From: Mya arenaria
Lineage: Eukaryota; Mollusca; Bivalvia; Myida; Myidae
Assembly (NCBI RefSeq): GCF_026914265.1
Contig: NC_069125.1
Span: 71,130,046-71,194,045, forward strand
DNA: 64,000 bases
Direction: 5' to 3'
Under the pieces are notes generated by a model. It was not told the DNA's origin. It saw nothing but the letters and a program-made list of their open reading frames with translations, and searched no databases. Every line of letters starts with the position of its first letter. The stretch's first letter is position 1. Both the position numbers and the translations under genes were made by a program. Below, piece by piece: positions 1-64,000 of this stretch.

Positions 1-1691
1 AGTTACTGCATTCATTAGACGAGTTAGGGTTTGAAGTGAATTTTGAGAAATCAAACCTAGTGCCAACACAGCGTATTGCATATATTGGATATACAATATG
101 TACTACCGACAGCAGAATAATCGTAAAAGTGCAGTTGAATCGCGTGCCCAGGCTAAAGAGGTCTATTCGGAGAGTTCTTGGTCAAGGGCTGGCAGCTGCC
201 CATCAGTTAGCGAAAGTATTGGGGCAGTGTGTGTCAGTGGCCACACAATAGATCGGTTTGCAAATTGTCAGAACGCTCAGTTACCGAGGTTCAACAGTCG
301 GTACTGGGATCCGTTGTCAGAAGCAGTGGACGCCCTATGGCAGGGCAACTGGGGGTGCGAAAACAACTTTGTAAACGCCCCGTTTTGTCTTATACCACAA
401 ATTTTAGACATAGTACAAATGCAAAAAGCGTATGCGACCATAATAGCTCCGCAGTGGAAGACACAAACATGGTATCAACGGTTGGCTTGTATGTCAATTT
501 CCCCACCTCTAAAGTTACCGAACAACCCAAGAGTTTTTCGATCAATGGGGGCACTTCCGGAGCCGTGCCGGAACCGGAAGTGGCAAATAGTCGCCTGGAG
601 AGTGTAAAGCGGGAAGAACTTGTAGCAAAAAATGGTCACAGTATAGTATTAGCAAGTTGAGATATAGCCTTGCTTAGGGCACTTTACGATCATATGATAA
701 CGCGCTCGAGAAATTGTTTAAGTTTCGTTCTGAAACAAAGTGTGATTTCCCGCCAAATGACACATGTTATCTGGCCGATTTTTTCTGCAACATGGCTTAC
801 GTGTCGTCTCGACCTAATTCGGTCATTAGAACAAACATTGCCGCTATAGGTCACTTATATCGAGCCAAGGGGCGTGTCAATCTTGTCGAAGATTCAGACG
901 TAAGACTTCTCGTTAGCGGACTAGTCAAATCATGGACCAGTGAACCAATGAAGAGATCAAAGGTCATGCCTATAGAGGGTTTTCACAACTTATTTTTAAG
1001 TTGTTCGGACAACAAACCTTTGGATTTTAAGTATCTGAGGCTTAAAGCCATTATGTTATTAGCATTGATGTTAATGCTAAGACCATCAGACATGCACTTA
1101 ATGGCATATTGTATTCACAAGCCGACGACGAGATATTAGTCAGGTTGAATTCCGTGAAACGTCTGCCAAAATAACATTTTTCGGAATCAAAAATGATACA
1201 TCGCGGTCAGGGTTTGAGGTTGAGTTGCCACAGGCGAGCAATGTTAAGCTTGATCCTGTTCAGACATTACAGGACTACATTGAACGGACAGACAGGTTCC
1301 GGCCGCCAGGTGGTCCGGTATTCTTATCGCTTCGCGCGCCGTATAATGCAATTCAAGCATCGTCCGTTGCCAAGATTTTGGATGAAGCTATAAAACTGGC
1401 AGGTCTAGAGGGACAGGGTTACACGCCAAAGTCGTTTCGTCCAACGGGAGCTACTATAGCGATAGCTCAGAATATAAATCCCAAGATCGTACGTAAAGTC
1501 GGGCGATGGAAGAGTTCAGAGGTTTTCTTCGCACATTACGTGCATTCTCAGGCTCCTTCTGGCTTCACAGATGACATACTTAATCATGAGTAAATAAGTA
1601 TTGGAGATTTTAGTTCATACATGGAGTTGGCACTCTGGTTTAGTACGCTTTAATTTGAGTACTTCATTCTATTTTGTGCATTTATCTCATC

Positions 1692-1786
1692 AGTATGGCA
1701 TATGTGTTTAATTTTAATGTTTATTAAAATTAAGAAACAACAATGTATGTATTGTTTGTCGTAGTGACGTATATTTACCAAAATAG
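1692..1786 (+). repeat. Direct repeat, copy 1 of the DIRS-like 3' region
   Basis: This 95-bp stretch begins AGTATGGCATATGTG and ends with TTTACCAAAATAG. It recurs almost unchanged at 1923-2024, which has a 7-base difference inside. The placement just after the recombinase region suggests the split direct repeats of PAT/Ngaro-type elements. Confidence 0.8.
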
Positions 1787-1922
1787 TAGTCACGCGACAT
1801 ACAATTACGTCATAATACAGTCATTTATGACGTAATAATGTTCTCATCTTGTTCAGTGGCATTTATTATAATTGTATTATGTATATTATATGAGCTAATA
1901 TAGAAGAGTGAACCTGTATGGG

Positions 1923-2024
1923 AGTATGGCATATGTGTTTAATTTTAATGTTTAAAGTTTATTAAAATTAAGAAACAACAATGTATGTATTGTTTGTCGT
2001 AGTGACGTATATTTACCAAAATAG
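1923..2024 (+). repeat. Direct repeat, copy 2 of the DIRS-like 3' region
   Basis: Second copy of the 1692-1786 repeat, 102 bp long. I take its end as the provisional 3' limit of the element, because the sequence after 2024 turns into ordinary intron. Confidence 0.75.
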
Positions 2025-2787
2025 TTTGATTGTGTTGATCCAATTGTTATGAAAATTGGTCAGAATACTTGTCTGCATGTGTTCTTGAACAATTACAAAT
2101 ATGGTCACCTCAGGTCAAAATATACGTCTCAAGGTCAATATTATGTCATAAATTCAATATTTTTTATCCAATTGTTATGAAACTTGGTCAGAATACTGCC
2201 ACAGGTCATAAAGTCAGTCACTAGGTCAAAAACTTAGAGAGAAAACAATCCCTCTTATGAAATAAACAATTTTGTTAAATTATATCATAAAACTTGTCAA
2301 CTTCTTAATTACATGCTATAAACAGTTTTAACACAAACTCCAATGCAGAATTCAATTTTAATCTTTCATAAGAAAACCATTTTACCTTTTAAAAAGTTTT
2401 TAACTGCATGACTACAAGTCAGAGTACCGGTAGTTGAATCCAAGACAAAAAAAGTTCTGCTCCAAACTATGCATAAATGGTAGTTAAAAGCAATTTTAAT
2501 TACTGCCCACTAACCATACATCCTATTGAGAAAAAAAACACCATTGTCAAAACGGAATTGGTCTCTAATGGGGCTTACCGCATCGCCTCGTGTTAATTGA
2601 ATTCATTAGTAAAGATAAACATAATACTAGTAGCAGAGAAAGATGACTGATATCATTCTCATATTGTCCATTTCAAAATCAAATGGCTATTTTTCACAAG
2701 CAGAGTAACGTGGGTTTCTAGTTTTCCCCACGCAACTGTGCTTGGAATTCAGGGCTGATGTGCTTAAAATTTGATATTTTGTTTCAG
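2025..2787. other. Non-coding stretch upstream of the ABC exons
   Basis: AT-rich sequence with no credible exon on either strand. It holds two copies about 127 bp apart of a motif reading CCAATTGTTATGAAA then TTGGTCAGAATACT, near 2040 and 2167. It is most likely part of an ABC transporter intron. Confidence 0.6.
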
Positions 2788-7227
<4,440 letters not shown>

Positions 7228-10200
7228 GTATCACATGGAATGAGGGAAGTGCCAGTTTGAAACAGTAATTGTTAACGACTGTGTGTCATCTTCATCATTT
7301 GACATTGGTTTATTTTGTTCAAGAATGTGTAATTGTTCACAATATATTATGATATGCATGAACTTACATCAAGGATAACTTGATTGGTAATTGTTGTCTT
7401 TTTTAAGCACATTGTATTTTTTATACAGACTTTTACAGTTGTGCCATGTGTTATACTTTTTATGTAAAATTATCTTAGTTCCCAAGACACACATTTTTTA
7501 GCTTGATACAATTGTCATTTTTACAACTGAACAAAAAGTTGATTAGACATTGGTCGTATGATGCTGTATACCTTAATATATTGGTATTTAACTTTCAATG
7601 AACTTGGCCTAATGGTACACTAGTTTTTCCAGGTAGGATTTTTATAATGCATTCTTTTTTACACAGCGTAACTTATGATGATAAGGAAGAAGTTTTTATT
7701 TGCATTCATCTATGGCCAGGTGCCAGTTTCGTTGGTGCTTCAGCTCTGAAGTCATCCTGGTATGGACTATTGTTGATGTATATGTTATATTACAATTATG
7801 TTTAACACTGTATAGGTATATCTTTCATTTGTTAAATTGTCAGGACATTTACTTTTACTTTATGTTGTACATAATATGTACTAAAGTCTAGTCTGATGTA
7901 TTTATTGGTTTATACAGTTTCAGATTGACAAGACCAACTTGATCATCCTTAACTTCAGAGCTTTTTTATTTATTTTTGTGAATAACACTTAAACCGTGCC
8001 AATATTGTCATGGTACCCTTATCCATCTATAACATTTTGATTTGTATGCATGAGCGAGGGATCAATATGTGAAGGTCTTTTTTATTAGTTTGGTCTCAGT
8101 ATGTTGTTTGCGTTGGAGGTGGGAAAGCTCTCCTCTTCATTAGAATCCTTTTGAAGAACACAGACATTCTGTTAAATTACGGGTAAAAGTTCAATGTATA
8201 TACTTAGTTCCTTAGCCCTATATTTTTTATTCCTGATCAAGAATTAAGCATTTGCCATTTTAAGGAAAATTTAACAAAAATTGATTTGTAGGCCTGGTGC
8301 ATTTGGGTATATCTAGGTACGCCCTTGTATGTGCACATATGCCTAGATATACCCCTGTATGTGCGCATATACCTAGGTACACCCTGTATGAGCACAAATA
8401 CCTAGGTTTGCCCCTGTACGTGCACATATACCTAATCTCTATAACAGTCTTTAGTCAATTCTTAGAAAAGTGTGCATTCAGAATTGTCCACTTGAGAAAT
8501 AGCACAGAATTAAGGAACTGAATTGGTGGAAACTTGAACGATATTCGAAACTACAAGAGCTTATCTGACAATTCCTTAAGTTGGTACCATTTAGTTATCT
8601 TAATACTTCCGCCAACATACTTTATAGAATGGAATACAATTACATCTTGATTGTAAGAATATACTAAATGTATTGATGGTGAGTAAGATTCATTCAAGTC
8701 ATACCAATTCTGTTAGATGCTGTCAATAGATATTCAATAAGATGTTATTTATTGTTAAATCTGAGAGGGTGGTTTTTGTCAGTGTGTTGAGCCTTCCGCT
8801 GATCAAATAAGTCCGCCATTCCTCCTGTCTTTTGTTGTTAATATTTCTAAATTGGTTATTACATAATACAGTTAATCTGCGATACCTGTCATTGTTTATA
8901 CATGTATGAATACCATTCTTGTGTGTTGTAAAATATGGTGCTGATGGTGTTGTCAATCATAAAGTATACATGTAGTCATTATGTTGAGCCTGGGACTTGA
9001 ACAATTTTATTTGTTTTATTAAGTATTCATGGATACCACTTGTGTTAAATTGAACAATAAATGTCTGCCATGCATAATCCATGGGTTATTTGAATGGATC
9101 AAGCTAGTGAACAACAATGTTTTACAAGAATTTGTAGGAAGAAATTACAAGAGTTGGTAAAAACTGTGTTAACTATGTTTTGTTAAAGTTTGGAGTGTTT
9201 TGTTGGCCAAGTATCAAACATTTCACAGTCATGGCCATGTACGATGTATTTTGAGAAATTTCTAGTCAGCCTTATTAAGATGCACCACAAGAAGTCTGTA
9301 GGATTCATATTTTATATTACTAGTAGTATGTAGCATTCAGGTTGTTTATATTTTTACCATGCCCTTAAATGATGAGGGATTTTTTTTATACTTTAGGGGA
9401 TTTTCGATTGGTTGTAACCTATTCAGTTTATTTATATTATCTAGGATTCTCTTTTCATCTTTAAGTTTTTGAGATCTGTGTAGTTTTTCAAAGTACAATA
9501 TTTGTTGTATTTTATCTAAAAAAATCTCTTGTTCATGTATTTTTCTGGCTTCACCTTGAAAAGTTTACAAAAGTATCCTGTGTACAATTTTGTGAATTTC
9601 CGATGCCTGGTTACCTGTATTATTTTGGTAGCATTTATAAAGGGTATTAAAGCTGTGGAAAGAAAGCATATGTTAAAATAAAATATACACTGAAATATAA
9701 ACCATATCCTTGGTTAAAATTACATCGAAAAATATAGTGCAAACATTTTTTTTTGAAAAATTGCATAATAGGTCATTTCACGGCCAATTGCAGCTTGAAG
9801 AATATGAAAATGACATAAATTTATTTTTATAAAAAAATAATCAGTCGCTAATTTTACAAGCTAGCCCTTCCAAATGATAGTACAACTGCAAGCGGTTACC
9901 AGGCTTCCAAATTGAATTTCATTTGCCAAACTCTTGCATGAACTGACAGGCTTATTTGCAGATCTAATACCTAAACACTTGCCATAAACTGGTGTGCATC
10001 TCGTAGAATGTAATCATGTTTGTATAACATAACATGCATACTGTTTTTGTTCTCATAATGCCTATATTGCTTTATATCAAAATTTAGCAAAATAAATTTA
10101 CAACAATTCAAAATGTCTGGGTTTTTTAACAAAAGAACTGCAAAACCTTTTCGTTTGTCCTTCATGTATCTGTTACAGAAACTTTGCTATTGTGTCAAAA

Positions 10201-10516
10201 TGAACAATAAACTCAAGAGAGTTGTATATATGGCTGTACAAGGGAGTTCGGCAAAACACCCTGAGAAATGATGGCGGTATTAAGCGGTGAAATGTAACAA
10301 CAATAACATCAGAGCAACTGATGATCAAATCTCAACACTTTCATTTTCTGAGGAGTATATTTTGTGCTACAGTGTTCCCATGTGTCGGTATTGAGTGATC
10401 TGAAATACACATGCACCAATGTCAACTTAACAGTTACGTTGGGGGTAAACTGTGACACTTCACTTTGCTAATGCTACGAGTTCGCAGTCCTATCCATCCC
10501 ACTCCATCGGTAGAAG
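7228..10516. other. Convergent intergenic region and 3' UTRs
   Basis: This stretch separates the ABC transporter (+) and the SLC13 gene (-), which converge tail to tail. It presumably holds both 3' UTRs. AATAAA occurs near 9055 (+) and elsewhere, but I cannot assign cleavage sites. No open frame shows domain-like content. A short repeat at 8294-8431 is annotated separately. Confidence 0.6.
8294..8431 (+). repeat. Short ~30-bp tandem repeat, about 4.5 copies
   Basis: Units read approximately CCCTGTATGTGCACATA then TACCTAGGTA, repeated about every 30 bp with substitutions. An open frame across it (MHLGISRYALVCAHMPRYT) is a by-product of the repeat. Confidence 0.8.
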
Positions 10517-13500
10517 TCACGTGATGGTGGTGTTGCCAGGAGTGATGGTAGTCTGGTTGGAGATGAGGTCCGTAAAGGCTGTCGGAAGTTCTTTTAACCC
10601 GAAATACTCGGCTCCCCACGTGTTCACACCCAGCGTCAGAATGAGTACAGATAAAATGTTCATCACAAACCCTGCCCGCATCTGTAACAAACAAAACCAG
10701 ACTGTACACGAGCTGTCACAGACACGTGACAAATGCCCGATTTGGGCCTTGTTGTACTAATAGTTATTTTTATAATATGAAGGTTACTTGAATAGATTGT
10801 TGTAACTGACATATTGACCTGAAGTGGGACGATTTTTTTATTCTGTGATAAAAATACAAATGGGACATGAATTATTACTAAGAAAACCCTATCCATATTG
10901 TATAACGTTGACCTCCAAGTTTAATCTTGACCTTTCAGACAAGAGCAGGAATGTTATGCGCGGCACACCCCGTGTTGCTCTATAATTGTGTGGAAATTGA
11001 TTGAGATCTACATTGATGAAATTCCATTAATAATAACACAGCTATTGCTTAAACGAAAGGACATACGAACAGTGCGTTTGCAATGTACCCACCCACCCTT
11101 CGTAGGCAAATGAACTCGGATACCACATACATGTATAGCTATATTGGCCTGTAGCGATTTTCTTGAAGTGCTTTAAAAGAAATGGAAAATAATGAGTCTT
11201 GTCACTTTTCACCAACATAATTAGATAATACTGTTATACATGTTATACACCGCTGAATAAACAATAGGTTACACTGACCATCTCTGTCATTGAGAAGTAC
11301 CCCAGCACGTACACCATAGCGTTGGGCGGCGTTGCCACGGGCAACATGAAGGCATACGATGTCGCCACCGCCGTAGGAATCATCAGGTATAAAGGGTTAA
11401 CGCCGATACTCAGCGCCTAAAGAGACGGTGTAAAAACAGTACTCACGTAATCTATATTCCGTCCAAGAGAAAAACATTAGCAAGGATGACCTTTGAACAA
11501 TTAATGATAAAAAGTTTATACAATTTATGGTATGTAATAACAAACTTATAATATGGAAAGCAAACGTTTAGACCTTCCGATATATCCAACCCTACTCACC
11601 AATTCTGCTATGATCGGAAGAACTAAAGTGCACGTGGCAGTGTTTGTGACTACTTCGGTGACAAATGACGTCAACAGCGCCACGAGCAATGACATCAACC
11701 AAACCGGAAGATCCTGGAAAACCGACAGCGCCTCCCGAATAGACACCGACAGGCCTGACGTCTGGGAGAAGTAAAACATTTAATCTACGCCGTTTCTGTA
11801 ATTGCACACCAACGACCGTAGTATTTGCAGCATGAATTATATCTATCAAGTTTACAAATAAGAGGTAAATATCATGCCTCCAACATGAAAGACGCAATGC
11901 GATTGGTCCAGGACTGGTCAGGCGGTGACCCCATATTTTTCCGTATTGGGTCACCAAATTTATATCGTACCATAATGGCGTCTATTTTCCGATTCCGATG
12001 AATAAATGAATCATTTAAACATGTTAACAGGTTGTGGAAGTGATATATACGTTACGGGGTTAGTAGGTGACCCGATATGGGATATACGGGGCGCAGGAAA
12101 CCATATTCGGGCTAGAGCTTTGCTCTCATCCGATATGGTTTCCTTTGCCCGGTATATCCCATATTGGGTCACCTACTAGGGCGTATCTTGCAAGCCGCTG
12201 CAACGGCGAATCCTCCGCCGAACAGCAGGAAGAGACCCATTTGGCTTGCAATAGAATACATGTAACACCAAATTGCAACCGTAATGTGATGCCTTAAATG
12301 TGAGATGAACATCATCGGGGCGTCCGCATAACACAGAACACGTCAGAGTTTTTATTTCAACGTTATGCACCAGTCAATTGTAACCACGTCCCCAGGTCCA
12401 GGGGTATACCGGAGATAGCCGGGGAAATGGGCCGGGTTTTTACTATCAAGATGGCCCCGCAGTGCCGGGTGAATGCAGTGGTTTTGTCTTCGCGTCAAAA
12501 ATAACGGGGAATGGGCCTTACCTAGGGTCCCTGGGATGCGGGTGGATTTTACCAGCAGTTCGTTTCCCGCAGGGCGGGGATTATACCCGGGCTTTGCTGG
12601 ACCTAAAATTAAAGTCCCCGCTTTTCCGGACCTGGGGGGGGGGCGTGGTTACAATTTACTTGTTGCAGTATGATGCAACACCTACAGCGGCGTAAGGTTG
12701 TACCTTGCAAGCCGCTGCGAGGGCGAATCCTCCGCCGAACAGCAGGAACAAACCCCATGGCAGCCTGTCGTTGACGCTTCGCCACGTGAGCAAAGGTTTT
12801 ACCGCCACCGGTCGATTTTCTGAAGGAGACGTTTATATACCTCAATAGTTGCTTAATTTAAAAAAAATCTGTTTAATGTTAACCATTTGTCTCCGACGAA
12901 TGCTTTCATATAATTGACTGTTCTTGGTACGTGAGGAAATTTGTCGATTGAGCGTACGAGTGAAGGAATGGTCCTATTGATAGAGCGAGTGAGGAAATGT
13001 TTCGATTGATTGTACGAGTGAGGGAATGTACGAGTGTGGAAGAGTGGCTATTAAATGTACGAGTGAAAGAATGTGCATAGTGATTGTAATAGTGAGAGAA
13101 TGTGTCTATTAATTGTACGAGTGCAGGAATGACTCTATTGATTGTCGGATTGCAGGAATGTGTCTATTAATTGTACGAGTGCAGGAATGTGTCTATTGAT
13201 TGTCGAAGTGCAAGAATGTATCTTTTGATAGTACAAGTGAAGTTATGTGCCTATTGGTTTATAGTTTATAGTATATACTAATATACTTTTGCTCAATTGT
13301 GACGAAGGCTTTATAAGATCACTCTCGATTCCGTTACCTGGGCAGAAACTAACCTATTGATCGGGATGGAGTGTACGAGTGAAGGAATGAGCCTATGGAT
13401 TGTATAAGTGAAGGAATGAGCCTATGGATTATACAAGTGAAGGAATGAGCCTATGGATTGTATAAGTGAAGGAATGAGCCTATGGATTGTACAAGTGAAG

Positions 13501-16500
13501 GAATGAGCCTATGGATTGTATAAGTGAAGGAATGAGCCTACGGATTGTACAAGTGAAGGAATGAGCCTATGAATTGTATAAGTGAAGGAGTGAGCCTACG
13601 GATTGTATAAGTGAAGGAATGAGCCTATGAATTGTATAAGTGAAGGAGTGAGCCTACGGATTGTATAAGTGAAGGAATGAGCCTATGGATTGTACAAGTG
13701 AAGGAATGAGCCTATGGATTGTACAAGTGAAGGAATGAGCCTACGGATTGTATAAGTGAAGGAATGAGCCTACGGATTGTATAAGTGAAGGAATGAGCCT
13801 ACGGATTGTATAAGTGAAGGAATGAGCCTATGGATTGTACAAGTGAAGGAATGAACCTATGAATTGTATAAGTGAAGGAATGAGCCTATGGTTTGTATAA
13901 GTGAAGGAATGAGCCTACGGATTGTATAAGTGAAGGAATGAGCCTACGGATTGTACAAGTGAAGGAATGAGCCTATGAATTGTACAAGTGAAGGAATGAG
14001 CCTATGGATTGTATAAGTGAAGGAATGAGCCTATGGATTGTATAAGTGAAGGAATGAGCCTATGGATTGTATAAGTGAAGGAATGAGCCTATGGATTGTA
14101 TAAGTGAAGGAATGAGCCTATGGATTGTACAAGTGAAGGAATGAGCCTATGAATTGTATAAGTGAAGGAATGAGCCTATGGATTGTATAAGTGAAGGAAT
14201 GAGCCTATGGATTGTATAAGTGAAGGAATGAGCCTATGGATTGTATAAGTGAAGGAATGAGCCTATGGATTGTACAAGTGAAGGAATGAGCCTATGAATT
14301 GTACAAGTGAAGGAATGAGCCTATGAATTGTACAAGTGAAGGAATGAGCCTATGGATTGTACAAGTGAAGGAATGAGCCTATGAATTGTATAAGTGAAGG
14401 AATGAGCCTATGGATTGTATAAGTGAAGGAATGAGCCTATGGATTGTATAAGTGAAGGAATGAGCCTATGGATTGTATAAGTGAAGGAATGAGCCTATGG
14501 ATTGTATAAGTGAAGGAATGAGCCTATGGATTGTATAAGTGAAGGAATGAGCCTATGAATTGTATAAGTGAAGGAATGAGCCTATGGATTTTATAAGTGA
14601 AGGAATGAGCCTATGAATTGTATGAGCAAGGGAATGTGTTTATTGATTGTACGAGTGAAGGAATAAGCCTATGTAATGTACGAGTGAGGAAGTGTGCCTA
14701 TGGATTGTACGAGTGAGGGAGTGTGCCTATGGTTTGTATGAAGGAGGGAATGAGCCTATTGATTGTAAGAGCGAGGGAATGTGTTTATTGAGGGTACGAG
14801 TGAAGAAATTAACCTAATGATTGTACGAGTGAAGGAATTAGCCTATGGATTTTACGAGTGAGGGAATTAGCCTATGGATTGTACGAGCGAGGGAATGTGT
14901 CTATTGATTGTACAAACGAGTGAATGTGTATATTGATTGTACGAGTGAGGGGGGTGCCTATGGAGTGTACGAGTGAGGGGGTGAGCCTATTGATTGTACA
15001 AGTGAGGGGGTGTGCCTATGGAGTGTACGAGTGAGGGAGTGTGCCTATCGATTGTACGAGTTAAGGAATTAACCTATTGATTGTACGAGTAAAGGAATTA
15101 GCCTATTGATTGTACGAGTGAAGGAATTAACCGATTAATTGTACGAGTGAAGGAATTAACCTATAAATTGTACGAGTGAAGGAATTAACCGATTAATTGT
15201 ACGGGTGAAGGAATTAGCCTATTGATTGTACGAGTGAAGGAATTAACCGATTAATTGTACGAGTGAAGGAATTAACCTATAAATTGTACGAGTGAAGGAA
15301 TTAACCGATTAATTGTACGAGTGAAGGAATTAACCGATTAATTGTACGGGTGAAGGAATTAACCGATTAATTGTACGAGTGAAGGAATTAACGGATTAAT
15401 TGTACGAGTGAAGGAATTAACCGATTAATTGTACGGGTGAAGGAATTAACGGATTAATTGTACGAGTGAAGGAATTAACCGATTAATTGTACGAGTGAAG
15501 GAATTAACGGATTAATTGTACGGGTGAAGGAATTAACCTATTGATTGTACGAGTGAAGGAATTAACCGATTAATTGTACGGGTGAAGGAATTAACCGATT
15601 AATTGTACGGGTGAAGGAATTAACCCATTGATTGTACGAGTGAAGGAATTATCCTATTGATTGTATGAGTGAAGGAATTAACGTATTGATTGTACGAGTG
15701 AATAAATTAGCCTATGGATTGTACAGTGAGGGAATGTGCCTATGGATTGTATTAGTGAGTGAATTTGACTATTGATTGTACGAGTGACGGAACATGTCTA
15801 TGGATTGTACTATTGAGTGAATGTGGGTATGGATTGTACTATTGAGTGAATGTGTGTATGGATTGTACGAGTGAGTGCATGTGTATATGGATTGTACGAG
15901 TAAGTGAATATGTCTTTTGATTGTACGGAATAGGTATTGTGTCTATATTGAGTGTACGAGTGAGGGAATGTGTCATTTGATTGTACGATTAAAGAAATGT
16001 GCCTATGGCATGTACCAGTGAGGGAATGCGTCATTTGATTGCTTGAGTTAGGGAATGTGCCTATATGGATGGTACGAGTGAGGGAATGTGCCTATGGATT
16101 GTACGCGTTAGGGAATGTGCCTATGGATTGTACGAGTTAGAAAATGTGCCTATGGATATTGTACGAGTGAGGGAGTGTGTCTATTGATTATACAAGTGAG
16201 GCCGTACTTATAGTAAAAAAGTCTGGGAGGTTAGCGGGGATAAGGAACAGCAGTGCCGTCACCAACGTGGGTGCCGCCGAGTCTGTCACGTAACTGAAGC
16301 ATAAAGTTAAACAAGTCATTTCTTTAAGTGCCTTTGTGCGCATGGTCACCAAACTTTCAATTTAGAAACCACAAGGTCGACCTTGACACAGGCGAGGGCG
16401 AGTGTAAAACTTGAAAGAGAAATATAGTTAATTAAACTTTACCGATATTACTGTGCTCGAATATGTCGTATTTGTATAAAATCAGGAAGTAAAGTATATG

Positions 16501-19500
16501 CATACCCATTTGGAAAGGCGTTTCCCCAGCCACCGGCGCCGCCAAGGTCGCGTGATACCCAGAGGACTATGAGTAGCCCGAATAACATCAAAACCGTCAC
16601 TTCCGGGAACCTGTCAAACAGTAGCGAAACAAATAACATTGGCTTTTAGAAAATAGGCAGACATATAAAGCAACAAAATACGGAATCATTATTTCAGGTT
16701 TGAAACACAGGAAGGCTTAGTTGTTTAGAATAATGAACCATATTTGCATTCTTAACATAAACATAAACATAAATGAGTTTGGTACCTGACTGGTCCAAGA
16801 GACTTGTATTCTTCTTCGATATAGCTACGAACCCTCGACATGGATTTTGGCCTCATTTTGAAACAACTGTAAAGAAAGACAGATAGCTATTCTTATATCA
16901 CGATGTCGTCAGTGTGCATTATATTTTTTTAGAGCGTCAAGAGATGCTTTATTGTTCAGTAAAACTGCATCAACGGATGTTTAAGCTTCTAATATATAAT
17001 CTGAACGTCCGGCATTTATGGATATCATACCAGAATAACTACATGTACATGGTGTTAATAGTGTAGTCCTATGCCATCATTTGCTTAAGGGGCGGGCATA
17101 CCTGCATCCCCGGAAGTGTAGTGAAAGCCAGAGGAAGAGTGTGAGGAAGACGAGCAGGGACACGGGGAAGCCCAACACCAGCCACGTGTTGAACGTCAGT
17201 CCGGAATCCACGCCCCGCTCTCGGAATATCCTAAATCAAAATGAATCAATCCACCATGCAACTGTGAGCAGTGAAACGTTTAATACAAAACACGTAGATG
17301 TGGAGTAGACCTGCTGACAGAAGACACATATTTTGAATATAATGTTTTATTATGTATCCTTCAATACGATAAGTGCACCCATATTCTAATTCTTTATTTC
17401 ATCAATACTCACTGGTCGGCCTGTCCCTTGAGGATGATGTTGGAGGAGCATCCGGTGAGGGTGGTGGTGCCACCGATGCTGGCTGCGTACGCAATGCTGA
17501 TGGTCATCGCCTTGGCCAGCTGTCGGTGTTCCCTGTCCGCCTTCCCGGTCCGGTTGTTCTCACTGTCGCTGCTATCGTCCTCAGTCTGGCGGTAACTTGT
17601 GTTGTCCGGCCTTTATAAAAATACAATGAACAGTCAAGAAAAAAAGATATTTGTCAAAACTTTAATAAAATAATATCGTTGTGTAAAACGCATTGAATCT
17701 TACTTACTGATGTATCACATTGCTTTTCGTTTATGTATTTTCCGCAGTTTTTGCGTATTTTTCCAATTCGAAATTTACTGGGTTTGCCAACACGTAAATT
17801 TCAGTAAATTTGAAACAAGCGTCGGTATATATTTTAGCTGTAATAATCACGTAAGTTTAGTAAAGACGGCGGGCTATAAATGTATCTTGATAATACAGTT
17901 ACATGATGGTATCGATTCGCGATAAATCATGAGAATACGCGATCGCATGATACGAGCCATAATGTTAATTTTATAATAATATGATTTTGTTAGAACACTG
18001 TTCGGGATTTTCAAAATTTCCGTTTAGCATCTGCAGGTTAACAAAAAATACATCGAATGCCAGAGGAAATACATCATAGGTAAGCAGTTTCGTTCTATGG
18101 TTTATTACTCAAAACTATGAACTTGAAATAAATCATTTCAGGTTTTGATTAACACAAACAAAACCCTGACTTATCATATATCGAATATGTTTTTAATGCC
18201 ATTCAATGATAATACAGGCTTAGTAAAAAGTTCATTATGTTTTCATGATATACCCATTTGGTGCCTCTCCTCTTAAAATATATTAAAATATAAATTACCA
18301 ATCCAAAACTTTGATTGACTTTGTATTTAATTACACCATTTAAATGATTCCAAATTCTGGTAAAAACACAGTATAATAATAAATCACGACGAAAACACAT
18401 TTATTGTGCTTGAGGAATTACCGAGCCTACCTTACCTTTCAGCATGGATGACGAGCTCCGTGTCCACCTGGGCCTCCACCAGGCTGAGATTGTTGGGCGG
18501 CTGCAGGGAGTGCTCCTCCTCTACAACCAGAAATACACACATACACACGCGCACCTAATAATAGTCCGTCATTCCCGTAACAATAACTTGGTTTCAAGGC
18601 AAGCGAGATGACATGCTTCAGCCATTGTAATAAAAAAGTTAAAAACGGTTAATGTCAATGGATTGCATTTTGCACAGGTTTATAGAGAGTGACTGTTGAT
18701 TTGGTGACACGTTCAACGGCAGAAACGTTAAAACGTTCCGTTAATGTGAATCATATTGACTAGGAGTACTAACATTAAATTATGAACTGCCGGATAACTT
18801 TCAAATCAATTTACAAACTGCCTACTGTACGTTTTACATGCCGCAGGCACATTGCTTACACCACATGCACCATAGCCGTTTACTGGATACCTCGTCTCTG
18901 AAACAACAGTTGTGCTTTTTCAAACAAGCAAGACATTGATATATAGATCAACAGAACAAACATATCTCCAATGTGTTATGTGATTTATAATTTTCAGAGA
19001 GAATAAAATATGCCAAAAAAGCGACCAGAGTAAGCATGTTCCTAGACCACACGCCATGACAATACAACAACGTACAAATAAACATTCAACACCGACGTCA
19101 TGCTGGAAACACAATTGTACTGGACTTTAATATAGCTGTCATGCGTGTACAAATCATGCACTATCACCAACATCACTACCAAGCACGAACCACTGGTGTG
19201 TAGCGGGTTGTCGTCACTTTCCTTGGCTAGCTCGTGCAGCAGAGCGTCGGCGATTGGCGTCATCATAGCCGTCGTTGCGATGTTGGACGTCCACATGGAC
19301 AGGAACCAGCTAGGCAGCATCATCCCGACCATCAACCTGTATGGATGGTGCTAGCGGTCAGATACGGTTGTAGAAACACAGTACATAAACACCAGCTTGA
19401 CAGCATCATGGTCAGCCTGCAGTTGCGGGGCTAGCGGTTTTACAGTAGTGTACACACATAATTTAGTGGTATAAACATAGATTACGAACCAGCTTGACAG

Positions 19501-22500
19501 CACCATTGCCAACATCAATCTGCAGTTGCGGTGCCAGCAGTCAGTCATACAGTAGTGTACACACAAAACATTTTTGTAATGGTAAAACATAGAACAGGAA
19601 TTAGCTTGACGGCATAATAATGTTGGTGTCCGCACTTATTTGACCCACCAGCTCCTCCCTTTTTGTAAACCTTTTTGTTAAAAGTCCAGGCGTTAGTTTC
19701 ATTAAATGAGTGTCGGGCGATGGTTATTTTTTTCCGGCTTTCTCGATTGTCATTGGCCCACAAATATGTGCGAACCCCAAAGTACAAACAAAGCCATACA
19801 CCAGATAGGCAGCATCATACCCAACATCCACTTGCATCTGTGTGACGTTATTGAGGTTAAACGTGTGACGTGACGGAATAACTACACACTGTAGTATATT
19901 TCAACCCAAAAAAATCAGCGTGGTGCTACGAAATATTATAACAACATTGACTACAATACATAGACTGAGGTTGTTAGACACATTACTGACATGTAAGCTA
20001 AAATCCAAGGAAAAAAAGTGACTCACGTAAACAGTGTTTTGCAATAAAATTCAGCTATCCGTGCAATAGTGCCCTAGACCTGGGACAAATAACAAATCCT
20101 AATCCCAGCCTAGACAGTCTGGTTGGAAATAGTAGATGATGTAAAATGATAACAGGAGACATCGAGAAAGTCTTGAAACGTTATTTTTATTGTATAATAA
20201 ATCTTGATGCCAATCATATACATAGGTGGTGGCGGCCGTCGAAAGCTCCCCGCCCCTTTTGGCATACTGTGCTATTGAATTGGGGTTATGTGAAACAAAA
20301 ATTGTAAACAAAAATGGAGTTCATGTGTGTATACTTTGAACCTTTCGATATGGTTTACCTTATCCTGTATACCAAAATAAATAATAAATTTAATATCAAA
20401 TAGATAAGTGAGTGCTAAGGGACCTGGGGCGGGCTGGGGATATTATCTGGTAATGTGTAGATGCCAAAACCATCAGGATATCGTTAAAGCACTAGCAGAT
20501 TCAGGCAACCACACCCTCCCAAATTGACAGTGGAATTTTTATGTCAATATTCAATTTAGTCGAGAAATTATGCATACAATTACCCCAAACAAAACCATTT
20601 TATATTAGTATTAGAAAGGTATTGACATGTTTACGCCCGTGTAAATGTCGGTGCTTTTGTTGGTAGAGGAAACGTCCACTGACCTGGTTGGCTGGGTTCC
20701 AATGACGAGGAGCAATTTGAGGGCGATCCGCTTATGAATGTTCCAGTGCTCCACCGCCACCGCCATGATCAACCCACCAACAAACAACATCGATGAGTCC
20801 TGTTCAAACGACATAGTTATTCGTGCTAAAAAGAATCGGCAAAAAGATTACTGTCGATGTCAGGTTAAATTGGTGGATATATATTTACCGGCTTATAATA
20901 CCGAAGTTACTGAAGGAGGCCTTTTTCGGTGCCTCTCATACCACCACTACCTAGATAGCATGCAGATGTTGGGCGAACGTCGAATATTGGTAGGCCTGTT
21001 GGCTTATGTTGCCGTTGGCTAGAATGCATCGGGCCTGTATTAGAGAAATGACGCAAACTATTTAACATCGCAGTTGGTTTGTCGATGTCGGGCTAACGTT
21101 AGGCCAACATTGCAGTCAACATAACTTCACTAGTTATTTAACATTATAAAAATGATCATAAAACTATCATGTTTTTTCCGTATAAATCATAATTTCTTGA
21201 AAAAAGTGTCCTTAAGTGTTCGATTTATTATCATGGGTTTAAATATGTTTTAAAGTTAATTTATTCAAATTGATATTTGTACTACGGTGGCACAGTGGTA
21301 ACATATATACTAGTATGTGATTTGTTTAATCTCGGGACACGCCTTACTAATTCCTCCCCGCGACATGGTATGTTGTGACAATGAAAACGTTAGACCGAGG
21401 CAACGACTTACTAACTCGTTACCATGACTGAGTAAGTCGTGACCTCGACTTTGAGATCACCAAGCATGGGAACGAGTTGGATAGTAGTGGCCATGACATA
21501 ACTTAGTCGTTGCCGCGAAATAACCAAGTCTCGGGAACTGATAAGTAAGTCGTGGCCACGAGAATTAAAATAATATATACGTTGGACCATTATTTAATAA
21601 CCCAAGTATATGTGTCTTAAATATATATATCTTAAAAATAGTTTAAAACAAAGTTTGGAAATCTTGCGCTAAATTCTTTTCCTCAGAGTTTTATAGTTTA
21701 ATTTACAAAAAAACTCCTTTTTGTCCGGAAACACAAAGATATACATCCTGTAATGATACAGAAGCTTTAAATGGAACAAAACAACATAACTATAGCGCAA
21801 AACTCCGACGAATCGTCAACGTGTGGTCAATTTATGTTGGACCAACACTGGTAATGTCATAACGCCGACAATAATGCAGACGTCGGCCCGAGGCCTGGAA
21901 CCAACTGTGACTCGATTTGCATCATGATATTGGGCTAACGTTGAACAAATACATTGGGGCAACATCATTTCGTAACCGTAGATTTCTTCCCACTGAATAT
22001 GAAATAGACTATTCGGTCAAGAACAAGCTCAAATAAATTGGTAAGAAGTATAAACTTAAAAACGTTACCGGCATGCCGGAATTTATGTATGACTCAGAAA
22101 ATCAACTTACGTTAATATATGCAGATGAGACCTTTTTGCCTGTCATGACACCTGTGAGTGGAAATATCAAAACCGGAAGAAGGGCGGTGACGGCGATCGG
22201 AAACGCCTCCGTGGCCCAGTACACCGCCATTAGCAACAAACAGAAACCCGCCGCCGATTGCTGCAAGATGGAGACAAAACCGGTGAAGTGTTAGTAGAGA
22301 ATCAGATATATCACAACGTCGCCTAGGGCGACCAGCACACACATACACACAGATCGAACACCCGCCGTTGGGTCAAGCAGTGCATGGTTTTTATTCGAAA
22401 TTGCTCCTGTCAAGTAGTTCCTAGATGAGGTGGCTGATTGACGTGTACGTACCTTTGTCCCTTGGCGTGTACGTACGTTTGTCCATTGACGTGTACGTAC

Positions 22501-23797
22501 TTTCATCCCTTGGCGTGTTCGTACCTTTGTCTCTTGGTGTGAGCGTACCTTTGTCCCTTGACGTGAATGTACCTTTGCCCATTGGCGAGTACGTTCCTTC
22601 GTCCCTTGGCGTGTACGTACCTTTGTCCCTTGGCGTGAATGTACCTTTGCCCATTGGCGAGTATGTTCCTTCGTCCCTTGGCGTGTACGTACCTTCGTCC
22701 CATATCGTTTACGTACCTACGTCCCATATCGTTTACGTACCTTCGTCCCTTGGCGTGTACGTACCTTTGTCACTTGGCGTGAATGTACCTTTGCCCATTG
22801 GCGAGTACGTTCCTTCGTCACTTGGCGTGTACGTACCATTGTCACTTGGCGTGAATGTACCTTTGTCCATTGGCGAGTACGTTCCTTCGTCACTTGGCGT
22901 GTACGTACCTTTGTCCCTTGGCGTGAATGTACCTTTGCCCATTGGCGAGTACGTTCCTTCGTCCCTTGGCGTGTACGTACCTTTGTCCCTTGGCGTGAAT
23001 GTACCTTTGCCCATTGGCGAGTACGTTCCTTCGTCCCTTGGCGTGTACGTACCTTTGTCACTTGGCGTGAATGTACCTTTGCCCATTGGCGAGTACGTTC
23101 CTTCGTCCCTTGGCGTGTACGTACCTTTGTCCCTTGGCGTGAATGTACCTTTGCCCATTGGCGAGTACGTTCCTTCGTCCCTTGGCGTGTACGTACCTTT
23201 GTCACTTGGCGTGAATGTACCTTTGCCCATTGGCGAGTACGTTCCTTCGTCCCTTGGCGTGTACGTACCTTTGTCACTTGGCGTGAATGTACCTTTGCCC
23301 ATTGGCGAGTACTTACCTTTTACACTTAGCTTGTACGTACCTTTGTCCCTTGGCGTGTACGTTCCTTCGTCCCTTGGCGTGTACGTACCCTCGTCTCTTG
23401 GCGTGAACGTACCATTGTCAATTGGCGTGTACGTTCCCTTGTCCCTTTACGTGTACGTACCTTTGTCCCTTGGCGTGTACGTACCTTTTACCCTTGGCGT
23501 GTACGTACCATCGTCCCAAAGCGTGTACGTACCTTCGTCCCATATCGTGTACGTACCTTCGTCCCTTGGCGTGTACGTACCTTTGTCCATTGGCGTCTTT
23601 GCGTGTACGTACCTTTGACCATTAGCGTTTAGATACTTGTAGACATTTTTTGCCTTGGCTTATGTGTGAAGTTGTCCTTATAAAATGCGTGTACGAACCT
23701 GTGTTCCTTGGATAAGTAGCGGAAGCAGCAGCAGCGGTGTCAGTACAATCACCAACACGCTACGTAACGTCCACAGCGTCCTTACTACGTGCTTCAT
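10517..23797 (-). CDS. SLC13 family Na+/di- and tricarboxylate cotransporter, complete, 14 exons
   Basis: Exons in gene order: 23797-23699, 22260-22111, 20799-20684, 19336-19191, 18520-18436, 17610-17413, 17230-17102, 16866-16786, 16610-16506, 16293-16208, 12819-12704, 11761-11600, 11416-11279, 10681-10517. They sum to 1776 nt, giving 591 residues, within the usual SLC13A2/3/5 length. Landmarks are N-terminal VTP-like [33 protein letters not shown], the first Na+-binding motif [10 protein letters not shown] (Asn at about 140), [33 protein letters not shown], the second motif [12 protein letters not shown] (Asn at about 477) and [13 protein letters not shown]. Both Na+ motifs deviate slightly from SNT (SNI and TNT). 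The C-terminus ends in two N-glycosylation sequons (about 579 and 587), as expected for an extracellular tail. The exon 4 donor is ambiguous between two in-phase sites 3 nt apart. The role is Na+-coupled uptake of citrate, succinate or similar at the plasma membrane. Substrate and exact paralogue are not resolvable. Introns 1 and 10 contain long minisatellites. Confidence 0.93.
11875..12179 (-). mobile_element. Palindromic MITE-like element with ~190-bp tail
   Basis: A near-perfect palindrome spans about 12064-12179, with arms starting TAGGTGACCCGATATGGGAT and mirrored as ATCCCATATTGGGTCACCTA around a short GAGCTTTGCTC centre. It is joined to a 190-bp tail containing ATAGACGCCATTATGG (reverse strand) and ending near 11875 with a CCTCCAACATG-like motif. 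The same tail and palindrome recur at 36206-36735. No coding capacity. It lies in an SLC13 intron. Confidence 0.75.
12187..12250 (-). pseudogene. Decayed duplicate of the 3' half of SLC13 exon 11
   Basis: On the minus strand it reads [18 protein letters not shown], against [19 protein letters not shown] in the real exon at 12819-12704. The expected donor GT after AAG is AT here, so the copy probably cannot be used as an exon end. It lies about 460 bp downstream of the true exon in the same intron, with a GC-rich MITE between them. Confidence 0.85.
12376..12655. mobile_element. GC-rich MITE with terminal inverted repeats
   Basis: The left end reads AATTGTAACCACGTCCCC followed by AGGTCC. The right end is GGACCTGGGG, a G run, then GCGTGGTTACAATT, the inverse. 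The inner sequence is far more GC-rich than its neighbours and non-coding. No clear target duplication was found. Confidence 0.75.
12927..16203 (+). repeat. 29-bp minisatellite, about 110 copies, filling SLC13 intron 10
   Basis: The unit is approximately GAAGGAATGAGCCTATGG plus ATTGTATAAGT, 29 bp. A homogeneous block covers about 13375-14620. A second variant block from about 15050 to 15640 (GAAGGAATTAACCGATTA core) has alternating CGAG/CGGG versions, suggesting higher-order structure. A non-repeat island sits near 13260-13370. On the minus strand the array starts only a few bases after the exon 10 donor at 16207 and ends about 110 bp before exon 11. Confidence 0.95.
19387..19845 (-). repeat. 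Degenerate tandem copies of the SLC13 exon 4 acceptor side
   Basis: At least four diverged copies of the acceptor and first ~40 bp of exon 4 (real exon start 19336) lie upstream in the intron near 19391, 19490, 19602 and 19802. One copy reads [12 protein letters not shown] and another MLGMMLP on the minus strand, against [12 protein letters not shown] in the exon. Two copies keep CTGCAG at the acceptor position. They are too short and diverged to be full alternative exons. Confidence 0.75.
20930..21970. repeat. Repeat-derived intron segment, GGGCTAACGTT and TAAGTCGT motifs
   Basis: Two ends of this SLC13 intron 2 stretch share motifs such as GGGCTAACGTT and CCAACATTG or CCAACACTGG (about 20960-21120 and 21830-21960). 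Between them, about 21340-21560, is a short-period degenerate repeat of AACTCGTTACCATGACT and TAAGTCGTGGCCACGA type. This suggests a short element interrupted by or built around a simple repeat. Boundaries are uncertain and no gene is visible. Confidence 0.45.
22430..23640 (-). repeat. 24-bp minisatellite, about 50 copies, in SLC13 intron 1
   Basis: On the plus strand the basic unit is GTACGTACCTTTGTCCCTTG plus GCGT, 24 bp. Most of the array is ordered as a 72-bp higher-order unit of three variants (GTACGTACC, GAATGTACC and GTACGTTCC types). Because 24 is divisible by three, long open frames run through on both strands, including 397 codons on the plus strand; these are artefacts. The unit matches the exon 1 donor junction at 23687-23711 (see findings). 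Confidence 0.95.
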
Positions 23798-24801
23798 TGC
23801 GTCACGTCAGCTTTCCGCAACAAAGTGTAGGCAATGATAGTCTGTTAAGACAATAACACGTTTAGTTCAATGAATGAGAATAATTGCATTTCGTACAGTA
23901 TTTAGTGTGTGAAAGACTTCGAAAACGGAAATAGTTCTGAACTCCTGGTCATCTACGATGGTGCCAGTCACACGTTATGTGGATTCAGTCATTTATAACT
24001 TGATATCATTCTGCACACTTCTATCCCGCATACGTTTTCTTAAGCTACAAAGCTATGTCCAACGTTATATTTTTTATATCTTTGATCCTACCAGGACTAC
24101 GTTTAAAAGATAAACATGTCCTTTTCCACCAAATCCATAGTTTTACGAATTATTTTATTTTATTGTTGTTAAAGTTATTTTAAGAATCAGAAAACCGCAA
24201 CTGATTAGTAAATCCATTCACAAAACTTCAGCAATATCACTTATGAAACTTCACATATACCTTGGAACGTTCTGACACTTTAGTACGGCAGGTATGAAAG
24301 ATAGTAGCGATAAAAATGTCGTATTTCAAAGATTTAACTATGTTAATTGGTCGTAAATCACAAGTTATAAGTAGATTTTATCCTGGAAGTATATCCAGGT
24401 TCGTGTACAGCTGTATCTGGGAAATATTCCTGAGAGGAATGCCATTGTTTATAAACCGAAAGCAAATCTTCACACAAATATCTGAACAGCTTGAAATGAT
24501 CAAATAGTGCTAAACATGAAAAATCTCACGTTATTAATTAAATGTCAACTTAACAGGGAGCGTCACCTCGCTTTAATAGAGCACCCCTTACTTAACTATA
24601 CAAGCTATATCCAACAGTTGGGTGAGGGCAACACGTTGTCATTTCTTGCCAAGATGTATATAAGAAATTTAATAATTAAAATACTCACCTTTTAATATGA
24701 AATCCAGAATAAATTTGTATAAATTTAAACCAAAACTGTTTGCTGATGAATACCGCTATGAAAGTGTGCTGCACCCCCCTGCATACATGGTGTAATGGAA
24801 A

Positions 24802-24927
24802 GGTTATGACCATGCATGTGAACACACTAATTAATCTTTTCTTTGCTATTAAATAATGGCTTAAGGCCATTAGTATGCATTTTACCAGAATGAATGGACA
24901 TGGAGTGTCACATGCATACTAATAACC
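24802..24927. repeat. Imperfect fold-back sequence
   Basis: The left arm GGTTATGACCATGCATGTGA pairs with the right arm TCACATGCATACTAATAACC with a few mismatches across a loop of about 80 bp. It may be a decayed fold-back MITE. Confidence 0.5.
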
Positions 24928-26231
24928 ACTTAACCAACTAAGTGTTTGAAGCTATGTTTTTGTTTAATGACCCAGGCTATTTAAATATACCGGTTCACCT
25001 GATTCAGATCAATACCTCCTGCATGCTAATGAACCAAACATTATGTAATGGCATATTTGGAAAATACTGCCATCCCATAAACAAAATATAATTTCGAACA
25101 CTATAGTAGTGTAGAGAAGTTCATAATTATACATGTAATTAAGCTATAATTAAGTAGTTTCAATGTAGGTGTAAGGATGACCATAAATTCTGCAAAGTAT
25201 CTAAAGCAGAACTTACAACAGAATCATATCAAATCCATGGTGTCTATATGCAATACATTTGACCGCTCAATGAGATGCTTAGCTATGTCAACTGGGTCTG
25301 GGGCAAGATACATCTTTTTAAAACTTTGCCTCAGCAGGACAGAATAACACACTGGATGTGAAAAACAAAAGTCTACATTTTTTTGCAGGACCTTTGACCA
25401 TAAAATGGAACTTCTAATTTTTGTCTTGCACATGACACTGTCACCAGTTTAAATGATGAACATACTTTTTTGCCATTTTTTTTCACATTCATACTGTTGT
25501 TGTTTTTAAGTCACGAATACAAATAATGGGAATGCATGCTTTGGATGGGCCTTGACACCTGAAGGACTTCAAACACATTTCCACATTGTGTTATTATTGT
25601 ACCATAAGTAATTTCATTCTTCCACACCTGCCGGAGCAGTCCACTCACATGAAATAATGCAAACTAAATAGGACAACAGGCAATGCCATACTTTACAAAT
25701 AACATGACTTCCTATATATTAAATGATAATCACCAGACACTAGTTTTTACTATACGGCCAGTCGAGAGTTTGGTAGCAGGTCAATAGTTACGAGTGTTCT
25801 TTCCTTATAAATACTTGCTTTTTATGTATTGCATATTCTTTTATTTTGCTTTATTTAATAACACTAATGGCGGAGACAAATTAAAGTAATTATATTGAAT
25901 TACTCTTGACAGTTTGCTTCTAAGTATGACTGGAAATAACATAACCTTTCATGTGGTGCCTTCGATGGGGTATCAAACGACTATGCTTCTATTTTAGGTG
26001 GTTTGTTCTTTATATGTGGTGTCTGTTGACTGTTGCTAAGGAACAAGGAGAGCCACTGAAATGTTGTACAGTACTAGTTGCCTGCACCAATTACATTTTA
26101 AACTTCACCATGGCATTTGTATGATTGCATGTTATAGTAAATAAAGTTTACGAATTGATATCTAATGTCACGTAATAAAACACTTATTGATGGGCTTGTC
26201 AGTTAGTTCTCAAAACCATTTGCCCTCTGTT

Positions 26232-26330
26232 GGGGAAGGACCAAGTGAACTAATATATTGCCCTGGGCTGATCACTGAACTATTTACCTAGGTAAAAAAG
26301 CCAGGGAAATAGTCCACTTGGTCCTTCCCC
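26232..26330. repeat. Fold-back element with ~30-bp arms
   Basis: The left arm starts GGGGAAGGACCAAGTGAACT and the right arm ends AGTCCACTTGGTCCTTCCCC, with inner CCCTGG and CCAGGG also pairing. The loop is about 35 bp. A small MITE or hairpin. Confidence 0.75.
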
Positions 26331-26809
26331 GACCCAAAGCCAAGCAGTATTGGGTATTGACAGACAAGCTATTCAAAAAGTGTAGAAACTAAAGTGATTC
26401 CAATATCATAATAAGCCAAGCTATGCAGGAGTAATAAGAATAATGAAATCATCATTTGGGGTAAACTAATATCAAGTCCATGTACAAATTACTGTTGTCA
26501 AACACATTCAAAGTTTTAGGTCTAAGAATGTACGGTACTGAACTTTCAAAAGCTATGTATTATTACTTTTCCATGGGTGAAAGTTCAAAATGTATGCCTC
26601 TGGGAGTTACTGAAGCTTCAAAGAACACATTTCAAAGCCTTTCCTGACAGAAAGTTTGAGGAATTCAAAAAAATAATATTAAAAGTGCCTTCACCCCAAA
26701 AAATATTCAGAAGCAACCAATGATGGGGGCTGGGTGTGAATGAAGGTATCATATTCCCAGTTTTGAAAATGTGAAGACTTTGAAACAGTAAAAGGTCTGT
26801 ACTGATATT

Positions 26810-26815
26810 TTTATT
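26810..26815 (-). terminator. Candidate polyadenylation signal, PANTS-like gene
   Basis: TTTATT on the plus strand is AATAAA on the gene strand, 150 bp past the stop codon. Position is plausible; cleavage is not shown. Confidence 0.35.
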
Positions 26816-26964
26816 CTTTCTGCAAGTAATAATACTGAATCATATTAATCCCAGATTCTTTAAACTTGATTGTAATATCTTTTACGGAACACATATAAAA
26901 CCCATAACATAGAACATTTAATTGTTATACAAATGAACATAGTTCTTATCTAATACAGCAATTA

Positions 26965-28679
26965 TCAAGAGATCACACAACCACTATTTTTCCCTTGTTC
27001 TGTCATTGCTTTGGTAATTAATTCTTCTTTTGAATTGTCCCCACTTCCTGATTGTTTGTTACTTTCATTTTGTTTCCCACTACCAGACACCACAGCTTTC
27101 AGGTACTCTACATCATCTACACTGTCACTCTTTTCCCTCTTCATCCTCTCTTTGTTCTGTTTCAATTCTTGTTTTTTAAGCTTTTTCTCTTCTTCTGGGG
27201 TTTTATATTCTATAGGGAGATTCCAGTCTTCCGGAGGCTCCGTGCGGTACTCCCATACATCATTTTCCCGTGCATTTTGACGCCGGAACAGAGAACGGCT
27301 GTACTCTTGAAATGCCAACTGGTGCTGCAAAAGAAACAACCGTATGAAAAAGTAATATAATAATTAAAACCATAAGCAACAATTTCATAAAGTTTGAAAA
27401 TTGATATCGTTGATAAGTTTAAAGTTATGAAGGAAAGACAAAAACATGTGGACAGGCAGTGTGATAACTTTAGTCCACCAGCAATTGTTTGAATGGGCCT
27501 AAATATGTTTAACAGCAAAAATTTATGCCAACAACACAAAGGCCAAATTCCTCAACCTTTTTAGTCTACTAAAAACAGTAAAAGACAGTATATAAAGAAC
27601 TTTGAAATGATACCTCCAGATTTTTGTCGCTGGTTCGTTGGTAGTCCATGCACATGTCATACATCTGTTCATCATGGCTACAGTCTAGTGTTTCGCCATA
27701 CAGGTATTTCTGGTTTATTTTTGACTTCCAATCTATAGAATGTAAAAACAAGGGTTCATGTAGGCCTTAAAAAAATACCACTCACAACTACCGTAGTTTT
27801 CATGTTCACTCTAAAGGAAAGCTGACCTAGCCGTCACATTCTGTAAGTCTTAACATTCTACCCAAGCATAAGAAAATAATGCCAATTATACTGTCCTTGG
27901 GTAATAAAATAAAGCCATGTGTGCTTAGCAACATTAAAATAATAAAGCCAAATATTCTTAAGAAGAGTTTAAAAATAAAGCCAAAGAATTTAACCAAGCC
28001 TAAGAAAATAAAGCCAAATATTCTTGAAAAAGCCAAGTAAAAGAAAAGAAAGCTTCTGAAGTAATCTAAAAGTATATTTTAATGACTTGACACAGTGACT
28101 TCAGAATACCTCAGTAGTAATAAACTACAATAATAGACTGGACAATAACAAGTTATTTACATGTTCTACATTTCAGAAAGATTGGCTTTTCTTCTGTTTC
28201 ACTCTAGTGACATGTTCTTTTTTATATTCATAATATACCTAGTGTTTACAATGTCAAACTTTCAAATACATATTGATGAAGGTTGAAACCTCACAAGTAA
28301 CACAAGTTTCTTGAAATAATTACAGCAAGAAGTTACATAATTATTTAAGTTATACCCAGCAAACCAAAGGCTTCCCAGCAGCTTTTCAAAATATTAAAGC
28401 AAGGGCTTATTTCACAGCCTTTCTTTACTAATGTTAGGACTGAATTAGGAATTTATGACACTATTCTAAAATAACTGATCATTGAAACACTAATTTGTAT
28501 GTTACTTATTGCATTGCGAGAGCTCTGCGTAAACTGGTTTAACCCCATTCTAATATGAAAATTAATGAATAAATGAAAACAAAAACACTTGCTTATTTAA
28601 ATATTATATTACACATTGTACATAAAATCATTAAAAACTAATTATACATAATTGTAAAACAACAAATTCATTAATGAAA

Positions 28680-28731
<52 letters not shown>

Positions 28732-30842
28732 TAGTCAAAGCATTTTAATGAACCTAAATTATTTTACTTTAAATCATTGAAAATTATTACTTTAAAAATT
28801 AAAGTACAAAAGTATTACCAAATAATTGATCTAAACAAATAAAAAACTCTTCCTGAAAAGTTAACACCATACTTACGTTTGCATGTCTCAAACTCTGTTT
28901 TGAAGTAGTCACAGTTCTCAAACTAAAAAATAGAGAAACAGATAAAACATCAAGTAAAGTCAGTATTTGCATTTTGTTGTATCATACAACTTGTATGTCA
29001 TATGTAATAGCTAAGCATCTAAGCAAATGTCTACTATCTCTCCAGGGCTTTTTAACCTTCTTTGCTAGGGGTCGAAATTAGGCTACTTCACAATTGGGAA
29101 AAATGGCATATTTTCCCAATTTCCAGATATTTTTTTCCCCGATACCCAGATTTTTTTCCCAAAAAGAAAGATCTTACTTCAGAATTTTTCAATAAAAATA
29201 TGTTCGGTTTGCGCATATTTTTCTGTTTATCTTTTAAGTTAACATAAGAAGAATGCTGTATAATTTAAACATTATTCGAGGACCATCTAGTCCATATATT
29301 GTTATCAATTATTTCCCTTAATTTAGAATCAACTCTATGAAGATTAAAACTAATCTCTCTCCCTCTATTGTCATTGGGTCATGTGTATTAATTGGAAGTC
29401 CATTTCATTTAAAAAAGGTTATAATTGAAAAAAAAATGAAAGAAGTAGACTCACATGTATGATATGAGCCTGATTTTTCATATGGATACCTTGACCCATG
29501 TTTAAAAGGTGTCTTCAATCCTCATATGTGGAATTTCCCAATTTGAGACGTTTACAAATTTAAATTTCCCAATTTTTAGAATTTCACTCGTTTAAATTTC
29601 CCAAAATGAAAAGGCTAGGCCTCTTCACAATTTTTGGTGAAAAAGCCCTGCTCTTAGAGTCAATTGCCAATTTCAACTTGAAATTGGTATAAAAGAGGTA
29701 AAAAAAAAATCAGCCATGGGGGCATGGACAGACAAAACCAATGATTTCAAGATGAAATTCAACTGATCCTGCCCCAACGCACAAGGCTGTAAACAATCCC
29801 TGTCAAGTGCAATAATCATAACATTAAGTAATCTCACTTCAGTGCAAGACTTGGCGCCCGCTGAAACACTAGCATGTCCCCTTGCTACAATAATGAGCGA
29901 TCGGGGATATTTTTTTATTATTTTGACATTTCTTGTGTATCCCTGTAACGCTACAACTCTCTACCATTCAACATCAGACAAAAGAATATATTGTATTATT
30001 ATGCATCTACTTTGAATAATAATGATAAATTTGTTCAATATATACCAGACAGTGATCTAAACTGGATTTAATTTGTCATTAGAGTCGCTATTTTCACATA
30101 AAAACATTCTGGGTCACTGATTCACATAACGGTTTTTTGATATCTGAACATCTTTTTTTGTCATAATGACATAAATAAATATGTGATTTAATAGTAGGGA
30201 ATAATATTTTCGTAGGAATTTGAATTTCTAACAGAGATAATTTAAAAAATGTGGCCACAAGGATTCTCTGGGAAAGGAACATTCGCTACTTTTTGCCAGG
30301 ATGGTGGACGTCACGAGTATGCCATAGTAAAAAAGCTCATCAAAAGACTCGTTGACGGCCGTTTTGGTGTGCTACCATGGCCCCTAGTCAAAATAATTGT
30401 ACGTTGACGGATTTTTTTTAGATTTTTGATTGGCAAATCCTTCGTGTTAGGGATTGGAAGAATCCCGTATGACACGTCTATTATTTTAGACTACCATGGC
30501 CCCCTTAACCAGAGCTTACCGGGTATCTGGTTCCCGAAAATATGTTTTAAACTAATCAAATCAATATTTTATTTACAGTCGGTATGCCATAACAGAGGAA
30601 ACATTAGCTATGCAAAGCTATTGACCGACTACACCGGGCTAACAGGGTATCTGATTCCCGAAAATATGTTACAACCGTAAGAAAGAACTTTCTTTCGATT
30701 GTAAACTCTAGATATTTCATAAGAAAGTTCTAACCTTATTCATATACATCTTAAAGAATTCCATATCGGGTGGATTCTTGTCTAAATAAAAAGTATTTGA
30801 CGATTTATCATTTGACATTTGCGAATCATTGGGCGCTGCCAT
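26965..30842 (-). CDS. C22orf39/PANTS-family twin-CX9C protein with C-terminal CaaX box, complete
   Basis: Exons 30842-30735, 28922-28877, 27732-27614 and 27324-26965 join in phase to 210 residues. The core has a twin CX9C motif: Cys40-Cys50 (CDYFKTEFETC) and Cys69-Cys79 (CSHDEQMYDMC), then PPEDWNLPIEY at about 121-131. The human family member has the same two CX9C pairs and a PPDWHLPLP motif, as recalled. The vertebrate protein is about 105 residues; this one has an extra N-terminus (MAAPNDSQMSND) and a lysine- and glutamate-rich, probably coiled or disordered tail. It ends in CVIS, a good farnesylation CaaX box (Cys207), which I do not recall in vertebrate members. PANTS has been linked to synaptic function. 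Twin CX9C proteins are often imported into the mitochondrial intermembrane space, which would conflict with prenylation. It is transcribed divergently from OGFOD2. Confidence 0.78.
28683..28729. repeat. (TA)n microsatellite
   Basis: Uninterrupted TA repeat of about 23 units in an intron of the PANTS-like gene. Confidence 0.95.
29043..29650. mobile_element. Non-autonomous hAT-like MITE, 608 bp
   Basis: The ends are CAGGGCTTTTTAACC and GGTGAAAAAGCCCTG, inverted repeats differing at one position. Inside are repeated TTTCCCAATTT motifs. The CAGGG termini resemble hAT elements. No clear 8-bp target duplication is seen (flanks CTATCTCTC and CTCTTAGAG), and there is no transposase. Confidence 0.65.
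30385..30493 (+). mobile_element. 109-bp MITE copy 1, 10-bp target duplication
   Basis: It starts TAGTCAAAATAATTG and ends ATTATTTTAGACTA, giving terminal inverted repeats. It is flanked on both sides by CCATGGCCCC (30375-30384 and 30494-30503). It sits in intron 1 of the PANTS-like gene. A near-identical inverted copy lies at 31217-31324. The 10-bp duplication length would suit a Mutator-like origin, which is an inference. Confidence 0.9.
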
Positions 30843-30939
30843 ATTGTTCTGCATCAAACACACGCTTATATAATTTAGAATATACAAGCGTCCACTTGAT
30901 ATTTTTGATCTGTCAACTTATCTGTCAAAATTTTAAAGA
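30843..30939. promoter_or_regulatory. Bidirectional promoter between PANTS-like gene and OGFOD2
   Basis: Only 97 bp separate the two divergent start codons (30842 minus, 30940 plus), so both 5' UTRs and the core promoter must lie here or overlap the opposite gene. No TATA box is obvious. The MITE pair at 30385 and 31217 brackets this region. Confidence 0.75.
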
Positions 30940-33900
30940 ATGGGAAAGTTCTGTATTTGCAGTTGTTTCTTAACTCAAAACATTTTTGTGAGAATTTTAA
31001 ACTGTCACGTCGAATACACATGTAAAGCACAGTTCCTCCAGATGTATCATCAGGTCTGATTGAGATTACCGGGGATATATTGTAGGCTTCTTATAAAAAA
31101 ATAAATATATATTTCATATCATATTACAATCTGCAGGCGTATGATTATATCATCAGTGTTTCCTGTTTTCTTCTCATTTCCTTACTTCTTAAATTTATTT
31201 CAGCAGCCAAGTAGTATAGTCTAAAATAATAGACGTGTTATACGGGATTCCAATCCCTAACACGAAGGATTTGCCATATCAAAAATCTAAAAAAAAATCC
31301 GTCAACGTACAATTATTTGGACTACCAAGTAGTATTGTTATTGATAAACCATGGTATGATGGATGTTAAGTAAACAGCAATATCGTTAAAGATACCTATT
31401 TAAATAATAAATGACAACTGGGAGTAGGATTAGAATTAATAATTTGGACACCAAACTCGGTAATTTGTTATTGGCGAACAAGAAACACCTCAATGACAGT
31501 CTTCCATGAACTCTTTCTATATACACTGTACCATGCTATGTACCAAGTTTGGAAAAAAAGGCAACCATAAGGTTATTCAGTACCAACCATTTTTCTATAA
31601 TTAGTAACAGTTATTGTGACCTTTAACTTGACCCTTGGGGGCCCATACCGTTCAAAATACCATATTCAAAATTTGATTACAATATGTCAACCCTAAATTT
31701 ATTCAGTACAGACTGTAACAGTGACCTTGACCCTTGGGACCCAAAACACAATCCTAAGAAAGCTCTCCATAAAATCTTCCTTTATACGAAGTTTGGTCGA
31801 AAAACGTCAACCCCAACTAAAGTTATTCAGTACCAAACCATTTTTCTATTTTAAGTAAAAGTGACCTTTACCGTAGCGGCCCCAATCACAATCCCATTAA
31901 AGGTTTCCATAAACTCTTCCCATATACCAAGTTTGGTCACAATATAATTTATGAACCCTTAATAAATTTATTCTGTACCAACCTTTCTTTTTTAGTTACA
32001 GTGGCCTTGACCCTAGGGGCCCTGAACACAATCCCATGAAAGGTCTCCTTATACTCTTCTATTATACCAAGTTTGGTCAAAATACAGCCAAACCCCGTTG
32101 GCTCGATGTAAAGGACCGATTTCTGTAAACTGAAGGTAAACAATCCCGCTTTGCTCAATTTTCCCCGAGGCTCTAGGTATTTTCGCCGGTCCCTGGGAGT
32201 TCGAGCCAAAGGGGTTCGACTGTATATATGTTACCAATAAAGTAATTCAGTACCATTTTTCTTTTTCTAATAACAGTTACTGTGACCTTGACCCTGACCC
32301 TAGGGGCCCCAAATGCAATCTCATGAAAGGTCTCAATAAATTCTTCCCATATTCCAAGTTGAGTCACAATTTGTCAACCCTATCTAAAGTTATTCAGTAC
32401 AGACTGTAACAGTGACCTTAACCCTTTGGGCCCCAAATGCAATCCCATGAAAGGTCTCTATAAACTCTTCCTATATACCAAGTTTGGTGGCAATGTGTCA
32501 ACCCTAACTGAAGTTATTCAGTACCAAACTTTTTTTCTATTTAAAGTAACAGTGACCTTGACCCTACAGGCCCCAAACGCAATTCCATGAAAGGTCTCCA
32601 TAAACTTTTCCTTTATACCAAGTTTTGTGACCAACTTAAACTATTAGATACAAAAGGTAAGTTTGACGCCTCTTGCCAAGGCTGTATTTGTATAATAAAT
32701 ACATGATGATCATCAATGCCGCAAAGGTGCTGTAACATACACAATTCTTTTGTAAACAGTGCCCTTGACCTTCAACAGAACACAGCCCAAAAAAATCCCT
32801 AGTGAGCTCTCCACATGCTCTTAATATACACAGAGTTTGGTGTCCATATGATGAAAGTCCTTGTAATTATGTGCCGCAAATGAAATTTGTATATTTAGTA
32901 ATGGTGACTGTGACATTTGCCCGAATGGACCAAAAAGCTTTGATGAATGATGCTGAGTTTAATTCTTTGAAATCAAATTTCTGTTTTTTAACGGTGACCT
33001 TGACCTTTCATGGAACCAAAAGCAAGCTCTTCACTTTTTCTACTATACAACAAGTTTCATGTCCATATGATAAAAAGAAACTTAAGTTATTTCCTGGAAA
33101 CAAAACTTCTAAATTTAGTACAGGTAACAGTGACCTTGACCTTTGACAGTATGGACCAAAAAGTGAACGCAAGCACGCTCTCTTCATGTTCTTACTGTAC
33201 ATCAAGTTTGGTGTCCGTATGATGAACTAATTAAAAGTTATCAAATGGAGACCTCATAGTTTGAAAACCACCCTGCCGCCAGCCTGCCAAACGACATGCA
33301 CCATTCTAATAACCCAGTTTGGGTTCAGAAACACAATGCTTTTGATACTGAATTTATAAATGTTTGTCATAAATGTACACAGATTTGTTATCTAGACATA
33401 CAAAAAAGCTTTGCACAATCTATTGCATTTTTTGTATTAACTGTCAATTCGAAATAGCTCCAAAACTGACCAGTTTCAGCCAAAACTAACAAGTACTGTA
33501 TATAGACAGATGTTTATAATAGTGTGTATTTTCAAAAATCACAAAAAAATAATTTTGTTTCTGCGATAATTCCCCAATTATTAAAATTTGAAATGCATCT
33601 TTATATTGTTTCAGATGTTGGCTGAAAAAAGTCAAAGTGATTTGGAACAAATTATTCTTCAGGTAATTATGACAAACATCATCCTTCTTGCAGGGGCTGT
33701 TCCAGGATTTGGCATGAAAAGAGGGTGTAGCTTGGAAGCTTGGGAACTTTCACAATGACAACTTTTAGGAGAGGGGGGAGCCAACCTAAATGTGCTAGTT
33801 TCAAGATACAGCATGTGTCATTGTAGTCTGTAGTCTGGTTCCCTGCTTACTGATACTCCATTAGTGTTAGGGGATGGAACTCCAGACTAGTATCATTGAT

Positions 33901-35905
33901 CATTGACATTTTTAAATGTTTAAAAGTCATTACGTTTGAACAAATTTGTTCAAAGCTAAATAGCCACATCTTAAAGTTTAATTCGGTAATTGACCTTATA
34001 AAAGCAAATTAGGACAAATTATGTTCAAAGTGATTTCTGTAACATAAATTAATTTAATTCCATATCGAATACATTGCTGAAAGGTTTATTACAGTATCTG
34101 ATTTGAACATATTTTCAAGTTATTACGTATTATGCATGTTTGACATTTAATTTTCTTTATCCTATTCTTTCAGATTAGCAATGAGATTTCAAGGAGAAAG
34201 AATCTGTTTTCTGATTCGTTAGAGAGAAAGAGTTTGATTCAACAACAGTATCACAACCTTCATCCACACATTTTTACATTAAAGGTAAATTTCAAGATTC
34301 CCTGGAAAGACCAAGTGATCTTAATTCTTTATTTATTCTTTCGTCTAACACATTGAAAAAAATACAATGTATTTGGAATGAGAACTAGGCCATATTTTAA
34401 AGTTACTATTTATTAGTATGTAATTGTAAGAACTAAACAAATTGCATGATAGTCCCAAGATTTATATATTTATATTTAACTGTACCATTACTAGGACACA
34501 TGCACATTGTGTTACATGTATATCTGCTACAGGCATGGTAACAAGCAGACGTATGTGTTAAGTTCCCTCATGACAGACCATGCAGATAATGAATCCTGTT
34601 CATGATACCTTTACTTATGTCTCATCCATATACATGTACATGTATCCTGCCCTAGGAGTCATTCCTGGCCCCCCAGTTTCTTCAGCTGGTGAACTACTGT
34701 AGGCAGGAGGATGCAACATTTGAGGGAGTATTCCATCTCATCAACGAAACAAATAGTATGTTCTCAAATATGCTTAAACTTTTCTGCAAACTTCTAATGA
34801 TATTGACAAGTGTATAAAAGTTTTCCAATCTTTTGAGTGACAAACATGTACTAAATATTGCTTAGTCTATTTGCTTTCTTTCAGATCATTCAATTGTTAA
34901 CTTCTATTATTTTCTTACAATTTAGACATAGTTTTCTTGTAAAATTCAGTTGAGTAAAATGAAAACTAATCAGTAATAAACTCTGTACAATTCATGTGTA
35001 TATAGGAACAGTGTTAAAAAACAAATATAGTATCATAACATCATTTTCTTTCAGTCGAAAGGACGTACACATTCCCTGTTTTTACAGAGGAGTTCTGCAA
35101 AGAGTTTCTTGAAGAAATTTTACACTTTGAAGACAGCAGTTTGCCGAAAGGTCGACCAAATACAATGAATAATCATGGCGTATGTACTTGAATTTAAAGT
35201 TAGCTTCCTAATGTTGAACATTGTTCATCTGTTTAACAATCATTTCCACAAGAAATTCCCTAAATAATAAATAAACTAAACATTTATATACATGTCTACA
35301 TTGTACATGTTTATAATAATAAGTAAAAACAAGATCAGAATACGGCTAAGTGATGATGTAATGATGTTAAAATTGAGGCACATTTTCAGGTTCTCCTGGA
35401 AGAGCTTGGGTTTGATGGGTTTATAACTGAACTCCGGGAACGCTACCTTGGGCCAGTGTGCCATTTGCTTTACCCAGACTGGTGTTGGGCCGGACTGGAC
35501 TCCCACAAGGCCTTCATTGTCCAGTACAGTGAGGGTGGGGACGTAGACCTGGCCTATCACTATGACAATGCAGAGGTCACACTGAATGTAGCCTTGTCTC
35601 CTGAGGGGTCATACAAGGGAGGTGACTTGTTCTTTGGTGCAATGAAAAATGAGTTTGACAATGAGAGACTTTGGAAATCTTACAGGCATGTTCCCTGCTT
35701 TGGCATTCTTCACCGGGGTCAACACCGACATGGAGCGTATCCAATAGAAACAGGATCCAGGTACAATATGATTATGTGGATGCGCTCTTCCAGCGTGAGA
35801 AACAAGAAGTGCCCTATGTGTGGTAGTGTCCCTGACTTGGTGGAAGTAGATGGGTATGGGGACGGCTTTACATCACAAACTGTGGATGTGTGCTCACTGA
35901 CTTGA
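30940..35905 (+). CDS. OGFOD2: 2-oxoglutarate and iron-dependent oxygenase domain-containing protein 2, complete
   Basis: Exons 30940-31053, 33615-33662, 34174-34284, 34656-34755, 35055-35179 and 35390-35905 join in phase to 337 residues, close to the roughly 350 of human OGFOD2. The short first exon (MGKFCICSCFLTQNIFVR) matches the human N-terminus HFCRCACFCTDNLYVARY. Diagnostic blocks are PKGRPNTMNNHGVLLEELG, HYDNAEVTLNVAL (Fe ligands His223 and Asp225), the distal His at about 280 in HRHGAYPI, the 2-oxoglutarate-binding Arg at about 290 (GSRYNMIMW), and C-terminal CPMCGSVPDLVEVDGYGDGF ending TVDVCSLT. It belongs to the prolyl-4-hydroxylase-like Fe(II)/2OG dioxygenases. The catalytic residues are intact, so it is probably active, but the substrate is unknown to me. 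It shares a promoter region with the PANTS-like gene. Confidence 0.96.
31217..31324 (-). mobile_element. 108-bp MITE copy 2, inverted, 10-bp target duplication
   Basis: Reverse complement of the 30385-30493 element with a few differences. It is flanked by CCAAGTAGTA on both sides (31207-31216 and 31325-31334). It sits in intron 1 of OGFOD2, about 160 bp after the donor. Confidence 0.9.
31560..32650 (-). repeat. Tandem ~130-145-bp repeat, about 8 units
   Basis: Each unit contains AAGTTATTCAGTACCA, AGTGACCTTGACCCT, GGGGCCC, AATCCCATGAAAGGTCTCC and ACTCTTCCTATATACCAAG. It is the reverse orientation of the block at 6410-6720. It lies in OGFOD2 intron 1. A short stretch around 32085-32225 (CCCCGTTGGCTCGATG to AAAGGGGTTCGACTG) looks like an insertion inside the array. 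Confidence 0.85.
32755..33240 (+). repeat. Second tandem repeat family, about 4 units of ~115 bp
   Basis: Units share GTGACCTTGACCTTT, ATGGACCAAAAAG, CTCTTCATG and AAGTTTGGTGTCCATATGAT. Related in style to, but distinct from, the preceding block. It lies in OGFOD2 intron 1. Confidence 0.75.
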
Positions 35906-35981
35906 TAAAATATTACTTTAATTATTAAATTGACAAATAATATTTGTTCGATGAGCTTGTGGTTTCCGTTGCTTTCATCTA

Positions 35982-35987
35982 AATAAA
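35982..35987 (+). terminator. Candidate polyadenylation signal, OGFOD2
   Basis: AATAAA 77 bp after the stop codon, the first canonical signal downstream. Cleavage is not shown. Confidence 0.5.
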
Positions 35988-36205
35988 TGTTTGATGCTTG
36001 TGTTCCAAAATGAAATATAGTTTCTCTCAATCCAACTAGCATGGTATTATGTCATTAGATGTAAAAGTAAGTACTTTGTATATGCCATTTAAAAAACTTT
36101 CGAGCAGATCTTTATCATATCCATTAAAAACATGACATTCACTGAATTTTTCTCCTAACTCATTTATAGCTTCCAAAATTTAAATTTTTTGTCAATATTA
36201 TAAGT

Positions 36206-36735
36206 CACCTACTAACCCCGTAACGTATATCACGTAGACAACCTGTTTACATCTTTCATTCATTTATCGGAATATTCCTCAGAATCGGAAAATAGACGCC
36301 ATTTTGGTACGCTTTAAATTAGGTGAACCAATATGGAAAAATATGGTTTCACTATGTGACAAGTTCTGGACCAATGGCGTTGCGTCATTTATGTTGGAGG
36401 CGTGATATTATAACGAAGGGGGTAAGAAGGTGACCTGATATGGAATAGACAAGGCAAAGGAAACCGTATCGGGCAAGAGGGAAGCTTGAACCTGAATATG
36501 GTTTCCTGTGCCCATTTTTTCCCATATCGGGTCACTTACTAACACCGTAACATATATATCACTTCAACAACCTGTCTAAATGTTTCATTTATTCATCAGA
36601 ATATTCATCGGAATCAGAAAAGACACCATGTTGGTCCGATGTATAAATTTTGTGACCAAATATGGAAAAATATGGGGTCACAGCGTGACAAGTTCTGAAC
36701 CAATGGCGTTGCATCATTTATGTTGAATGCGTGAT
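36206..36735 (+). mobile_element. Composite tail-palindrome-tail MITE array
   Basis: A tail (36206-36412, ACTAACCCCGTAACGTATAT to GTTGGAGGCGTGATATTA) is followed by a palindrome (about 36426-36545, GGTGACCTGATATGGAATAG mirrored to CCCATATCGGGTCACTTACT). A second copy of the tail (36541-36735) follows in the same orientation. The single-copy version is at 11875-12179 on the other strand. Non-coding. Confidence 0.75.
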
Positions 36736-38013
36736 ATAGCTGTATACATATTTATTATACATATTTATTTTGCTAATGAAACACCGCTGCAATATATATA
36801 ATGTGAAATGAAAAAGATGATACATAATGAAGTAATTATTTACACTTCAAATATCTGCATCATGCAAAACAAATACTAAAATTAATACAATACATATTTA
36901 AAGCTTATTCAAAGATTGAAAAAAATAATCTTTTCCTCTGGTCAAACAAAATTTCACTTAAGCTATATCTTACAGTTAAAATATTCTGCCAAAAGGATAA
37001 TACTGCCACACCAATTTATGTGGTTTTTTTAACAATATTTTGCCGAAAGTAATTGAAGTGAGCAGGCATAATTTTCCTTATTTTAAGAAAAATAAATGGG
37101 CGGAAAATCAAAGTGATGCTCCTTGCTATACATGTGCAAATTATCTCCTGCAACATATGTACCAAATTTTATTTGAATATCTTGAACAAATTTATGTTTT
37201 GGTCAAGGTTCAAGTATTTGCACTATGACACCAAGGTTATGATAATCCTTTGAAAAACAGACAAGATAAATCTTGCTTAAAACTAGAACATGTACTTAAA
37301 AACTTTTTCAATAACCATAATGCACTGGTTTAATATTATAGCAAACCTAAATATAAAATTGCAACTGTATAAATAGGAATTAATAGTCACATTTTAAAAT
37401 ATGCCAAATAATTCTAGTACATTAGTAAATGACACAACTGAAAAGGGGTTGTTTGAATAAAACCATTTAAATATATATACAATGATATACCCACTTATGT
37501 TGCTACATGTTATTTATTGCAGAAGTAAAGAATAAATTTCTCATAATGAAAGATGAAAATATTATGCGCTATTTATACATGTATTTGAGAAATGTTTCTT
37601 TAAAAAGAAAGCTATTAAAAACCATCTGTTACCTAAAAATGAGTTTCGCTAATTGTTCAAAATTCAATATAAAACAACAAAATCATAACAATACAATAAA
37701 CTTTCCCTATAAAATTATTCCTCCAACTATGAGAAAATTAAAAACACAGAAAGAACTTAATATATAAAACAGAATCATCAATGACAAACATGGCCATAAT
37801 CACACTTATAAACATCACAAGATACTTGATCTACATGTACATTCAACATACATAAAACTGATCCGGTTTTCAACATCTATCATGCAATCAGTTGCAATCA
37901 GTTATATATGTCCAATTGTCTATAATGAAAATGTACACTGAGCACTGTCCTTTATTTTCCACTGTTGACCAACTGATTTCACATTGGCTCTACCCTTGGC
38001 TGAACAACGCCCT
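36736..38013. other. Convergent intergenic region between OGFOD2 and the PRR11-like gene
   Basis: Very AT-rich sequence without exon-like content or recognisable repeats, apart from the end of the composite MITE before it. It holds the 3' UTR of the PRR11-like gene. Confidence 0.6.
37951..37956 (-). terminator. Candidate polyadenylation signal, PRR11-like gene
   Basis: TTTATT on the plus strand, AATAAA on the gene strand, 58 bp past the stop codon. Cleavage is not shown. Confidence 0.45.
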
Positions 38014-41000
38014 CTAGGGGCTCGGGGTAAAGCCACTGGGGGAGCCAACAGTCGTGTTGAGGCCAATTGTGGGACTCGGGGTTCGCACGTTGCGGAACTT
38101 GTTAACAAGGGCAAGGTGCATGGGCTCTAGGGGTGTGGGTCTCTGCCTGTCACGTGTGGTGGTGGGAGTACCGCCGGGGGACCTGGTTAGAGAAACAGAG
38201 TTACCATGGAACAATATTGCTCAACTGGATTAAAACCCCACCAGGGATATGTTCTCTTCGCCACCTCTTAAAATGTACCCACAACTGGTCTCTACCCAGG
38301 AAACAGACATGCAAGCCATTTGTATCAGCTTTTAGCTGTCTTCCAAATGAACTATAAATAAACTTGTATAATCTAAAGTGACTAAAGATTTGAGATTGGA
38401 AACTGTATGCAAGGTTTTATTTCAGATGAAAAATGTAAAATTACTGTCAGTCTTAACAGAACAAAAAGGTTTTAATAATTCAAGAGTTGCCTGCTCGACT
38501 GTTTGTGCCATGTACAAGGCATGAAGAAGGTTGGCTACCAATGAAAGTAACAATACTGAGGTAGTGTTTTACTTGTCATCTGAGACACATTTGAGTCGTT
38601 TCCATGGGTGTGATGACATAAGTTCATTGTGCAGGCTGGTGAGGGAAACATCCACTGCTGGTGTTGCACCTAGTGTGCTGGAACACGGGAGGGCATTCAA
38701 GTTATTTTGTGCATAATACATGTACTTGATAAAAATTATGTTATACCCTGTACTGTGGAACACATCAATGTAAGAAAAAAAAAATAGTTTGTTAATTTGA
38801 TTCATTTCAAACCATTGTATTTACCAATCTGAAATCTCTTACCTTTTGAAAGCCAACTATCAAAAAAGAATAATAAAAATATTGAAACTTAAATTACACT
38901 GGCACCAAAAGCTTGTAAAATAACACTTCAAAATAAAATATAAGTTACGGTAAACTCACTACTCACTCATTCAGTTGCTGACTATCCTTTTTAGCATGTG
39001 GTGTCTTGAACTGAAAAAGTCATTTAACTACTGTGACACATTCACATCAACTTCCAACATGAAAAATGTCTTCAAAGTGCTACGAGTCCTCTGACACATT
39101 CACATCATCTGCCAACCTTTAACAAGGCTTAAAAGTTCTTCGAGTACTCTGAATCCGTTGTATCATAACAAGAAGCACCCGGTGGAGTGAAGGCTTATGC
39201 TTGACTGGTATTTTCTCAGTTGAACAAGGGATGTCACTGGACAATTGCCAGAAATTAGGTTAATTTGGTTTAAGCATATTTTATTTCAGAAAATATTCAA
39301 TTGTTATAGTATACAAAATAATCAATATAAGGATTGGGCTGGAAGAAGATAAAAATCTAATGCAAGCCTAGGTTCAGTTAAAGATTTAGAACAGCTGATT
39401 TTTAGTAATGGCCAAGATTATAAGTATCTTTCATGTGTGTCCGGTGTGGATCAAACAATCCAACCCCAGGGCATGCACAATAGCCAGTTACTAGGCTGGC
39501 CAGGTGAGCAGTCATAAAGCGTGCCTAACCTAAAATTATCAAGCTGTGGAAAAATTCACATTTTCGTACATTACACCAAAAAGCACCTGTGACATTGTTT
39601 ACTGATGTCATGAAGCGTAGTAATTTTAGGTCACTATTGACGTCAAATAGTTCCTCTTAAAAATCTGACCCTAAGGCACTCTCCATAACCAGTAACTCAG
39701 TAAGCCTTGCATACCTAAAATTATCAATTTGTGGAAAAGATGATGTAGAAAACCCATTTTTGAACAATGCTCCAAAAAGCACTTGAGACATTGTTTCCGG
39801 ACGTTTTCAAGCATAGTAATTTTAGATCACTATTGACGGCAAATTGTTCCTTGTTTCGTGTTTTTTTTGTGATTTTCAATTTTAATTTGAAAAATCTTGA
39901 ATACTTATATACATATATTTGATTGCATTTTATTGAAATGGCATGTTGTTGCACGTGACTCATCGTACATGTGCATGGGTGTGTAAGATGGGTTTTCCTG
40001 ATACTGGTGACATAATTGGAATAACACGTCTGCTATGCAAGAATCAAGTTTCTTCACAATGACATACGAGGCTATCACATTCCTGACATATATTCTACAA
40101 CAAACAGTCAAACTAAAATTAAATGATTTGGGTAGAAAAATAGAAACAAGCAGTAAGACTGTTATCAATGGAATATTCTGTGATACAATTGTAAGTGTCA
40201 CCTCTGTTAATCTATTCTCGATGGGAGTGAAAGGTTTCCTGCGCTGCACAATCAGTTTGGGTGTGGTGGCTGTGTTCACCAGAAGAGGGGGGACAGGTGG
40301 AGGGGGTGGTGCTGCAGGGGGGATAGCCTTATCACTCTTCTTGCTTGAACCCTGCTTGCTGGTCTTCTTTGTTATTTCTACAGCTGACTTTTGACGCTTT
40401 TGTTCCAGTCTTTTTGAGACTCTTCTACCTTTAGTTTCTGGGAAAGAACACTGCCAGTGTTATTAAAGAATTTTACACCCTTTACACTTTTAAAGCTAAA
40501 AGCCGGTGTTATCTGTTCTCTACTCTTGCATACAATACTGGATTTTTATACTTTGTACTACTATAAATTTTAATTACTATTTGTTATTCTTTGTTTCCAT
40601 CCTTTTCCCAAAGTGTTGAATGTTATAACTATTGAATAAAGACACTCACCAAGAGAGCATTCGAAGGCTTTCGTCATGTTCCTTTTAAGCTCTTCCAGTT
40701 TTTTCTCTCTCTCTTTTTCAGTCACTCGGAGCAGTGGACTGTTGTTTCCATGGATCATGTCACAAACTTTAACCTATCAAATATTAAATAGCAAGACTGT
40801 GTAGTCAGAATTTCATGAAGTCTATAAACCTTTGCAAAAAAAAAAATGTGCAATTAATTACTTCACATGCTGAAAAATATTCTGATGCTTATAATACTGA
40901 GATAGATATATCTTAATTTGATGATGAAAAATTCATGATTTTCAGTCCTGCATATAGTGATACGAATAAATGAATTTCAACAAAGGTTGAGGTATTGTGA

Positions 41001-42142
41001 ATATGCTACTCTACCTTGACAAAGGAGAAGAGGCCTCCATTTTCCAGGTCCTGTCTTTTCCTCCTCCTCAGCTGCTCCTCAAACTGCTGCTGGTTACTGT
41101 CCAGGTAACCAATCAGACCCTGACAAACAAGAGAACGTACAGACTACTATACACAGCTGCTGGTTGTCAAGCTAACCATTAAGACCCTCACAAACAAAAG
41201 AACTTACAGAGGTTAAACACTACTGCTGGTAACTGTCCAGGTAACCCATCAGACCCTGACAAACAAGAGAACTTACAGAGAGGGTAAAACACTGCTGCTA
41301 GTTACTGTACATGCAACCCATCAGACCCTGAAAAACATGAGTACTTACAGAAACAGTTAAACACTGCTGTTTTTTACTGTCCATGTAACCCATCAGACCC
41401 TGACAAACAAGATAACTTACAGAGAGGGTTAAACACTGTTGCTGGTAACTGTCCAGGTAACCCATCAGATCACAGGTAGTCATTTACATTTCAAATAGTT
41501 ATTCATTCAATTCAAATCATTTAAATCTTCTGCAACTGACTAATTTTGTTCAAGAAACATAAGGTACAGATGTTTGTATAAAAGAACAGCTGATAATTGA
41601 AAAGTCTTATACCATTGGTTATTTGCCAGCAATTATCCATTTACATTGTAGGTCAAATTTGAAATAAACAATGCTATATATTGGAATCATACGTCAATTA
41701 TAATGCCAATATATTTTATGATATCACTTCAAAATGAGCATAACTCAAATATGTTTTGGCTTGAGTGAATGAGCTTTCTACTGTAAGTGTCATTGTCCTC
41801 TGACAATGAGATTGTTATCATGTGTACCAAGTTTCAAGTCAATATCGTAAATAGAATGACTCAAGTTTTTGCAGAAGTACATCATTGAAGCCACACAATC
41901 GTCTACCTTCAGAATCATTCACATTCAACCTTATTTAATTCAGTTATATAAAATAAGTGTGAAATAACATTATGTACTTAGTGACTCACAGAGATGGCCT
42001 TTTGAGTTTCAGTCTCAGCCTGGTCCTCATACTCCTGCAGGGTAATTGGCCGGCAGTATAGGGTGGTGGTTTTACACGGTTCATCAAATTCCTCCCCATC
42101 CTCGACACCAGCAGGCAGAACAACTGGACTTTCGCGAGACAT
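38014..42142 (-). CDS. Proline-rich protein resembling PRR11, six exons
   Basis: Exons 42142-41990, 41119-41015, 40773-40650, 40437-40202, 39010-38967 and 38182-38014 give 831 nt, 276 residues. The N-terminus is acidic (MSRESPVVLPAGVEDGEEFDEP). A Gln/Arg/Lys-rich probable coiled coil follows (NQQQFEEQLRRRKRQDLE, TEKEREKKLEELKRN), then a basic stretch, a polyproline run near 167-178 (PPAAPPPPPVPP) and KLIVQRRKPFTPIE. The C-terminus SPGGTP (about 222-227), LALVNKFRNVRTPSPT resembles human PRR11 SPGGTPLTNKEN and ALRRKFQLAHPRSPTPT, as recalled; MTFR proteins share an SPGGTP module, so they are the alternative. PRR11 is a cell-cycle-linked, actin-associated protein. Exon 5 is small and least certain, and another exon before the last could be missing. 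Intron 1 holds an array of ghost copies of exon 2. Confidence 0.55.
39521..39860. repeat. Two-copy direct repeat, ~185-bp period
   Basis: Copies starting near 39527 and 39712 share CCTAAAATTATCAA, TTGTGGAAAA, CAAAAAGCAC, GACATTGTTT, CATAGTAATTTTAG and TCACTATTGACG. They lie in an intron of the PRR11-like gene. Confidence 0.75.
41120..41475 (-). repeat. 72-bp array of ghost copies of PRR11-like exon 2
   Basis: Five tandem copies of the exon 2 acceptor and its first ~36 bp lie directly upstream of the real exon (starts 41119). Minus-strand translations include GLMGYLDSYQQQ and GLMGYMDSKKQQ, against GLIGYLDSNQQQ in the exon. Most copies keep TTGTCAG at the acceptor and CTGTAAGT as a donor 51 bp later. 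At least one copy is open and in phase with both neighbouring exons, and two others contain stop codons. Confidence 0.85.
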
Positions 42143-43117
42143 CCTGCTGGCCTGTTGTAGGTGAAATCAAAATATATATATGTATATATTGTTAAATGTT
42201 AGAGGTCAAAGCTCCTTTTTTAAGCGGATTTTTTTACTTGGGTATGCCCAATATATACTTTTTAGGAGGGGAATAAGACAGAAACTCAGGAAAAAAACCA
42301 CTGCATTTCATAATAATTCCGTCTATTTTCTAATAGCAGGATTGTTTAAAAATGAAGAGTCTTCAAACTTATAACTATACCATATAAAGATAAAAATTAT
42401 AACTCAAAGTCAGTTGGATTGCCGAAAGTTGTGTATTGATATATTTAAGCCATGTGTCCAGTGGACCATTCTAATGACTTAAAATATAAATAAATAATAA
42501 TAACTTCAGTTTACAATTTTTTCTTATACAACAGTATCTTTAACAATGTGGTCTTCCAACTTTATATATAAATTAAAAAAATATAGATTTGACAATGAAC
42601 TGATCAAACTTAGCCGATTTTAAAGTTTGCTGAATAGGTCAAAATGTTCCTTATTCAGCACCCAGAGTTTCATAAAAAACAATATGACCCCAGCACATCT
42701 AATATGATATTTACACCATGTAAATTTAAGAGGACAGTTATTTTTCTTGGTGTAATTGACTACCTGTATATTCCCCTTGCGAAAAAGAGTCCATTTCCAT
42801 CAGATCTCTTATTTTTTTGCAAATTCAGTAATATTCAGTAATCACAGTTTCCAAGAATGCATAAACAAGAAACAGATTTCTAGAAAAATCAACAACATCT
42901 TTACAAAACAAATTCTTATACAGCAAAGGTGTACGCAAAAAGATCACATGTATATTTGCTTTTATATCAGCTATTTTGGCTCTTATTTTGTAATTTCCTT
43001 CAGTCAGAAAATAACCCCAATTTGGCATGGTGGTGAAAACATTTCCCAAAAATACTTGCAAACTGGTCCACCTCTGTTTTGGACTAGCCACAATCATGCG
43101 CATTTAGTGAACTTTTT

Positions 43118-43830
43118 TAACATTTGGATATTCATTTTGTTCCATAAACGCCACAAGTTGACTGATTCATAAATGCCATATTTCTGAGAGGCTTCCCAGG
43201 GGATTTTGGTCTGAATTCCAGGGGATTTTGATATTACACCAGGGGATTTTTACGCGACGAAAATATGCACAATATCTGCATTTATAATATAAGAATAAAT
43301 ACAGAAATACACTCAAATACAATAATTTTTGGACTTAGTCATCATGGACCTTCATGGAATTTCACACTTATAATATTATTGATGCTTTCCATTGTCAATC
43401 TTATGCAAGTTTTGAAAAAAAAAATAAAAAATAAAAAAAATCCAGGGGATATGAATCCCCCAGCGGGGGACCAGGGGATGGGTCAAAATTCCGGGGGATT
43501 TTCCCCCCGCCGGGGGATATGGCATGTATGCTGATTCATACCAATGTAAAATATATTCTTCAACCGTAAATCCACAATATTTCACACTGCATTGTCAATT
43601 TGATAATTGGAAACACAAAAGTTACACATAAATTATCTGTAGCCAATATCTTTCTCATAAATTCACAAGTGTTTCATGAGACTCAAATTCAGATTGATCT
43701 GTCAACAAAGCATCCCCAATTTTTTAACTATCTAGCAGGTGCCCGTTATCTTTCCACTCAATATACTTAGCGCTGGGATCTTTCATTCTTGGCTAGGAAA
43801 ACAGCAAGTTGGATATGGACACTTAAGAGT
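43118..43830 (+). repeat. Dispersed repeat, copy 1 (interrupted)
   Basis: Begins TTCATTTTGTTCCATAAACG and continues after an insertion with AATATATTCTTCAACCGTAA, CTATCTAGCAGGTGCCCGTT and CTTGGCTAGGAAAACAGCAA. It matches 46385-46715 at about 85-90 percent by eye. The insertion at 43172-43530 splits it. Confidence 0.85.
43172..43530. mobile_element. 359-bp inserted element with 10-bp target duplication
   Basis: Flanked by CTGATTCATA at 43162-43171 and 43531-43540. The ends AATGCCATATTTC and GGATATGGCATGTATG are inverted relative to each other. The inside has repeated CCAGGGGATTTT motifs. The paralogous repeat at 46.4 kb carries a single CTGATTCATA at the matching point, showing the empty site. 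Confidence 0.85.
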
Positions 43831-45685
43831 CGCCAATACAAAAATCGTCAATGATTCGAAGCGGCTGTTTATTTGGACTTTGGGGTCTGGATTGCCCATG
43901 ATGGTCAGGCTTTTAAATACATATCATATTATATTTTACTATTTTAAAGATATCATCATAAAATTGTGAGCATTGAATTGATTCATGAAAATGATATGTC
44001 AATCATACTCAATGAATGTGAAATAACACAAACAATGGAACAGCAGATGTCTTAAGTGATGGCCCAATTTCGGTTTTTGACACGTATAATCATTCAAAAA
44101 TAAATGTCACAAATAAGTTTTAAATGCCTGCAATTTTACTGGTAAATATATTTATTATTATGATTTTTGAAACTTAACGACAAACCTTAAAACTTCCGCC
44201 ACAAGGTTTACTTGATTTCACATTGCAACTCTAATCGATTAAAAAATAACCGGTGCTCGTGGTTACAGGCTTAACACAGTGGTAAAGGAATGTAGAAATA
44301 AGAACTCTCAATTAAATTACGGTGTAAACTGGGAGAACGATTATTGGTCCCAGACTCTATACAATAAAAGGGGTTATATACGAATACTAGCTGTGGTAAT
44401 TAAAATGCATAATGTATTTATTTTATAACAAAAATAAACGTTGTTCATATGACGTCATAAAATATCGCGGGAAAATCATTTTTAAAACCGTTTATAGTTG
44501 ATACTTTAAATAATCGTCCGTCCGTAATTATTAAGCGGACTAATGTCGCTCAAAACTCCTAAACTATATTACCTACCAAGAGTCATGAAACTTATTATTT
44601 AGTGGTGGAACTTACAACTATGATGCACATTTGAGAGAGTGGCCCCTCCTTTTGTGACAAGCACGATATATGGGGGTATCCGTGTCCTATGGGCGCATTT
44701 CTAGTAGTGTTATTGGTTTGTGCGGTTGGTCCTTACCGCACAAAAGACCCAACATTAATCAACATATATTAAACAAAGGATTATTTTGATCAGGTTAACA
44801 ATAATGTCAATAAATCTAGCTATCGTGCAGGTACTTAAAAGATTTATGCGAAACGTGCAACACATGTCATATCTGGGAGTAGGATTACTGTATCATTGGT
44901 CCCAGGTCATATATATATATATACTCTGTTGTACAGCCACGGAGCTGCAACTTGTCCAAATATACGAGCGAGGCTACGGCTGTGACACCTATGCTATGGG
45001 TGAACGATTTCATTGGGTAGAGATGGTGTTGTTGTCAATCTTGTAAAGCATGACAACTTTTGCCTCTTCCCAATATAGAAAGCATGAATGTTTGGTGGCA
45101 TCGGCCGGTACCTCAAGAGGTCATGAAAATGTGGAGCATACTGTAGTGTAAAGGCACACAAGTAGATATTTTTTATAAATAATTAAAACTAAATGTCTTT
45201 ATTTTTAAAAGCGTTTATGAAAGTAATATAGTTAGCTGCACTGATTATGGTGGTTAATCGTTTGATTATAAGTTGAAAATGCTGTCAGTGTAATGTAAAT
45301 GGGATGAAGATGGACATACATGGTGAGTATTGTGTCTTTCAGTTTCTTTTTATGGGTAAAAATAAAAACAATTATCGCGGACTGTAGTTCTACAAAGGGA
45401 AAGGATTAAAAAAAATCTGATCATCTGAATTTGCATAAACTGCTATTAAAGCTTTGACATACGTGCAAATCTGGATTTTCATGAAAGGTGTTATAGATAT
45501 TTACGTTCAATCCTTTTACATTTACACAACACGTAGTCAATCATAAATGTGACTACAATCTCCGTCTATTTGTGTTTTATGAGCTTTCGGTGGGTTATAG
45601 AGGTTTTTCGCGCTTCAGTTATCCATCCTTTTCGTCCTCTTTTTTTCTGTTTTCAGTTGAAATTGTGACACATAGAAAATTCAAG

Positions 45686-48600
45686 ATGGCTTCCGCCTGC
45701 GCCTTGGAATGGGTGCCAGACAAGTTGTATAATATGGCCGTCTCTGCCATTGTTACTTCGTATGGTAAATACAGAAGAGAACTAAAGGGTCTTCCCGAAA
45801 ATGTGCAGTTCGATATTTACTATAAGGTACTTCACTATAGATAAAAGTAGATATTTTCTTTTTTGTATTGACAGATATGAAATGTCAAATTGTGTTTTGT
45901 TTTTGCCAGTGTTCTGTTTGCCAAAATAATGCGCGTACTGGTTGACGGTACATTTCCGAACGCTTTTTGAGGTTTTTCACAATTATCTTGGAGAGTTTTT
46001 ATATGGAGGGCTCAAATACCGAACACTTGAAAAGCGAAAATACATGGTCATACAATTATAATTAATAAGTATGCTATATTAAATAAACACTTAGCTGCAA
46101 AGTTATTTGTTGTTTCCGATGTTTTTCAAAACATAAAATTCAACTGTAAAGCGTGATTTCTATTTATAAATATCTTGAATGTAGGTCAACATAACTGCAA
46201 ATCCTAAAGATGCGCGTGCGCCCTCTGACGTCATTCCCCGTAGCGTATAAACGTTGAATGGCATTTTTTTTAGAAAAATACTAAACTAAACAAGATGAAA
46301 CTTCGCAAGTGTGACCAAGGCAATCGGGATTTATGCCCTGTTTGGAAATGTACCGTCAACCTGTATAGGGAACCTTGTCAACATTCAGATTTTCATTTTG
46401 TTCCTTAAACGCCACAAGTCGACTGATTCATACTAGTGTAAAATATATTCTTCAATTGTAATTCCACAATATTTCACACTGCATTGTTAATAAACATACA
46501 AAAGTTACACATAAATTATTTTTAGCCAATACCTTTCTTTTATTACACTTACGTATTGCATGAAACACAAATCCATATCGATCTGTCAACAAAGCATTGC
46601 CATTTTTTAACTATCTAGCAGGTGCCCGTTATCTTTCCGCTCAATATACTTAGCACTGGGATCTGTCATTCTTAGCTAGGAAAACAACAAGTGGGATATG
46701 GACGCTTTAAGTGTTTTGTGTCCTTTCTTTCATCTATAAACTCGTTCTCTGGATTATGAAAATGGAAATTGTTTATGTATAAATTTTCTTGTTCAACTGA
46801 TAAATATAAATTGTTTGTTATTCAGCTCTACAACAAAGGCAGGCTCTGCCAGCTGGGCATGGAATTTTCAGACCTTGACACATTTTCCAAAGTCCTGAAA
46901 GTAAATGATAAAAGGTTTGAAATTTTATTATCCCTTAAATCATGTCACAAAATTTTGAAGTAAAATGGTACTTTTGGCGTCAGTATTCACTATTGTTTGA
47001 TAACCTAAATAATCTTAACATAATTTTTTTGCACTCATATTTAAAGTTTGTAACATCGATGTACTGTGTTTGCTCTTATCTGCATATGAAAACATCTGTT
47101 TTGTATTTTGATTTGATTTTGTACATTATTAGTAAGTTTTTTTTCTAGGCACCTGTTGCACCACTGTTTCCAAGCCCTGATGGATCATGGAGTGAAGGTT
47201 TCCGAGATTCTGGCGGACTCATATGCCTACAAGTGCCAGGATTACCAGAGTAATCTAGCCACCACTCAAACTACTGATAAGACAATCCAACTTGGATTTG
47301 CTCTTGGTATGTTCTTGTTTGTAATGATAGTTGCTATTGTAGGAAAATTTGTATATCTTAAATCTATTATGTTGTAAAATAAAACTTAAATATTGTTTTG
47401 AAGATACAACTGTACTGCTTATTATACACTTCCTCAGCCAAGTGTCCATCTGTCACTGGGTGTTTCTCCCCTTATATCGGTACAACCTCTAGATGATGGG
47501 TGAGGTAGTGGTGATCAAAATAACATAAAGTAACATAAAGAATAGAGCATCATTGATATTTGTGAACTATGAGATATAAATCTGATGCTTGTATGGCCAA
47601 ACTGTTAACAGGAGGCTTCCTTGGAGATGCAGGCTGGTTTGGTGATGCTTGCAAGGTGTACAAGGCATGTCTGGGTGTGTGTCAGATGGATACATCGCTC
47701 TCTAGTCTCTGCAAAACCCTGGAATGCTGTGTCAGGTAATTAAACAGGCTCTGTTATTAATAGATCACATGCTTAAATAGTAAGCATATTTTTTATTCAT
47801 TTTTGTTGAGCCCTCTTGTATTTAGATATATATTTAGACATAGATGTTACAATGGCGGTTAGGTGTATATGCATCAGTGTGATATTTCATCTTTTCTGAT
47901 TTTGGCTTGTCCGGCCAGTAACTTAACCCGTGCATAAATAGATTTTTGAATACCTTGGCACAAATGTTCACCCTGAATAGATGGCATGTTGAGTGCAAGA
48001 CCCATGTATATGGCTTAAGATCAAGGTCACACTCAAGGGTCTTAAATCAAATGCCCTTGTCTTTTCCTGGGTTGTGCAGGCTGTTACATGGCAATGCATG
48101 GGGGGATTTTAATATAATTTGACACAAATGTTCACCTTAAAAAGATGTTATATAACATGCAAAACCCATGTGTAGGTGGGTCAAAGATCACACGCAGCCT
48201 AATTACAGGAATCATTGATCAGATATTTGTTGTGTTTTCTTGTGGCTTATTTGACATCACTGTCATATATAGCAATCAACTTCCCAACAATAACAGTCAA
48301 TGACAGAAAGCAATCTTTCAGAATTGTTCAATGATTGTGACATTGTTTGCATTCACCGAAAAACATTTAGTTCTCATTTTTAGCTCGACTATTCGAAGAA
48401 TAGGTGGGCTATACTACTCGCATCGGCGTCTGGTTAAAGTTTTAGGGCAAGTTGGGATTTTCACTTATAAGTCCAATACCCTACATTCAATTGACTTAAT
48501 ACTTCACACAGATGTTCAGGGCCATCACATGATGAGGTTAGATAACTCCATGTCATTCTTTACACAGATTATGGCCCCTGATTGACTATGGAACTTAGGT

Positions 48601-51287
48601 TTAAGTTTTAGGGCAAGTTGGAATATTTGAACTTCTATATCCTTTGTTCAATTGACTTAATACTTCACACAGTTGTTCAGGACCATCACACAATGAGGTT
48701 ACATAACTCCATATTATCCTAAATACAAGTTATGGCCCCTGATTGACTTAGGTTAAAGTTTTAGGGCAGGTTAAAGTTTTAGGGCAAGTTGAGATTTTCA
48801 CTTAAAACTCCAATACCATTCATTCAATTGACTTAATACTTCACACAGATGTTCAGAGCCATCACATAATGAGGCTAGATAACTCCACATTATCTTTTAT
48901 ACAAATTATGGCCCCTGATTGACTATGGAACTTAGGTTAAAGTTTTAGGGCAGGTTGGGATATTGTTTAATAACTTCTATACCCTTCATTCAATTGACTT
49001 AATACTTCACACAATTGTCCAGGACCATCACCCAATGAGGTTAGATAACTCCATATCCTTAATACAAGTTATGGCCCCTGATTGACTTAGGTTAAAGTTT
49101 TAGGCAAGTAAAAGTTAAGGGCAAGTTGGGATTTTAATAAAAAAAACTTCTATACCGTTCATTAAATGCACTTAATAAAATTCAAAATTATTTACGACCA
49201 ACTTAGAAAAAGAAACATAACTCCGTTTTAAGCCTAAATACAAATTATGGCCATTGAATTTTTTTATTTTTTTATTTCCTTTGAAAGGCATAATTATGTA
49301 TATTCTTAACCACATTTTCATAATGGGAAATCAAGTTATTTGAATGACTTGCGTCATTGTTTGGGCGGAATGGTGGGAGGGCAGTATCGGTCACCATATG
49401 TATCAAATAATTTTAGTTAGGTTTGACATAAAGAGACCAAACTTGGTATTATTACATTGTTATTGTATTCTAAGTCAAAGCGGCGTAGTCGAGCGCGCTG
49501 TCTTACGACGGCTCTTGTAATAATATACAGATTGTTTTATGATTTGTTAATATCCTTCTGAAATACATGTACTTACATGTACTTGTGATAACCTTATAAT
49601 TATTTATACTTGTTTATTCCCCTTGGAAACCTTGTGTATATTACTCACCACTGTCCATTTGTAGGTTATTGCATGTGCAAAACGTGAACTGTCAGTACCA
49701 GGAGGCCAAGTCCACATGTAAGATGGCATGCAGCATCATCGAGGAGATTGGTTCTAAAGGAGCTCCTGCCAATCGGGCCACGCTCTACACAGAATGCTGT
49801 GCCCTGTTATTTGCTGAGAGCCAGTATGATGAGGTACTGCTGCTTTTCTGTTGTACCACTTTTTGTAAAACATTTATGCTTTTGATGTGTGAGGTATGAG
49901 ACTTGTGCTTTTATGTTGTACAAGATGAAAACAAGTTCCGATGTTAATAACTCCTCTTTCTTGCAATTACTGTATTCTAATAAGCCACTTGTATGGTTTC
50001 ACAATGAAATGTTTGAAATGATATCCAGTCGATCCTGGTTGTAAGGCCACCTGTTTTGAATGACACAGCTACAGTTATATACAGGTTTATGGAAAAATAT
50101 GACGGCCTTGGATTTTTTAGCTCGACTATTCGAAGAATAAGGAGAGCTATCCTTGTCACCCGAGCGTCGGCGTAACCATTTATGTTAAAGTTTGCGTACC
50201 ACCTCAAATATTTTCAAAGTCCATTGACATATGGCTTTGAAACTTTGCACACTTGTTCACCATCATGCCCCCAACCCGTACACAGGAGGAGATAACTCTA
50301 TCAAGCATTTTGACAAAATTATGGCCCTTTTTCGACTTAGAATTTACGTTAAAGTTTGCGTACCACCTCAATATTTTCCATTTCAATTTATGTTAATATC
50401 TCAGCACATCATGTAATGCATTGAAATCAAACCAACAGGGATCCATGCATGTTTCGACACAACTTTTCAATCCATACACCGAAAAGTGGGGGAATAGTCG
50501 AGCTCGCTGTCTCTGTGACAGCTCTTGTTTGTTCTCCAATCAAAATGTGTATTGCATCATTTGATTGCCCCATGTGTTTACTCATTGAGGAATCATGTTT
50601 ATATCACCTTAGAGGATGTTTTGATCAGAATTAACACAATTAATGAATAGATACTTCAGTAGATATTCAAAATTACTAAAATAATGATCAAATACCGACA
50701 AAGTTATACCAGTTATTATGGATTTACCATTTGTATTGTCACTTAAAGTGACAAAACAAGTAATGACCTGTATTCATTTCAATTTTAAAGTGCACAGATT
50801 TTTATTTTTTCGAACAAACATTTACTATGCATTGTGTGTTATTTTCTTATAAATTTTGATCTGATATGGGTGCCAGTAAAACAAATCACAAATTTGACTC
50901 TGAAAGAATGTGTTGAGTGTATACAGTTAATAGAAAAACAGTCAGATTGCAAAGTTTAAGTGGCAGCAATTTCCCACCTGGATAAAGTGGCCACCTGTCT
51001 TAAGCAGTCAATTTTACCTTTTCCCAACGGAGGCCACTTAATACAGGTTTGTACTGTTGTTTTTGTTTGCAGGCTTACCGACACTGTAAGATGGCCATGA
51101 AGGAGCTAACCACCACACTGCCGCAGAAAGCTGTGGTCGATGTCCTTAGACAGTGCTCTAAGGTAATTTCATGTAAATACACCTGTACAATGTCTAAAGT
51201 CTTTCAAACCATATTAGTGCATACAAAGATAGTGGTTTGTTTTCAGGCTGTATTTTAACTGTTTCTAAGTACTCTACTTGTTTAAAA

Positions 51288-51346
<59 letters not shown>

Positions 51347-54300
51347 ATGGTGATTCATTGTGTTTAAACAAGTTAAGTGTAATATATGGAAGCCTGACTT
51401 GGCATTAAATTGTTTCACTGTTTGCCATTACTGTAGATGAATTTGATGTACTGTTAACAGGCCTGTGTTGTGAAGAGGGAATTCTCAAAGGCTGAAGTGC
51501 TCATCAAGTTTGCTGTGGACTTCGCTAGGTGAGCTTTTAATCAAGAGGTAATATGAGCTGACTCACGTTATTTTGGGCCAACAGACATATCTATTACAAT
51601 GAAAAATCATGAACATAAAATGCCAAAATTAATGAATTTATCGATGTGTTCTAATTCTTTTCATTATAAGGATTGTCATAAGCGCATCATTTTCTTGAGG
51701 ATGTCTGATAATAACTTGACTCATGTTTCCATATCAACCGCAGATCTCGTCCCAACTTTATTGATAGTGTCTGCTGCAAATGGCCCGACTGTTTGAAAAA
51801 AATAAATAAAATAAAACATCAAACGTTTCTTTATTTATGTTCTATGAAGATTCTGTATAAAGACAATTAAAATTAAAAGCCAGTTTTAATATAAATCCAT
51901 TAATGATGCGTGTCGTTTCAGTAATGTAGATTCTTTATGACATCATGTGTATGTCGTCAAATTTAGTCGTCGAAATGTGCAATGCATGGTCTAACTTGTA
52001 ACTACACATCTTATGCAATATTAGAGATTTCATGAGTACTACTTCTGGAATGACATACCATACCAGAGCATATGTATGTCCAAAGGCCCAAAATTGTGCT
52101 GTGCAGCTCTAGTTATGCTGAACAGTTGTGCTATATATGGAATCGCTAGGTATTTTTCGTTCCGATGATTTGTGCAACGCATGTGCCATATAGTGTGATT
52201 TAACCCCCACATGTGGCTCTGGTTACTAGATGACAAAGTTCTAATAGCTTTGAATACTGTACTCTGGAAAAAGTTTGGGCTTTTAAGATTTTGTTTACCC
52301 ACTAAGAACTTTGGGTATCATTGAGACTTGAAGTCCTCTAATTGTGATGTATGTGTCATGTAGTAGGATTCTCAGGGCTCACGATGGGAGTAACCTAAAC
52401 AGGGATAATTCTATGTCAGATTTTCAATGAGAGAATTGTTCCCATTTGTCCAAAATTGGTGAGAGAATTTTAACTTCAGTGAGATTTTTATAATACATGG
52501 AAAACACAGTGATAAAACAATGCAAAAAAGTAACTTGTTTCATGGATATCAATATATTAACAAATTTACAATATATAGATATAATATATACACTTGTTTG
52601 ACTAGAAGGAAACACTTGTTAACAGTTCAGACAGCATGAACATTCACACTCATTATACTTGAGCAAAAAATAGGATTTAGCCATTTTCTTGCTGAAAGGT
52701 GCATTGACTTTTTTGGGAGATGAAGGCTTTCTATTCTTGTTTTCATCTGAACCTGGTATTTTATTATGGCCCAGAGGCTTTTTTCAAGGAATGCAAACAA
52801 CATTTTCTGATTAGACATTTTGACGCTTCAGATATTGTAGACGCATTTAAAATGCAGTGGTAACCCGCATAAACAAAATTATTCCGGAACGCAAAAATGC
52901 TTGAAAACAAGACTGAGTGTGTGGATGATATCGATCAAAACATTCGATAAGACAAATGCATTCAATGTAGGGGAGGCAATTCATGAATAATTCAATAAAT
53001 ATAAACAAGAAGCTATCTGCGACTACGATGCTTTATTTTGTAAAACAACAAAAGGGAAAAGGCACAAAATACACAAACTGCAATCAAGCGCGAGAATATC
53101 TCACATTTATGTGATTTGGATATGATTTGAGCGAATTTTTATGCGAGAAATCCGGAAATCGCTTACTAGAATTATCCCTGCCTAAATGAAAGTGTTAAAT
53201 AAGAAGTTTGGCATCATACCTACTGGTTTTGAGTTAGAGATATTGTTGTATAATTTCACCGTGCCAATCATTGGACTGATCATTAAGCAAGGCAGTTTTG
53301 CTATCAAAAGTTATCACAGTTTGAAGCAATTTACTTTCATTGCTTAATGTTGAAATTCGCTTTATTTTTTATGCCCCCCTTCATAGAAGAGGGGTATATT
53401 GCTTTGCACAGGCATGTCGGTCGGTCCGTCCGTCCGTCCGTCAGTAGACCAAAGCTTGTCCGAGTGATAACTCAACAATTCCTAGACGTATGGTCATCAA
53501 ACTTCACATGAAGGTTGGGCCTGACCAGTAGATGACCCCTATTGATTTTGGGGGTCATCGGGTCAAAGGTCAAGGTCATAGTGACCTTTAATGGTAAAAT
53601 AATTTTAAAGCTTGTCCGAGTGATAACTCAACAATGCCTGCACCCATGGCCCTCAAACTTGACGTGGAGGTTGGGCCTGACCAGTAGATGACCCCTATTG
53701 TTTTTGGGCGTCATCAGACCAAAGGACAAGGTCACAGTGACCTTGAATGGTAAAAGGTTGTCCGAGTGATAACGTGACAATGCCTGTACCCATGGCCCTC
53801 AAACTGGACTTGGAGGTTGGGCCTGACCAGTAGATGACCCCTATTGTTTTGGGGGTCATTGGGCCAAAGGTCAAGGTCACACTGACCTTGAATGGTAAAA
53901 GGTTGTCCAATTGATAACTCAACAATGCCTGCACCCATGGCCCTCAAACTTGACTTGGAGAATTGGCCTGACCAGGAGATGACCCCTATGGTTTTTGGGG
54001 GTCATCTGGCCAAAGGTCAAGGTCACAGTGACCTGGAATGGTAAAAGGTTGTCCGAGTGATAACTCGACAATGCCTGCACCCATGACCCTCAAACTTGAC
54101 TTGGAAGTTGGGCCTGGCTAGAAGATGGTCCCTATTGATTTAAGGGGTCATTGAGCCAAAGGTCAAGGTCACCTGGAATGGTAAAAGGTTATCCGAGTGA
54201 TAACTTGACAATGGCTGCACCCATGGCCCTCAAACTTGATTTGTAGGTTGAGCCCGGCCAGAAGATTGTCCCTATTAATTTTAGGGGTCATTGGGCCAAA

Positions 54301-57300
54301 GGTCAAGGTCACAGTGACCTTGAATGATAAAATGTTGTCCAAGTGATAACTCAACAATGCCTGCACCCATGGCCCTCAATCTTGACATGGAGGTTGGGCC
54401 TGACCAGTAGATGACCCCTATTGATTTTAGGGGTCAAAGGTCAAGGTCACAGTGACCTTGAAAGCAAACTCGACAATTCTTGGACCTATGGTCATCAAAC
54501 TTGACATGAAGGTTGGGCCTGCCCAGTAGATGACCCCTATCAACTTTGGAGGTCATCAGGCCAAGGTCAATGTCACAGTAACCTTTAACGCAAAAAAGTT
54601 AACAAATCTTCCCCCACTGATATCTCAACTTGACATGGATGTTAAGCCTGACCAGTAGATTTATAGAGCCAAAGGTCGAGGTCACAGTGATCTTGAATGA
54701 TAAAAGGTTGTCTGAGTGATAACTCAACAATGCCTGAACCCATGGCCTTCAAACTTGACTTGGAGTTGCATCTGACTTGTAGATGACCCCTTATGATTTA
54801 AGGGGTCATCGGGTCAAAGGTCAAGGTCACAGTGACCTTGAACGAAAAAAACTTGTCTTGTGATAACTTGACAATGCCTGCACCCATGGCCCTCAAACTT
54901 GACATTTAGGTTTCTGGTGACCAGCTGATGACTCTGGATTTTGAGTTCATAGAGTCAAAGGTCATGACGGTCATAACACACTTTATCCTCACACTTTAAT
55001 GGTCATAATCTTAAAACAGCAACAAATCAGCTGTCATTTCGGTCCATGCATATTTCATTCAATTGTCCATATAATCCTGACAACATGGCGCTCAGGGGGG
55101 GCATAATGTTTGACAAACATCTCTTGTTTAATAATTCTGAAGCTAGTTTACATGGTACAGTATGCAATGTATTGTAGCAGCATTCCGTTTGATCAACAAC
55201 ATGTGGCATTGTCAGTCGGAGAAAACTGTTATATATATAAATGGTTTCCCTGGTGTTTTTCATATTTGAATTTATTTTTCGTATTTGAATTTAAGTTACT
55301 GTTTTGTATAGGAAATATTGTACCGTGTAGTTGTATTGAAACAGTATCATCTCATCCCAATTGGTTAAGAACCATTTAGCCTCCTATTTCCGAAACCTCT
55401 GATCCAGAGACAGATTCACCCAGCCATTGCAATAAATGAAAAAAGATTTTTAAAGATGTCTTTGTGATGGTTGGAAGTTACCGTAGCTGGTTGTTTTCAG
55501 GGATTGTTTTGGTTGTCGCCACCCGAAGTACTCGGATGCCCTGCTGGACTACGGCTTCTATCTTCTCAATGTGGACCAGATTACAGCTGCTGTACAGGTC
55601 TACCAGGTATGCTTGCATTATTTAGAGGTTAATGCACAGCGTAGCCAAGTCGTTAGTGATAATTGGCCTAAGTGACTCATAATGGCCAGAGACGTAGTCG
55701 AAGGAAGTTATGAGATGAGGGCGAATTATCACACAACGGCCTGGCTATGCTGTGTATTAACTTCTTTAATACAAATGGGTTTTTTTTCTTATTTTGTAAG
55801 TTTGAAGTATTCTTTTTAAAGTTAACCTGCAATCAAGTTGTGCATTCTTATTTCTTCTTGCTTGACGGTAAACAACATTTTGTTGTAATTTCATGTTCCC
55901 ATCAATTTCAATTGTTCAGCTTGAAAATTCCATAACATGTCTATCTTAATTTGTTCTGTCTTTTCATGTCTTGAATGTCTCAATTCAATTGAACAGACAT
56001 GAACACTTAGCAATTAGAACATTTGTTTGTACTTAAATAAACAAATACCTCTTATTCGTGATGTCAATATGTATGTAGTGTAGTCAAGTCAACTTGACAT
56101 GAATAGGTTATCAAACACTAGGATATTTCCCTCAACTGCTTTTGCGTTTGCTTTCCTTTAGGATTTTAATAATTAATCTGTTCAAGCAGATCAATAAATT
56201 GTGATTGCGTAGTTTATACCGTAGATGACTGGTTTTAAGACAATAGTGGTTATAAGACACAGGCAAAAAATATGTGAAAAACTCGAGGAAAAAACTTACT
56301 CTATGTTATGGGTTATTGGACGCACTGAAAAAATATCAAAATAGTCTGCCACCATTAGTTACCATGTTTGTTAACAGTGAAGATTTTTTTTTTTTTTGTG
56401 AAAATGGCGATGCTTTTTTTAAACCATGCAATACTAATACAAAGCAAAACATTCTTTCTGACAGTGTAACGTAAACGTTACCTGTCCAGAATGAAACATT
56501 TTGTAAAGCAAAATTTTTATATTGTATATGTTTGTTCTCAAAATGTAAACACCTACTGGAAAGTATAAAGAACGTGGCAAAGTGTAAGAATCAAGACTAT
56601 TATCGCAGCAGTTTGTACTATTGGTATGTTAAACTGCTTAAAGGCAGTGCAAGTTTTTCACACCTGATCATACCACCGACAAAATATTTCGACAGTGCAC
56701 AGCTATGCTTCTTTACATGCAAGTTAAATTATTGTTTTATACAAAATAATATTGAATAATTATATTTGTACAATAATGAAAAATTAAAATAATAAACGTT
56801 TTACGATACACCTTATCCTGATCTTCAACTGAGGTTTTAACCTGCATAAACTCGATCGAGATGATGTGAGTGACATCCCTTTCTACATAAATCTAAACTT
56901 ACTAGTTTTTTTTACCATTTATTTCTCTGAAGAGCCAATTTCGGCCTGAAATTGACCAAAAAAAATGTTAAAAGTTACTGTTTGTAAGACGCAGGCATTT
57001 TTTTAAAAATCGAAATCTGAGGGAAAAAAGTGTGTCTTATAACCAGTCAGTCATTTACGGTACATGATTTCACAGTCATCAAATTTGATTTCATGATGAA
57101 AATTTAACTCACTTATGAACGTTTCACAGGCCGTAAAATGATAATCGATAATCGGCATGGGCCCCAAAACTGATAATCGTCGAGTTGTGCAAATGATCGT
57201 GAAACCCCTGTAAAATGTATACTATAAGTAGAAACATGTGTATTAAGTAAACTTCCTTGTAGCACAGTTTGGTTTTTGAGTAAATAAATGCAGGAGTTGT

Positions 57301-60300
57301 CAGTCTTGGTGTCTTTTGACTGTAGTAGCATTTGCAAAAACACATGTTAGCCATAACTTTATAAACTGTGAGGATGTAACAGGAAATTAAGCACTCATGA
57401 TTACAATTGAAAAGCCACTCAAGTTGCAGGATAGATATATACAATAGTAAACACTTTTGATTATCTAGACATTTTTTTAAATGGTCTAAAGTGGATGTTG
57501 CAAATGAAGCACTTAATGTTAGTGATTGAATATATTGGAATGAGCATTATATTGACTTAAACATGGATAAATAACTCCATATCAGTATTTGTTGTGTTTA
57601 TTATTTTGCATAAAACTTTATTCAGATTTGTAAAACTATGGCAAACTATAAAATCCAAAGTACAAACGAAGGCCATTGAACAAAGATGTCTTTTCAGCAA
57701 AATACCATTGATATATCTTACTTTATCTGTGATTGGTTTTATTTGCTTCAGCTATTAGGGATGTCCCATTTTTGGTCACTTTTGATGATGTCATAATCAT
57801 GAGTCTAGATCTTCCTCATTCACATTTTGATCTTTCATTGAAGAAACATATGGACATTTGCTCAAGTGCATTGTAATGCATGAAACTTTTGCAATTTTTC
57901 AACCATCTAACAGCCAAAAATATTCTGGCAATAAAAAAATCCGATTTTGAGCCCATCTGATTGACAAATGTTTTTTTTTTTTTATTTTTTTTTTTGCATT
58001 TTATCCAAAAGCTTCTTAAATTTGAAATGTCTCATTTACATCAATAGAAAATAAATAAAACCATGTGGAACAGATCAAAGACAAAATGGACAAAACAATG
58101 ATCAATGAGAGAAATATTTGCTGGTTACAATGAGCATGGAAAGCATCATTGGAATAAGTACCTCATAGGAAAAATGTTTCCAGCATAAAAATAATCATAG
58201 AGATGTATACTTCATTTTGTTGGTTCCATTTGACTGTATTTTAATATAAAACATATGCTAACAAATGGTAAGAGTTCTAGGGTAAATCATTAAAAATGTG
58301 TGTTTTGCCTTTGTCCCTAGAATGCCCTGGACATCCGTCAGGCTGTGTTTGGGGGGAACAATTTACATGTTGCCGTGGCACACGAGGACCTGGCCTACGC
58401 CTCATACGTCCAGGAATACAGCTCAGGGAGGTTCACAGATGCCAAGTAGGAACATTTTGGAATGTTATCCGTTAACACTTTGTAGAGTGAAAGTATTTGA
58501 CAAAAATATTAGAAACAAAGTAACAGCATAATCTGCCTGTACTTAGCTTTCATATCAAAGTAAGCATAGATTTGTCAGTTCCTTATGTCATAAATATAGT
58601 ACAGTACTTAAACAAGTTATTTAAAAATAAATGTTTTAAATGGTGTGTGTTTGGGGAGATTTAACATGTAATAAGATTTTAAGTGTAGGTCTAATAGTAA
58701 CAGTAATTTATTCTGTGTTATGCTTAATGAAAAACAACTGTCCATAAGACTATATGACCATATGCCCAACCATTGCACTCAGTTACGATTAGGTGATTGA
58801 GTTGACATCTACACATACTTATGATAGGTGCTGGTTGTTTCAGGGACCATGCAGAGAAGGCCATAGAGATCCTGGAGCACATCCTGCCCTCCGACCATCT
58901 CATGCTCTCCTCATCCAAGAGAGTAAAAGGTAACAACATACTGTGGAATATGTTCCTTCTTCATTTATTGTTTAGGTGGTCCATTATGTACTGTTCAATC
59001 TCCAACATGGCTGCATTTATTAGTTTAGAAAAAATAGTTTTAAGATTGCTCAATTCCTAAGGTTTGGAATAAATTGCATCTAGACTGGAATCTAGCCTAA
59101 TCTTTCTCCTGACGCCACTGGATTTCTTTCAAAATACAATTTGATACGAAGGATAGTCACATGGAGACCCTGACTACCTTCATGACTGAGGGTACATATA
59201 GGTCAGTAAAAAATATTCAATGGCCAAGTTAAAGCTTGTCTGTTTTTCCTAGAAAGAAAGTTGGCAGCGGTGTGCAAACTCTTTAGCCTTGGCTTAAACT
59301 CTTGCGGTATTATTATTACTTTTATTATACCCCCGACAAACGAAGTTTGAAGGGGGTATATTAGAGTCACCCTGTGGTCGGTCGGTCGGTCGGTTTGTCG
59401 GTCGGTCCGTTGCAATTTCAAAATATTAGTAAAAAATATTCAATGGCCAAGTTAAAGCTTGTCTGTTTTTCCTAGAAAGAAAGTTGGCAGCGGTGTGCAA
59501 ACTCTTTAGCCTTGGCTTAAACTCTTGCGGTATTATTATTACTTTTATTATACCCCCGACAAACAAAGTTTGAAGGGGGTATATTAGAGTCACCCTGTGG
59601 TCAGTCGGTTGGTCGGTTTGTCGGTCGGTCCGTTGCAATTTACCTTGTCCGGAGCATAACTTAAAAACTACTGGATGGAATTGGATTAAACTGGATGGAA
59701 TTGGATTAAACTTCATACAATGATAGAGCATAATGAGAGGAAGTGCAGTGTACAATAACCATAACTCTGTTCTTGCTGATTACTGAGTTATTGCCCTTTG
59801 TTACTTTTGTTTTTTCCGGAGTATAACTTGAAAAGTACTGGATGGAATTCATTGGAACTTCATACAATGGTAAAGCACAATGAGAGGAAGTGCAGTGTTC
59901 AAGAACCATAAGTCTACTTTAGCTAATTACTGAGTTATTGCCCTTTATTTGTTGTTTTTGCTGTCAAATATTTTTCCAGACATTAACTTGCAAACTACTA
60001 GATGTAATTTATTAAAACTTAATACAATGGCAAAGCACAATGAGAGGAAGTGCAGTGCACAAGAACCATAACTCTTTTTCAGCCAGTTACAGAGTTACTG
60101 CCCTTTGTTACTTTTTTCCTGTCCAGAGCATAACTTGAAAACTAGTGGATGGAATTTAATAAAGCTTCATACAGTGATAGATCATAATGAGAGGGAGTGC
60201 AGTGTACAGGAACCGCAATTCTATTTCAGCCAATTACAGAGTTACTGCCCTTTGTTACTTTTTCTTGTCCAGAGCATAACTTGAAAACTGTTGGATGGAA

Positions 60301-62308
60301 TTTAATTAAACTTCATACAGTGTTGGATCATAATGAGACGGAGTGCAGTGTACAGGAACCGCAGTTCTATTTCAGCTAATTACAGAGTTACTGCCCTTTG
60401 CTACTTTTTCTTGTCCGGAGCATGACGTGAAAACTATTGGATAGAATGTAATAAAACTTTATACAATGGTACAGCACAATGCGAAGGAGTTCAGTGTACA
60501 TGAATCATTACACTATTTTAGCAAATTACAGAGTTATTGCCTTTTTCTGTGTTTTTTTGTCAAACTTTTGTCTGTACAGTAACTTGAAAACTACTAGATG
60601 GAATTTCATAAAACTTCATACAATGATAAATCATAATGAGAGGCAGCGTTCGGGGGTATTAATCACCTTCAGTGATAGCTCTAGTTTCTTGTAACTTGCG
60701 CTTGTGTGTGTTTAAACTGGCAGAAAGATTTCTTAAAGTAAAGAGTGGGTTTTCTGATTGTGTTGATATGCTGTGTTTCAGTGTTGATCCTGGAGGAGAT
60801 TGTCATGTGTTCTGATTGAGTTTCTATTGGTGTTTCAGCATTAATCCTTGAGGAGATTGCCATAGACAGTCACCAGAAGGAGATGGAACAGTCTCTCCTG
60901 TCAGAGGCCCAGGAACTACACCTGCAGTCGCTCGCACTTGCACGTAAGGCATTTGGGGAGAACAATGTACAGACAGCAAAGCACTATGGCAACCTTGGAC
61001 GCCTTTACCAAAGCATGCACAAATTTGAGGTAGGAATGATATCAGTGCCCTTGTTTAATGCATGAGTTTGTGATACGATTGTTTCAAAACAACTTTCCTT
61101 TGACCAACACTTCAATTTTCCAAACATAACGAAGCTTAATTCAATTCTAGACATGATGAATCAATGTTGCTGTAACATGTTCTTGCAAGTCTAATTGTTA
61201 AGATTTACATAACGTGTTTGTAAAATGTGTTTTAATTCTTTTTATTTAATGACTTTAACAATTCGCACATGCAGAAGGCGGAGGGCATGCACCTGATGGC
61301 TATTGAGATCAAGGAGCGTCTGCTGGGCTCGGAGGATTACGAGGTGGCACTGTCCGTTGGCCATCTTGCCTCGCTGTACAACTACGATATGGAGAAGTAT
61401 GACGAGGCAGAGAATCTCTACCTCAGGTCTATAGATATAGGTGAGCAAAACATAGCAATGATGAAATCAAGGTTTACAGATACTATAAGAACATGTTAAG
61501 CTTGTCTTATTTTTTTATAAATTATTTATGAAAGTTAATTATGCTATATTAGATTTTCTTAATCTTGGATAGTTGGGCAATTTCATGGGCACAAAAACAA
61601 AAATAAAATAAAAGATTAGAACTTTGTTATCTTTTTATGCCCCCACAAAGTGGCGGCATATAGGGTTGCCCTTGTCCGTACGTATGTCTGTCTGTCTGTA
61701 CGTACGTACGTCCCGAAGATTGTTTCCGATCTAATTCTTGAAAACCGTTTGTCCAATCCTCACCAAACTTTAAACACATGTTTGTGACCATAATATCTTG
61801 ATCAAGTTCGATAGTCATGGAAATCGCTTTAGTCATTTAGGAGTTACGGCCCTTTTTTGCCAAAAATACTTCAAAAATATATGTTTCCAATCTAATTCTT
61901 GAAAAGTATGTGTCCAATCCTCACCAAACTTTACATACATGATTGTGACCATAATATCTTGTTAAGATTTGATTTACAGTTGTCAGAGCAGGTTCCTTTT
62001 GAAAATTACAATTTAATGCAAAAATAGGTAGCGTGCATGTTGATTAGTATATACACATCCAATTGACAGTATTTCTGTATGTTTCAGGTAGGAAGCTGTT
62101 TGGAGATGGTTACTCCGGCCTGGAATATGACTACCGCGGCTTGTTACGCCTCTACCGCCAAGTCGGAAACTATGCCATGGCTGATAGATATGCCAATATC
62201 CTACAACAGTGGAATCGTATTAGGGATAGAAACAATTCCATAGAAGTTAAACCATTAGAGTTCACATTGTCAGCAGGGCTTTCAGAACTTGTGACAGAAT
62301 ACTTCTAA
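45686..62308 (+). CDS. APPBP2: Amyloid protein-binding protein 2, complete, 13 exons
   Basis: Exons 45686-45826, 46826-46914, 47149-47306, 47612-47735, 49665-49833, 51073-51162, 51461-51528, 55501-55606, 58321-58445, 58844-58929, 60839-61029, 61275-61440 and 62088-62308 join in phase to 577 residues (human 585). The N-terminus ALEWVPDKLYNMAVSAIV and LPENVQFDIYYKLYNKGRLCQLG match human APPBP2. The C-terminal half carries TPR repeats, with ALDIRQAVFGGNNLHVAVAH, KAFGENNVQTAKHYGNLGRL, DYEVALSVGHLASLYNYDM and GYSGLEYDYRGLLRLY nearly as in human. The protein binds the APP basolateral sorting signal and microtubules, and serves as a substrate receptor of Cullin-2 ubiquitin ligases. The N-terminal VHL-box-like LPENVQFDIYYKLY segment is preserved. 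The start has a good context (AAGATGG). Introns 4-7 and 10 are swollen by repeats. Confidence 0.97.
45940..46361. mobile_element. 422-bp MITE with perfect 18-bp terminal inverted repeats
   Basis: The left end GGTTGACGGTACATTTCC and right end GGAAATGTACCGTCAACC are exact inverse complements. Target duplication is unclear. It lies in APPBP2 intron 1, 24 bp before the next repeat. Confidence 0.8.
46385..46715 (+). repeat. Dispersed repeat, copy 2 (uninterrupted)
   Basis: Second copy of the 43118-43830 repeat, in APPBP2 intron 1, lacking the 359-bp insertion. It starts TTCATTTTGTTCCTTAAACG and runs through CTATCTAGCAGGTGCCCGTT to GGGATATGGACGCTT. Confidence 0.85.
48377..49517 (+). repeat. Dispersed element with AGCTCGACTATTCGAAGAATA head, tandem core
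   Basis: The head TTTTAGCTCGACTATTCG and the tail TAGTCGAGCGCGCTGTC ... GGCTCTTGT bracket about five units containing GTTAAAGTTTTAGGGCAAGT, CAATTGACTTAATACTTCAC and TTATGGCCCCTGATTGACT. It lies in APPBP2 intron 4. The head and tail are shared with 50115-50527. Confidence 0.85.
50115..50527 (+). repeat. Shorter element with the same head and tail, different core
   Basis: The head TTTTAGCTCGACTATTCG and the tail TAGTCGAGCTCGCTGTC ... AGCTCTTGT match the 48377 element. The core is made of two copies of GTTAAAGTTTGCGTACCACC. It lies in APPBP2 intron 5. Confidence 0.8.
51291..51342. repeat. (AT)n microsatellite
   Basis: Uninterrupted AT repeat of about 26 units in APPBP2 intron 6. Confidence 0.95.
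52400..53180. mobile_element. Non-autonomous hAT-like element, 781 bp
   Basis: The ends CAGGGATAATTCTA and TAGAATTATCCCTG are perfect inverse complements, flanked by CCTAAA on both sides (52394-52399 and 53181-53186). The CAGGG termini suggest hAT, although a 6-bp duplication is shorter than the usual 8. A 63-codon open frame inside shows no transposase motif. APPBP2 intron 7. Confidence 0.8.
53370..55105 (+). repeat. TATGCCCCCC-ended element with tandem ~145-bp core
   Basis: It opens TATGCCCCCCTTCATAGAAG with GTCGGTCGGTCCGTCCGTCC and closes GGGGGGGCATA, inverted to the start. The core is about ten units containing TCCGAGTGATAACTCAACAA, CATGGCCCTCAAACTTGAC, GACCAGTAGATGACCCCTAT and CAAAGGTCAAGGTCACAGTG. 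APPBP2 intron 7. Open frames on the minus strand are by-products. Confidence 0.85.
55629..55760. mobile_element. Fold-back MITE, ~132 bp
   Basis: The left arm TTAATGCACAGCGTAGCCAA and the following GTCGTTAGTGATAATTGGCC pair with the right arm, which ends TGGCTATGCTGTGTATTAA. APPBP2 intron 8, 22 bp after the exon 8 donor. Confidence 0.75.
56219..57060. mobile_element. Non-autonomous TIR element with TA flanks, 842 bp
   Basis: The left end CCGTAGATGACTGGTT, with TATAAGACACAGGC nearby, is mirrored by the right end TATAACCAGTCAGTCATTTA then CGG. TA lies on both sides (56217-56218, 57061-57062), as for Tc1/mariner/pogo-type elements. No transposase frame. APPBP2 intron 8. Confidence 0.7.
59205..59641 (+). 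repeat. Near-identical tandem duplication, 224-bp period
   Basis: Copies at 59205-59428 and 59429-59641 both carry AGTAAAAAATATTCAATGGC, the CCCCCGACAAAC head and TTGTCGGTCGGTCCGTTGCA. Only a few differences were seen, so the duplication is recent. APPBP2 intron 10. Confidence 0.85.
59642..60650 (+). repeat. Tandem ~145-bp dispersed repeat, about 7 units
   Basis: Continues from the CCCCCGACAAACGAAGTTTG head at 59330. Units contain GAGCATAACTTGAAAACTAC, AGCACAATGAGAGGAAGTGC and GTTATTGCCCTTTGTTAC. Same family as 4436-5260. Confidence 0.88.
60751..60838 (+). repeat. Ghost copy of the APPBP2 exon 11 acceptor side
   Basis: TGTGTTTCAG then TGTTGATCCTGGAGGAGATT at 60772-60801 duplicates GGTGTTTCAG then CATTAATCCTTGAGGAGATT at the real exon 11 start (60839), 57 bp downstream. 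The ghost reads LILEEIVM and then meets a stop. Confidence 0.85.
61636..62035 (+). repeat. TATGCCCCCACAAAGTGG repeat fragment
   Basis: Head TATGCCCCCACAAAGTGGCG and CGTACGTATGTCTGTCTGTC, followed by two units containing CCAATCCTCACCAAACTTTA and GTGACCATAATATCTTG. It resembles the other CCCCC-headed families in this window but is a separate family. APPBP2 intron 12. Confidence 0.75.
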
Positions 62309-62723
62309 AGATTGTGATAATCTAGAATGTGTGCACTGATTAAAGGATGCTGTGATTTTGTTCTTATAAGAGCCAAGTGAACATTAAAGAGAACATGCAT
62401 GTTGCTTCAAGTTGTTGGATGGTAGGTGCAGGACAATCAGATGTGATAGAGTTCCCTGATTGGTCTACTGATAGTTACCCACATCCCCAAAGTGGAAGCA
62501 ATTACAGAAGAAAGTTCTTAGCTCTCACAAGGTGTGCCAAGTGTGCTATATAAATTAAATATTAAATGTATACTCTGTTGGCAAATACAATATTTTCGCT
62601 GTGGTTGTATAAGTTATTATTTATATGCTTAGTGTTGCACTGTGGCAGATCATGGATTGTGGTTGTTTTAGCTATTACTTTAAATGGCATTTTCTGAAAT
62701 ATATGTTTTTGTGCTTATAATTG
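62309..62723 (+). other. APPBP2 3' UTR region
   Basis: No coding signal. ATTAAA occurs near 62562, but no AATAAA is clear, so the polyadenylation site is undetermined. The minisatellite begins right after. Confidence 0.5.
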
Positions 62724-64000
62724 CTAGTTGTTTACAGTATCTTGGCTAGTGTTGTATACCGTATCTTGGCTAGTGTTGTTTACAGTATCATGGCTAGTGG
62801 TGTATACATTATCTTGACTAGTGTTGTTGACAGTATCTTGGCTAGTATTGTTGACAGTATCTTGGCTAGTGTTGTATACAGTATCTTGGCTAGTGTTGTA
62901 TACAGTATCTTGGCTAGTGTTGTTTACAATATCATGGCTAGTGGTGTATACATTATCTTGACTAGTGTTGCTTACAGTATCCTGGCTAGTGGTGTATTCA
63001 TTATATTTGCTAGTGTTGTAAACAGTATATTGGCTAGTGTTGTATACACTATCTTGGCTAGTGTTGTATACAGTATCTTGGCTATTACAGTATAAAGTAT
63101 ATGACCAGTGTTGTATACATTATCTTCGCTAGTGTTGTATACAGTATCTTGGCTAGTGTTTAATACATTATCTTCGCTAGTGTTGTATACAGTATCTTGG
63201 CTAGTGCTGTATACATTACCTTGGCAAGTGTTGTACAGTATCTTGGCTAGTGTTGTATACATCATCTTGGCTGGTAATGTATACAGTATCTTGGCCAGTG
63301 TTGTATACATTTAGTCATTATCTTGGCTAGTGTTGTATACATCATCTTGGCTAGTGTTGTATACATTATTTTGGCTTTTCTCATATACATCATCTTGGCT
63401 AGTGTTGTATACATCATCTTGACTAGTGTTGTATACAGTATCTTGGCCAGTGTTGTATGCATAATCTTGGCTTGTGTTGTATACATGATCTTGGCTTGTG
63501 TTGTATACATCATATTGGCTAGTGTTGTATACATCATCTTGTGTATACAGTGTCTTAGCCAGTGCCACACATTATCTTGGCTAGTGATGTATACAGTACC
63601 TTGGCCATTGTTTAAAACAGTATTTTAGCTGGTGTTGTAAACAGCATCCTAACTAGTGTTGTGTACAGTATCTTGGCTAGTGTCATACACGTTATATTGG
63701 CTAGTGTTGTATACAGTATCTTGTTGTATTCATCATATTGGCTAGTGTTGTATACATCATCTTGACTAGTGTTGTATATAGTATCTCAACTAGTGTTGTA
63801 TACAGTATCTTAACTAGTGCTGTATACATTATCTTGGCCAGTGTTGTATGCATAATCTTGGCTTGTGTTGTATACATGATCTTGGCTAGTGTTGTATACA
63901 TCATTTTGGCTAGTGTTGTATCCATCATCTTGACTAGTGTTGTATACAGTATCTTAACTAGTGTTGTATACAATATCTTTACTAGTGTCATACACATTGT
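62724..64000 (+). repeat. 24-bp minisatellite, about 50 copies, continues past window end
   Basis: The unit is approximately TATCTTGGCTAGTGTTGTAT plus ACAG, 24 bp, with frequent short insertions and deletions. Because the period is a multiple of three, frames such as VVYSILAS (plus) and YTTLAKIL (minus) stay open; they are not genes. Confidence 0.93.

What the first reader, a model, noticed from the sequence alone, without database searches (positions are those of the whole stretch)
22430..23711. Intron 1 minisatellite of SLC13 built from the exon 1 splice donor
The exon 1/intron 1 junction at 23687-23711 matches the 24-bp unit of the neighbouring ~50-copy array at 22 of 25 positions, including the exon end CCAAGG, the AG/GT boundary and the first intron bases. 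On the gene strand nearly every unit therefore contains a donor-like AAAG/GTACGTAC. A host splice junction seems to have seeded a satellite, leaving dozens of potential decoy donors just downstream of the true one. In-frame read-through past exon 1 meets a stop before the array, so use of a decoy would truncate the protein.
Basis: partly seen in the sequence, partly recalled or inferred. Interest (0 to 1): 0.75.

Follow-up and report, generated by a model that had tools for sequence, protein, structure and literature searches.

The report
Minisatellite grown from a splice junction
In a mollusc-like transporter gene, a short piece of DNA straddling the end of the first exon appears to have been copied in tandem about fifty times inside the next intron, leaving many look-alike splice signals; this resembles the "mirage" repeats known from lancelets.

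Summary
On the minus strand, exon 1 of an SLC13 gene ends at 23699. The 25 bases over its splice donor (23711-23687) match the 24-bp unit of the intron-1 array at 22 positions. Outside the array the best match in the window is 17 of 25; three random sequences of 1.5 Mb reached at most 19. Genome-wide, the junction with up to 3 mismatches hit only itself and four array units; the unit hit only this array.

The decoys are overstated. GT lies at the boundary in 38 of 49 units, AG|GT in 32, exact AAAGGTACGTAC in 14. The 62 bp between junction unit and array is only marginally repeat-like.

Best reading: an ancestral junction seeded the array. Three paralogue introns read end to end lack an array. 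This is the "mirage" class described in lancelets. Boundary-spanning copies also occur at exons 4 and 10 of this gene and in an APPBP2-like neighbour. Boundaries are no hotspot: 5 of 44 boundary windows against 89 of 600 random windows have a local copy. Whether any decoy is used needs RNA; the direction needs an orthologue.

The parts
23699..23797 (-). Exon 1 coding part of SLC13 (33 codons, MKHVVRT...LIQGTQ)
   Evidence: aligns with SLC13A2/A3/A5 N-termini
23688..23711 (-). Junction unit: 13 exon bases plus 11 intron bases, true donor CAG|GTTCGT; 21 of 24 (22 of 25 with the next base, 23687) to the array unit
23678..23680 (-). First in-frame stop if exon 1 is read past its donor
23626..23687 (-). 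62 bp between junction unit and array, marginally repeat-like
   Evidence: 4 of 300 shuffles reach its score
22438..23625 (-). 24-bp minisatellite, 49 full units, consensus CCAAGGGACAAAG|GTACGTACACG, with a 72-bp higher-order B-A-C period (9 triplets, 7 of them consecutive)
22261..23698 (-). Intron 1 (phase 0), mostly array
22111..22260 (-). Exon 2 ([15 protein letters not shown]...); acceptor CAG|CAATCG. End set by eye at AAC|GTAAGT from the alignment to human SLC13 proteins
19337..19895 (-). Upstream of exon 4: three degenerate copies of the intron 3/exon 4 boundary (aligned stretches 19365-19475, 19466-19590, 19775-19895)
12183..12238 (-). Single 56-bp copy (91%) of the exon 10/intron 10 boundary at 12755-12700
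12912..16201 (-). 29-bp minisatellite filling most of intron 9, starting at intron base +7 behind donor ATAA|GTACGG; contains no exon sequence; not junction-derived as far as seen
60752..60863 (+). 57-bp tandem duplication over an intron-exon boundary (...TTTCAG|) in an APPBP2-like gene
   Evidence: gene name recalled, no search

Best explanation
A stretch of about 24 bp covering the last 13 bases of SLC13 exon 1 and the first 11 of intron 1 was duplicated in tandem in this lineage. It expanded by slippage or unequal exchange into roughly 50 copies, including a 72-bp three-unit higher-order repeat that spread in the middle. The copies carry the donor along, so intron 1 holds dozens of donor look-alikes on the sense strand. 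The true donor has since diverged and, by a simple matrix, is now weaker than most of its copies (by U1 pairing energy it is not). Normal splicing most likely persists because the true donor is the one nearest the cap and gives a short first exon, whereas a decoy would add 86 bases or more with an early stop codon. Shown here: the homology, its confinement to this locus, the decoy count and the stop. Inferred: direction, mechanism of growth, and the choice of the true donor.
For: 22 of 25 match, far beyond controls, found nowhere else in the genome. The wrap-around alignment starts at exon base -13. Intron 1 position is shared by paralogues, and three paralogue introns read end to end have no array. 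The three junction-private bases are in 0 of 48 units, and at each the array state looks like the older or better one: synonymous GGG for GGA; AAG (Lys), the residue aligned there in SLC13A1/A2/A3/A5; A at donor +3, as in two close paralogues (GTAATG, GTAATT, donors set by eye). Nine B-A-C triplets, seven consecutive, mark homogenisation by exchange. Added bases and stop.
Against: Fly INDY and the two close paralogues have Glu, not Lys, at the last exon-1 residue, so the 'fossil' argument is only suggestive. The 62 bp next to the junction unit is only marginally repeat-like. This exon 1 is one or two codons shorter than its relatives, which leaves room for donor capture. By U1 duplex energy only 1 of 49 decoys is as strong as the true donor; by the recalled matrix 37 of 49 are, but 10 of those 37 exceed it by a hair (5.29 against 5.24).
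Confidence: 0.78

Rival explanations
1. Donor capture: the array existed first, close behind an older donor, and the gene shifted its exon end into the nearest array unit, so the last 13 exon bases come from the satellite.
For: Exon 1 is one or two codons shorter than relatives; many units are ready-made donors.
Against: The exon end still aligns in place with SLC13 proteins and exon 2 starts at the family position. The array was found nowhere else in the genome, so no other source is known for it.
Confidence: 0.14
2. The array is a functional element: a length-variable field of U1 sites that tunes SLC13 output through unproductive splicing or protects intron 1 from early polyadenylation.
For: Donor-like sites scoring at or above AAGGTACGT occur at 15.7 per kb in the array against 0.17 per kb in 22130-16300. 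Identity to the consensus is slightly higher in the donor 9-mer (0.924) than in the exon half (0.870) or intron half (0.903) of the unit (no test made).
Against: 11 of 48 units have lost GT and 11 have lost the +5 G. Folding does not set the decoys apart from the true donor. Lancelet mirages are reported not to disturb splicing (PMC3087553, PMC3902484, passages).
Confidence: 0.06
3. Chance resemblance.
For: None beyond the general possibility.
Against: Controls.
Confidence: 0.02

Closest known systems
'Mirages' of lancelets (Adh3, globins BflGb6 and BflGb9, troponin C; similar repeats in PGBD5)
   Same: [quoted passage not shown] many copies carry AG/GT; both 5' and 3' boundaries affected (PMC3087553 and PMC3902484, passages seen). 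The range quoted there for Adh3 units, 10-72 bp, includes 24 bp.
   Different: Here about 50 copies with a higher-order period, in a mollusc-like genome, in an SLC13 gene; splicing and length instability not observed.
Human IFI6 (6-16) minisatellite
   Same: A minisatellite beside a splice site supplies several donor sites (PMC4526556, passage; the title of Turri 1995 was seen in its reference list, the paper is not held).
   Different: In IFI6 two downstream repeat units are said to be used as donors; here use is unknown and would bring a stop codon.
Intron gain by tandem genomic duplication of AGGT
   Same: Local duplication of splice-site sequence (PMC4974935, PMC3443670: listing and start of abstract only).
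   Different: No new intron is claimed here; the intron position is shared with paralogues.

Membership tests
Mirage (lancelet-type boundary minisatellite) | Tandem repeat whose unit spans an exon-intron boundary, true boundary being one member | tested here: met
   with a marginal 62-bp stretch between the true boundary and the clear array
Mirage (lancelet-type boundary minisatellite) | Many copies keep splice signals | tested here: met
   AG|GT in 32 of 49
Mirage (lancelet-type boundary minisatellite) | Regular splicing undisturbed | not testable with these tools
   No RNA data
Mirage (lancelet-type boundary minisatellite) | Length instability between haplotypes | not testable with these tools
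   One assembly only
IFI6-type donor-supplying minisatellite | Repeat units are used as donors in mRNA | not testable with these tools
   No RNA data
SLC13 (host gene) | Near full-length match to SLC13 transporters | tested here: met
   SLC13A3 E 9.9e-126, A5 2.1e-120, A2 7.1e-120 (query joined by eye, with a few residues of probable intron origin)
Dispersed satellite or transposon-borne repeat | Copies at unrelated loci | tested here: not met
   Searches (7 of 7 matches; 30 of 30; 5 of 5) lie in this intron or at its donor; counts are lower bounds

The most novel reading that the evidence does not exclude
The array preserves an older, stronger form of the gene's own donor (AAG|GTACGT), while the working donor has decayed to CAG|GTTCGT amid its copies. 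Exon 1 splicing would then depend on position rather than strength, and array length, if polymorphic, would set the share of unproductive transcripts.
Probability: 0.12. Interest if true: 0.65.

Novelty: new member of a known kind. Interest (0 to 1): 0.42.

Why it matters
It gives a large natural test of how a spliceosome chooses one donor among dozens of near-copies downstream, and would extend boundary minisatellites beyond lancelets and the human IFI6 case. Print searches here were few: minisatellite + splice donor (24 of 26 listed), minisatellite + tandem repeat + splice sites + intron gain, minisatellite + mirage + amphioxus, minisatellite + mollusc + intron + splice site, minisatellite + intron-exon boundary + tandem + splicing. 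No listed title or start of abstract reports such a case in a mollusc. The one mollusc paper listed (PMC3862624) has the word minisatellite only in a reference title. Most other hits were not opened.

Tried and rejected
Dispersed satellite: rejected.

Decoys hidden by self-pairing of GTACGTAC: mean unpaired probability of the donor 9-mer is 0.40 (sd 0.10) in 49 units against 0.34 at the true donor, and 300 nt of array fold at -86.0 against -74.0 (sd 11.6) for shuffles; not supported.

Splice boundaries as duplication hotspots: within SLC13 it looked so. In the first scan 4 of 26 exon ends scored 34 or more, and the 20 of 300 random windows at that level all lay in the boundary copies themselves. 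Over parts of three genes it failed: 5 of 44 boundary windows (4 of them with the match spanning the boundary) against 89 of 600 random windows, the random ones kept out of listed tandem arrays.

The 29-bp array of intron 9 as a second junction-derived array: it starts at +7 and contains no exon sequence.

U1 at the three pattern hits: no Rfam match. U1 genes were found with RF00003 and the U1 5' end read from one locus.

Known faults: the donor matrix is recalled, approximate human frequencies. Exon ends were set by eye. The exon 2 donor scored is wrong (AAC|GTAAGT, ending at 22111, fits better), and donors of exons 4 and 8 were not scored (10 of 12 listed). In the scans the exon 2 donor and exon 3 acceptor were placed about 20 to 30 bases off, the exon 2 acceptor 7 off. 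The protein queries hold about ten residues of probable intron origin at the exon 2/3 join. Exon 1 of the paralogues at C4 55.664 and 55.689 Mb rests on weak matches and their intron starts are approximate. In one search the repeat finder failed on most loci and was redone by intron.

Full report
What is there. The window lies at C4:71130046-71194045 of a 1.216-Gb genome in 18 contigs. By recall of genome size and repeat style it looks like a bivalve, possibly Mya arenaria; this was not tested. The minus strand from about 23.8 to 10.5 kb carries an SLC13 transporter gene of about 13 exons, read exon by exon and by eye. Its joined protein matches SLC13A3 (E 9.9e-126), A5 (2.1e-120) and A2 (7.1e-120) over nearly the full length.

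The junction and the array. Exon 1 ends CAG|GTTCGT at 23699/23698; exon 2 starts at 22260, in phase 0. The array unit on the gene strand is CCAAGGGACAAAG|GTACGTACACG. A wrap-around alignment starts at 23711, 13 bases inside the exon, and ends at 22438. The junction differs from the unit at three positions. There, the 48 in-phase units have G 48, A 47 (T 1) and A 48, so 0 of 48 share the junction base. The next clear unit is 23625-23594 (0 of 300 shuffles); the 62 bp between are marginal (4 of 300).

Is it chance? No. The best match outside the array is 16 (+) or 17 (-) of 25, and 19 of 25 in three random controls of 1,499,976 positions each. Genome-wide pattern searches found the unit (30 of 30 places) and the junction (5 of 5) only here, and a search with 311 bases of array DNA found 7 matches, all here. 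These searches give lower bounds for repeats.

Which came first? Paralogues were found through exon matches (38 matches, 3 of them the gene itself). Exon 1 was sought in loci of five of them and read in four: C4 0.883, 0.957, 55.664 and 55.689 Mb, the last two on weak matches; the C17 paralogues were not read. The first two end LLVDGAGE and LLVEGVGE with donors GTAATG and GTAATT. Exon 2 of these starts at the same protein position. Three paralogue introns read end to end (715, about 1550 and about 830 bases) have no tandem array. The fourth, read in part, has a 29-bp, 6-copy array of other sequence and a short 10-bp one. The best match to the unit in any of them is 16 of 25. So the intron position is older than the array, and the exon end is SLC13 coding sequence. 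In the array the exon frame reads QGTK in 18 of 48 units, QWAK in 9 and QVTK in 6. Lysine is the aligned residue in SLC13A1, A2, A3 and A5, but fly INDY and two paralogues have glutamate.

Decoy donors. Of 49 units, 38 have GT at the boundary, 32 AG|GT, 18 AAG|GTACGT and 14 the exact AAAGGTACGTAC. A recalled donor matrix puts 37 of 49 at or above the true donor, 10 of them only just. U1 duplex energy, with the U1 5' end read in this genome, puts only 1 of 49 there; that unit has AAG|GTAAGT. The 72-bp period holds a strong (B), a dead (A, GT to GA) and a weaker (C) unit. Read-through past the true donor stops at 23680-23678, after 39 residues, so any decoy, the nearest clear one 86 bases on, would truncate the protein. 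Folding does not hide the decoys.

Wider pattern. A scan of exon ends found further boundary copies in the same gene: three degenerate copies of the intron 3/exon 4 boundary and one 56-bp copy (91%) of the exon 10 boundary. A 57-bp tandem duplication covers an intron-exon boundary in an APPBP2-like gene at 60752-60863 (name recalled). A 29-bp array fills most of intron 9 from base +7. A wider control removes the idea of a hotspot: 5 of 44 boundary windows against 89 of 600 random windows have a local copy scoring 34 or more. Local duplication is simply common in these genes, and some duplications include splice boundaries. Copies that include an exon may also stay recognisable longer, because the exon is conserved (inference).

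Comparison. Lancelet 'mirages' are the same kind of thing: tandem boundary repeats with AG/GT signals, at 5' and 3' boundaries, reported not to disturb splicing (PMC3087553 and PMC3902484, passages). Human IFI6 has a minisatellite whose units serve as donors (PMC4526556, passage). The present case is best filed as a new member of that known kind. What RNA does with it is open.

Noticed in passing
window 12912-16201: 29-bp, roughly 100-copy minisatellite fills most of intron 9 from base +7 of the donor to about 90 bp before the acceptor; 24 of 24 genome matches lay here (lower bound).
   Followed up: partly
window 19337-19895: Three degenerate upstream copies of the intron 3/exon 4 boundary; two keep CAG at the aligned acceptor place.
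   Followed up: partly
window 12061-12178: 119-column imperfect palindrome with TAGTAGGTGACCC ends, like a small inverted-repeat element, directly beside the exon 10 boundary copy.
   Followed up: no
window 60752-60863: 57-bp tandem duplication over an intron-exon boundary of an APPBP2-like gene (name recalled).
   Followed up: partly
window 62727-63988: 24-bp, 53-copy array behind the last exon found of the APPBP2-like gene.
   Followed up: no
G000 C12:65370154-65467697: 35 of the 42 listed U1 matches lie in this stretch, many about 1.3 kb apart.
   Followed up: no
window 1-1600: Open frames that look like a retroelement with a tyrosine-recombinase-like part (by eye, no search).
   Followed up: no
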